Source: Bacteroidota bacterium
Lineage (GTDB): Bacteria; Bacteroidota; Bacteroidia; Bacteroidales; F082
Reading direction: 5' to 3'
Assembly: GCA_024280235.1 (NCBI GenBank)
Contig: JAJRQN010000230.1
Coordinates: 1-48,648 of the forward strand
DNA: 48,648 nucleotides
The stretch's first letter is position 1, and the number at the start of each line of letters is the position of its first letter. The notes below the pieces were generated by a model that saw nothing but the letters and a program-made list of their open reading frames with translations, was not told the origin of the DNA and searched no databases. Made by a program: the position numbers and the translations under genes. Shown here piece after piece: positions 1 to 48,648 of the stretch.

Positions 1-616
1 CAGGAGTTTCCTCTTTCTTTTCTTCAACTACGGGAATTTCTTCTTTCTTTTCTTCCGCCTTAGGAGCTTCTTTCGCTTTTTTATCAGCAGCAGCTGCTGC
101 GATTTCATCGGAAGCTTTTTTGGCAGCGGCTGCAGCAGCAGCTTCAGCCTCCAATATTACGGCTTTTCTTTTGTCTAACTCGGCTTGACGTGCCTCCCGA
201 ATTTTAGTTTCGGCTTCTAAATGGGTTTTCTTTTCGTTTCGCGATTTCTCTTCCAGACTACTGACTTTGGCAGCAATTTTTGCTTCCTTTTCTTTCATCC
301 AGGCCTGAAATTTCAGCTCTGCCTGTGCTTCATCAAAAGCACCTTTCTGCACACCTTTCATCAGGTGATGTTTGTACAAAACACCTTTATACGAAAGGAT
401 AGCCCGTACCGTATCCGTAGGCTGGGCGCCTTTTTTTAACCATGCAAGAGCCGCTTCAAAATCAATGTTGATTTCAGCAGGGTTCTTTGTGGGATTATAC
501 ATCCCGATTTTCTCAATATACTTTCCGTCACGTGGTGCACGACCATCCGCAATCACAATATGGAAATAAGGATTTCTCTTCTTTCCATACCGTTGCAATC
601 TCATTTTAACTGGCAT
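1..616 (-). CDS. rpsP: 30S ribosomal protein S16 with long Ala/Glu/Lys-rich C-terminal extension (partial, runs off window start)
   Basis: Reverse-strand translation from ATG at 616: MPVKMRLQRYGKKRNPYFHIVIADGRAPRDGKYIEKIGMYNPTKNP..., a canonical S16 N-terminus. Followed by a low-complexity A/E/K-rich tail with no stop before position 1, so absent from the ORF track. Confidence 0.95.
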   Translation of the reverse strand, partial: MPVKMRLQRYGKKRNPYFHIVIADGRAPRDGKYIEKIGMYNPTKNPAEINIDFEAALAWLKKGAQPTDTVRAILSYKGVLYKHHLMKGVQKGAFDEAQAELKFQAWMKEKEAKIAAKVSSLEEKSRNEKKTHLEAETKIREARQAELDKRKAVILEAEAAAAAAAKKASDEIAAAAADKKAKEAPKAEEKKEEIPVVEEKKEETP

Positions 617-779
617 AACAGTCTAATTTTTAAATAAATAATCTTTTTATAAAATTGGCTGCAAATATCCGAATCTTTTTTTAATTATAAAAACTTTTTT
701 TAGTAAATATTCCTGATATTCTATGTGGCTTCCACTTGTAGCCTTTGTATGCTAAATAAATTGAGGGAATTATTGAAGC

Positions 780-2477
780 TCAGGGTTTCATCTGATACAG
801 ACCATTTAAACCATGCACTTCTTTCCATATTTTACCGAAGCGTTTGAAATCGGGATTTGCTTTCCCGATTAATTTTGGCACCCACGCAGCCTGTTCTTCG
901 GTTAAGCCCTGACGGCCATAGAGGTCAACAGCAAATTTGGAGAAATCACGAACCATAAATTCAAAAATCTGATCCACGAGGTCAACATCCATCTTCAGGA
1001 TATTTGCTTCTTCCAGAATTAGCTGGCCGTAAACCACGAGGGAGAATAGTTGTCCCACATTGAGCATCAAATCAATATCCTGCTGTTGTTGTTTACCGGC
1101 AGGTGCTTTCACAAGCATCATCTTGTAATCTTCAATTTGCTGTTTGAAAATCCGGATATTGGGCGTGTCAAAAAGGTCGTATGCCAAATGATAATCATGA
1201 AATTGTATCTTACTTAGTCCGTGAGTAGGTCCCTGATTAAATAAAAAAGTGTCATCAGCAACATCGTCTCGCTGTGGAATCTCAGGATATTCTTTTGGGT
1301 TGAACAGGAAATTCTGAATAAATTTGTTTACCAAAGCTACATTCACATGTACTGTTCCTTCGAGTTTGGGCAAAGCCCTAATGTCGCGGGCAGCCAATTC
1401 GAAGAAGGAATCTTTTTCAAAACCTTTTGCTGCAATAACATCCCAAAGCAGGTTTACCACATCTTCACCTTCAAGGGTAACTTTCATCTTCACCATAGGA
1501 TCGTAAAGCAGATACCGGCGATCTTCGTGCGATGCCGAACGCATATAATCAGCCGTACGCATGGCATACATCTTCATGGCTGTCAGTTTCGCATAAGCAT
1601 CCACAAACATACGCTTTACATGTGGGAAGTCGGTAACATGCATACCGTACAGCATCCGGTTTGAAGCATGGTTGATGGCCTCATACAAAGCATGGGTACA
1701 CATCCCGATGGAAGCCCATCCCAGATTGTATTTCCCCACATTTACGGTATTAAGAGCAACATCCCAGGCTTCGCTTCCTTTCACCAGCACTTCATCTTCC
1801 GAAACAGGATAATTATTTAACCTGTATTCTCCAACATAGTTTTGGCTGTTCACCGTATTTTTCACCAAATCATAATTGGGATTATTATAATTCGCCACAA
1901 AAAATACATAATCATCAGAGCCTTCCATCTTTCCAAACGTAGAAACCATGTCGGCGGAATTGGCATTACCAATATAATATTTAGAGCCGTTGGCGACATA
2001 CGCTCCCTCTTTTACCTTTTTCAAAGACATTTCGGTGGAATACACATCGGCACCATGCTCCCGTTCGCTCAAGCCAAAAGCAAATACGGAACCATTTTGA
2101 AGATATTCGGCAGCCCGTCTTCTCATCTTCTTGTTCTTCGACATCCAAATAGGCCCCAGCCCGAGGATACTAACCTGCCATACATACCAATAAGCTAATC
2201 CGTAAAAGCCGAGAATTTCGTTAAGTCCCTGAATACGCCACATATCCCAACGTGAATCCTCATCAAGAGCATCAGCTTTCGGCGTTAACAAATGGGCGAA
2301 AATTTTGTTCTCTTTCACGAAATCAATAAAATCCTGATACCAGACTCGTTCCCGGTCATCATTTTTTAACTTTGCCAGACCTTTACTTTCAAAAAAAGCG
2401 ATGGTTTTCAGCATAATTTCCCTGCTATGCTCATCGTGATAATTACGTTTATAGTCGTTTGGATTTAATAGAATCAT
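780..2477 (-). CDS. acyl-CoA dehydrogenase family protein
   Basis: 565 aa ORF with acyl-CoA dehydrogenase-like segments (FGLSEREHGADVYSTEM, NGSKYYIGNA, large C-terminal helical domain). Confidence 0.85.
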   Translation of the reverse strand: MILLNPNDYKRNYHDEHSREIMLKTIAFFESKGLAKLKNDDRERVWYQDFIDFVKENKIFAHLLTPKADALDEDSRWDMWRIQGLNEILGFYGLAYWYVWQVSILGLGPIWMSKNKKMRRRAAEYLQNGSVFAFGLSEREHGADVYSTEMSLKKVKEGAYVANGSKYYIGNANSADMVSTFGKMEGSDDYVFFVANYNNPNYDLVKNTVNSQNYVGEYRLNNYPVSEDEVLVKGSEAWDVALNTVNVGKYNLGWASIGMCTHALYEAINHASNRMLYGMHVTDFPHVKRMFVDAYAKLTAMKMYAMRTADYMRSASHEDRRYLLYDPMVKMKVTLEGEDVVNLLWDVIAAKGFEKDSFFELAARDIRALPKLEGTVHVNVALVNKFIQNFLFNPKEYPEIPQRDDVADDTFLFNQGPTHGLSKIQFHDYHLAYDLFDTPNIRIFKQQIEDYKMMLVKAPAGKQQQQDIDLMLNVGQLFSLVVYGQLILEEANILKMDVDLVDQIFEFMVRDFSKFAVDLYGRQGLTEEQAAWVPKLIGKANPDFKRFGKIWKEVHGLNGLYQMKP

Positions 2478-2712
2478 AAGATATTCGTTTATAGACTATT
2501 TATATTTATTGAAAAACCAAATATAGGTCTTTTAGTCTTTGAGAACCGTCTTTTTTACTTAAATTGGGAATAAATTACTCCGGTTTCGCACTAAAAAAAA
2601 TATCCGGAAGCATAGGTATCGAAGTATTAACCTGAGTTCAACATAAACTTTGCAAACATATCTATTTCCAACTCAGAGGGTCGCGGTGAACCATTTTAGA
2701 TTGAAAATAAAA

Positions 2713-2738
2713 CCGCTCCATCCCAAAGGATGGAGCGG
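2713..2738 (-). terminator. Rho-independent terminator downstream of glutamate dehydrogenase
   Basis: Perfect 11-bp inverted repeat CCGCTCCATCC-caaa-GGATGGAGCGG, followed on the minus strand by a T-rich tract (ttttattttc). Confidence 0.85.
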
Positions 2739-2787
2739 CAAAACAAATAATTTCTCAATTATGAACAGTACGGGAGACAAAAGGCTC

Positions 2788-4125
2788 TTAAATCACTCCC
2801 TGATCCATCATGGCATTAGCCACCTTAAGGAAGCCGGCAATGTTAGCTCCTTTTACGTAGTTAACATATCCATCGTCTTCGGTGCCATATTTAATACAAG
2901 CATCGTGAATAGAAGACATGATGTGATGCAGCTTAGCATCAACTTCTTCGGTAGTCCATGCAAGTTTCATGGCATTCTGTGTCATTTCGAGGCCTGAAAC
3001 GGCAACGCCGCCGGCATTCACTGCTTTACCGGGACCAAATGGAATTTTTTTCTCATGGAAAAGTGTAACAGCCTCCGGCGTACATCCCATATTGGAAACT
3101 TCGGACACGACCATAACACCGTTGTCAATCAGATTTTTAGCATCTTCACCATTAAGTTCATTCTGAATAGCACAAGGCATGGCGATATCGCATTTCACTT
3201 CCCAGGGACGTTTTCCTGCAATGAAAGTGGCAGAAGGAAACTCTTCGGCAAACGGCGCTACAACATCCTGATTAGAGGCACGCAACTCCAGCAGATAATC
3301 AATTTTCTCACCGGAAATACCGTCAGGATCATAAATATAGCCGTCAGGACCTGAAATGGTAATAATCTTGCCACCCAATTCGGTAACTTTCAGTGCAACA
3401 CCCCAGGCAACGTTACCGAAACCCGAAATAACTACTTTTTTACCTTTAAAAGTTTCCTTTTGTTCGGCCAGCATTTCTTTTGTAAAATAAACTCCGCCAA
3501 AGCCGGTAGCTTCAGGACGGATGAGGCTGCCGCCCCAGTTCAAACCTTTGCCCGTGAGGACGCCCGTATTTTCTCTCGCCAGTTTTTTGTACATACCATA
3601 GAGATAGCCGATTTCTTTACCACCAACACCTACGTCACCGGCAGGAACATCTGTTTCCGGCCCAATGACTCTCCACAACTCCAACATAAAATTCTGGCAA
3701 AAACGCATAATTTCATTGTCCGACTTGCCTTTGGGATTGAAATCAGACCCGCCTTTTCCGCCACCCATGGGAAGTGTTGTGAGTGCATTCTTGAAAATCT
3801 GTTCAAATCCAAGGAACTTCAAAATACTTAGATTCACACTGGGGTGAAACCGTAAACCGCCTTTGTAAGGGCCGATGGCGTTATTAAACTGAACCCTGTA
3901 ACCGAGATTCTGCTGCACATCGCCATTATCATCAACCCATGGCACTTTGAACATCAATACACGGTCAGGCTCAACAAGACGTTCCACAATCGCAGCCGAG
4001 TCAAACTGAGGATTCTCACTGACTACTTCTACAATAGATTCCAAAACCTCTCGTGCTGCTTGTAAAAATTCTACTTCACCCGGATGTTTTTTTTCCAGGT
4101 TATTCATAATATTGTTAAGGTCCAT
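2788..4125 (-). CDS. gdhA: NADP-type glutamate dehydrogenase
   Basis: Contains GPYKGGLRFHPSVNLSILKFLGFEQIFKNALTTLPMGGGKGG and the Rossmann segment VVISGFGNVAWG. The track ORF starts at 4233, but the likely start is the internal Met (MDLNNIMNNLEKKHPGE) at 4125. Confidence 0.95.
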   Translation of the reverse strand: MDLNNIMNNLEKKHPGEVEFLQAAREVLESIVEVVSENPQFDSAAIVERLVEPDRVLMFKVPWVDDNGDVQQNLGYRVQFNNAIGPYKGGLRFHPSVNLSILKFLGFEQIFKNALTTLPMGGGKGGSDFNPKGKSDNEIMRFCQNFMLELWRVIGPETDVPAGDVGVGGKEIGYLYGMYKKLARENTGVLTGKGLNWGGSLIRPEATGFGGVYFTKEMLAEQKETFKGKKVVISGFGNVAWGVALKVTELGGKIITISGPDGYIYDPDGISGEKIDYLLELRASNQDVVAPFAEEFPSATFIAGKRPWEVKCDIAMPCAIQNELNGEDAKNLIDNGVMVVSEVSNMGCTPEAVTLFHEKKIPFGPGKAVNAGGVAVSGLEMTQNAMKLAWTTEEVDAKLHHIMSSIHDACIKYGTEDDGYVNYVKGANIAGFLKVANAMMDQGVI

Positions 4126-4473
4126 TTCCTTAGTTTTTAGTGATTTATTAATACATTGATGAAACCAATTTTTCATTCCTGATTTCGCTGCAAAATTAGA
4201 TATAATACATACGACCATACCAATTTTCCTCAAAGATACAGTTTTTTTAATTCATCTAAATAGTAAGGATTAGTAACGCTTTAGAACATTGATAATCCAT
4301 CTCTTATAAGACTTTCTGTGAATAAAAATCCAATTGTTCGCTGAGCAATTCAGGCCTTTATGCGAAAAGCAGTATATTGATTAGACCGCTTTACGTAATT
4401 CACTTAGAATAAGCCGGCCAACACACACAATACAGCGTAAAAACGACACAAAAAGCAGAGGTTATATTTTGAT

Positions 4474-4481
4474 TAACTTTG
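4474..4481 (+). promoter_or_regulatory. Bacteroidota -7 box (TAnnTTTG) upstream of the NTF2-like lipoprotein gene
   Basis: TAACTTTG, 22 nt upstream of the ATG at 4504. No clear -33 element seen. Confidence 0.35.
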
Positions 4482-4503
4482 GCCTGCTCAAAAAACAATT
4501 CTA

Positions 4504-4959
4504 ATGAAGAAAAATTATTACTTCTTTATACTGCTGACTTCTGTTTTTCTTCTCGGCTCATGCCGGCAGAAAACGGACAGCAAAGACATTAAAATATCTG
4601 TTGCAAAAGTACTTTTCCAATCGGTAAACGACTGGAACAACGGAAATATCGCCGCCTACATGCAATGCTATGTACACAGTGACTCGCTGCAATTCGATGG
4701 CAACGGGGCCACTACTTACGGTTGGGAGCAGAGTCTGTTGCGTTATAAAAAAGCCTATCCCGACAGGAATGCCATGGGTATCCTCCGGTTTTCAAACATT
4801 AAAATCAAAGTCCTATCTCCCACAGCCGCTTTTGTTTCCGGACACTGGGAACTCACCAAAAAAGCAAGTCATCCGGAAGGCCTTTTCACACTTCTTTTTC
4901 GGAAAACCCCTGATGGCTGGCGCATTGTTTACGACCACTCTTCTTCTAAAATCCAATAA
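4504..4959 (+). CDS. NTF2-like/SnoaL-like (DUF4440-type) lipoprotein
   Basis: Lipoprotein signal (FLLGSCRQ) followed by a small domain: VNDWNNGNIAAYMQCYVHSDSLQFDGNG...GHWELTKK...FTLLFRKTPDGWRIVYDHSS. Confidence 0.75.
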   Translation: MKKNYYFFILLTSVFLLGSCRQKTDSKDIKISVAKVLFQSVNDWNNGNIAAYMQCYVHSDSLQFDGNGATTYGWEQSLLRYKKAYPDRNAMGILRFSNIKIKVLSPTAAFVSGHWELTKKASHPEGLFTLLFRKTPDGWRIVYDHSSSKIQ

Positions 4960-4960
4960 C

Positions 4961-5629
4961 ATGACTTTTGCAGAAAGAACGTTGACATTTTACAAACAAC
5001 TGACGTTAAGCACCAACTTACCCGAAGGTATTGAAGTTTTAAATCCATACTCCCATGTAGAAACAATGGCTTCGTGCAAAGCCTTTTATACTAAATTTTA
5101 TAACGATAACAAAAACAGACGTATCCTTTTTGGCATCAATCCGGGACGATTTGGGGCAGGCGTAACAGGAATTCCTTTTACAGACCCTGTCCACCTGGAA
5201 AAAGCCTGTGGCATATCCAACAATTTTGATAAGAAACCCGAACTTTCCTCAAAATTTATCTACCTGTTGATTGAAAATATGGGAGGTGTCATCCCCTTTT
5301 ACAGACATTATTACATTGGTGCTGTCAGTCCGCTGGGCTTTGTCAAAAACGGGAAAAACTTTAACTACTACGATAATCGGTTGCTGGAACACAGTCTCAA
5401 ACCGTTTATTATAAAAAATATGGTCAGACAAGTGGCGCTTGGCATCAACACGGATAAGTGTTTTTGCCTTGGAAATGGTAAAAATCTGGCTTATTTGCAA
5501 AAACTAAATGCCGAATTAAAAATATTCGGAGAGATTGTTTCTCTTCCTCATCCACGATGGGTGATGCAATACCGACGAAAACAGCTTCAAAAATATCTCG
5601 ACGAAATAAGCAGAAAACTGAGTATATAA
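4961..5629 (+). CDS. uracil-DNA glycosylase family protein (SMUG2/DUF4918-like)
   Basis: Start re-assigned to ATG 4961 (MTFAERTLTFYKQLTL...), directly after the preceding stop. Contains RRILFGINPGRFGAGVTGIPFTDP and C-terminal LPHPRWVMQYRRK. Confidence 0.75.
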   Translation: MTFAERTLTFYKQLTLSTNLPEGIEVLNPYSHVETMASCKAFYTKFYNDNKNRRILFGINPGRFGAGVTGIPFTDPVHLEKACGISNNFDKKPELSSKFIYLLIENMGGVIPFYRHYYIGAVSPLGFVKNGKNFNYYDNRLLEHSLKPFIIKNMVRQVALGINTDKCFCLGNGKNLAYLQKLNAELKIFGEIVSLPHPRWVMQYRRKQLQKYLDEISRKLSI

Positions 5630-5806
5630 TATGAAGCTCTTTTTACTTGTTACTGCCATTTTCCCTACGGAATCTGCCACAATACAAATACAAATTTTAT
5701 TATATATTTCAAATGTGTATCGTTATTTGTTAACCTGTTTACAACCTCAGACACTGGCATAATTTATGATTGGAAGCACACATGTTTCATTAAAAAAATC
5801 AAAAAA

Positions 5807-6151
5807 ATGGTACTTCCCACAAATTTAAAACATGTCGCCAGCGAAGCAGAGCTGAATCAGATTTTGAAAGACCACGAAAACGTTATGGTTTGCTGTGGCC
5901 GTATGGGGCCTATGTGTGTCCCCGTTTACGCCAGTATGGAAGAGTTGCAGGATGAGTACACCAATGTTGAATTCCGCGATATGCTCTTTGACAATCCTGA
6001 GGCAAGAGTCATTCGCGAGCTTCCCCAATGCCGTGGTTTCATGGGCCTTCCCTTCACCATCTACTATAAAAATGGCGAAGTAGTTGCAGCCACCGGCAGT
6101 ATTCAGACTAAAGAACAGATCGCTGAAATTCTGGATCGGGAATTTAAATAA
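5807..6151 (+). CDS. thioredoxin-like protein with expanded active-site loop (CCGRMGPMC)
   Basis: 114 aa thioredoxin-size protein: VMVCCGRMGPMCVPVYASMEELQDEY, and a cis-Pro-like GLPFTIYYKNGEVVAATGSIQTKEQI. Followed by a thioredoxin reductase gene. Confidence 0.75.
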   Translation: MVLPTNLKHVASEAELNQILKDHENVMVCCGRMGPMCVPVYASMEELQDEYTNVEFRDMLFDNPEARVIRELPQCRGFMGLPFTIYYKNGEVVAATGSIQTKEQIAEILDREFK

Positions 6152-6160
6152 TATTTCTAC

Positions 6161-6196
6161 TTTCGTGTGGTGAACAAAATTGTTTACCACACGAAA
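6161..6196. repeat. Inverted repeat / hairpin between the thioredoxin-like and thioredoxin reductase genes
   Basis: TTTCGTGTGGTGAACA-aaat-TGTTTACCACACGAAA: 16-bp arms with one position that is G.U-pairable in RNA. Confidence 0.8.
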
Positions 6197-6213
6197 TCTT
6201 AAAATTTGATTCC

Positions 6214-7140
6214 ATGGACAACAATCAATTTGATGTCATTGTGCTGGGAGGCGGGCCGGCAGGCCTCACTGCCGGAATTTATCTCGGTCGCTCCAAAGCC
6301 AAAACGCTCATTCTTGACACCGGCATGCCCGGCGGACAAATGATACTCACTTACGAAATAGCCAACTATCCGGGTGTGGAGAGCATTAGCGGTTACCAGC
6401 TTGCATCGGTTATGAAAAAGCAAGCCAAAAACTTCGGATGCGTCATCAAGTCGAATGTAAAGCTGTCAGACTTGCGTTTGGATGGCAAACAAAAAAAGGT
6501 AACGTTGGAAAACGGTGATACTTTCAATGCTCCTGCTGTCATCCTTGCTACGGGCGGACGTTCACGCATGCTGAATGTTCCGGGCGAAAACAAATTTAAA
6601 GGTCGCGGCATCTCCTATTGTGCTACCTGCGATGGTGATTTCTTTCAGGACAAAGAAATTATTGTTGTCGGAGGTGGAAATTCAGCTCTTGAAGAAGCTG
6701 TTGCACTTACTAAATATGCGAGCAAAGTAACCATCCTCCACGAATTTGACCATTTTCAGGCATTTGAACATGCTGTGGAAGAAGCTAAGGCGAACAAGAA
6801 AATTGATTATATCATGGAGGCACATATCACTGAATTTTTTGGTAATGAAAGCCTTCGTGGGATTAAATATAAAAATCTGAAAACCGGTAAAATCAATCAG
6901 AAAGCAATTGATGGCGTTTTCATTTTTGTCGGTTATGAAGCCAATACAAAAACTCTGCAAAACGGAATTGTTAAGCTAAATCAATGGAATGAGATTGTAA
7001 CGGACGAAGACCTGAAGACTAATCTTGAAGGCGTTTTTGCAGCAGGAGATTGTCGTGCCAAACGTTTCCGTCAGATTACCACTGCCGTTTCAGATGGAAC
7101 TATTGCAGCACTGAATGCGCTGAACTTTATTCAAAATTGA
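6214..7140 (+). CDS. trxB: thioredoxin reductase / FAD-dependent NAD(P)-disulfide oxidoreductase
   Basis: FAD motif VIVLGGGPAGLTAGIYLGRS, redox motif YCATCDGDFF, NAD(P) motif IIVVGGGNSALEEA, C-terminal GVFAAGDC. Confidence 0.92.
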   Translation: MDNNQFDVIVLGGGPAGLTAGIYLGRSKAKTLILDTGMPGGQMILTYEIANYPGVESISGYQLASVMKKQAKNFGCVIKSNVKLSDLRLDGKQKKVTLENGDTFNAPAVILATGGRSRMLNVPGENKFKGRGISYCATCDGDFFQDKEIIVVGGGNSALEEAVALTKYASKVTILHEFDHFQAFEHAVEEAKANKKIDYIMEAHITEFFGNESLRGIKYKNLKTGKINQKAIDGVFIFVGYEANTKTLQNGIVKLNQWNEIVTDEDLKTNLEGVFAAGDCRAKRFRQITTAVSDGTIAALNALNFIQN

Positions 7141-7167
7141 GAAAACTTCTGAACTTCAGAATACGTT

Positions 7168-7197
7168 TTTGATTTTTTAGAAATTCATCTACATTTG
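7168..7197 (+). promoter_or_regulatory. Bacteroidota-type promoter upstream of the DUF819 gene
   Basis: -33 TTTG at 7168-7171 and -7 TACATTTG at 7190-7197, 18-nt spacing, upstream of ATG 7214. Confidence 0.5.
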
Positions 7198-7213
7198 CGC
7201 CTTAATTTATGAT

Positions 7214-8365
7214 ATGTTTGAACATGCTATTATCGGCCCCGATCAGGCGTGGATGTTGTGGGCTATCCTTGTAGGCGCCGCCACCTTTGGTATTTGGGCC
7301 GAACAATACACCAAATGGGGAAATAAACTCTCAGCAGTCGTTATCTCCATTCTTATAACATTTTTACTGTCAAATCTTTACATAATACCCACACAGGCAG
7401 CAACTTACGATATCGTTTGGTCATACCTCGTCCCACTTGCCGTTCCACTGTTACTTTTTAAAGCCAATATCCGGCGGATTATCAAAGAAGCCGGACCTAC
7501 GCTCATAGCTTTTGGTATTGGCGCCGCAGGAACTATTGTGGGTACCATTATCGCATTCAGGACAATTCCATTGGGTGAAGAAGGATGGAAGCTGGCAGGA
7601 ATTTTTTGTTCGACTTATATTGGCGGTTCCATGAATTACGTGGCTACTTCCGAAGCACTACATTTGCATTCGAGCGATTTACTCACGGCAGGTGTCGCCG
7701 CCGACAATCTCGTAATGACCATTTATTTTCTCATCCTTTTTGCTTTGCCGGGAGTAGGTTTTCTGAGGAAACATTTCAAAAACGAGCATCAGGAAAGGGT
7801 GGAAAGCATGGAGGTAACAGATGACTTTGAAGAAAATGATGAGGAGAAGTCAAACCTGCTCGACATGGGAAAAGCATTAAGTATAGGACTCCTCGCTGCT
7901 GCCATCAGTTTTTATTTGCAACACCTTATCGGGATACAGGGAAGCGCTATTCTGATTATTACACTCCTTGTTGTTGCTGTGGCCACACTATTTCCAAAAC
8001 AGATGAATGCTATCCATGGCGCCGACCAAATTGGCACTTTTCTTATGCAAATCTTTTTTGCGGCCATTGGTGCCAGCGCCAACATTTTCGTAGTTATGAA
8101 AGTCGGTCCCATATTGTTTCTCTTCGCCGGATTAATTTTATTCGTTCACCTTATATTTATTTTGGTTTTCGGGAAGCTTTTCAACCTCGACCTGGCCGAA
8201 ATTGTCATTGCCTCCAACGCCAATATGGGCGGCCCTACTACTGCTGCCGCTATGGCCGTAGGACGCCGTTGGAAGTCGCTCGTTATCCCCGCTATACTCT
8301 GTGGTACACTTGGTTACGCTGTCGCTACATTTATTGGCGTGGGTATGGCTTATTGGCTGCATTAA
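7214..8365 (+). CDS. DUF819 family integral membrane protein
   Basis: 383 aa multi-TM protein with ASNANMGGPTTAAAMAVGRRWKSLVIPAILCGTLGYAVATFIG and CSTYIGGSMNYVATSEAL, typical of DUF819 (YjcL-like). Confidence 0.85.
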   Translation: MFEHAIIGPDQAWMLWAILVGAATFGIWAEQYTKWGNKLSAVVISILITFLLSNLYIIPTQAATYDIVWSYLVPLAVPLLLFKANIRRIIKEAGPTLIAFGIGAAGTIVGTIIAFRTIPLGEEGWKLAGIFCSTYIGGSMNYVATSEALHLHSSDLLTAGVAADNLVMTIYFLILFALPGVGFLRKHFKNEHQERVESMEVTDDFEENDEEKSNLLDMGKALSIGLLAAAISFYLQHLIGIQGSAILIITLLVVAVATLFPKQMNAIHGADQIGTFLMQIFFAAIGASANIFVVMKVGPILFLFAGLILFVHLIFILVFGKLFNLDLAEIVIASNANMGGPTTAAAMAVGRRWKSLVIPAILCGTLGYAVATFIGVGMAYWLH

Positions 8366-8824
8366 TCCGGATTCATAATTAGTGCTTGTCAGAAAACGGC
8401 AATCTCTTTTCTGATTCAAATCGGAATAAGTTGTTAAGCTTATCTTCAAATCAGTCGTTTACATAACACTCTGACACCAACCATTTTACTTAGCAAGATG
8501 GCTTCTTCGTTTATTTAAATCAGGCACAGTAAACATCCCTTTTTCCATATCACAATATGAATAGAAAATATCTTATTTCCATGCTTTCGTTCATGACAAA
8601 CCGGATATAAAATCCCGGTTGCCTAAGAAATTTGGGTTACAAACCCTGATGAGCGTAAGACTAAATTCACAAAATATTTCAATAAAACGGCTGAATAGTT
8701 ACAGCGTATTTAAAATCCTTATAAATAGGTAACCCGAAATTAAAATCAGTAAATTACTTAGAAAAAAAATTCTGTGAAAATTGTAATTTCGTGCAAAATT
8801 TTAAGAAACATAAAAACGTTAATT

Positions 8825-9052
8825 ATGGCAAAAGTGAAAGGAGCCATCGTAGTTGACATTGAGAAGTGTAAAGGTTGTGGTGTTTGTGTTCCGGCCTGTC
8901 CCACCGATGTGATTGCTTTGGCAAAAGAAGTGAACGGCAAAGGTTATCATTTTGCTTTTATGGAAAATCCGGATGTTTGTACCGGCTGCACCAACTGTGC
9001 CGTAGTATGCCCTGATGGTGTGATTACCGTTTACAGGGTAAAAGTTCAATAA
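8825..9052 (+). CDS. 2-oxoacid:ferredoxin oxidoreductase, delta (2x4Fe-4S) subunit
   Basis: From ATG 8825: MAKVKGAIVVDIEKCKGCGVCVPACPTDVIAL...CTGCTNCAVVCPDGVITV. Two CxxCxxCxxxCP clusters, first gene of the operon. Confidence 0.9.
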   Translation: MAKVKGAIVVDIEKCKGCGVCVPACPTDVIALAKEVNGKGYHFAFMENPDVCTGCTNCAVVCPDGVITVYRVKVQ

Positions 9053-9079
9053 TTTTCAAAAAAAATAAAACAAAAAGAT

Positions 9080-10165
9080 ATGGGTGAATTAAAATTAATG
9101 AAAGGTAATGAAGCCCTTGCCGAAGCCATTATTCGTGCCGGCACAGATGGCTATTTCGGTTACCCTATTACCCCACAGTCGGAAGTTTTGGAATACTTAA
9201 TGGCTTCCAAACCGTGGGAGACAACAGGAATGGTTGTATTACAGGCAGAAAGCGAAGTGGCTTCCATAAACATGTTGTACGGTGGAGGCGGAACCGGTAA
9301 AAAAGTCGTTACTTCATCCTCCAGTCCGGGCATCAGCCTTATGCAGGAAGGCCTTTCTTATATCGCCGGCGCTGAAATCCCGATTTTAATCGTAAACGTT
9401 GTTCGCGGTGGTCCGGGACTTGGTGATATTCAACCGGCACAGTCCGACTATTTCCAATCGACAAAAGGAGGCGGACATGGTGATTACAGACTTATCGTAC
9501 TGGCTCCTTCCTCAGTTCAGGAGATGGCTGACTTTGTCCCCGTTGCTTATGATTTGGCTTTCAAATACAGAAATCCTGCCATGATTCTTTCCGATGGTGC
9601 TATTGGACAAATGATGGAAAAAGTTGAATTTTTTGAACCTGTACCCCGTCTGAAGGATGAAGAAGTAAAAGCGCGTTACCCCTGGGCTACCAATGGGAAA
9701 CCTGTAAATGGCGAAAGAAGAATCCTGACTTCGCTGGATTTAGACCCTCAAAAGCTGGAAGATCACAACCATCATATCCAGGAAAAATACCGGAAAATTG
9801 AAGAAAATGAAGTGCGATATGAAGCTTTACAATGCGATGATGCTGATTATATTCTGGTAGCCTACGGAACAAGTGCACGCGTTTCGTTGAAATCAGTAAA
9901 ATTGTTACGCGAAAAAGGGATCAAAGTCGGTCTGCTGCGTCCCATCACGCTGTGGCCTTTCTGTACGAAAAAAATCCGGGAACTCGTTGGACAGGGTGTG
10001 AAAGGCTTTCTCTCGGTAGAGATGAGTGCCGGCCAAATGGTAGAGGATGTCCGGTTAGCTGTAAACGGAAAAGTGAAAGTTGAACATTTTGGGCGTCTTG
10101 GCGGTATGATTCATTCCCCCGAAGAAGTTGTAGAAGCCCTTGAACAAAAAATTATAGGAGGATAA
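9080..10165 (+). CDS. vorB: 2-oxoacid:ferredoxin oxidoreductase alpha subunit (VorB/KorA-like)
   Basis: MGELKLMKGNEALAEAIIRAGTDGYFGYPITPQSEVLEYL, typical of 3-methyl-2-oxobutanoate dehydrogenase VorB. Substrate specificity not determinable here. Confidence 0.9.
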   Translation: MGELKLMKGNEALAEAIIRAGTDGYFGYPITPQSEVLEYLMASKPWETTGMVVLQAESEVASINMLYGGGGTGKKVVTSSSSPGISLMQEGLSYIAGAEIPILIVNVVRGGPGLGDIQPAQSDYFQSTKGGGHGDYRLIVLAPSSVQEMADFVPVAYDLAFKYRNPAMILSDGAIGQMMEKVEFFEPVPRLKDEEVKARYPWATNGKPVNGERRILTSLDLDPQKLEDHNHHIQEKYRKIEENEVRYEALQCDDADYILVAYGTSARVSLKSVKLLREKGIKVGLLRPITLWPFCTKKIRELVGQGVKGFLSVEMSAGQMVEDVRLAVNGKVKVEHFGRLGGMIHSPEEVVEALEQKIIGG

Positions 10166-10168
10166 GCC

Positions 10169-10957
10169 ATGTCAAATATAGCTATAAAAGATATTATTAA
10201 ACCGGAAAATCTGGTCTATCAAAAGACTAAGCTGATGACGGACAAACCGCTCAGCTACTGTCCGGGATGTGGCCATGGCACTACCCATCGCCTCATAATG
10301 GAAGTGATTGAAGAGTTGGGAAAAGAACATGAATCTATTGGCGTTGCTCCGGTAGGTTGTTCGGTTCTTGCTTACGAATTTATGAATGTGGACATGCAGG
10401 AAGCTGCTCACGGCCGTGCTCCGGCCCTCGCCACTGCCATAAAAAGGCTGTGGCCCGACCATCTCGTATTTACTTACCAGGGTGATGGCGACCTCGCAGC
10501 CATTGGAACGGCAGAAACCATTCATGCCTGCAACCGCGGTGAGAAAATTGTCATTATTTTCATAAATAATGGTATTTATGGTATGACCGGAGGCCAGATG
10601 GCGCCTACTACTCTGCCGGGGATGAAAACCTCCACCTCGCCTTACGGCAGAGATGTCGAACTAATGGGACATCCTTTGAAAATTACAGAACTCGTAGCTC
10701 AGCTCCCTGGCACTTATTACGTTACGCGCCAGGCTGTTCACACACCATCAGCTGTTCGTAAAGCTAAACGAGCCATAAAAAAAGCTTTTCAGAACCAATT
10801 AGACAACGCACCCGGATTGTCGTTTGTTGAGGTTGTTTCCAACTGCAACTCCGGATGGAAGATGAATCCGGTGGATTCCAACATTTGGATGGAAGAAAAT
10901 ATGTTTCCTTTTTATCCCCTTGGCGATATTAAATTAGAAGGCCGGTTGGTAAAATAG
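10169..10957 (+). CDS. 2-oxoacid:ferredoxin oxidoreductase beta (TPP-binding) subunit
   Basis: SYCPGCGHGTTHRLIMEVIEELG, TPP motif GDGDLAAIGTAETIHACNRG...NNGIYGMTGGQMAPTT. Confidence 0.92.
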   Translation: MSNIAIKDIIKPENLVYQKTKLMTDKPLSYCPGCGHGTTHRLIMEVIEELGKEHESIGVAPVGCSVLAYEFMNVDMQEAAHGRAPALATAIKRLWPDHLVFTYQGDGDLAAIGTAETIHACNRGEKIVIIFINNGIYGMTGGQMAPTTLPGMKTSTSPYGRDVELMGHPLKITELVAQLPGTYYVTRQAVHTPSAVRKAKRAIKKAFQNQLDNAPGLSFVEVVSNCNSGWKMNPVDSNIWMEENMFPFYPLGDIKLEGRLVK

Positions 10958-10981
10958 GTTTAATTTTAAAATGACAAAAAA

Positions 10982-11533
10982 ATGACTGAAGAAATAATTA
11001 TTGCCGGTTTCGGTGGACAAGGTGTTCTTTCCATGGGAAAAATTCTGGCTTATTCGGGAATTATGCAAGATCAGGAAGTAAGCTGGATGCCATCTTATGG
11101 CCCCGAAATGCGCGGCGGCACAGCCAATGTTACCGTGATTGTCAGCGACGAGCGCATCAGCTCACCCATCCTTAGAGCTTATGATACAGCGATTATCCTG
11201 AATCAGCAATCCATGGATAAATTTGAACCCGAAGTTAAACCCGGTGGCACATTGCTTTATGATCCAAACGGAATATCACGACATCCTTCCCGTAAAGACA
11301 TTAACATTTTCAAAGTAGAAGGTGCAAAAAAAGCTGCTGAAATGGGTAACACCAAAATTTTCAATATGATTGTGCTGGGTGCCTACCTGAAAATCAAGCC
11401 CATTGTAAAACTTGAAAACGTTGTGAAAGGATTGAAAAAATCGCTTCCCGAACGACATCATAAACTTATTCCCCTGAATGAAGATGCCATCCTTCTCGGT
11501 ATGAAAAATGTGGAAGTAGTTCAGGAAGTTTAA
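10982..11533 (+). CDS. 2-oxoacid:ferredoxin oxidoreductase gamma subunit
   Basis: IIIAGFGGQGVLSMGKILAYSGIMQDQEVSWMPSYGPEMRGGTANVTVIVSDE, canonical gamma subunit. Confidence 0.92.
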   Translation: MTEEIIIAGFGGQGVLSMGKILAYSGIMQDQEVSWMPSYGPEMRGGTANVTVIVSDERISSPILRAYDTAIILNQQSMDKFEPEVKPGGTLLYDPNGISRHPSRKDINIFKVEGAKKAAEMGNTKIFNMIVLGAYLKIKPIVKLENVVKGLKKSLPERHHKLIPLNEDAILLGMKNVEVVQEV

Positions 11534-11567
11534 ATTGCACTTCCAAAAATTAACCTGTATAAAATTA

Positions 11568-11595
11568 AAGCCGGCTCAAAAAGCCGGCTTTTTTT
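11568..11595 (+). terminator. Rho-independent terminator after the 2-oxoacid oxidoreductase operon
   Basis: AAAGCCGGCT-caaa-AGCCGGCTTT followed by a T run (agccggctttttttg). Confidence 0.9.
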
Positions 11596-11686
11596 GTCAA
11601 TATTTTTAGCCGGTTCCCGGAAAATCATACAAGCTAAGTATTTGTCAATATTTTTTCTATTTTTAACTTTTAAAAAACTTAACCCA

Positions 11687-12973
11687 ATGGAAAAACAAAA
11701 TACACAAGAAAAAATTGATCGACGCTCCCTCATTGCAGGCTTCTCAGGGAACATTCTGGAATGGTACGATTTTACCGTTTATGGATTTTTTGCCACCGTC
11801 ATCGGAACACAATTTTTTCCACAGGAAGACAAAATAGCCCAACTGCTTTCCACCTTTGGCATTTTTGCCGCCGGTTACCTCATGCGACCCATTGGGGGAA
11901 TTATTTTTGGACATATTGGAGACAAGCAGGGAAGGAAAAAAGCGCTTTTAATATCCATTCTCATGATGGCTATTCCAACTACACTCATTGGATTTCTTCC
12001 TACTCACGCAAGTATCGGATGGTATTCCGCTTTGCTGCTGGTAATTTTAAGGCTGTTGCAGGGGCTTTCGGTTGGAGGCGAATTTACCGGCTCCATCTCC
12101 TTTCTTGTGGAAAAGGCTCCTACGGGTAAAAGAGGTTTTTTCGGTAGTTGGACGACGTTTGGGGTTTTTGGCGGAATGCTCCTTGGAGCAGGCATAGCAG
12201 CAATAATTACCGCCGTTTTTACCACCAAACAGGTAAATGATTTCGGCTGGAGAATCCCGTTTTTGCTTGGCGCCGTCATAGGTATAGCCGGCCTTTACCT
12301 TCGGAAAGACATGAGTGATGATGAACGCTTTAAGAAAATAATGGAAGAAAAAAGAACTTACAAAATACCTCTCACAGAGTTTTTCGCACATTATAAAATG
12401 CAATCATTCAAGATTATTATGATAAGTTGGGCTTTTGGCGTTTCTGTTTATCTGATTTTTATATTCCTTCCCTCCTATCTCCACACATTTCTCCATATAA
12501 AACTTGATGATGCCCTCTCTATTCACACCATTGCTATCATTTTTATGATGCTCATAATTCCATTTTTCGGCTATCTGAGTGATAAAATTGGGAGAAAGGT
12601 TGTTCTTTTTATTTCATTAATTGGCTTCGTGGTTTTTTCATACCCGCTGTTTTTGTTAATGTTTGAGAAAACTTTTTGGGCTATTCTCGTTGCCATGCTG
12701 TTATTTTCCATTTTAGAAGGCCTGTTTCAGGGAGTTATCCCCGCAATAATGACAGAGGCATTTCCGGCAAAGGTTAGATACACCGGGCTTTCGGTAAGTT
12801 ATAATATTGCACTGGCACTGTTTGGGGGCACTACTCCGCTTGTTTCTGTCTGGCTGATAAAGATTAGCGATGGCAATGTAATGATGCCGGTCTATTACCT
12901 GATTGGTTCTGCTATCATAGCCATCATAACCTTGCTGTTTATGCCGGAAACTTATAAAAAGGAGTTAGATTAA
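11687..12973 (+). CDS. MFS transporter, metabolite:H+ symporter-like (MHS) family
   Basis: MEKQNTQEKIDRRSLIAGFSGNILEWYDFTVYGFFATVIGTQFFP...GHIGDKQGRKKAL...RLLQGLSVGGEFTGS. Start set to internal Met after the terminator. Confidence 0.88.
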   Translation: MEKQNTQEKIDRRSLIAGFSGNILEWYDFTVYGFFATVIGTQFFPQEDKIAQLLSTFGIFAAGYLMRPIGGIIFGHIGDKQGRKKALLISILMMAIPTTLIGFLPTHASIGWYSALLLVILRLLQGLSVGGEFTGSISFLVEKAPTGKRGFFGSWTTFGVFGGMLLGAGIAAIITAVFTTKQVNDFGWRIPFLLGAVIGIAGLYLRKDMSDDERFKKIMEEKRTYKIPLTEFFAHYKMQSFKIIMISWAFGVSVYLIFIFLPSYLHTFLHIKLDDALSIHTIAIIFMMLIIPFFGYLSDKIGRKVVLFISLIGFVVFSYPLFLLMFEKTFWAILVAMLLFSILEGLFQGVIPAIMTEAFPAKVRYTGLSVSYNIALALFGGTTPLVSVWLIKISDGNVMMPVYYLIGSAIIAIITLLFMPETYKKELD

Positions 12974-12984
12974 TATAACTGAAA

Positions 12985-14001
12985 ATGCAAAAACTGAAGA
13001 AATTCTTTATCAACGGGCAAAATATAAGGTTTTTGGTGCAGGCCGGATTTTTGCTGATAATTTTGTGGATAGGTTATCGCTTTTACGATTTTGTGAACTT
13101 TTATGCCACAGGCGGCTTGAAACCTCTTGTTACACGGCCTCCCGGCGTGGAAGGATTCCTTCCAATAAGTTCGTTAATGGGGTTGCGTTACTGGCTGTTG
13201 ACGGGCGATTTCAATCCTGTTCATCCTGCGGGAATGGTGCTCTTAGCCGTTTTTTTATTTACAGCTGTTTTTATGAAAAAAGGATTTTGCGGTTGGATAT
13301 GTCCCGTGGGATTTTTTTCAGAATACACCTGGAAAACGGGGAAAAAGCTTTTCGGCAGAAATTTTAGCCTTCCCAAATGGCTCGACTACCCGTTACGTTC
13401 GGTAAAATACATCCTCATGATTTTTTTCGTTTATGCTGTCCTCACCATGAGCATTCCCGATTTAAAAGCCTTTATCTACGGTTCGTATAATAAAATTGCC
13501 GATGTAAGGATGCTATTGTTCTTTACTCAAATGAGCCGTCTTACATTCTGGGTATTAATCAGCTTGTTTGTCCTTTCTGTTTTTGTCAAAAATTTCTGGT
13601 GCCGTTATCTTTGTCCTTATGGCGCTCTTCTGGGATTTCTCTCAATATTCAGTCCGTTGAAAATAACACGCAACCCGGAGACGTGTACCGGATGTGCCGA
13701 TTGCACAAATGCTTGCCCTGCCAACATAAAAGTGCATACACTACAACGCATCCGTTCAGACGAATGCATGTCGTGTGTGGCCTGTGTTGATGCCTGTCCC
13801 GAAAAAGACACCCTGAAACTTCGCTTTCGGAAAAAATCCAAATTTCATTTACCGATATGGGGTTATGCAGCTATACTTGTGGGGATATTTTTATTATTCA
13901 CCATTACGGCACAGGTTACAGGCCACTGGAAAAACAATATCCCCCAAACGGAATACCATCAGCTTATAAAACGTGTTGATAATGTAAGTGCAGAACACTG
14001 A
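12985..14001 (+). CDS. 4Fe-4S membrane ferredoxin (NapH/CcoG-like)
   Basis: Multi-TM with CGWICPVGFFSEY, CRYLCPYGALLGF, and CTGCADCTNACPANIKVH / CMSCVACVDACPEKDTL clusters. Confidence 0.85.
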   Translation: MQKLKKFFINGQNIRFLVQAGFLLIILWIGYRFYDFVNFYATGGLKPLVTRPPGVEGFLPISSLMGLRYWLLTGDFNPVHPAGMVLLAVFLFTAVFMKKGFCGWICPVGFFSEYTWKTGKKLFGRNFSLPKWLDYPLRSVKYILMIFFVYAVLTMSIPDLKAFIYGSYNKIADVRMLLFFTQMSRLTFWVLISLFVLSVFVKNFWCRYLCPYGALLGFLSIFSPLKITRNPETCTGCADCTNACPANIKVHTLQRIRSDECMSCVACVDACPEKDTLKLRFRKKSKFHLPIWGYAAILVGIFLLFTITAQVTGHWKNNIPQTEYHQLIKRVDNVSAEH

Positions 14002-14029
14002 TACTCTCTTCTAAACCTGCAAAAGAAAA

Positions 14030-15961
14030 TTAATTGTACAATTTCCAGCTGACACCGAGATAAAAGCCGCCATCAGCTGCCGGATATCCGGGAGAATTGT
14101 AATAATAATTATTCCCAAAAAAGCCCAGCAGGTTTTTTCCCTGTAAAAAGAAACGGAAGCTTTTTATTTTCATGGATGCATAAGCATCGAGATAGAGATA
14201 ATCACCTATTTTCTTTTCGTGCTGTGTATAAAAAGCTCTTAACTCCGGCATATAAGCATCAGCATAATAGCTTGTATAATAAGAAAGCTGAAAACCGGTT
14301 TGCAGATGAGCAGCGCCTTTGAAAATCCATTTTTTAAAAAACAAATCCATCTTTCCCGTCAGCAAAGGCAGATGCAGAAAAGCAGCCATTGAGGTTGTCT
14401 GATAAACCGCCCGCAGGTTAATACCAAAATAATGCAAAGGAATGGTGCCGGAAACATATAGCTGCATAACGCTTCCCGGGTTGGCAGCCTGGCGGGGCAA
14501 AACCGAATCATCGAAATAAGTATAGTTTCCCAGCGACCGGAACGTTGCCCCGGTACGAATAGTTTTATACCGGTATTCGCCCGTAAAACTAAAAATCCGT
14601 TCTTTTTGCAGGCTCAAATTCCAGTTGAACCGGTTTGAGCTGTATTCCGAAAAGTACCAGGCAGGCTTTCGGTTTACAAATAACACATTAAAATAAAGTT
14701 GTCCGATATTTTTCTCCACCGAGCCAAGATATTGTAGCAGACTACCTTCGATTTTTAAATCGCCACCGTTGTAACCTCCCAAAACCATTTCTGCGGAAGC
14801 ATTCAGAAAGCTACGTTTAAAAAGTTTTAACGCTATACCGCCAAAAGGGATAAGCTGATTGTTAAAATATTTCACCGAATCATAAGGAAGTCTCTGCGCA
14901 ATATGGTCGTAATTGGCCCCGAAATAAGCCCTGAAAACCTTGCTGAGCTTATCTTCATTATACGCAAGAGAAGACCACAGTAATCGGTTTCTTATCCTAA
15001 GCTGGAATACTGAATCATAGGTATTTACAGTATCAAAAACAGTTGGGAAATTTTCATAAAACAGCGTATCTGCCGTTTCCTGATACGTATAAACCATCTG
15101 GTTTCGTTGATATTGAAATGAATATGAAATGCTTCCACCGGCAAGTTTCCGTGGCGTAGAGTCTTTACGCATTCCGGGCTTTTGCAAATTAAAGTATTGT
15201 CCGATATAAAACCCGGAGGACCTCTCCAAATTTCGGCCGGTTTTTAATGCTACGGGAATTACGCTTCTGTCTTTCTCCAGATTTAGATTGAAAAGGCTGT
15301 CTACTGTAATTCCTCCGTTTTCACGAACAATCACCTTGTTATGAAGATAGTTACCGATAATTGCATAGCGGTTGTTTTTCGTATGATAACGGCTGGTAAA
15401 ATAGACGTACTTGTTATCCGATTTACTGTTGGCATACAGGCTGGGAGAATTAACAAGATACAGATCGACACCAAAAGTAAATTGCTTCGACATTTTGCGG
15501 GCAAAAGTTACACCGAGACTTTGTTCTTTTTTCGGCCCCATAACGTATTGCAACTCTGTGAATGGCCGCATAAGTTTGTAATACCTTACCTGATTGTTGT
15601 AACACATGTAAGGGGCAAAAACATGTGATTTCATCTCATATCCCACATTAGCAGCAGGAGTAAAAACTCTGTTGTAAGAAGCCAGTCCAACGTTACTCAA
15701 CGTATTATACATTTTATTTTTTGTGTCAATCGGGGAATACTGATGAAAATAGGTAAGGGTAGTATCCACATAAACAAGATTGCCGGCTTTCAGGCTGTCA
15801 AGCGAACCGGAGAAATAATAAACCGAAGTACTGTCTTTGGCAAGTTGTGTCGAATCACGGGAAATAGTTGCCGAATCACTTTGCGCCATGGCAGGCGTAA
15901 CTGCAATGAAAATCAGCATAAAAAGAAACAAAAAATACAATTTTCCCTCAGAAAAAGTCAC
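14030..15961 (-). CDS. putative outer-membrane porin (Porin_10-like)
   Basis: Signal peptide, then a large beta-rich protein ending in ...GGFYLGVSWKLYN (aromatic C-terminus). Resembles the Bacteroidota 'putative porin' family. Confidence 0.7.
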   Translation of the reverse strand: MTFSEGKLYFLFLFMLIFIAVTPAMAQSDSATISRDSTQLAKDSTSVYYFSGSLDSLKAGNLVYVDTTLTYFHQYSPIDTKNKMYNTLSNVGLASYNRVFTPAANVGYEMKSHVFAPYMCYNNQVRYYKLMRPFTELQYVMGPKKEQSLGVTFARKMSKQFTFGVDLYLVNSPSLYANSKSDNKYVYFTSRYHTKNNRYAIIGNYLHNKVIVRENGGITVDSLFNLNLEKDRSVIPVALKTGRNLERSSGFYIGQYFNLQKPGMRKDSTPRKLAGGSISYSFQYQRNQMVYTYQETADTLFYENFPTVFDTVNTYDSVFQLRIRNRLLWSSLAYNEDKLSKVFRAYFGANYDHIAQRLPYDSVKYFNNQLIPFGGIALKLFKRSFLNASAEMVLGGYNGGDLKIEGSLLQYLGSVEKNIGQLYFNVLFVNRKPAWYFSEYSSNRFNWNLSLQKERIFSFTGEYRYKTIRTGATFRSLGNYTYFDDSVLPRQAANPGSVMQLYVSGTIPLHYFGINLRAVYQTTSMAAFLHLPLLTGKMDLFFKKWIFKGAAHLQTGFQLSYYTSYYADAYMPELRAFYTQHEKKIGDYLYLDAYASMKIKSFRFFLQGKNLLGFFGNNYYYNSPGYPAADGGFYLGVSWKLYN

Positions 15962-16016
15962 ATCCGGTTTTTTTAGATTTCAAGGGTCAAAATTAGGGAA
16001 AAAGGGATTAAAATCT

Positions 16017-17108
16017 TTAAAATATTGATTTAATATTGGAGAGCCTGCTGAGAAGTAAATGGTCGGCTATTACCAATGCAGCCATGGCCTCCACAATAGG
16101 AACGGCACGCGGGACGACGGTTACATCGTGGCGTCCTTTTCCTTCTAAGACAATCTCATTTCCTTCTGTATCAACCGAAGGCTGGCTTTGCATCAGTGTG
16201 GCGATGGGTTTAAAAGCCACTTTAAAAAGAATATCATTTCCGTTGGAGATACCTCCCTGGATACCACCTGATCGGTTGGTCTTTGTGGAAAGTCCGTCAT
16301 TTTGCTTAACAAACAAGTCGTTATGCAGGGAACCTTTCAAGCGGGAACCTGCAAAACCGGAACCTATCTCGAAACCTTTCACTGCGTTGATACTCAGCAT
16401 GGCTTTGCCGAGGTCGGCATGTAACTTGTCAAAAACCGGTTCACCCAATCCGGCAGGAACATTTTTGGCAATACACGAAATGGTTCCCCCCAGCGTATCT
16501 CCCTCTTTAGCCGTCTTTTCCAAAAGGCGCAACATCTTATCTGTCGTCTCTTTATCAGGACAACGCATGGGCGAATCTTCTGTTTTGGACAAATCAGACG
16601 AATCATAATTTTCAGGAAGAGACACCTCCCCTATGCTATGTACAAAAGCTGAAATTTCAATACCGGCTTCCTTCAGCAACATTTTAGCAAAAGCGCCTGC
16701 CACCACACGGGCCACCGTCTCGCGTGCCGAAGAGCGTCCGCCACCACGATAATCGCGAAAGCCATACTTTTTGTCGTAAGTATAATCAGCATGAGAAGGC
16801 CGGTACGCCTTTTTGAGATGCGAATAATCGGTAGAATGCTGGTCTTTGTTCCAAACCAGAAAGCCTATGGGCGTGCCGGTGGATTTTCCCTCAAAAATAC
16901 CGGAAAGCACCTCCAACCTGTCGGCTTCCTGTCGTGCGGTAACCCATTTCGACTGCCCGGGACGTCTTCTGTCTAACTCTTTTTGCACAAAATCCAGATC
17001 AATCTTCACACCGGCAGGGAAACCATCTATTACTCCGCCAATGGCTTTTCCGTGCGACTCGCCAAAACTTGTCAACCGTAAAATTTTTCCAAAACTATTT
17101 CCTGGCAT
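16017..17108 (-). CDS. aroC: chorismate synthase
   Basis: [81 protein letters not shown]. Confidence 0.97.
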
Positions 17109-17339
17109 ATCCGTTATTATGTATTAATTTTGTAAAAGTAAAATAAAACCTTAATTCCGCAAGGCTGTTGGGTAGCTAAAGTTTGAAGTGTGTGCCGCGT
17201 GCACTTGTTACAGTAAAAAGATTCTGACAGGCATTGTCAATAATAGCAGGTAATTCACACTTACAGCAGGAGGAGTTTTGCAGATTTACGGGAAAAAATT
17301 AAAGCAACATCATTAACCAAAACGAAAACGAAAAAACAG

Positions 17340-18008
17340 ATGAGTAATTTCTTAAAAATTGTAATCATTTTTGCAGCAGGCTTTTTTTTAACGTCCTGCA
17401 ATACCAATACGAAAAGCGACCCTTATTACAAAATAAGCAGCCAGTTTAAACAATATTGTGTTTTTCAGAAACAGAGTAAATGGACTTATGAAAATGATCA
17501 GGACAATAATCTGCACGACCTTATTATTAAAAATGTAAATGATTATATCGGCTTTCATGCAGGCGACAATCAATCCGGCCCTTACAGTTTTGATGTTGTG
17601 GATATGTTTTACGATACTACAAACAGCCTGCATATTCATAAAGTCTCTATCAACGCCGGTAACCCAACTACGGGAAGCGGAGATATGAATGGCCTATACT
17701 GGCTCTTTTTTAGCGACCAGAATTACCTGCTGGCTTTCGCCCCTGGATATCCTATGGGTGTGGAACAACGACTTGGCTCCAAACCCGGCCTTTATACCAA
17801 TATCGAAAAGCTAAACAGCTATACTGTGAATGGTAAAGACTATACAGATGTATATCACACGCAGGTTCGCAAAACAGAAGGAACACCAGATACCGTCAAC
17901 TATCAGTTCTATTTTGCGCCTCATTACGGGCTGATAAAATGGACAAGGCGGGTCAATGGGAAAACCACAAGTTTCAGCCTTGCACACGCTAACCTGATTC
18001 AGCAATAG
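17340..18008 (+). CDS. hypothetical lipoprotein
   Basis: 222 aa; lipobox FFLTSCNT; no family recognised. Confidence 0.65.
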   Translation: MSNFLKIVIIFAAGFFLTSCNTNTKSDPYYKISSQFKQYCVFQKQSKWTYENDQDNNLHDLIIKNVNDYIGFHAGDNQSGPYSFDVVDMFYDTTNSLHIHKVSINAGNPTTGSGDMNGLYWLFFSDQNYLLAFAPGYPMGVEQRLGSKPGLYTNIEKLNSYTVNGKDYTDVYHTQVRKTEGTPDTVNYQFYFAPHYGLIKWTRRVNGKTTSFSLAHANLIQQ

Positions 18009-18063
18009 TATTCTAAGAGGTTGAAAAACCGAAAGCCCTTCCGGAGATTTCAGACAGGGAATT

Positions 18064-18624
18064 TTATCTTACTGTTTTTCTCAGTCTAAACCAATGTGCA
18101 AGGCGCCAGATAGTCCCGAAAACCAGTAGAAAAAAGGCAAAGAAAATAAGAAGCCATTTTATAAAAGTTACCGTACCGCTTATCTGCACCAGCCATTTCT
18201 GCATGTGAGGAAAAGAGAGTATGCTTATGCGAAGCAGGATGTTTTCGGCATAGTCGAACAAAGTGGCTAAGCACGGAACGTAAACCATCTTCCAAAGAGG
18301 TGTCTTTTTATACACCAAAAAGAGCAGACTTGCCAGCAAAGTTGAATACACCAGAGGATAGAACATGTCAACCCACTGAAGCTGCAGGTACATTTCGCGG
18401 CCCTCAGCGCCATAATGCCAAAACATATTCTGTAACTGCGGAAAAGTGTAAAACATCCGGGCATCCGGAATCCCCATTCCTCCCGAAAGCGCCCCTATTT
18501 TCTCCACACTAAACGGAAAAAGTCCGTGAAACGCAAACATGAAAAAAACCTGAAGCGCAACAATGAGCCACAGCCACCCTCGTTGCGAGACATGAGACAG
18601 ATAAGAAACCATTTGCTTTTTCAC
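18064..18624 (-). CDS. hypothetical membrane protein (several TM segments)
   Basis: 186 aa ORF with hydrophobic segments WLWLIVALQVFFMFAF, YSTLLASLLFLVY, FIKWLLIFFAFFLLVFG. Confidence 0.65.
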   Translation of the reverse strand: MKKQMVSYLSHVSQRGWLWLIVALQVFFMFAFHGLFPFSVEKIGALSGGMGIPDARMFYTFPQLQNMFWHYGAEGREMYLQLQWVDMFYPLVYSTLLASLLFLVYKKTPLWKMVYVPCLATLFDYAENILLRISILSFPHMQKWLVQISGTVTFIKWLLIFFAFFLLVFGTIWRLAHWFRLRKTVR

Positions 18625-18729
18625 GAAAGCTTTGTTTAGTTTTTTGAATACTCAGGCTAAAATAAGGAAATATTATCAACCATCCGGCACAATACAAATC
18701 AAGTCAAAAATCCCTATTTTCGCCATACG

Positions 18730-19968
18730 ATGCAAAAAATTGAAAAAAACAGACAATATTACAAGTTTGCTGCCTACGGTTTCCTGAAAAATCTGCGTTT
18801 CTATGAAGCATTTCTCATTTTGTTTTTTCTTGAAAAAGGCATTGACTACCTGAAGATTGGACTGCTATATTCCGTCCGCGAGATAACCATCATGCTGTTT
18901 GAAATTCCCAGCGGCCTGGTAGCTGATGTCCTTGGGCGCAAAAAAACGCTCATCGCTTCCTTTTTGGTTTATATCCTATCTTTTGTAACATTCTATTTTT
19001 CAAATCATTTCGGGCTTATGCTCGTTGCAATGGTACTTTTTGCTCTCGCAGACGCTTTCCGTTCGGGTGTTCATAAAGCCATGATTTTCCAGTATTTGAC
19101 ACGCCGGGGCAGAGCCGGACAAAAGACAGATTATTACGGACATACACGGTCGTGGTCGCAGACCGGGTCAGCCATCGCCTCCCTCGCTGCCGGTCTTATG
19201 GTTTTTCATTACGGCAGCTACCGGATCATATTTGCCATTTCGGTAATTCCCTATTTTCTCGACATGTTGCTTATCTGGAGTTATCCCGGCTATCTCGATG
19301 GTGAATTCGACACAAAAAACAGGAAAAGCGTTGGAGAGAAATTTGCCGAAGTATGGAAAGCTATCGTATCGAGTCTCCGGGAATTCAGTCTGTTGCGCAT
19401 CCTTTTTAGCCTGTCTCTACATACCGGCTACTACAAAGCGGTAAAAGATTATATACAACCCGTCATTGTAAGTCTTGCCATCACTTTGCCATGGCTGCCA
19501 CTCATGCGCGAAAAGCAAAAAAGCGCCCTTATGGTTGGCGTCATTTACTTTTTACTTTACCTGCTTACAGCACAAACTTCCCGCTCTTCCGGCCGGTTTC
19601 TGAAAAAGTTCGCCCATTTTGGCCGCCCCATGAACCTGACTATGGTCGCCGGTATTGTGCTGGGGGTTGCTGCTGGCATTTTTTACCTGTTCCAATGGTA
19701 CACTCTGTCCATTATGGGCTTTGTGCTTATCATGCTCAACGAAAATCTCAGGAAACCCATTGGCATCGCATTTGTTACCAACGAATCAAACGACAAAGCT
19801 GCTGCATCGGTTCTTTCCATTCAATCACAGGCACAATCTCTTTTTGCCGCCATCTTTGCCTTTGTCATTGGATGGGGTGCACAACTTGGCGGTCCCGGTA
19901 CAGGCATTATTTTTGGTAGCGGGATGCTCCTCCTGCTCCTTCCACTTTCGCTCCTAAAGAGAACGTAA
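18730..19968 (+). CDS. MFS transporter
   Basis: 12-TM-like protein with MFS loop motif EIPSGLVADVLGRKKTLIASFLVYILSF. Confidence 0.85.
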   Translation: MQKIEKNRQYYKFAAYGFLKNLRFYEAFLILFFLEKGIDYLKIGLLYSVREITIMLFEIPSGLVADVLGRKKTLIASFLVYILSFVTFYFSNHFGLMLVAMVLFALADAFRSGVHKAMIFQYLTRRGRAGQKTDYYGHTRSWSQTGSAIASLAAGLMVFHYGSYRIIFAISVIPYFLDMLLIWSYPGYLDGEFDTKNRKSVGEKFAEVWKAIVSSLREFSLLRILFSLSLHTGYYKAVKDYIQPVIVSLAITLPWLPLMREKQKSALMVGVIYFLLYLLTAQTSRSSGRFLKKFAHFGRPMNLTMVAGIVLGVAAGIFYLFQWYTLSIMGFVLIMLNENLRKPIGIAFVTNESNDKAAASVLSIQSQAQSLFAAIFAFVIGWGAQLGGPGTGIIFGSGMLLLLLPLSLLKRT

Positions 19969-20037
19969 TTCACTGAGTATCAATTAATCAATGTGGGTTT
20001 GATTTTGGAAATACATGATAAAACCTGTGAAGTTAAA

Positions 20038-20072
20038 GAAAAAAAGCCCGTAACGCAGTAACGCACAGGCTC
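20038..20072 (-). terminator. Probable Rho-independent terminator of lpdA
   Basis: On the minus strand: AGCCTGT...ACGGGCT stem (7 bp, one T.G wobble) followed by a T run. Confidence 0.6.
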
Positions 20073-20095
20073 TTGATTTATCAGATTATTTTTTC

Positions 20096-21487
20096 TTACA
20101 GATGAATCACTTCGCCGTAAGCAGCAGCAACAGCTTCCATAATGGCTTCCGACATGGTGGGATGCGGATGCATCGCTTTAATGATTTCTTCTCCGGTAGT
20201 TTCCAGTTTACGGGCTACAACTACCTCGGCAATCATTTCCGTTACATTCTCGCCAATCATATGACAACCAAGCCATTCGCCGTATTTGGCATCAAAGATT
20301 ACTTTTACAAAACCCTCTTTCTTGCCGGCAGCGCTGGCTTTTCCGGAAGCTGTAAAAGGAAATTTCCCCACATTTATTTCGTAACCGGCTTCTCTGGCCG
20401 CTTTTTCGGTAAAGCCCACACTGGCCACTTCGGGACTGGTGTAAGTACAAGCCGGAATATTACCATAATCCACAGGCTCGGCATCCAGGCCGGCAATCTT
20501 TTCCACACAGGTAATGCCCTCGTGTGAAGCCACATGTGCCAGAGCAGGCCCGTGGACAATGTCGCCAATAGCATAATATCCGGGAACATTGGTCTGATAA
20601 AAATCATCCACGACAACTTTTCCTTTTTCTGTTTTTATACCGGTATCTTCCAACCCGATTCCCTCAAGATTAGTGGAAATACCCACGGCAGAAAGTACCA
20701 CATCGGCTTCCACCTCCACCATGCCTTTTTTGGTTTTAACACTCACGTTACAGACTTTTCCGGAAGTATCAACTTTTTCCACAGACGAATCCAGCATGAC
20801 CTTCATTTTGGCCTTTTTGAAAGAACGCGCCAACTGTTTACTCACCTCTTCATCTTCAAGCGGCACCACGTTGGGCAAAAACTCCACCAGCGTAACCTGA
20901 ACACCGAGACTGTTGAAAAAATAGGCAAACTCGGAGCCAATAGCCCCTGAGCCTACCACCACCATGCTTTTGGGTATTTTTTCAAGGGTAAGTGCCTGCC
21001 GGTAACCGATAATTTTTTTTCCATCCTGCGGCAGATTCGGCAACTCTTTGGAACGTGCTCCCGTGGCAATAATAATATGGTCGGCAGTATAATTCTGTTT
21101 TTTTCCATCGGCATCGGCAACTTCAATCATTTTCCCGGGTTTCACTTTGCCGAAACCGGCAATCAAATCAATTTTATTTTTTTTGAACAGATATTGCACC
21201 CCCTTGCTCATGCCATCGGCTACACTACGGCTGCGAGCCACCATAGCAGGAAGATCGGGAATAATTTTCCCACTGATATTGACGCCATAGTCAGCTGCAT
21301 GATTGGCATAACTGAAAACCTGCGCACTTTTAAGCAGCGCTTTGGTAGGAATACATCCCCAGTTCAGGCAAATACCGCCAATTTCAGCTTTTTCCACAAC
21401 AGCCACTTTCTTACCAAGTTGCGCCGCCCGAATAGCAGCAACATAACCACCGGGGCCACTTCCTAATACTAAAATATCATATTTCAT
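20096..21487 (-). CDS. lpdA: dihydrolipoyl dehydrogenase
   Basis: DILVLGSGPGGYVAAIRAAQLG, GGICLNWGCIPTKALLKSA, C-terminal HPHPTMSEAIMEAV. Confidence 0.97.
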   Translation of the reverse strand: MKYDILVLGSGPGGYVAAIRAAQLGKKVAVVEKAEIGGICLNWGCIPTKALLKSAQVFSYANHAADYGVNISGKIIPDLPAMVARSRSVADGMSKGVQYLFKKNKIDLIAGFGKVKPGKMIEVADADGKKQNYTADHIIIATGARSKELPNLPQDGKKIIGYRQALTLEKIPKSMVVVGSGAIGSEFAYFFNSLGVQVTLVEFLPNVVPLEDEEVSKQLARSFKKAKMKVMLDSSVEKVDTSGKVCNVSVKTKKGMVEVEADVVLSAVGISTNLEGIGLEDTGIKTEKGKVVVDDFYQTNVPGYYAIGDIVHGPALAHVASHEGITCVEKIAGLDAEPVDYGNIPACTYTSPEVASVGFTEKAAREAGYEINVGKFPFTASGKASAAGKKEGFVKVIFDAKYGEWLGCHMIGENVTEMIAEVVVARKLETTGEEIIKAMHPHPTMSEAIMEAVAAAYGEVIHL

Positions 21488-21607
21488 TTTATCTGCTTTT
21501 TATATTTTGTGTTGCAAAAATACGATTTCAACCACTTCAAAAGCAGATAACCACAAATTATTTTGTTTGATTCTAAATAAAGTAGAAAAACTTTAGCCGA
21601 TATTTCA

Positions 21608-21615
21608 TAGATTTG
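21608..21615 (+). promoter_or_regulatory. Bacteroidota -7 box upstream of the Memo-like gene
   Basis: TAGATTTG matches TAnnTTTG; start codon at 21624/21630. No obvious -33 element. Confidence 0.3.
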
Positions 21616-21629
21616 TAAAAAAATTGAAT

Positions 21630-22724
21630 ATGAAAAAACAAATACTTTTCTTTTTGTTGATTATCTTTACGCTTATAACTGTAGATTCCTGTAAGAATAT
21701 GACACACAAAACAACAATCCGTTCGCACCTCGTGGACACAGTCGGCTTTGCACAGTATGGCTGGCAGATGGACAGTATTATGAGCCGGATAAAAGAATAT
21801 CAGGGCAAACAACTGAAAAACCGCACCCAATATCTAACCAAAAAGACCACCAAAGCAGTACTATGTCCACATGATGATTACTCCTATGTTGGTTACCTCT
21901 ATCCCGCTACGCTAAAGCAAATTAAAGCTAAAACTGTCATCATTTTCGGTGTGGCTCACAAAGCCGCAAAGTTACATTTGGAAAACCAAATCATTTTCGA
22001 CTCTTACGATTATTGGAAAGGACCTTATGGTAATGTAAAAGTCTCCGACCTACGGGAGAGAATCATGAAAAACCTGCCCAAAGGCCTTTATCAGGTAAAT
22101 GATTCCATGCAGGCCATAGAGCATTCGGTGGAAGCAGAGATTCCATGGTTACAGTATTTCAATCCCAAAGTGCAGATTGTCTCTATTTTGGTTCCTTACA
22201 TGTCGTTTGATCGCATGAAAGCCATTGCCGGCCCACTTGCGGAAGCCATCAAAAAAGCTACCGCCTCGGAAAATATGCAGTGGGGAAAAGATTTTGCTTT
22301 TGTCCTTTCCACCGATGCCGTTCATTACGGCGATGTAGGCTGGGGCGGACAGAACTTTGCCTTTTTTGGTACTTCCTGCACAAGTTACGCCCATGCCAAA
22401 GGACAGGAACTGGAGGTGATGCACACTATCAGCGGATATATCAGCGAAGGTATGATTCATAAGTTTTGCGACCTGACGGTAGAGAAAAACGACTACCACA
22501 AGTACAAATGGACATGGTGCGGCCGTTACTCTGTACCTTTGGGATTACTCACCATCAACAAGTTAAATGAAATGCTCTACAATGAGCCGTTGCACGGACA
22601 AGTTATCGGCTATTCCACCAGCATTGAGCGGGAACCAATTCCGGTGAGCGACCTGCGCATGGGAGTTACAGCGCCTGCCGATGACCATCACTGGGTTGGT
22701 TATGCTGCCATCAAATATTATTAG
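21630..22724 (+). CDS. Memo-like protein (AmmeMemoRadiSam system protein B family), predicted lipoprotein
   Basis: Motifs CPHDDYSYVGYLYPATLKQIK, VIIFGVAHKA, EHSVEAEIPWLQYF, VLSTDAVHYGD; N-terminal lipobox TVDSC. The ATG at 21624 is also possible. Confidence 0.82.
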   Translation: MKKQILFFLLIIFTLITVDSCKNMTHKTTIRSHLVDTVGFAQYGWQMDSIMSRIKEYQGKQLKNRTQYLTKKTTKAVLCPHDDYSYVGYLYPATLKQIKAKTVIIFGVAHKAAKLHLENQIIFDSYDYWKGPYGNVKVSDLRERIMKNLPKGLYQVNDSMQAIEHSVEAEIPWLQYFNPKVQIVSILVPYMSFDRMKAIAGPLAEAIKKATASENMQWGKDFAFVLSTDAVHYGDVGWGGQNFAFFGTSCTSYAHAKGQELEVMHTISGYISEGMIHKFCDLTVEKNDYHKYKWTWCGRYSVPLGLLTINKLNEMLYNEPLHGQVIGYSTSIEREPIPVSDLRMGVTAPADDHHWVGYAAIKYY

Positions 22725-22731
22725 TACGCCC

Positions 22732-23391
22732 ATGAACCGACTTGAAGAAAACATTGTTGACCAAACGATTACCTTTGTAAAAAGAGAACTTTCCGGCGCT
22801 GAAAGCGGTCATGACTGGTGGCATATTTTTCGGGTATGGAAACTGGCAGTACGTATGGCTGAAGAGGAAAACGCTAACCTTTTTGTCGTCAATATGGGTG
22901 CGTTGTTGCACTACATTGCCGATGCTAAATTTTATCATGGCGATGAAACTATCGGCCCGGGGATTGCAGGAAAATTTCTAAAATCGCAAGATATTCAGAA
23001 AGAAACCATTGACAAAATATTAAACATCATTCGCTTTGTTTCCTTTAAAAACCGTGATGAAGAACCTGCTGACAATTCATTAGAATTGCAGATTGTACAA
23101 GATGCCGATCGTCTGGACGCCATTGGTGCCATAGGCATTGCGCGTGCTTTCAGCTTCGGCGGATACAAAATGCGGGAAATGTATAATCCTGACATTCCGC
23201 CCAACCCGGGTATGAGCAAAGAAGAATACAAAAAATCCAAATCCACGACCATCAACCATTTTTATGAAAAGCTACTGCTGCTGAAAGAGTTGATGAATAC
23301 ACAAACAGGAAGACGTCTCGCCACAGAGCGTCATCAGTTTATGGAAATGTTTCTCGAAGAGTTCTATGCAGAGTGGAAAGGTACACTTTAG
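22732..23391 (+). CDS. HD domain phosphohydrolase (YedJ-like)
   Basis: HDWWHIFRVWKLAVRMAEEE...GALLHYIADAKFYHGD...QIVQDADRLDAIGAIGIARAFSFGG. Start set to Met at 22732 by family alignment. Confidence 0.88.
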   Translation: MNRLEENIVDQTITFVKRELSGAESGHDWWHIFRVWKLAVRMAEEENANLFVVNMGALLHYIADAKFYHGDETIGPGIAGKFLKSQDIQKETIDKILNIIRFVSFKNRDEEPADNSLELQIVQDADRLDAIGAIGIARAFSFGGYKMREMYNPDIPPNPGMSKEEYKKSKSTTINHFYEKLLLLKELMNTQTGRRLATERHQFMEMFLEEFYAEWKGTL

Positions 23392-23655
23392 GCAGAAAGT
23401 ATCCCACCCTGTTTTTACATCTAAACAAATATTTACGTTGCCCGCCCGTTCAGATAACTTCTAAAATCCCAAAACTACCCCACCAGAAATTCCACTTTCG
23501 CAACTATTCTTCCCCCAAAGGGAATTACGAAGACAATGGTGATCTATATATCTATCTGATTATAATATACTTACCTATTATGGCCTGAATATTGATATTT
23601 GATTTATATCAAAACAAAAAATGAAACAAGCAAGCTTCAGACAGATCAGACAGAT

Positions 23656-24933
23656 ATGATAACAAAAGAGACAAACCGCATACAACTTCAAAGCACAGGT
23701 ACCAAAAAGGGATTTGACGACAAAGATAGACTTATCAAGATGCGCAAACAGAACTTGAAAAACTTAAAAACCAACTTAGACATGATAAGCACCGAGATAA
23801 CAAAAACCGAACAACTCAGAACAATGTTTTTATCTAATGTCAGTCACGAAATTAAGACCCCTTTAAATGGTATCCTGAGTGCCACCGTATTGCTTCAGCA
23901 AAAGTCACTGGACAATGAGGTAAAGGAACTTGTGGACACCATTCATAATTCCGGACAATATTTATTCACCTTATTGAATGATGTACTTGATTACTATAAA
24001 GTTATGCTGCACCAGCTAAGTCTCGACCACATAAACTTCGACCTCAGGAATGAGTTGAAGGAGACCTTCCGGATTTTTGAACAGAAAGGAGAAGAAAAAG
24101 GGATAGAAATGCATCTGGAAACAGAAGAAAGCCTTCCACATTATTTAATCGGAGATTCCACCCGGCTGAAACAGATACTCTCCAACCTTCTGGACAACGC
24201 AATAAAGTTTACCCCCTCCAAAGGGAAAGTTTCTTTAAACATCAAGCCTGTTTCCGTTGTTAATGGAATACATGAAATTGAATTTACAGTAAGTGATACC
24301 GGCATTGGCATTGAAGACAAAGATAAAAATGCCATCTGGGAAACCTTCAGTATGGCAGACATGTCATTGACACGTTCAAATAACGGAACAGGACTTGGGT
24401 TGGCATTGTCGCGCCAGTTATGCCAATTGTTGGGTGGGAAAATGTATCTGAAGACACAATCAGGGCAAGGCAGCACATTCATATTTACTGTAAAAATGGA
24501 AGCAGGAATCCCTCCGGAACAAAACAATAGTAAGCAACGGGGAATACTGGATATTTTACTGGTTGAAGATAACATCATAAACCAAAAACTTACCCAGAAG
24601 ATATTAATAGACCAAGGATTTCACGTAGATGTGGCCGACAATGGAAAGATGGCAGTTAAGAAATTTAAAGGCCATCGTTACGACTTGATATTTATGGATA
24701 TTCAAATGCCTGTAATGGACGGTCTGGAAGCCACAAGACAAATAAGGAAATTTGAAAATACAAAGCAATTTCAGCCTGACGAAAGAGTAAAAATCATTGC
24801 TTTAACAGCAAATTCACAGCAACAAGACAAAGAAAACTGTCTTGCCGCCGGTATGGACGACTACATTAACAAACCTTTCAATGTAAAAAAGTTTCCACTT
24901 ATTTTAAGTAACCTTCAAGCCCACCACAGTTAA
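23656..24933 (+). CDS. soluble hybrid sensor histidine kinase / response regulator without a recognisable sensor domain
   Basis: H-box FLSNVSHEIKTPLNGIL; N box LSNLLDNAIKFTP; DTGIGI; GTGLGLALSRQ; C-terminal receiver DILLVEDN...YDLIFMDIQMPVMDGLEA...ALTAN...DDYINKPF. All key residues intact. Confidence 0.92.
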   Translation: MITKETNRIQLQSTGTKKGFDDKDRLIKMRKQNLKNLKTNLDMISTEITKTEQLRTMFLSNVSHEIKTPLNGILSATVLLQQKSLDNEVKELVDTIHNSGQYLFTLLNDVLDYYKVMLHQLSLDHINFDLRNELKETFRIFEQKGEEKGIEMHLETEESLPHYLIGDSTRLKQILSNLLDNAIKFTPSKGKVSLNIKPVSVVNGIHEIEFTVSDTGIGIEDKDKNAIWETFSMADMSLTRSNNGTGLGLALSRQLCQLLGGKMYLKTQSGQGSTFIFTVKMEAGIPPEQNNSKQRGILDILLVEDNIINQKLTQKILIDQGFHVDVADNGKMAVKKFKGHRYDLIFMDIQMPVMDGLEATRQIRKFENTKQFQPDERVKIIALTANSQQQDKENCLAAGMDDYINKPFNVKKFPLILSNLQAHHS

Positions 24934-24953
24934 GATTTTGGTATATTTGCTCA

Positions 24954-26150
24954 TTGAAAAAAATCGCATTTAACCGGAATAAAGTCATCACTATTTCATC
25001 AGCACATTTTGTGCACGATGTCTACTCTTCGTTTCTGGCGCCATTACTACCTCTTCTGCTAAAAAAATATGGAATTAATCTTGCTGCCGCAAGCTGGCTG
25101 AGTCTTCTTCAGCGTATTCCTTCACTATTCAGTATTGTCCTTGGAACATTTGCCCACAAAATACCATGGCGTCCTATTATTATTCTTGCCCCTTTGGTAA
25201 CGGCCATCAGCGGTAGCTTGCTTGGAACAGCTCCCAACATAATGCTTCTCGTAATTTTGCTTTTCACCATTGGCATGAGTTCGGCAGTATTTCATGTACC
25301 GGCCCCCGTGATGATTAAAATTTTCTCAGGAAATCGTGCCGGAAAGGGAATGAGTTTTTATATGCTGGGAGGCGAAAGTGCCCGTATGCTTGGCCCACTG
25401 TTGATTGTCAGTGCCGTTTCGTGGTGGGGACTCGAAGGAACCTGGAGACTGGCCATTCCCGCCATTGTCGCCACCCTTATTCTTTCGTTGACCGTAGAGA
25501 AAATTCCATATGAGACCATCGAAATAAAAGATGCGAATTCAATGAGATGGAAAACAACGTTACGAAAATATTCGGGCTTTTTTATTGCCCTAACCATTTA
25601 CATGTTGTTCAGATCGGTTATGCGAGCTACTCTCTCCACGTTTCTTCCAACTTATATGGTGGGGCTTAAAGGAAGCAGCTTGTTTTATGGTGCATTTTCT
25701 CTCTCCATATTACAAGCAACAGCCGTAGCAGGGACTTTTGTTTCGGGCAGCATATCTGACAAAATAGGGAGATTCAACACACTCCTCATTCTGGCCATCA
25801 TCTCTCCGTTCTTCATGTTTCTTTTTTTGTGGACAGGCCCTGCCCTTCAAATTATCTCACTATTAGCTCTTGGTTTTGTGTTGGCAGCCTCCACGCCCGT
25901 ATTATTGGCACTGGTTCAGGAACAAGGCTCCAACCAACCGGCTTTGATGAATGGAAGTTTTACAACAATTAATTTTATCAGCGGAGCATTGTCGGTTTTG
26001 GCCGCAGGCTATATTGGTGATGCCATCGGATTGGAAAAAACATTTCAAATATCTGGTTATCTTGCATTTATAGCTATTCCGGCCGTTTTCTTCCTGAAGA
26101 AACAAAGTCGGGAACAGCATAGCAGCCGATCCGGAAAAACAAACCGCTAA
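24954..26150 (+). CDS. MFS transporter (fosmidomycin-resistance-protein-like)
   Basis: ISSAHFVHDVYSSFLAPLLPLLLKKYGINLAAASWLSLLQRIPSLFS...GMSSAVFHVPAPVMI. Opens with a TTG start. Confidence 0.82.
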   Translation: MKKIAFNRNKVITISSAHFVHDVYSSFLAPLLPLLLKKYGINLAAASWLSLLQRIPSLFSIVLGTFAHKIPWRPIIILAPLVTAISGSLLGTAPNIMLLVILLFTIGMSSAVFHVPAPVMIKIFSGNRAGKGMSFYMLGGESARMLGPLLIVSAVSWWGLEGTWRLAIPAIVATLILSLTVEKIPYETIEIKDANSMRWKTTLRKYSGFFIALTIYMLFRSVMRATLSTFLPTYMVGLKGSSLFYGAFSLSILQATAVAGTFVSGSISDKIGRFNTLLILAIISPFFMFLFLWTGPALQIISLLALGFVLAASTPVLLALVQEQGSNQPALMNGSFTTINFISGALSVLAAGYIGDAIGLEKTFQISGYLAFIAIPAVFFLKKQSREQHSSRSGKTNR

Positions 26151-26214
26151 AGGTTATTAACTATTCATTGTAAATAAGTTTCACCAATATGGCACGTAGT
26201 ATCAGGAATTTCTT

Positions 26215-26222
26215 TACATTTG
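26215..26222 (+). promoter_or_regulatory. Bacteroidota -7 box upstream of the response regulator / EPS operon
   Basis: TACATTTG matches TAnnTTTG, 46 nt upstream of ATG 26269. -33 element not clear. Confidence 0.35.
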
Positions 26223-26268
26223 CTTTTAAATGGTATAAATTAGTTTGTCAAATCAACATTATTCCGTT

Positions 26269-26646
26269 ATGAAAAAGAAAATACTTATTATTGACGATGA
26301 GTTGTCCATACGTATGTTACTGGAGAACTTTTTGAGCAAGACATATGACGTTGTTACCAAGGTAGATGGATTGGAAGTAATGAAATATCTTGAAGGAGGA
26401 AATATCCCCGATTTAATTGTTGCTGACATCCAAATGCCAAACCTCAACGGTCAGGAATTATTGGAACAAATAAGAGCAAGTGGTTTCTTCCAGCACATCC
26501 CCATAATCGTCCTCTCCGGCATTGAGAGCAGTCAGGAAAGAATTAAGCTGTTGAAAATGGGTGCTGACGATTTTATCGTAAAGCCATTCAATCCTGAAGA
26601 GTTGTCTATTCGTATTGAAAATATTATCAGCAGAATCAGCAAGTAG
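26269..26646 (+). CDS. stand-alone response regulator receiver protein
   Basis: KKKILIIDDELSIRMLLENFL...PDLIVADIQMPNLNGQELL...IIVLSGIES...GADDFIVKPFNPEEL: canonical acidic pair, Asp, Ser and Lys. Confidence 0.92.
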   Translation: MKKKILIIDDELSIRMLLENFLSKTYDVVTKVDGLEVMKYLEGGNIPDLIVADIQMPNLNGQELLEQIRASGFFQHIPIIVLSGIESSQERIKLLKMGADDFIVKPFNPEELSIRIENIISRISK

Positions 26647-26655
26647 TTTATTTAC

Positions 26656-27861
26656 ATGGCCCCTAATCCTAAGGAAAAGATAAAATTGCTGTATATTGGC
26701 AGCCAATCTGACATTACCGATGCCCTGACAGAAAATCCCGATGATGTAGAGGTTGTTGTCATGGATAATGGATTGCGGGGTATTGACTACCTGCGAAAGA
26801 ATAAAGATGTTGATGCCATTATTTCAGATTATAAACTATCAGGTATTCAGGGAGTAAACCTCGCCACATACATCAAAACCAAACTTGGACTTTCCAAAAT
26901 TCCCTTTGTTTTGCTAGCCTTTGGTGCAGATTCAAATCTAAGAGATACCATTTTGAAAAAGAAAGCAGTGGTTGATGACCTCTATCTTTCCACTCCCAAT
27001 GCTGAAAGTATCCTTACGCGAATTCGTTTTCTGCTCTTTTATTTAAAAGAGATAAATGAAGCGGGATTATCTGAAATAGCGCCCCAAAATGATTATAAGA
27101 TACCAATTATTAAAAGACTTTTTGACATTCTTGTATCAGGGAGTGCCCTTCTCATTCTCTCTCCCGTCTTGCTGCTGGTAGCTCTTGCCATCCGTATTGA
27201 GTCGAAAGGGAGTGTTATTTACAAGTCAAAACGCGTTGGCACAGGCTATAAAATTTTTGATTTTCTAAAATTTCGATCTATGTACACCGGTTCCGATGCA
27301 AAGCTAAAAGAACTGGAACACCTTAATCAGTATGCCAATAATAGTACAGAAGAGACGAGTAGCAGCAGAATTCCACCCTGTCCGAGGTGTGCAAAACTTC
27401 CGAAGGACGAGTATTGTTCACCGATACTCTACATAAAAGGTGAAAAAATTTGTGAGTATTGGTACAATGAATTAAAGAAAAAGGATAAAGCTGCAACATT
27501 TATTAAAATTGAAAATGACCCGCGAATAACAAAAGTGGGAAAATTCATAAGAAATACCAGTATTGATGAACTTCCACAATTAATAAATGTCTTGAAAGGA
27601 GACATGTCAATTGTCGGAAACAGGCCGCTACCTTTGTATGAAGCAGAGCAACTCACCTCTGATGATTGGAGTGCCCGTTTTCTTGCTCCGGCAGGAATTA
27701 CAGGCCTCTGGCAGGTGGAGTTGAGGGGTAAAGGTGGTGTTATGTCTGAGGACGAAAGAAAGGGTTTGGATAATAAATATGCCTACACTTACTCCCTTTG
27801 GGGAGATATTAAACTAATCTTCAGGACAATACCAGCTTTATTTCAAAAAGAAAACGTTTAA
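26656..27861 (+). CDS. polyprenyl-phosphate sugar-1-phosphate transferase with N-terminal pseudo-receiver domain
   Basis: N-terminal REC-like fold (IKLLYIGSQSD...VDAIISDYKLSGIQGVNLATYIK) plus KRLFDILVSGSALLILSPVLLLVALAIRIESKGSVIYKSKRVGTGYKIFDFLKFRSM...DPRITKVGKFIRNTSIDELPQLINVLKGDMSIVGNRPL, canonical for the bacterial sugar transferase family. Confidence 0.92.
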   Translation: MAPNPKEKIKLLYIGSQSDITDALTENPDDVEVVVMDNGLRGIDYLRKNKDVDAIISDYKLSGIQGVNLATYIKTKLGLSKIPFVLLAFGADSNLRDTILKKKAVVDDLYLSTPNAESILTRIRFLLFYLKEINEAGLSEIAPQNDYKIPIIKRLFDILVSGSALLILSPVLLLVALAIRIESKGSVIYKSKRVGTGYKIFDFLKFRSMYTGSDAKLKELEHLNQYANNSTEETSSSRIPPCPRCAKLPKDEYCSPILYIKGEKICEYWYNELKKKDKAATFIKIENDPRITKVGKFIRNTSIDELPQLINVLKGDMSIVGNRPLPLYEAEQLTSDDWSARFLAPAGITGLWQVELRGKGGVMSEDERKGLDNKYAYTYSLWGDIKLIFRTIPALFQKENV

Positions 27862-27947
27862 AAATTGTTTAAAACTTTTTTAATAACTAATATTCAAAAG
27901 ATTCAAAAACAAAGAAGAGAACCCGTATTTTTTACAGATTAAACAGA

Positions 27948-28751
27948 ATGACCGCGATGAAAGATAAAACAATAAAGAATCGGCTATTGAACAACATTGG
28001 AATGTTGGGTATGCTTGTCATCATTCTTTTCATGGATGGCTCTATTTATGCCCAAAAACGAACCGTTGACAGCTCCATGTTCTTCAATCCGATTACCGAC
28101 AATATTGTCAAACGTCTTCCTCCGTTGAATGTCCTTATCGATTCGGCAGCTTATAACTCTCCCGATATGCATTATCAGGACTTAAAAGCACAATACTATT
28201 ATTATGAGCAACTTTCTGCCCAGCGGGCTTGGCTCGAACATTTCAGCCTGAACCTGGACCTGAATCTGGGTAAATGGAATTTCTGGGATAGAAATGCAAT
28301 TGCACAACAGACCCAATATTATCGCTCAGAATCAATTAGGGATAACTATGCCATTGGATTTTACATTCGCTTCCCGCTTGCCACATTTTTTGACCGGCGA
28401 AATCGTATTAAAAAACAGAAAAAATGGATTGAAATTTCTCTCACTCAAAAAGAAATTAACCGACGCTTCTTAGCAAAAGAAGTTATTGATCACTATAACA
28501 ACCTGGTACAGTATCAAAATTACATCAGAATTTACAACCAATATCAGAATTTTACAATGATGCAGATGAGGATGGCCCAAAATGAATATCTTAACGGAGA
28601 AATATCCACAGCAGAATTAACACGTTTGAAAGAAATTCAGACAAGAGGTGCTATTAACTTCCAGCAGGCTATTGCAGAATTTAACAAAGAGTATCAACTT
28701 TTGGAAGTTACTACGGGAATGAAATTCAATTTGATAAATATTTTGCGTTAA
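27948..28751 (+). CDS. half-length TolC-like outer membrane protein
   Basis: Signal-peptide-like N-terminus, long coiled-coil-type helices (YYYYEQLSAQRAWLEHFSLNLDLNLG...NEYLNGEISTAELTRLKEIQTRGAINFQQAIAEFNKEYQLLEVTTG). Resembles one repeat of an outer membrane efflux protein. Confidence 0.6.
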   Translation: MTAMKDKTIKNRLLNNIGMLGMLVIILFMDGSIYAQKRTVDSSMFFNPITDNIVKRLPPLNVLIDSAAYNSPDMHYQDLKAQYYYYEQLSAQRAWLEHFSLNLDLNLGKWNFWDRNAIAQQTQYYRSESIRDNYAIGFYIRFPLATFFDRRNRIKKQKKWIEISLTQKEINRRFLAKEVIDHYNNLVQYQNYIRIYNQYQNFTMMQMRMAQNEYLNGEISTAELTRLKEIQTRGAINFQQAIAEFNKEYQLLEVTTGMKFNLINILR

Positions 28752-28765
28752 TAATTGAAAAGTTA

Positions 28766-31714
28766 ATGGATTTACTATATTTTATACGACTCTTTAAAAG
28801 AAACATCATCATCCTATTCGGAGTACCGTTGTTGCTCTCCGTGGTAGTTTATTATTTTGTGCGCAATCAAGAGAAAGTCTATCAGTCGGAAGCCATCATA
28901 TATACCGGTATCACAACAGGTTATTCTATTGAATCCACAGTTCAGCGATCCACCGATTTTTTTAGTACAAGTGCACAATTTGACAATATGATTAACCTGC
29001 TGAAATCAAGACAGACAGTGGTGGAGACATCGTTACGTCTTTTGGCACAGGACCTCTCGTTAGAATCTTATAACCCCCAATATATTTCAAAAGAAAATTA
29101 CGAACTTTTACAACAAAGTATCCCTCAGAGAATAAAAGACCTTGTGGTGAAAAACAATAAAAACGGAGTGCAAAGAAAGAAGGAGGAACAGGTTCATCTG
29201 TTGGAAAAAGAGATTCATTCGCTTGAAAAAAAAATCAGGAAAAAGAGAAACCTCGCTGCCCGTGAGTCTTCTGCTTTCTCAAATGGCCAAACAGCTCCGA
29301 AAAACAATTCATCTAAGGACTACGGTGTGGAAAAAAACTCCTCTCAACCGGCATCAGGTTCAGTTGCTAATTACCTGACACATACTGTCCTGCCCGGAGA
29401 GTCACTCTCATCCATTGCCAACCGATATGGCATTTCGCGTGGTGAACTTATTCAACTGAACGGACTGAGCAGCGGAAATGTCAGCGCAGGCCAAAATCTG
29501 ATTATCAAAAAATTACCTCCCACAGGCTCTTCGAGACAATATCACGTGGTAAAACCAAATGAAAACCTATACACCATTGCCAAACGATATGGAATTAACA
29601 TCAGCAAACTCAGAGAAATAAATCATCTTGGAAACAAAGGCATTACGGTCGGGCAAAAGTTGCTTATCAGCGGAAACTACATGGAAAACAGCTTTGATAA
29701 TTCCATAAAACAAGTTTCGCCCGGATACTCTAATGACAACAATGCCGTTGTGGCACAAACATCATCCTCCAACAATAATTCCACTATTAATAATATGCCG
29801 GGGAACAGTTATATGAGCGAAGGAAAAGTGTTTGTGAAAGACCCCATCATACCTCCAGGTGTAAAAAAATCAGATTACGAAAAAACAGTGGCAAATCTCA
29901 GAAATTATTATGCCTCAAGCGACACAAACTTTATTTACGGATTACTGCATTACGGATTCAATAAACATTATAGCATCAACTCCATCAGCAAAATTCAAAT
30001 TTACCGAATCAACAACAGCGACCTTGTAAAACTTACATACACCAGCAACGATCCTGGTATTTGCGAACAGACCCTGAAGATTATCTCAAAGGTATTTATG
30101 ATTGATTACAAATCGCTGAGAGTAAATGAAACCGACCGTGTAGTTAAATATTTTGAGCGGGAAGTTGATTCTGCTGACAAAAAACTTGCCGAAGCAGAAG
30201 ACCGTCTGTTGCATTTCAACAAATCCAACAACATCATCAATTATTACGAACAAAGTAAAGCCATCGCCATCCAGAAAGAAGCACTTGACAAATATTTTCA
30301 GGATCAGCAAATAAGACTGTCAGGAGCTTCGGCCTCGCTACATGCTCTGGAAACAAAAATGACAGCGAGAGATTCTATCTACCTTAAAAGCGATGCCATC
30401 AGACAACGAGAAAAAGAGCTTGCCAAAGTAACACAAGATATCATTGTCAACAATCTGGCCAGAAACTATAATAATAAGGTCAAGACAAGACTTGCCCAAC
30501 TCACCCGTCGACAACAACAATTGCGTAATGAAATAAAGCTGTATGTTGATCAACTCTACCTTTACGGGCACTCTACACAGGGAATATCAGTAAAGAGTCT
30601 GCTAGACAGTTGGCTACAGTACAGAATTACTTATGTCGAAGCCCGTGCCGGCCTCAGAGTATTGGCACAACGCAAGTTAGACTTTATTCGCACATACCAG
30701 AAGATGGCTCCTCTTGGTGCTATGCTGACGCGAATCCAACGGGAAATTAAAGTTGCAGAGCAGACCTACCTTGAATTACTCCGAAGTTTGAATCTTGCCA
30801 AGATGAAACAGCAAAATATGGAAATGTCAACCAATATCAAAGTGGTTGACCCTCCCTTCTTCCCCATTCAGCCCAATCCGTCCAAAACAAAATACATCGT
30901 TTTGGCAGCCGGAATTTTTGGATTCTTCGTTGTAGCTCTGCTCATCGTTATGCTGGAATATTTTGACACATCATTAAAAAACCCCAGTCGTGTTACAGAG
31001 CAAACAGAAATGCAGCTGGCCGGAGCTTATCCCATTATGTCTTCAAAACATCAGGCAAATGAGCTGTCTCAAATTACTAACAGACTGGTGGACATGATAA
31101 TACAAAATATCAAACTCAATCTTGGGAAATCTGAGTTCAAACCGGAGAAACCTTATGTTGTACTTATTTTTAGCACACAGAACAAAACCGGAAAAACACT
31201 CATTGCCCAAAAGATTATCAACCGCATACGCTCAATGGGCGATAAAGTTCTGTTTTTAAACTACAACGATGGGAGCACACTCGCTGATGAAGAAGACTTT
31301 AACTATTCCTATCGTTATGAAATAAAGAATAATTTTATCGATATTGCCAACCTGCAACAGCTAATGGATAATCGTTTCCTGAGAAAAACAAATACAGCAT
31401 ACGATTTTATTTTTATCGAATTGCCCTCCATTATCTATCACACCTACCCTATCAAACTTTTGTCGGAAATTGATTTGGCTCTGTTTGTGATAAAGAGCAA
31501 CAACAGATACACAAATGCAGACAAAACAGCCATGGGCATCTTTAAGGAAGCTTATAAATCCAAACCGCTTGTCATCCTCAATGAGGTCGAACTCTTTAAC
31601 CTCACCGATTTAATGTCAGACTTGCCCAAAACGGAAAGGACCAATTTTGATAAGATCAAAAACTTATTAAAATATCCTGCTAAGTATAAAATTGTTTTCA
31701 AGAAAGAAGCTTAA
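28766..31714 (+). CDS. Wzz/GumC-like polysaccharide co-polymerase with two periplasmic LysM domains and a degenerate tyrosine-kinase-like C-terminus
   Basis: N-terminal TM IIILFGVPLLLSVVVYYFV, long coiled coils, C-terminal TM YIVLAAGIFGFFVVALLIVMLEYFD, cytoplasmic domain with FSTQNKTGKTLIAQKI. Two LysM repeats at about 29381-29512 and 29540-29674. Confidence 0.88.
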   Translation: MDLLYFIRLFKRNIIILFGVPLLLSVVVYYFVRNQEKVYQSEAIIYTGITTGYSIESTVQRSTDFFSTSAQFDNMINLLKSRQTVVETSLRLLAQDLSLESYNPQYISKENYELLQQSIPQRIKDLVVKNNKNGVQRKKEEQVHLLEKEIHSLEKKIRKKRNLAARESSAFSNGQTAPKNNSSKDYGVEKNSSQPASGSVANYLTHTVLPGESLSSIANRYGISRGELIQLNGLSSGNVSAGQNLIIKKLPPTGSSRQYHVVKPNENLYTIAKRYGINISKLREINHLGNKGITVGQKLLISGNYMENSFDNSIKQVSPGYSNDNNAVVAQTSSSNNNSTINNMPGNSYMSEGKVFVKDPIIPPGVKKSDYEKTVANLRNYYASSDTNFIYGLLHYGFNKHYSINSISKIQIYRINNSDLVKLTYTSNDPGICEQTLKIISKVFMIDYKSLRVNETDRVVKYFEREVDSADKKLAEAEDRLLHFNKSNNIINYYEQSKAIAIQKEALDKYFQDQQIRLSGASASLHALETKMTARDSIYLKSDAIRQREKELAKVTQDIIVNNLARNYNNKVKTRLAQLTRRQQQLRNEIKLYVDQLYLYGHSTQGISVKSLLDSWLQYRITYVEARAGLRVLAQRKLDFIRTYQKMAPLGAMLTRIQREIKVAEQTYLELLRSLNLAKMKQQNMEMSTNIKVVDPPFFPIQPNPSKTKYIVLAAGIFGFFVVALLIVMLEYFDTSLKNPSRVTEQTEMQLAGAYPIMSSKHQANELSQITNRLVDMIIQNIKLNLGKSEFKPEKPYVVLIFSTQNKTGKTLIAQKIINRIRSMGDKVLFLNYNDGSTLADEEDFNYSYRYEIKNNFIDIANLQQLMDNRFLRKTNTAYDFIFIELPSIIYHTYPIKLLSEIDLALFVIKSNNRYTNADKTAMGIFKEAYKSKPLVILNEVELFNLTDLMSDLPKTERTNFDKIKNLLKYPAKYKIVFKKEA

Positions 31715-31717
31715 AAG

Positions 31718-33144
31718 GTGAATAATGTACTTGCAAAAATACTTAAGAATAAGAACTTCCTATCTCTCGCAAACAATGGTCTGGTAGCGATATTCGGTTT
31801 TTTGGCTTTCTACTTCTCGTCAGAAGCCTGAGTACAAATGAGTTTGGTGAATGGGTTCTGCTGATTACAACTGCTAACTTTCTGGATATGCTTCGCTTCG
31901 GGATAACACGAACGGCCATTGTTCGTTTCCTGGCAGGGGCTGATAAAAATGAATCCCAACGCCTGATTGGCTCCAACTACATCATCAACCTGTTTTCGAC
32001 CCTCATTATTGTAATCATTGTTTTGATAATACGCTATTTTTATTATGATGCAGTTACCAACTCCGGCTTTATACTTTTTTTCAAATGGTTTCCACTGCTG
32101 GCATTCATAAACCTCCCCTTCAATAATGCCCAATCGGTATTGCAGGCAAGAATGAGATTTGATTTTATGTTGATACTGAGAGTCATTAATGTTGGAGGAT
32201 TTATGCTCTTCCTTTTAGTGAATTTCTTTTTTCTACATGTCAGCTTACAAATAATTGTTTATGCCTATCTGCTGGTCAATGTTCTCACCTCAATAGTGGC
32301 CATGATTCCAAACTGGGATGGGTACAGATATGTGGGCAAAGTTACACGAGCCACCAACAAAAAGATTCTTGATTTCGGGAAATATTCAACAGGAACACTT
32401 ATTGGCAGCAACCTGCTCAAAAGTGCCGACACCTTTATCATCGGATTAAGTCCTTTTTTGGGTACCGCAGGCGTAGCTCTATACAGTATTCCGCTGAAAC
32501 TTACAGAAATTATCGAAATTCCATTGCGCAGTTATGCAATGACTGCTTTTCCGGGGATGTCAAAAGCAAGTATAGAAGGAAATAAAGATCTTGTAAAACA
32601 TATTTTTTATACCAATGCCGGAGGAATGACCATGCTTATGATACCGGTCATGCTCATCTCTTTTATTTTCGCCAAAGACTTTGTTTATATCCTTGGAGGA
32701 GCCGGCTACGAATCCACCGTTGGCATATTTCGTATTTTCACCATTTACGGATTGCTGCTTCCACTTGACCGCTTTATCGGTGTAACACTTGACAGCGTTA
32801 ACATGCCACGATTCAATTTTTTAAAAGTAGTTTACATGACTTCGGCCAATATTATTGGCGACACACTGGTGGTCTTTGCCTTTTATTATGTAGTAATTAC
32901 CACAAGTGTTCTGACACTAATCTCGCTACCGGTAAGCAACTTTCATACGCTGGCACAGATTACCCATCATTTTTCTGTTATGACAACTCTTGAAGGAGTG
33001 GCCGTGGTTACCATTTTCTTCACCCTCATTGGAATTTTTGTCGGGTATCATTATTTGAAGAGTAGTTTTGATATTCACTTTCGAAAAGTGTTTCAGGGAG
33101 GGATTTTATTCTTTAGCGAAAGTATCTTTCGAAAAAAGAGTTAA
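31718..33144 (+). CDS. polysaccharide flippase (Wzx/MATE-like) interrupted by a -1 frameshift at a T6 run
   Basis: Main ORF 31888-33144 is MATE/Wzx-like. GTG at 31718 opens VNNVLAKILKNKNFLSLANNGLVAIFG, ending at TGA 31829-31831; a -1 shift at 31798-31804 joins it to GFLLLVRSLSTNEFGEWVLLITTANFLDMLRFGITRTAIVRF. Confidence 0.8.
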
Positions 33145-33187
33145 ATTGTTTGCTAAAAATTTATACTTTTAACTTTTAATATTTATT

Positions 33188-34681
33188 ATGCTGGAATCGC
33201 TAAAAGATAAGACAGGAGCAGCCAGACTCCAACATCCTTTGGTTATTACTATTATCTTCATAGTAACCATTGTGTTGGGATTTGTTATCGGCAAAGGAGG
33301 TATGAAGGTTGCCATTGCCCTTATTATTCTGGTTCCTTTTCTTATCTACCTGAACCGGCTGTTTGTCCATCCTATTATCGGTATCTACTCAACGCTGTTT
33401 ATGGCTTTTATAGCCATCGGGCTAACACGATACATACAGGGAATTCCATTGGGATTAAGTATTGATGGACTTCTCATCATCACAATTATTGCCGTTTTCT
33501 TTCGCAATTTTTTCGATAAAATAGACTTTAGCCTGCTCAACCGCGATATTGTTTACTTGCTAATCATCTGGTTTGCTTATTCAATACTTGAGTTTTTCAA
33601 TCCACAGGCACTAAGCCGAACAGCCTGGTTTTATGCCATGCGTGGACTTTCTCTTTATCCCCTGCTTGTGGTTCCTCTGGTACTTTTGATTTTTTCACGT
33701 CTCAGGCATTTGTATGGCTTTCTTATATTTTGGGCTGCTTTTTCTTTGTTAGCTACTCTCAAAGGATTACAACAGAAATACATTGGACTGGACTTTGCCG
33801 AACAACATTGGATTGACACTATTGGTGGTATAACCCACATTGTAAACGGCAAATTACGGATTTTCTCATTTTTAAGTGATGCCGGACAGTTTGGAGCAGC
33901 TCAGGGAGCCGCCGGTATTGTTTTTGCAGGTGTGGCAGCTGCCATGAAAGGCTGGAAAAATAAGTTCTTTTTTTGGACAGTTTCCATCTTGTCGTTATGG
34001 GGTATGATGCTCTCCGGTACACGAGGGGCAATGATAGTTCCTGCTTTGGGAGGTATTACCTTCGTCATCCTTTCCAAAAGAACAAAAGTCATGCTTGTGG
34101 GAGGAATCACTATGGCATTCCTCTATTTTTTCTTTGCTTACACATATATTGGCGACAGCAACTACACCATTGCGCGAATGCGTACCGCTTTTCATCCCGA
34201 AAAAGATGCTTCTTATCAGGTCAGGCTTAAAAACCGAGAGATTCTAAAGACTTATCTTGCCGATAAACCTTTTGGTGGCGGAATTGGTTCTGCCGGTAAC
34301 TGGGGACAACGATTTTCACCTCAGGGCTTTCTTGCCAATGTGGCTACGGATAGCTGGTATGTACAAATCTGGGCAGAGCAGGGTCGTGTGGGCCTTATTC
34401 TGCATCTGTTTATTCTTATGTATATCGTCTTCAAAAGTTTTTACCTGATTATGGCACGTGTAAAAACAAAAGAACTAAGCAATATCCTGGGGGCACTGCT
34501 TGGAGGGTACGTTGGCATCATAGGTGCCGCCTATGGGAATGGTGTGCTCGGTCAGATGCCTACCGGTATCTTACTCTACATAAGCTGGGCCTTCTTATTT
34601 TCAGCACAACAGCTTCAGCGTGAATATGATGCACGGCTTTCTCAGGGTATATCGCCATGGTCATTTGCAGTGAAAGACTAA
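33188..34681 (+). CDS. O-antigen ligase / polymerase-like membrane protein (Wzy/WaaL type)
   Basis: 497 aa, ~10+ hydrophobic segments, large loop, MLSGTRGAMIVPALGG and GGGIGSAGNWG motifs typical of O-antigen ligase-like proteins in EPS loci. Confidence 0.82.
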   Translation: MLESLKDKTGAARLQHPLVITIIFIVTIVLGFVIGKGGMKVAIALIILVPFLIYLNRLFVHPIIGIYSTLFMAFIAIGLTRYIQGIPLGLSIDGLLIITIIAVFFRNFFDKIDFSLLNRDIVYLLIIWFAYSILEFFNPQALSRTAWFYAMRGLSLYPLLVVPLVLLIFSRLRHLYGFLIFWAAFSLLATLKGLQQKYIGLDFAEQHWIDTIGGITHIVNGKLRIFSFLSDAGQFGAAQGAAGIVFAGVAAAMKGWKNKFFFWTVSILSLWGMMLSGTRGAMIVPALGGITFVILSKRTKVMLVGGITMAFLYFFFAYTYIGDSNYTIARMRTAFHPEKDASYQVRLKNREILKTYLADKPFGGGIGSAGNWGQRFSPQGFLANVATDSWYVQIWAEQGRVGLILHLFILMYIVFKSFYLIMARVKTKELSNILGALLGGYVGIIGAAYGNGVLGQMPTGILLYISWAFLFSAQQLQREYDARLSQGISPWSFAVKD

Positions 34682-34689
34682 TTAAAAAT

Positions 34690-35625
34690 ATGGAAACGAA
34701 ACAAAATAGCTGGCCTTTGGTATCGGTGGTTACGGTGAATTATAACCAGTCTGAAGTAACTTGTGAGTTTCTGCGTTCCTTTCGGCAGATAAGCTACCCA
34801 AAAGTTGAAATTTTTGTCGTGGACAATGCTTCTCCCGACGACCATCCCGAAATTATCAAAGACCAGTTTCCGGAAATAAACTTTATCCGTACAAAGACCA
34901 ATCTTGGTTTTGCAGGAGGAAACAATGTGGCATTGCCCTATTGCAAAGGCAAATACATCCTTTTTATTAATAATGATACGGAAGTCCCTACCGGATTTCT
35001 CGAACCTTTAGTCGAAGTACTCGAAAAAACCCCAAAAGTGGCTATGGTAAGCCCAAAAATTCACTACTTCCATACGCCAAATACTTTTCAGTTTGCAGGA
35101 TTTACACCTATTCATCCTATTACCATCCGTAACTTCGCCTTGGGCTTTGGCGAAAAAGATGTCGGGCAGTATGATATTACCTGCGAAACAGGCTCTATCT
35201 TCGGTGCTGCCATGCTTGTATCAGTTGAAGCTATGAGAAAAGTGGGAATAATGACAGATAAGTTTTTTCTGTATTACGAAGAACACGATTGGGCCGAACA
35301 CTTTAAGAAAGCCGGATATAAAATCTATTTTCAGGGAAAATCGGTCGTGCTACACAAAGAGGCCATCTCCACGGTAAAAGAGAGTCCGTTTCAAATCTTT
35401 TATCTTACCCGCGGTCGTATTCTCTATGCAAGAAGAAATAACCACGGCATTATCAAGCTGATGAGCCTTCTGTATCTCAACCTCATTGCCGTACCCAAAC
35501 AAATACTACATTATCTCATTAAAAAACGTACTGACCTTGCCAAAGCCAGTATCAAAGCAATGTGGTGGCATTTTACTCATTTTAAAGACATTTCCGGATT
35601 GCCAAAACTATCGGAAAATAATTAA
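34690..35625 (+). CDS. glycosyltransferase family 2 (paralogue A)
   Basis: WPLVSVVTVNYNQSEVTCEFLRSF...VDNASPDD...NLGFAGGNNVALPYCKGKYILFINNDTEVP...FFLYYEEHDWAEHF. Confidence 0.92.
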   Translation: METKQNSWPLVSVVTVNYNQSEVTCEFLRSFRQISYPKVEIFVVDNASPDDHPEIIKDQFPEINFIRTKTNLGFAGGNNVALPYCKGKYILFINNDTEVPTGFLEPLVEVLEKTPKVAMVSPKIHYFHTPNTFQFAGFTPIHPITIRNFALGFGEKDVGQYDITCETGSIFGAAMLVSVEAMRKVGIMTDKFFLYYEEHDWAEHFKKAGYKIYFQGKSVVLHKEAISTVKESPFQIFYLTRGRILYARRNNHGIIKLMSLLYLNLIAVPKQILHYLIKKRTDLAKASIKAMWWHFTHFKDISGLPKLSENN

Positions 35626-35630
35626 CGCCT

Positions 35631-36853
35631 ATGGAAATTTTAAAAATTATACTCCTTGTCATCGAAACCATACTTTTTATCTACCTGTTTCTGGCGACTT
35701 TTTATATTTTTATCTATTCGGTAGCCGGACTTTTCTACAGGCAAAAACAAAAAGAGAATGTATCCAAAATAAGAAAGTTTGCCGTACTGATTCCGGGATA
35801 CAAGGAAGATGCAGTAATTGTTCATGTAGCAAAAGAAGCAACCTTACAGAATTATCCCAAAGATAAATTTGATGTTATCGTTATTGCTGATACTTTCAGG
35901 AAAGAGACGCTGGATGCACTTCACAAATTACCAATACAAGTCGTAGAGGTGGTTTTTGAAGTTAGCAAGAAGTCAAAAGCACTAAATAAATGTATGGAAA
36001 TCATTGGCAATGATTATGATGTGGCTTTCATCCTTGATGCGGATAATATTATGAAAAAGGATGTACTGACCAAAGTAAATGCAGCTTTTGACCGTGGCTT
36101 TGATGCGGTGCAGGGACATCGTACAGCCAAAAACCTGAATGCGGCCTTTGCCATCCTCGATGCATTAAGCGAAGAAATAAACAACCACATTTTCCGCAAG
36201 GGACATCGTGTGTTGGGCATATCCTCCGCATTGATAGGCTCCGGAATGGGTCTCGACTACCCGCTATTCAAAAAACAATGGCTACCATTGACTCCGTTGG
36301 TGAAGACAAAGAAGTAGAGTTGAAGATTATTAAAAATGGTTATACAATTGAGTATGTCCACGATGCCATCATTTATGATGAAAAGACTCAGGAATCCGGA
36401 AACTTTGTCAACCAGCGGCGGCGATGGATTGCCGCTCAGTTAGATTATTTCAGGAGTAACTTTTTAGACGGCTTCGCATCCTTAATTACTAAAGGTAACT
36501 TTGATTATTTCGACAAAGTAATACAGATGATACAACCACCGCGAATTTTACTCAGCGGGATATTGTTTTTTCTCAGCCTTTTGTATGGAATCATCTATTT
36601 CCTTCCATACACAGCTCTGAAGCAATACTTTACTCCCGGATTTTATTGGTGGCTGGGGCTATTTGCAGGTACCTCGCTTGCGCTGTTGTTTGCCATCCCA
36701 CGTCGATTTTATAACAAGCAGACTTTTCATGCCTTGCTTTCCCTGCCAAAAGGATTTATCCTTATGTTTATTAGCCTGCTGAAAGTAAAAGGAGCATCCA
36801 AAAAATTTTTACATACCGAACATTCACATTCGGATGAAATAAAACATAACTAG
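35631..36853 (+). pseudogene. membrane glycosyltransferase family 2 (paralogue B), split by a -1 frameshift at an A6 run
   Basis: ORF 35631-36317 (…SSALIGSGMGLDYPLFKK) and ORF 36278-36853 (ATIDSVGEDKEVELKIIKNGYTIEYVHDAIIYDEKTQ…NQRRRWIAAQ) align consecutively to the intact paralogue at 37780-39000. Junction is the A run 36270-36275. Confidence 0.85.
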
Positions 36854-37783
36854 ATGAGTTTCAAGTTAAAAAGATACCCGCTCGTTTCTATCATCACGGT
36901 CAATTATAATCAGGCCGAAGTAACGTGTGCCTTGCTTGAATCGCTCAACAAAATCACTTACCCTAATCTTGAAGTTATCGTGGTGGACAATCATTCCACC
37001 AACGATGACCCTGCAATTATTAAAAAGCGTTACCCGAATATTGTTTTTATCCAAAATCCTATCAACTATGGCTTTGCTGCCGGAAACAATTACGGACTTA
37101 TGCGTGCACGCGGTGAGTATATCATGCTCCTGAACAACGACATAGAAGTTCCCTCAGATTTCCTGGAGCCACTCATTGCCAAACTCGAAAAGAACCCGGA
37201 GATTGGTGCCGTAAGTCCGCGTATCCGGTTTTTCTACCAACCTGATATTATCCAATACGCAGGTTACACTGCAATGGACAAAATAACTATTCGCAATGCT
37301 GCCATTGGCTACCGCGAGAAAGATAGGGGGCAGTATAATGAAGACCGCGAAACACCTTCTGCACACGGGGCGGCAATGGTGGTTCCCATGCGTGTGGTAA
37401 AAGAGATTGGCCTTATGTCTTACATTTTCTTTCTCTATTACGAAGAAGCAGACTGGTGTGAACGAATCTTGCGAGCCGGATACAAAATTTTTTACGTCGG
37501 CAGCTCATATGTACTTCATAAAGAATCTGTTTCGACAGGAAAACTCAGTCCCCTAAAAATTTATTATCTCAACCGAAACCGTATCGTATTTATGCGACGC
37601 AACCTGCATGGAAAAGAGTATTATATCGCTTTACTGTATCAACTTTTTGTAGCCATTCCTAAAAATGCTTTCGCTTTCCTGATAAAAGGAAAAATCTCTC
37701 TCTTTCTCGCTTATTATCGGGCCATCGGTTGGCATGTCGCCCATTTGTTCTCAAAAGAAATCCATGAAAATCCAATGCTATGA
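36854..37783 (+). CDS. glycosyltransferase family 2 (paralogue A')
   Basis: YPLVSIITVNYNQAEVTCALLESL...NYGFAAGNNYGLMRARGEYIMLLNNDIEVPSDFLEPL...FFLYYEEADWCERI; clear paralogue of 34690-35625. Confidence 0.92.
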   Translation: MSFKLKRYPLVSIITVNYNQAEVTCALLESLNKITYPNLEVIVVDNHSTNDDPAIIKKRYPNIVFIQNPINYGFAAGNNYGLMRARGEYIMLLNNDIEVPSDFLEPLIAKLEKNPEIGAVSPRIRFFYQPDIIQYAGYTAMDKITIRNAAIGYREKDRGQYNEDRETPSAHGAAMVVPMRVVKEIGLMSYIFFLYYEEADWCERILRAGYKIFYVGSSYVLHKESVSTGKLSPLKIYYLNRNRIVFMRRNLHGKEYYIALLYQLFVAIPKNAFAFLIKGKISLFLAYYRAIGWHVAHLFSKEIHENPML

Positions 37784-39000
37784 CATTAAAAATATGGCAT
37801 ATTATCGAACTCATTGTTTTCGTCTATCTGGCATTTACAGATATTTACCTGTTTATCTTTGCTTTTTCGGGTCTCTTCCCGTTGAAAAGAAAGCACCGAA
37901 CTTCATTGAAAAAACGGAAAATATTAATCCTCATCCCCGGTTACCGTGAAGATGCCGTCATTATTGATGTAGCCAAAGAAGCACTGAATCAGGACTATGG
38001 AACGGAGAATTATGATGTTGTCATCATTGCCGATGGTTTCAAACCGGAAACCATTACAAATCTGAAATCAATTCACGTTCGCGTGATTGAAGTAAACCTT
38101 AAATACAGCACCAAATCGCGGGCGCTGAATGCGGCCCTTTCTCAAACCACAGGTCAATACGATGTGGCAGTAGTGCTGGATGCTGACAACGTTATGGCAC
38201 GCGACTTTCTTTCCCGCATCAACGAGGCTTTTTGCGATGGATACCTTGCCGTACAGGGGCATCGCATTGCAAAAAATCTAAACAGCTCTTTTGCTATTCT
38301 CGATGCGGTGAGCGAAGAGATGAACAACCATATTTTCAGAAAAGGACATCGTGTACTTCGGCTTTCCTCGGCACTTATCGGTTCGGCTATGGCTTTCGAC
38401 TTCCGTTATTTTAAAAAGATGATGAAAAAGGTAGAAGTTGTAGGCGGTTTTGACAAAGAATTAGAAGTCAGGTTATTACAAAAGAAACACAAAATTGAGT
38501 ATCTTCCGGATGCTTATGTTTATGATGAAAAGGTTCCCAATGCCAAAGTCTTTACCAAACAGCGGAGGCGATGGCTTTCAGCACAGATTCACTATTTCGG
38601 GAAGAGTTTTCTGCCTTCGCTGAGAGACTTGTTTTTGCGGGGAAACATCGATTTTTTCAACAAAGCCCTTCAATTCATCCTTCTTCCGCGTATTATGCTG
38701 ATTAGTCTGCTCTTTGTCATTACTGTAATCTATTATTTTGCCGCTTCGCCTGTCTCCTTTTTATTGGTTCTCGGCTTACTCATTATTGCCATACTCGTAT
38801 TTGTTCTTTCCATACCCCGTTATTTCTATAATATTCGTACCTTGTGGGCATTGACACGCCTTCCGGCAGGCATTCTGTTAATGTTCTTTTCATTGTTGAA
38901 AATAAAAGGAGGTAACAAGGAATTTTTGCATACAAAACATACTTATAATGCATTTCAGATAAAACATCCGTATTTTTATACGAAAAATAAGACAAAATGA
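37780..39000 (+). CDS. membrane glycosyltransferase family 2 (paralogue B')
   Basis: ILILIPGYREDAVIIDVAKEALNQDYGTENYDVVIIADGF...VLDADNVM...GGFDKELEVRLL...KQRRRWLSAQ, with C-terminal TM segments. Confidence 0.9.
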   Translation: MTLKIWHIIELIVFVYLAFTDIYLFIFAFSGLFPLKRKHRTSLKKRKILILIPGYREDAVIIDVAKEALNQDYGTENYDVVIIADGFKPETITNLKSIHVRVIEVNLKYSTKSRALNAALSQTTGQYDVAVVLDADNVMARDFLSRINEAFCDGYLAVQGHRIAKNLNSSFAILDAVSEEMNNHIFRKGHRVLRLSSALIGSAMAFDFRYFKKMMKKVEVVGGFDKELEVRLLQKKHKIEYLPDAYVYDEKVPNAKVFTKQRRRWLSAQIHYFGKSFLPSLRDLFLRGNIDFFNKALQFILLPRIMLISLLFVITVIYYFAASPVSFLLVLGLLIIAILVFVLSIPRYFYNIRTLWALTRLPAGILLMFFSLLKIKGGNKEFLHTKHTYNAFQIKHPYFYTKNKTK

Positions 39001-40148
39001 AAATAGGAATTGAAGGCCAGCGACTTTACAGGAAAAGAAAACACGGCATGGATATGGTGGCACTGGAGCTTATCAATGAGCTTCAGAAGCTGGATAAAAA
39101 AAATGAATACGTAGTCTTTGTCAAGCCCGATGCGGACAACCGGATTTTTGAGCAGACTGCAAATTTCAAATTTGTGGAACTCGGCGGCGGCCCCTATCCT
39201 ACGTGGGAACAATTTGCCCTGCCCAAAGCCGCCCGCAGGGAAAACTGCGATATTTTGCACTGTACCAGCAATACAGCGCCGCTAAATCCGGGAATACCAC
39301 TAATCATTACCCTACACGATATCATTTATATGGAAAGTATCAGCCTTTTTAAAAAGGGAGGCACCTCGTATCAAAAATTCGGTAATATGTACCGGCGTTT
39401 TGTCGTCCCGAGGGTAATGAGAAAAAGTGAAAAAATTATCACTGTTTCCGAATTTGAAAAGAACCGCATCAAAGAATTTTTCGGATTTCCGGACGATGAC
39501 GACCGTTTGGTGGCTATATACAATGGCGTAAGTGAGCATTTCCGCAAAATTGATGACCAAAAAGAACTTCAACGGGTAAAAGCACTTTACCACCTCCCCG
39601 ACCGGTTTCTGTTTTTCCTCGGCAATACCGACCCCAAGAAAAATACCAAAGGCGCTTTGAAAGCCTTCTCCGATTATCTGAAAAAAACCGGAGACGACAT
39701 GTACCTCGTCATGCTCGATTACGAACAAAATGAATTGGAAAGACTTCTCACGGAGATTGGTGATAAAGAACTGATTAACAGGATTATTCTAACCGGATAC
39801 GTCATCAACACCGACCTGCCGGCCATTTATAATTTATGTAAAGTTTTTCTCTATCCATCCCTACGCGAAAGTTTCGGTATCCCCATGCTGGAAGCCATGC
39901 GTTGTGGCGCGCCGGTCATCACCTCCAACACCTCGTGTATGCCGGAAGTATCCGGTGGCGCAGCCTGTATTGTCGATCCTTTCAAACCGGAAGAAATTAC
40001 CGCAGGTATCGAAAAAATCCTTTCTGATAAAGCTTTCCGGGACGACATCATTAGAAAAGGATTCCGCCAATCGGACAAGTTTTCATGGAAAAATATGGCA
40101 AAAGAAGTGCTGGCACTTTATGAAACAGTTTACAACAAACATCACTAA
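38997..40148 (+). CDS. glycosyltransferase family 4 (GT1-type)
   Basis: MKIGIEGQRLYRKRKHGMDMVALELINELQ...LYPSLRESFGIPMLEAMRCGAPVITSNTSCMPEVSGGAA. Confidence 0.93.
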   Translation: MKIGIEGQRLYRKRKHGMDMVALELINELQKLDKKNEYVVFVKPDADNRIFEQTANFKFVELGGGPYPTWEQFALPKAARRENCDILHCTSNTAPLNPGIPLIITLHDIIYMESISLFKKGGTSYQKFGNMYRRFVVPRVMRKSEKIITVSEFEKNRIKEFFGFPDDDDRLVAIYNGVSEHFRKIDDQKELQRVKALYHLPDRFLFFLGNTDPKKNTKGALKAFSDYLKKTGDDMYLVMLDYEQNELERLLTEIGDKELINRIILTGYVINTDLPAIYNLCKVFLYPSLRESFGIPMLEAMRCGAPVITSNTSCMPEVSGGAACIVDPFKPEEITAGIEKILSDKAFRDDIIRKGFRQSDKFSWKNMAKEVLALYETVYNKHH

Positions 40149-40158
40149 AATCCACGTT

Positions 40159-41358
40159 ATGATTAAAGACAGAGATATTGTCATGGTCGGTCTCGCTGCG
40201 CTCGACAGTCGCATTGGTAGCAATGTCATCAACCTTGCCGAAGTGTTTTCTAGACACAACCGGGTGCTTTACGTGAATTATCCCATGGACAGACTGACAC
40301 TGTGGCGCGGACGCCATGATTCAATTATTCAAAAACGAAAAAAAGTATTGCGCGGAAAACTTCCCGACATGGAACAAGTTAACGAAAACATGTGGAGTTT
40401 CTTTCCAAAGACCATTCTGGAATCTATCAATCAGCTTCCTTTCAACCAGATATTTGATATTCTAAACCGGATAAACAACAAGCGTTTTGCCAAAGAGATA
40501 AACCGCGCTGTTAAGAGACTGAACTTCAAAGACATTATTATCTTCAACGATACGGATATGTTTCGCAGCTTTTATCTGAAAGAGCTTATCCATGCCAAAA
40601 CTTATGTTTATTACACCCGCGACAATATGCTGGCGGTGGATTACTGGAAACGTCAGGGCACACGCATCGAACCCGCATTGATGAAAAAAGTGGACTTGAT
40701 TGTGGCCAACTCTACTTATCTTGCCGACATCGGAAAGCGCTATAATCCACACTCTTACTACGTAGGTCAGGGCTGCGATGTCTCACTTTTCGATAAAAAA
40801 CTTATCAAAGAGGTGCCTTCCGATTTGAAACCCGTTAAAAAACCTGTGATCGGCTATATTGGTGTCCTTTACACCCTTCGGCTGGATATCGATGTTTTGG
40901 TACACATTGCCAAAAGCCGTCCCAACTGGTCATTGGTATTGGTTGGCCCTGAAGATGAAAAGTTTAAAAATAGTGAATTACATAAAATTGACAATGTATA
41001 TTTTCCCGGCAGCAAAAAAATGGAAGAACTTCCGGCTTATCTTTCCGGATTCGATGTGGCTTTAAATCCGCAAAAACTCAACGAAGTAACTATTGGAAAT
41101 TATCCGCGTAAGATAGACGAATACCTCGCTATGGGAAAACCAACGGTTGCCACCAAAACAAAGGCAATGGAGGTTTTTGAAAAATGGGTTTATCTCGCCA
41201 ATAACAAAGAAGAATATGTGCAGCTGATTGAAAAGGCTCTGACTGAAAATACGCCTGAGAAAGAGGCCGAACGTGAAAAAATCGCCCGAAGCCACACATG
41301 GGTTGCCAATGCGGAGGCTATTTATGAGAAAATTGAAATCATCGAAAAAATGAAATAA
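40159..41358 (+). CDS. glycosyltransferase (GT1/GT4 type, TuaH-like)
   Basis: Start reassigned to ATG 40159 (MIKDRDIVMVGLAALDSRIGSNVINLAEVFSRHNRVLYVNYP). C-terminal GYIGVLYTLRLDIDVLVHIAKSRPNWSLVLVGP and KIDEYLAMGKPTVATKTKAMEVF. Confidence 0.88.
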   Translation: MIKDRDIVMVGLAALDSRIGSNVINLAEVFSRHNRVLYVNYPMDRLTLWRGRHDSIIQKRKKVLRGKLPDMEQVNENMWSFFPKTILESINQLPFNQIFDILNRINNKRFAKEINRAVKRLNFKDIIIFNDTDMFRSFYLKELIHAKTYVYYTRDNMLAVDYWKRQGTRIEPALMKKVDLIVANSTYLADIGKRYNPHSYYVGQGCDVSLFDKKLIKEVPSDLKPVKKPVIGYIGVLYTLRLDIDVLVHIAKSRPNWSLVLVGPEDEKFKNSELHKIDNVYFPGSKKMEELPAYLSGFDVALNPQKLNEVTIGNYPRKIDEYLAMGKPTVATKTKAMEVFEKWVYLANNKEEYVQLIEKALTENTPEKEAEREKIARSHTWVANAEAIYEKIEIIEKMK

Positions 41359-41359
41359 C

Positions 41360-41980
41360 ATGGGAATCAAAGAGAAAATAAAATCCAACGAAAAGCTGAA
41401 AAAGCTGGTACTCTGGATGCTTATGCCCCGCAACCAAGCCAGGCCGCGCCTTTGGGTAAAATGGTTCGTAAATCCCATGAAACACACGCGAGGTAAACGA
41501 TCGCTGGTGCGAAGACGTACCCGTATGGATCTTATGCCTTTCAACAATTTTGTGCTTGGCAAAGATTCGACCATCGAAGACTTTTCAACGGTAAACAATG
41601 GAGTGGGCGATGTCATCATCGGCTAGCGTACCCGCATTGGCATGTCCAATGTCCTCATAGGCCCCATAACCATTGGCAATGATGTTATGTTTGCCCAGAA
41701 TGTGGTTTTGTCAGGCCTTAACCACGGCTACGAAGACGTAAACCTGCCACCCAGCTTGCAAAAGGTGGAGACAAAACCCATCATCATTGAAGATCAGGTC
41801 TGGATTGGAGCAAATGCAGTGGTTACGGCAGGCGTTACTGTCGGGAAGCACTCCGTTGTTGCCGCAGGTTGTGTAGTTGTAAAAGATGTTCCTCCTTTTG
41901 CCATTGTAGGTGGAAATCCCGGGAAAATTTTAAAACAATACAACCACGAAACCAAAGCGTGGGAACGGGTAAAAAAATAA
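41360..41980 (+). pseudogene. left-handed beta-helix (hexapeptide) acyltransferase interrupted by an in-frame TAG
   Basis: ORFs 41360-41626 and 41642-41980 are in the same frame, separated by a single TAG at 41624-41626: ...NNFVLGKDSTIEDFSTVNNGVGDVIIG*RTRIGMSNVLIGPITIGNDVMFAQNVVLSG...VWIGANAVVTAGVTVGKHSVVAAGCVVVKDVPPFAIVGGNPGKIL. Confidence 0.88.
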
Positions 41981-42075
41981 CAGCCGACTCCCCTGTCGCA
42001 TTATTTTCCTATTTTAGCATAATAATAAAATGGGGAAATATTATTATATTTCATAAATTACGGTAAATCAAACCA

Positions 42076-42876
42076 ATGCACAAGATAAAAACCTTTATTA
42101 GATATTTCAAAGACTTCATAAAATGGGGTGAATATCGCTATATTTTCACCTCAATAAAATATATTGTATTCCAAAAGACCACTTCACGCACACAAATTTA
42201 CCGCAGCAGTCTCGGATTGTTCTTGTCAAGAAAAGGAACTTTGGACTTTCAGTTTGCAAACTATGCCTATGAATGGGGTGTTAAGAAGTTTGTTTACCAA
42301 CATCTGCCGGAATTTGATGTCTTTTTGGATATTGGAGCAAACATCGGAACCTACGCCCTTCTGCTTGCAAAAAACGGCTTGCATGGATTTGCTTTTGAAC
42401 CCATCAGGAGCAACTGTGATGCAATACGCATTAATCTGATACTCAACAATCTCGAAGATAAGATAAAGCTTTTCCCTCTGGCACTCGGAAAAGAGCCACA
42501 TACAGCCGAATTTGAATTTGACCACGTAAACACAGGAGCTTCACATCTGGCCATAATCAAACCCGAAGATGAAGTTACGGAAAGAGAAACCATCACCAAA
42601 TCCCAGATTGTCCCGCTGGATAGTCTGCTCGACCAGATTGATTTTAAAAATGAAGACCGTATCTTCATAAAAATAGATGTGGAAGGAATGGAAGAAAGCG
42701 TACTCAAGGGCGCAAAGAATTTTCTTCAGAAATACCCTGACATAACAATAGTTATGGAATCCAAACACAGTGGTAGAGAACGGCTCATAAACGTCCTTAA
42801 CGAGATTGCCGATTTTAAAATTCTCGATGTGGACGACCTGAATATGGGTGCCCGAAAAATAACCAATAAAAAATAA
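42076..42876 (+). CDS. FkbM family methyltransferase
   Basis: FDVFLDIGANIGTYALLLAKNGLHGFAFEPIRSNCDAIRINLILNNLEDKIKLFPLALG...IFIKIDVEGMEESVLKGA. Confidence 0.9.
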   Translation: MHKIKTFIRYFKDFIKWGEYRYIFTSIKYIVFQKTTSRTQIYRSSLGLFLSRKGTLDFQFANYAYEWGVKKFVYQHLPEFDVFLDIGANIGTYALLLAKNGLHGFAFEPIRSNCDAIRINLILNNLEDKIKLFPLALGKEPHTAEFEFDHVNTGASHLAIIKPEDEVTERETITKSQIVPLDSLLDQIDFKNEDRIFIKIDVEGMEESVLKGAKNFLQKYPDITIVMESKHSGRERLINVLNEIADFKILDVDDLNMGARKITNKK

Positions 42877-42880
42877 TGTT

Positions 42881-44065
42881 ATGATGACACTAAAGATTTT
42901 ATTCTGGCTGTTGTTGTTTATCGTTTTCTATGCCTACCTGGGCTATGGGATTCTGCTGTTTGTCCTAATCAAATTAAAGAGATTGTTTTTTAAAAAGAAA
43001 ATCTCCAAAAACATCAAATACGAACCGGAAGTCAGCTTATTTGTTGCAGCATATAACGAAAAGGACTATGTGGCTGCGAAAATTGAAAACTCTTTCAGCC
43101 TGGAATACCCAAAAGAAAAAGTAAGACAGGTTTGGGTTACCGATGGTTCGGATGATGGCACACCCGACCTGCTGAGAAAATACAGCGACAAAGGCGTGGA
43201 GGTTTACCATGAAGACAAAAGAGGAGGCAAAATTGGCGCCATGAACCGTGGAATGCAATTCGTGAAAACTCCAATCGTGATTTTTTCGGATGGCAATACA
43301 ATGTTGGGAAAAGAATCCATTCGACGTATTGTCAATATGTTTGCCGACCCGAAAGTAGGCTGTGTGTCCGGAGAAAAACGTGTCTTTAACAAAGCCTCTG
43401 CTGCCGCCACAGAGGGCATCTATTGGAAGTATGAATCCAAATTAAAAAAATGGGACGCTGAACTTTATTCTGTCGTGGGTGCTGCCGGGGAATTGTTTGC
43501 CATCCGCACCAAACTCTTCAGCCCTGTGGAAAAAGACACACTACTCGACGATTTTATCATCTCTTTGCGGGTAGCTATGGAAGGTTACACCATTCAATAC
43601 GATCCGGAAGCCTACGCTATTGAAAATCCATCAGCTAATGTCAAAGAAGAGCTGAAAAGGAAAGTTCGCATTGCCGCTGGAGGCATTCAAAGTATCATTC
43701 GCCTGAAACCACTACTCAATATCTTCAAATACGGCCTGCTCAGCTTTCAATATATATCTCACCGTGTCCTCCGGTGGACGCTTGCTCCCCTCTCGCTTCC
43801 TTTGATATTTATCTTCAACTTTATCCTTGCATGGCAGGCGGGTTTTGCAAACTTTACCAGTGTTTATACGCTATTGTTTTATGGCGAAATTATCTTTTAT
43901 GCCATGGCCTTACTGGGATGGTATCTCGAAAACAGGAAAATCAAAGTTAAAATCCTCTATGTGCCTTACTATTTTCTTATTATGAATTACGCTGTTTACG
44001 CAGGTATTAAACGTTATTTTAAGGGACAACAAACCGTCAACTGGGAACGTGCCAAACGAGGATAA
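42881..44065 (+). CDS. membrane glycosyltransferase family 2
   Basis: EPEVSLFVAAYNEKDYVAAKIENSFSLEYPKEKVRQVWVTDGSDDGTPDLLRKY...GKIGAMNRGMQF...FSDGNTML; C-terminal TM segments. Confidence 0.9.
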   Translation: MMTLKILFWLLLFIVFYAYLGYGILLFVLIKLKRLFFKKKISKNIKYEPEVSLFVAAYNEKDYVAAKIENSFSLEYPKEKVRQVWVTDGSDDGTPDLLRKYSDKGVEVYHEDKRGGKIGAMNRGMQFVKTPIVIFSDGNTMLGKESIRRIVNMFADPKVGCVSGEKRVFNKASAAATEGIYWKYESKLKKWDAELYSVVGAAGELFAIRTKLFSPVEKDTLLDDFIISLRVAMEGYTIQYDPEAYAIENPSANVKEELKRKVRIAAGGIQSIIRLKPLLNIFKYGLLSFQYISHRVLRWTLAPLSLPLIFIFNFILAWQAGFANFTSVYTLLFYGEIIFYAMALLGWYLENRKIKVKILYVPYYFLIMNYAVYAGIKRYFKGQQTVNWERAKRG

Positions 44066-44069
44066 ACAA

Positions 44070-45734
44070 ATGAAAAAGGGAAATTGGATCATATTACTTT
44101 TTATAATCGTTTTTCTGAGTCTCCGGTTAAATGCACAGAACTGTAGTAAAACCATCGATCCATCAACGCCTTATATCGACTGGGAGAATTCAAACTTTAA
44201 AAATATACAACCCGGTGATACCGTTTGTCTGCAAGCTGGAAACTGGGATTACATTCAGCTTAAAGACTTTCACGGAACAGCTGAAAAGCCTATTGTTTTC
44301 ATTAACAGCGGAGGCACAGTCATAATCAACACCGACCATTTTGTCGGGATAAAGATTGGGAATTGCTCTCACATAGTTTTTACCGGAAATGGGGATGCTC
44401 AGGCAACTTACGGCTTTAGGATTTTGAAAGTATCAAAAGGAGCCGGCATGGGAATTGACGATTATAGCACCGATATTGAAATTGCCCATGTGGAAATATC
44501 GAACACGTTGCTTGGCGGAGTGTATGCCAAAACCGACCCTACCTGTTCCAACTTTGGGGCTACACGCGACAAATTTGTAATGAAGAATTTCTCTTTCCAC
44601 GATAATTATGTGCATGATGTCCCCGAGGAAGGGCTTTACATCGGAAATTCTCATTATGGCGGCCTATATCTGTCGGGATGCGACACCACTGTCTTTCCTC
44701 ACACCATGAAAGGTGTATTTATTTATGATAACCTTGTGGAAAATACCGGCTGGGACGGCATTCAGGTCAGCTCAGCCGATTCCAACTGTCAAATTCACGA
44801 TAACCATATCAATTATGATTCGCAGGCAGGGAGAGCCGACCAAATGTCAGGCATTATTATTGGCGGTGGTAGTGTCTGCAATACATACAACAACACCATT
44901 ACTGATGGAAAAGGCGATGGTATTGATATATTCGGCATGGGTGGTTTTAATGTCTTTAACAACCTGATTGTCAACGCCGGCAAATTTTATCTCCCCAACC
45001 AGCCGAATAAAATGAAACATGGTATATATGTGGGGAGAGCTGTTACTACTACCGATGCCGTTCTCGGTATTTACAACAACACTATTGTAAGTCCGAAGAG
45101 TTTCGGTATGAGCCTGGCAAATAACGATTTGAAGTCTATTCTGGTAAAAGCCAATCTCATTGTAGCCCCAGGGAAATATAACGACATAGGAGACAATGCT
45201 TATATCAACAGCAACAATATGGATCCGGCACATATAGTAAGTAGCCATAACTATACTACAAACGACATCCAACAGGTTCGTTTTCTGCAACCCGATGCCG
45301 CAAATTATGATATACAGCCCTCCTCTCCTGCTGTAAATTATGGTACAGACCTCACAGCAGAAGGAGTTACGTTCGATATTTTAAATCGATCACGTCCATT
45401 TCATGGTTTGTTTTCTGCAGGAGCTTACGAAAGTCACAATCCATCAGTTGGCATCCATTCCCAACCAGCTCTTGATGTGGAGATGTTTAAAATTTATCCG
45501 AATCCTACAGCCAACAATGTTCATTTGCTGATAAAAACGAACCTTAAACAGAATGTCAGTGTTGTTGTAACCGACATGTCAGGCAGGGCAGTTATCAGAA
45601 AGAGGCTTCAATGTATTCCTAATGAAGTCAATACAAGCAGCCTTATTGTCAGACATTTAAAAAGCGGAGAATATCTGGTCATACTTTTCACTTCAAAAGG
45701 TCTCAGTAGCCTTCCTCTGCTTATAAAAAAGTGA
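44070..45734 (+). CDS. right-handed parallel beta-helix protein with T9SS C-terminal sorting domain
   Basis: Signal peptide, beta-helix-like repeats (NNTITDGKGDGIDIFGMGGFNVFNNLIVNAG...GIYNNTIVSPKSFGMSLANNDLKSILVKANLI), C-terminal FKIYPNPTANNVHLLIKTNLKQNVSVVVTDMSGRAV...LKSGEYLVILFT. Confidence 0.88.
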   Translation: MKKGNWIILLFIIVFLSLRLNAQNCSKTIDPSTPYIDWENSNFKNIQPGDTVCLQAGNWDYIQLKDFHGTAEKPIVFINSGGTVIINTDHFVGIKIGNCSHIVFTGNGDAQATYGFRILKVSKGAGMGIDDYSTDIEIAHVEISNTLLGGVYAKTDPTCSNFGATRDKFVMKNFSFHDNYVHDVPEEGLYIGNSHYGGLYLSGCDTTVFPHTMKGVFIYDNLVENTGWDGIQVSSADSNCQIHDNHINYDSQAGRADQMSGIIIGGGSVCNTYNNTITDGKGDGIDIFGMGGFNVFNNLIVNAGKFYLPNQPNKMKHGIYVGRAVTTTDAVLGIYNNTIVSPKSFGMSLANNDLKSILVKANLIVAPGKYNDIGDNAYINSNNMDPAHIVSSHNYTTNDIQQVRFLQPDAANYDIQPSSPAVNYGTDLTAEGVTFDILNRSRPFHGLFSAGAYESHNPSVGIHSQPALDVEMFKIYPNPTANNVHLLIKTNLKQNVSVVVTDMSGRAVIRKRLQCIPNEVNTSSLIVRHLKSGEYLVILFTSKGLSSLPLLIKK

Positions 45735-45738
45735 TATC

Positions 45739-46566
45739 ATGCAAAGTATTAAGAAATATATCCCCCCGATTCCGGGAAGATTACTTAAAAACATCTATCT
45801 GACAATACGCGGGTTATATTATCGCGGAAACCGATATACCTGTCCTGTTTGCGGATATAGTTTTCGGAAAATGCTGCCAGGAGGATTTGATCTTCCTGTA
45901 ATCAAAGAAAAACACATCGTTGGAGCTGGCCGTCGCGACAACGACATATGCCCTTACTGCCAAAGTACCGACCGCGACCGCCTCATCTATCTCTTTCTAA
46001 AATATGAAAAATCATTTTTTGAGCAACATTTCAGCCTGCTTCACATTGCTCCGGAACCTGCTTTACATAAGGTTTTTAGCCATACTAACTCCATCGATTA
46101 TCATCCGGCAACAAAATATTCAGAAGGTTTTTATTACAAAGCAAAAGTTGAAACCGAAGATTTGCTCGACCTGCATTTTGAAGAAGCCTCTTTCGACTGG
46201 GTCATTTGCAACCATGTATTGGAACACATCCCTGATGACAAGCTGGCCATGCATGAAATTTTTCGCGTTCTGAAACCAGGGGGAAAAGCCATTCTACAAG
46301 TACCCATATCTTTTCAACTTGAGAAGACCTTTGAAGACGAAACTGTAACAGCAGAAGCCGACAGAGAAAAATATTTAGGGCAATTTGACCATGTCAGGAT
46401 TTATGGTCGCGACTATCCCGACCGTCTTAAGGATGTAGGTTTTGTCGTTCATGAAGTAAATACCAAACATGACTTTAAACACATTTCTTCCCTGAATAAA
46501 TTCGCTATTAACCCGGATGAAATACTCTTTCTTTGTGATAAACCTTTAAAGAAAAGCAGGCTATGA
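45739..46566 (+). CDS. class I SAM-dependent methyltransferase with N-terminal CxxC/CxxC zinc-ribbon-like segment
   Basis: YTCPVCGYSF...DICPYCQSTDRDR; FDWVICNHVLEHIPDDKLAMHEIFRVLKPGGKAILQVPI. Confidence 0.9.
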   Translation: MQSIKKYIPPIPGRLLKNIYLTIRGLYYRGNRYTCPVCGYSFRKMLPGGFDLPVIKEKHIVGAGRRDNDICPYCQSTDRDRLIYLFLKYEKSFFEQHFSLLHIAPEPALHKVFSHTNSIDYHPATKYSEGFYYKAKVETEDLLDLHFEEASFDWVICNHVLEHIPDDKLAMHEIFRVLKPGGKAILQVPISFQLEKTFEDETVTAEADREKYLGQFDHVRIYGRDYPDRLKDVGFVVHEVNTKHDFKHISSLNKFAINPDEILFLCDKPLKKSRL

Positions 46567-48077
46567 GAAACAGAAAAATCCAAATACTGGTTTTAGTCTT
46601 TCTAATGTTGTCATCTGCACAGCTTTTTGCCAGCGGAAACAATGTTGCCACAACAACACCTATTTGGCTTTATCTTTTAGCCGCTCTTCTTTTAATTCTT
46701 ATTGTTATAGCTTTAATCTTAATTAATAAAAAGAGGCGAAATGCGCTCCAACTTGAAAAGTTACAAGCCTCCCTAAAAACCTTAAATCAGGAGTTGCTTT
46801 CACTGAGAGAAAACAAAAAAGAGATTATCCTACAACGAATTGAAGCACTCAGGGACGAAATAAAAGCAAGGGAGCACAACCTCGAAGCCATGAAAAAGAC
46901 ACTGAAAGCATCAAAGCTTTCCGCCAGTCGAAACTCTTTCCTGCTAACAAAAATCAGCCAAACCCTTCGTACAAACCTTAACGATATACTCGGATTCTCA
47001 CTTTTGCTGGAAAACGAGTTTGCTCTGAGCGAGGAAGAAGAACTTTTTGAATACAATGAAAATATCAGAAAAAGCGGTGCATCCCTTATGCATCTGCTGA
47101 ACAATATTATCGACATTAGCAAAATTGAATCCAAAAGTTTTCGTCTAAAAGAAGAAGCATGTCATTTAGCAGACATCAGCGAGGAACTCATCAGACAATA
47201 CCAACCTGTTGCAACCCTAAAAGGTATTAAAATTGTCTTTCAGGACAACAAAGTTCCACCGTTTGCCGCCGACTGTGAAACCGTTCGACACATCCTCTCC
47301 AACCTGCTGGACAATTCCGTTAATTACACAGAGAAAGGATTTATAAAAATATCACAAACAGTTAAAGACGAGATGGTTGTGTGGACTATTAAAGATACAG
47401 GCATAGGTATTGACAAAGCCTATCTCCCCGATATTTTTGAGCCTTTCCGCCAGCAGAGCCTGGGATATAGTAAATTGAGCAATCAGGGTGCAGGGCTTGG
47501 ACTTCCCCTGATAAAAAATATGCTGGAACTTATGAACGGGAAGATTAATATCGAATCAGAAAAGGTTAAAGGCACGACGGTTACCGTTTATCTGCCTTTC
47601 ATGGCTTTTTCTGAACAAAGCACACCCACACCTAAAGAAACAGCCACACCAAAAAAGAAGAATCGGGCACCCCAAAAAGCAACACTAAAAAGGGAAAACA
47701 TCAAAATTCTTATTCTTGACGAAGACAGACTTGGAAATATGCTAATTAAAAAAATTCTTCCGAAAGTCAGGATAGAATCATACAGTAAAGAGACAACCCC
47801 TGAGATTTGGATAAATCAACAACTTGTTAATCAATCACAACCGGACATTCTAATGGTTGAACTGGACTTTACAGGAAATAAAAAGGGAACTGCAGTACTG
47901 CAAAAGTTGAAAAAGAAATATCCGGAGCTGGAACGTGTACCAACCATTGCGCTGTCTGCCTACCCCGATTCAAATGGTTATGAAAAAGCTATTCAGCAAG
48001 GTTTTACAGCATATTTACAGAAACCATTTCACAAAAAGGATTTAATTAATCTGCTAAACCAACTTATCTCTACATAA
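46563..48077 (+). CDS. transmembrane hybrid histidine kinase-like protein (phosphoacceptor residues substituted)
   Basis: Signal/TM segments at the N-terminus, DHp-like SQTLRTNLNDILGFS, HATPase boxes ILSNLLDNSVNYT / DTGIGIDKAYLPDIFEPF / GAGLGLPLIKNML, C-terminal REC-like ILILDEDR...ILMVELDF...ALSAY...YLQKPF. Confidence 0.9.
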   Translation: MRNRKIQILVLVFLMLSSAQLFASGNNVATTTPIWLYLLAALLLILIVIALILINKKRRNALQLEKLQASLKTLNQELLSLRENKKEIILQRIEALRDEIKAREHNLEAMKKTLKASKLSASRNSFLLTKISQTLRTNLNDILGFSLLLENEFALSEEEELFEYNENIRKSGASLMHLLNNIIDISKIESKSFRLKEEACHLADISEELIRQYQPVATLKGIKIVFQDNKVPPFAADCETVRHILSNLLDNSVNYTEKGFIKISQTVKDEMVVWTIKDTGIGIDKAYLPDIFEPFRQQSLGYSKLSNQGAGLGLPLIKNMLELMNGKINIESEKVKGTTVTVYLPFMAFSEQSTPTPKETATPKKKNRAPQKATLKRENIKILILDEDRLGNMLIKKILPKVRIESYSKETTPEIWINQQLVNQSQPDILMVELDFTGNKKGTAVLQKLKKKYPELERVPTIALSAYPDSNGYEKAIQQGFTAYLQKPFHKKDLINLLNQLIST

Positions 48078-48116
48078 ATTTTTCATATCTTCGTCTCTTA
48101 AATAAATAGATAACTT

Positions 48117-48524
48117 ATGTCCAGAAATTTCGAAGATTCTTTAAATATTTTGGTCGTTGAAGATAACGAGTTGAATGCAAAATTTGCATCCGCAATTTTG
48201 AAACGACTAAATTTTAACATTGATTTTGCTGTCGATGGTAAAATTGGTGTGGAGAAATTTTTAGAAAATAACTACGATATCATCCTTATGGACATTCAGA
48301 TGCCTGTAATGAACGGACTGGAAGCAACTGCTAAAATTAGAAAACTTGAACAACAACTGGAAGTTGAACATCATGTTCCCATAATTGCTATTACCGCCTT
48401 TGCTTTTGAACACGACAAACAGAATTGTTTGGATGCCGGTATGGATGATTACCTTACAAAACCGTATCGGCCAAAAGATATGATAGAAATCATCAAGAAT
48501 TATTTTCCTGAAAAGCAGGCATAG
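48117..48524 (+). CDS. stand-alone response regulator receiver protein
   Basis: LNILVVEDNELNAKFASAIL...YDIILMDIQMPVMNGLEATAKI...IIAITAFAF...GMDDYLTKPYRPKDM: canonical residues present. Confidence 0.92.
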   Translation: MSRNFEDSLNILVVEDNELNAKFASAILKRLNFNIDFAVDGKIGVEKFLENNYDIILMDIQMPVMNGLEATAKIRKLEQQLEVEHHVPIIAITAFAFEHDKQNCLDAGMDDYLTKPYRPKDMIEIIKNYFPEKQA

Positions 48525-48604
48525 AAAACCGCCATAAGTCGAAGTGAATTTATGGCATAATTCAAATAACAATCGGTATCATTCGCAGTGTACAGCATTA
48601 AAAT

Positions 48605-48638
48605 GAAGAAGCTTCAGTCAGGCGACCGAAGCTTCTTC
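48605..48638 (-). terminator. Inverted repeat / possible terminator near window end
   Basis: GAAGAAGCTTC-12 nt-GAAGCTTCTTC, 11-bp arms. The T-rich flank (attttaat) lies on the minus strand, so it may terminate a minus-strand gene outside the window; bidirectional use is possible. Confidence 0.4.
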
Positions 48639-48648
48639 AACATTAACC

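Follow-up and report, generated by a model that had tools for sequence, protein, structure and literature searches.

What would a histidine kinase be used for once it can no longer phosphorylate, and why would exopolysaccharide (EPS) control favor such a protein? The question is raised by the window, a 48,648-nucleotide stretch of contig JAJRQN010000230.1 from a member of the Bacteroidota (family F082, GenBank assembly GCA_024280235.1). It carries a large EPS cluster with a priming transferase, export and chain-length genes, a Wzy-type polymerase, many glycosyltransferases, a beta-helix protein and a methyltransferase, and the cluster ends with a pseudo-hybrid histidine kinase (pHK; Table 1).

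A pseudo-hybrid histidine kinase ends an EPS cluster

The pHK gene encodes 504 aa, containing TKISQTLRTNLNDILGFS, and its ATG overlaps the methyltransferase stop codon by 4 bases (ATGA, 46563-46566). This overlap had been reported in the first-pass annotation as support for co-translation with the EPS operon, which we also consider probable. The protein comprises a signal/transmembrane region, a coiled coil, DHp and CA domains and a degenerate receiver, and it has no sensor domain. Pfam scored HATPase_c at 89.8 bits and Response_reg at 38.9 bits, and the HisKA score of 27.5 bits barely cleared the cut-off of 26.9 bits. DHp and CA are both present and the N, G1 and G2 boxes can be recognized, which identifies a HisKA/HATPase_c fold by descent. 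In an AlphaFold model built from a 49-sequence alignment (mean pLDDT 87), a signal-like helix and one transmembrane helix are predicted to precede a long coiled coil that runs into DHp, and the CA and receiver domains are well folded. The solved folds nearest to this model in a structure search were ShkA, GacS, HK853 and RetS, with DivL lower.

Table 1. Features of the EPS locus and of pHK, with positions in the window
Feature	Position	Strand	Basis and remarks
W2, soluble hybrid histidine kinase (intact SHEIKTP, MDIQMP)	23599..24933	+	Pfam; head of EPS cluster; candidate phosphodonor
Second single-domain response regulator, canonical	26245..26646	+	Pfam; upstream of priming transferase
Priming sugar transferase; its N-terminal receiver-like domain has no acidic pair	26656..27861	+	Pfam
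Beta-helix protein with Por secretion tail	44049..45734	+	Pfam; conserved upstream neighbor
Methyltransferase just upstream of pHK, synteny anchor	45739..46566	+	Pfam, synteny; 4-base overlap with pHK start
pHK (pseudo-hybrid histidine kinase)	46563..48077	+	Pfam, translation, AlphaFold
pHK transmembrane helix, residues 34-58	46662..46736	+	AlphaFold helix 34-83 and hydrophobic sequence; then coiled coil into DHp
pHK DHp domain, residues 118-190	46914..47132	+	Alignment, dN versus G011
Q133, codon CAA, phospho-His position	46959..46961	+	Translation, genus alignment
T134, replacing catalytic Glu	46962..46964	+	Genus alignment; Glu role from PMC3510030
T137 (phosphatase-type Thr) and N138 (Pro to Asn)	46971..46976	+	Genus alignment
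pHK CA (ATP-binding) domain, residues 235-350	47265..47612	+	Pfam, alignment, AlphaFold
pHK degenerate receiver, residues 380-502	47700..48068	+	Pfam, alignment
E433, codon GAA, receiver phospho-Asp position	47859..47861	+	Translation, genus alignment
Single-domain response regulator, canonical (VEDN, MDIQMP, KPY)	48117..48524	+	Pfam; likely docking partner of pHK

Translation confirmed the changes initially read from the DNA, namely Gln at the phospho-His position, Glu to Thr and Pro to Asn in the H box, and Glu433 in the receiver. The N (N247, D250, N251), G1 (D278, G280, G282) and G2 (G309, G311, G313) boxes are intact and the receiver retains S465 and K487, again as first described; its acidic pair is E387-D388. 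Sequencing error was rejected as a cause, as position 133 is also non-His in G011, the closest relative, where it is encoded by AAT (Asn), and position 433 is again GAA (Glu).

Elsewhere in the cluster, the priming transferase has a receiver-like domain that lacks the acidic pair and is conserved across Bacteroidales relatives, a hint that EPS initiation may be controlled post-translationally. A glycosyltransferase (35631-36853) is split into two open reading frames in different frames and is a single 407-aa frame in relatives; the split reflects a frameshift that is either genuine or an artifact of assembly. A hexapeptide acyltransferase (41360-41980) has an in-frame TAG near 41626, and is 206 aa long and 90% identical in relatives.

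The altered H box is shared across the genus

Orthologs were compared between the window and eight further genomes of the genus (n = 9); nearly all genomes compared here are drafts or metagenome assemblies. The gene order methyltransferase, pHK, canonical regulator lies behind exopolysaccharide genes in 9/9 genomes (across two contigs in G011), and the downstream regulator, 61-77% identical within the genus, has its receiver residues in place. Position 133 reads Q/N/N/H/H/Y/H/S/Y (window, G004, G011, G008, G001, G007, G009, G010 and G006, respectively). The residue that follows is T/T/T/T/A/T/S/S/T across the genus, so that the catalytic Glu is absent from all nine, and Pro138 is Asn in every ortholog. 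Residues R136, T137, N138, L139 and N140 are invariant. The lesion common to the genus thus consists of a missing Glu after the His position together with the change of Pro138 to Asn, with the His position itself free to drift, a drift that presumably began after the Glu had been lost. The first-pass annotation had proposed checking whether Gln133 and Glu433 are conserved among orthologs. The altered H box is genus-wide, but these two residues are not conserved, given that three of nine copies still have His and position 433 varies. Those three copies go part of the way toward the intact orthologs that, according to the first-pass annotation, would point to isolate-specific decay, but all of them lack the catalytic Glu. 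Such decay was rejected, as the altered H box is common to the genus and G011 agrees.

CrdS and other HisKA kinases need the Glu after the His to act as kinases, whereas their phosphatase activity does not depend on it, and replacing this Glu in CrdS by Asp, Gln, Gly or Ala abolishes kinase activity in every case (PMC3510030). As Glu is lost in 9/9, none of the nine proteins is predicted to have kinase activity, not even the three with His, although residual kinase activity is possible in those three. The window pHK, with Gln133 for the phosphorylatable His and Thr134 for the acidic residue that should follow it, is predicted to be unable to autophosphorylate. Could it still be a working kinase in which an atypical residue accepts the phosphate or another one acts as the base? 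Its intact ATP boxes and the His kept in three orthologs would allow this, but we consider it improbable given the missing Glu, an acceptor position that holds Q, N, H, Y or S, and the lack of any other conserved DHp His. An alternative alignment with a functional His elsewhere in the DHp helix had been raised as a refutation, but none was found: the candidate, H178 in helix 2, was rejected as it is Tyr in two orthologs and is also present in canonical homologs.

The DHp-CA core is conserved and the receiver is not

Conservation within the genus is highest in DHp (mean column entropy 0.72, 28/73 columns invariant), followed by CA (1.0, 35/116) and then the receiver (1.72, 8/123), which is the fastest-changing folded domain. 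Compared with G011, dN is about 0.05 for DHp, 0.18 for CA and 0.26 for the receiver, and 0.12 and 0.18 for the neighboring single-domain response regulator and methyltransferase; dS in this comparison is at or close to saturation. The ratio of receiver to CA identity is 0.52 in the genus versus 0.90-1.01 in canonical sister clades. Together, the low DHp dN and this ratio indicate that the DHp-CA core has been kept while the acceptor His and the receiver have been released. Within DHp, 14 of the 22 helix 1 positions from 136 to 157 are invariant; the matching part of helix 1 in HK853 docks regulators. The ATP-site residues N251, D278, G280 and G282 are invariant across the genus. Combined with the loss of Glu, this supports the earlier suggestion of a non-phosphorylating scaffold that probably binds ATP.

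The same data bear on two further explanations. If pHK were a decaying remnant, its kinase and receiver would be drifting after loss of function. The drift of the receiver and His position and the missing sensor region agree with this, as do the decay of the W2 kinase of the same cluster in two genomes (G009 and G010) and the loss of both His and N box from the copy in another genus (g11). Against it, the frame is open and identically placed in 9/9 genomes with no frameshift or gene loss seen, DHp dN is very low relative to saturated dS, and key ATP-site residues do not vary. The core is kept better than its enzymatic neighbors, which largely refutes drift, and we regard a remnant as very unlikely. 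Asp-to-Glu substitutions activate some receivers, and Glu433, common to the window and G011, had been proposed to mimic phospho-Asp and lock the output constitutively on. The receiver does not look functional, however, as position 433 reads E/D/E/E/N/D/D/E/D in the nine genomes (Asp in 4/9 and Asn in 1/9), and neither the first residue of the acidic pair nor the surrounding loop is conserved. The proposal found no support in this fastest-changing domain, and is the least probable of the explanations considered.

Phospho-His loss recurs in an EPS-locus kinase family

We use HK1 to denote the EPS-locus kinase encoded right after the methyltransferase, with DHp-CA-REC architecture. The methyltransferase was used as the anchor of a synteny survey of 393 order-level and 149 family-level genomes, from which 80 loci were fetched. 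Where a close methyltransferase was present, the next gene was nearly always an HK1, and pHK belongs to this family by gene position and architecture. HK1 is followed by a single-domain regulator in most of the window's family, or by a soluble hybrid kinase of ~410 aa (HK2) in other families. Canonical EPS-locus hybrid kinases of other Bacteroidales (e.g., loci L201 and L167) are direct relatives of pHK, with the same gene position and a homologous DHp-CA-REC core, but their H box reads SHEIRTP, their receiver is intact and their N-terminal sensor region is longer. This longer region, also found in HK1 of canonical sister genera and made up of TPRs in L201 (another family), is absent from the window genus and some short copies elsewhere.

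The His is absent from 18/73 syntenic HK1 copies. These include 6/9 in the window genus, and copies with Asn in genus g10 (SNEIRNPL), Ser in family f101, Arg in f100 and Gln in f84, where the altered copy stands alongside a tandem intact one. In genus g11 (L159-L162), Phe replaces His and the N box is lost while the receiver is canonical, the reverse of the window genus. A single-sequence scan of contigs gave no matches, and an alignment-based pattern scan added six more Ser copies. Lesions are of three types: those affecting the His alone, those affecting Glu and Pro while the His drifts, and those affecting both the His and the ATP site. A tree of the 84 HK1 sequences was built without the H-box columns. 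In it, the His-less groups were clades with good support or, in one case, a single tip, and at least eight changes between His and non-His were required. The HK1 phospho-His has been lost in at least six lineages. Pseudo-histidine kinases, estimated at ~1% of all histidine kinases (PMC5361649), are a known kind of protein to which pHK belongs; their recurrence at one conserved EPS locus is unusual, and our literature search for EPS-locus pseudo-histidine kinases in Bacteroidetes returned nothing relevant.

In the genome of the window, a family search showed that the His is absent from 3/27 alignable HisKA kinases, pHK included. A second pseudo-hybrid kinase, at a different locus and common to several genomes of the genus, carries Phe in place of the phospho-His (ANLGFDVRTPLSG), and its receiver motif is canonical (L279, L308 [G000:C213], L309, L313, L025 and L026). 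A third HisKA-like kinase of the same genome (L271, G000:C208) has Asn (VTNEIINPF).

The kinase part of HK2, the gene after HK1 (L201-L226), also degenerates in about half of the copies: the H box is altered in 10/18 and the His is gone in 7, with a canonical receiver in all. A sigma-54 regulator was rejected as the identity of the gene after HK1 in other families, as its match, the window frame 23599-24933, is a hybrid kinase by Pfam. In a tree, regulators of genus g15 nested with an HK2 receiver (97/83), with deeper forks unsettled on 140 columns, which weakly suggests that the regulator next to pHK is a leftover HK2 receiver.

A candidate replacement kinase at the cluster head

The soluble hybrid kinase W2 is encoded just upstream of the cluster, at the end that carries the priming transferase. 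It was found at the cluster head in 10/10 genomes of the genus examined (in one of them a contig end truncates the gene), and in none of seven sister-genus genomes examined was it adjacent to the cluster head. This distribution fits a kinase swap, in which gain of W2 and loss of HK1 activity count as one correlated event (n = 1). W2 is intact in the window, G011, G004, G006 and G007, and its His is kept in G008 and G001. In G009 (L241:12826-13965) it is decayed, and in G010 (L242:12741-13481) the ATPase domain is lost with the receiver intact. With its catalytic domain degraded or missing in these two genomes, phosphate there must come from another kinase, which weakens the notion that a replacement kinase explains everything.

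What pHK may do at the EPS locus

The best-studied protein with a comparable lesion is DivL of Caulobacter crescentus (Tyr550; PDB 4q20), which has no kinase or phosphatase activity and instead binds the phosphorylated single-domain regulator DivK and relays the signal (PMC4211667, PMC5361649). Like pHK, DivL has a histidine kinase fold without the phospho-His; two genus orthologs have the same Tyr at this position. A canonical single-domain regulator, to which pHK may dock, is encoded next to it in 9/9 genomes. DivL and pHK differ in that DivL has PAS sensors and ends with its kinase module while pHK lacks a sensor and carries a degenerate receiver, in that the Tyr is conserved in most DivL homologs while the pHK position drifts, and in that DivL binds ATP weakly while the ATP site of pHK looks intact. 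In addition, a PDB sequence search with pHK scored DivL (51.7 bits) far below HK853 (about 91 bits). Given this rank, as well as Gln in place of Tyr and the lack of PAS domains, we consider pHK an analog and not an ortholog of DivL.

On this basis, we cautiously favor a model in which the DHp-CA module of pHK does not phosphorylate but serves to dock the adjacent regulator, acting in a DivL-like manner or as a phosphatase, while another kinase phosphorylates that regulator and EPS output is set accordingly. The model draws on the loss of Glu and Pro in 9/9 orthologs, the lowest dN in DHp, the invariant docking positions, the gene order, W2 and the DivL precedent. pHK descends from a membrane hybrid kinase, HK1, conserved at the EPS locus across Bacteroidales. 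In the window genus, HK1 is without the long N-terminal sensor region of its canonical sisters, has lost its catalytic Glu and Pro and tolerates other residues in place of the His itself, but has kept a dimerizing, ATP-binding DHp-CA core, best conserved in its regulator-docking half. The membrane-anchored pHK may then bind the adjacent single-domain regulator and either sense its phosphorylated form, as DivL does with DivK, or dephosphorylate it. The phosphate would be supplied by another kinase, with W2 the best candidate, and the EPS output would be set thereby. Judged from sequence, DivL-like docking is the most likely output, phosphatase activity comes next and a heterodimer with an active kinase third.

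The phosphatase branch of this model can also be stated on its own: pHK would bind ATP and dephosphorylate the neighboring regulator, serving as an off switch against W2 or acetyl phosphate. In CrdS and related HisKA kinases, the Thr/Asn four residues past the His serves the phosphatase reaction and is dispensable for the kinase reaction; the CrdS Glu mutant was a fully active phosphatase, and the His-to-Ala mutant retained most of this activity (half-life 2.6 versus 0.7 min) (PMC3510030). This Thr is kept in 9/9 orthologs of pHK (Thr137), and the His-less lineages g10, the Ser clade, f84 and f100 keep Glu, Thr/Asn and Pro. However, Pro138 is Asn in pHK, and in CrdS a Pro-to-Ala change at the equivalent position weakened both activities, phosphatase strongly (PMC3510030), which argues somewhat against this role. 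Moreover, PleC needs its His for phosphatase activity, and DivL, the best-studied case, has none (PMC4211667). A phosphatase acting in this way alone is possible but rather doubtful.

Another possibility is that the pHK DHp pairs with that of an active kinase, W2 or other, to dampen or redirect it. RetS of Pseudomonas aeruginosa (PDB 6dk7, 7n0e) shares the hybrid-kinase fold, with TM-scores by target reaching 0.81, and both RetS and the RetS-GacS complex are among the nearest folds. RetS regulates exopolysaccharide and modulates another kinase, GacS. pHK lacks a RetS-type sensor, however, and a GacS-like partner for it is hypothetical. A further precedent is a ChrS variant of Corynebacterium glutamicum, a dead histidine kinase that shapes signaling with phosphate from a partner kinase, HrrS, via heterodimers (PMC9491836). 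The ChrS lesion is in CA and arose in the laboratory, whereas pHK keeps CA, has lost the H box and occurs in nature in many species. The strong conservation of DHp and the encoding of W2 in the same cluster would suit pairing, but the kinase cores of pHK and W2 are far apart, and helix 1 conservation peaks in the regulator-docking half. We therefore regard a heterodimer as unlikely and return to the docking of the adjacent regulator as the preferred model.

More tentatively, HK1 may repeatedly have been turned into a kinase-dead reader of regulators across Bacteroidales, with the signal reversed to run from regulator to pseudo-kinase to EPS machinery, and with a replacement kinase recruited in the window genus. 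If so, pseudo-histidine kinases would be a recurrent evolutionary outcome and not rare one-offs. Very few of them have been studied, and the HK1 series offers intact relatives for comparison. It thus constitutes a natural series for addressing what a histidine kinase is used for once it is unable to phosphorylate, and why EPS control favors this.
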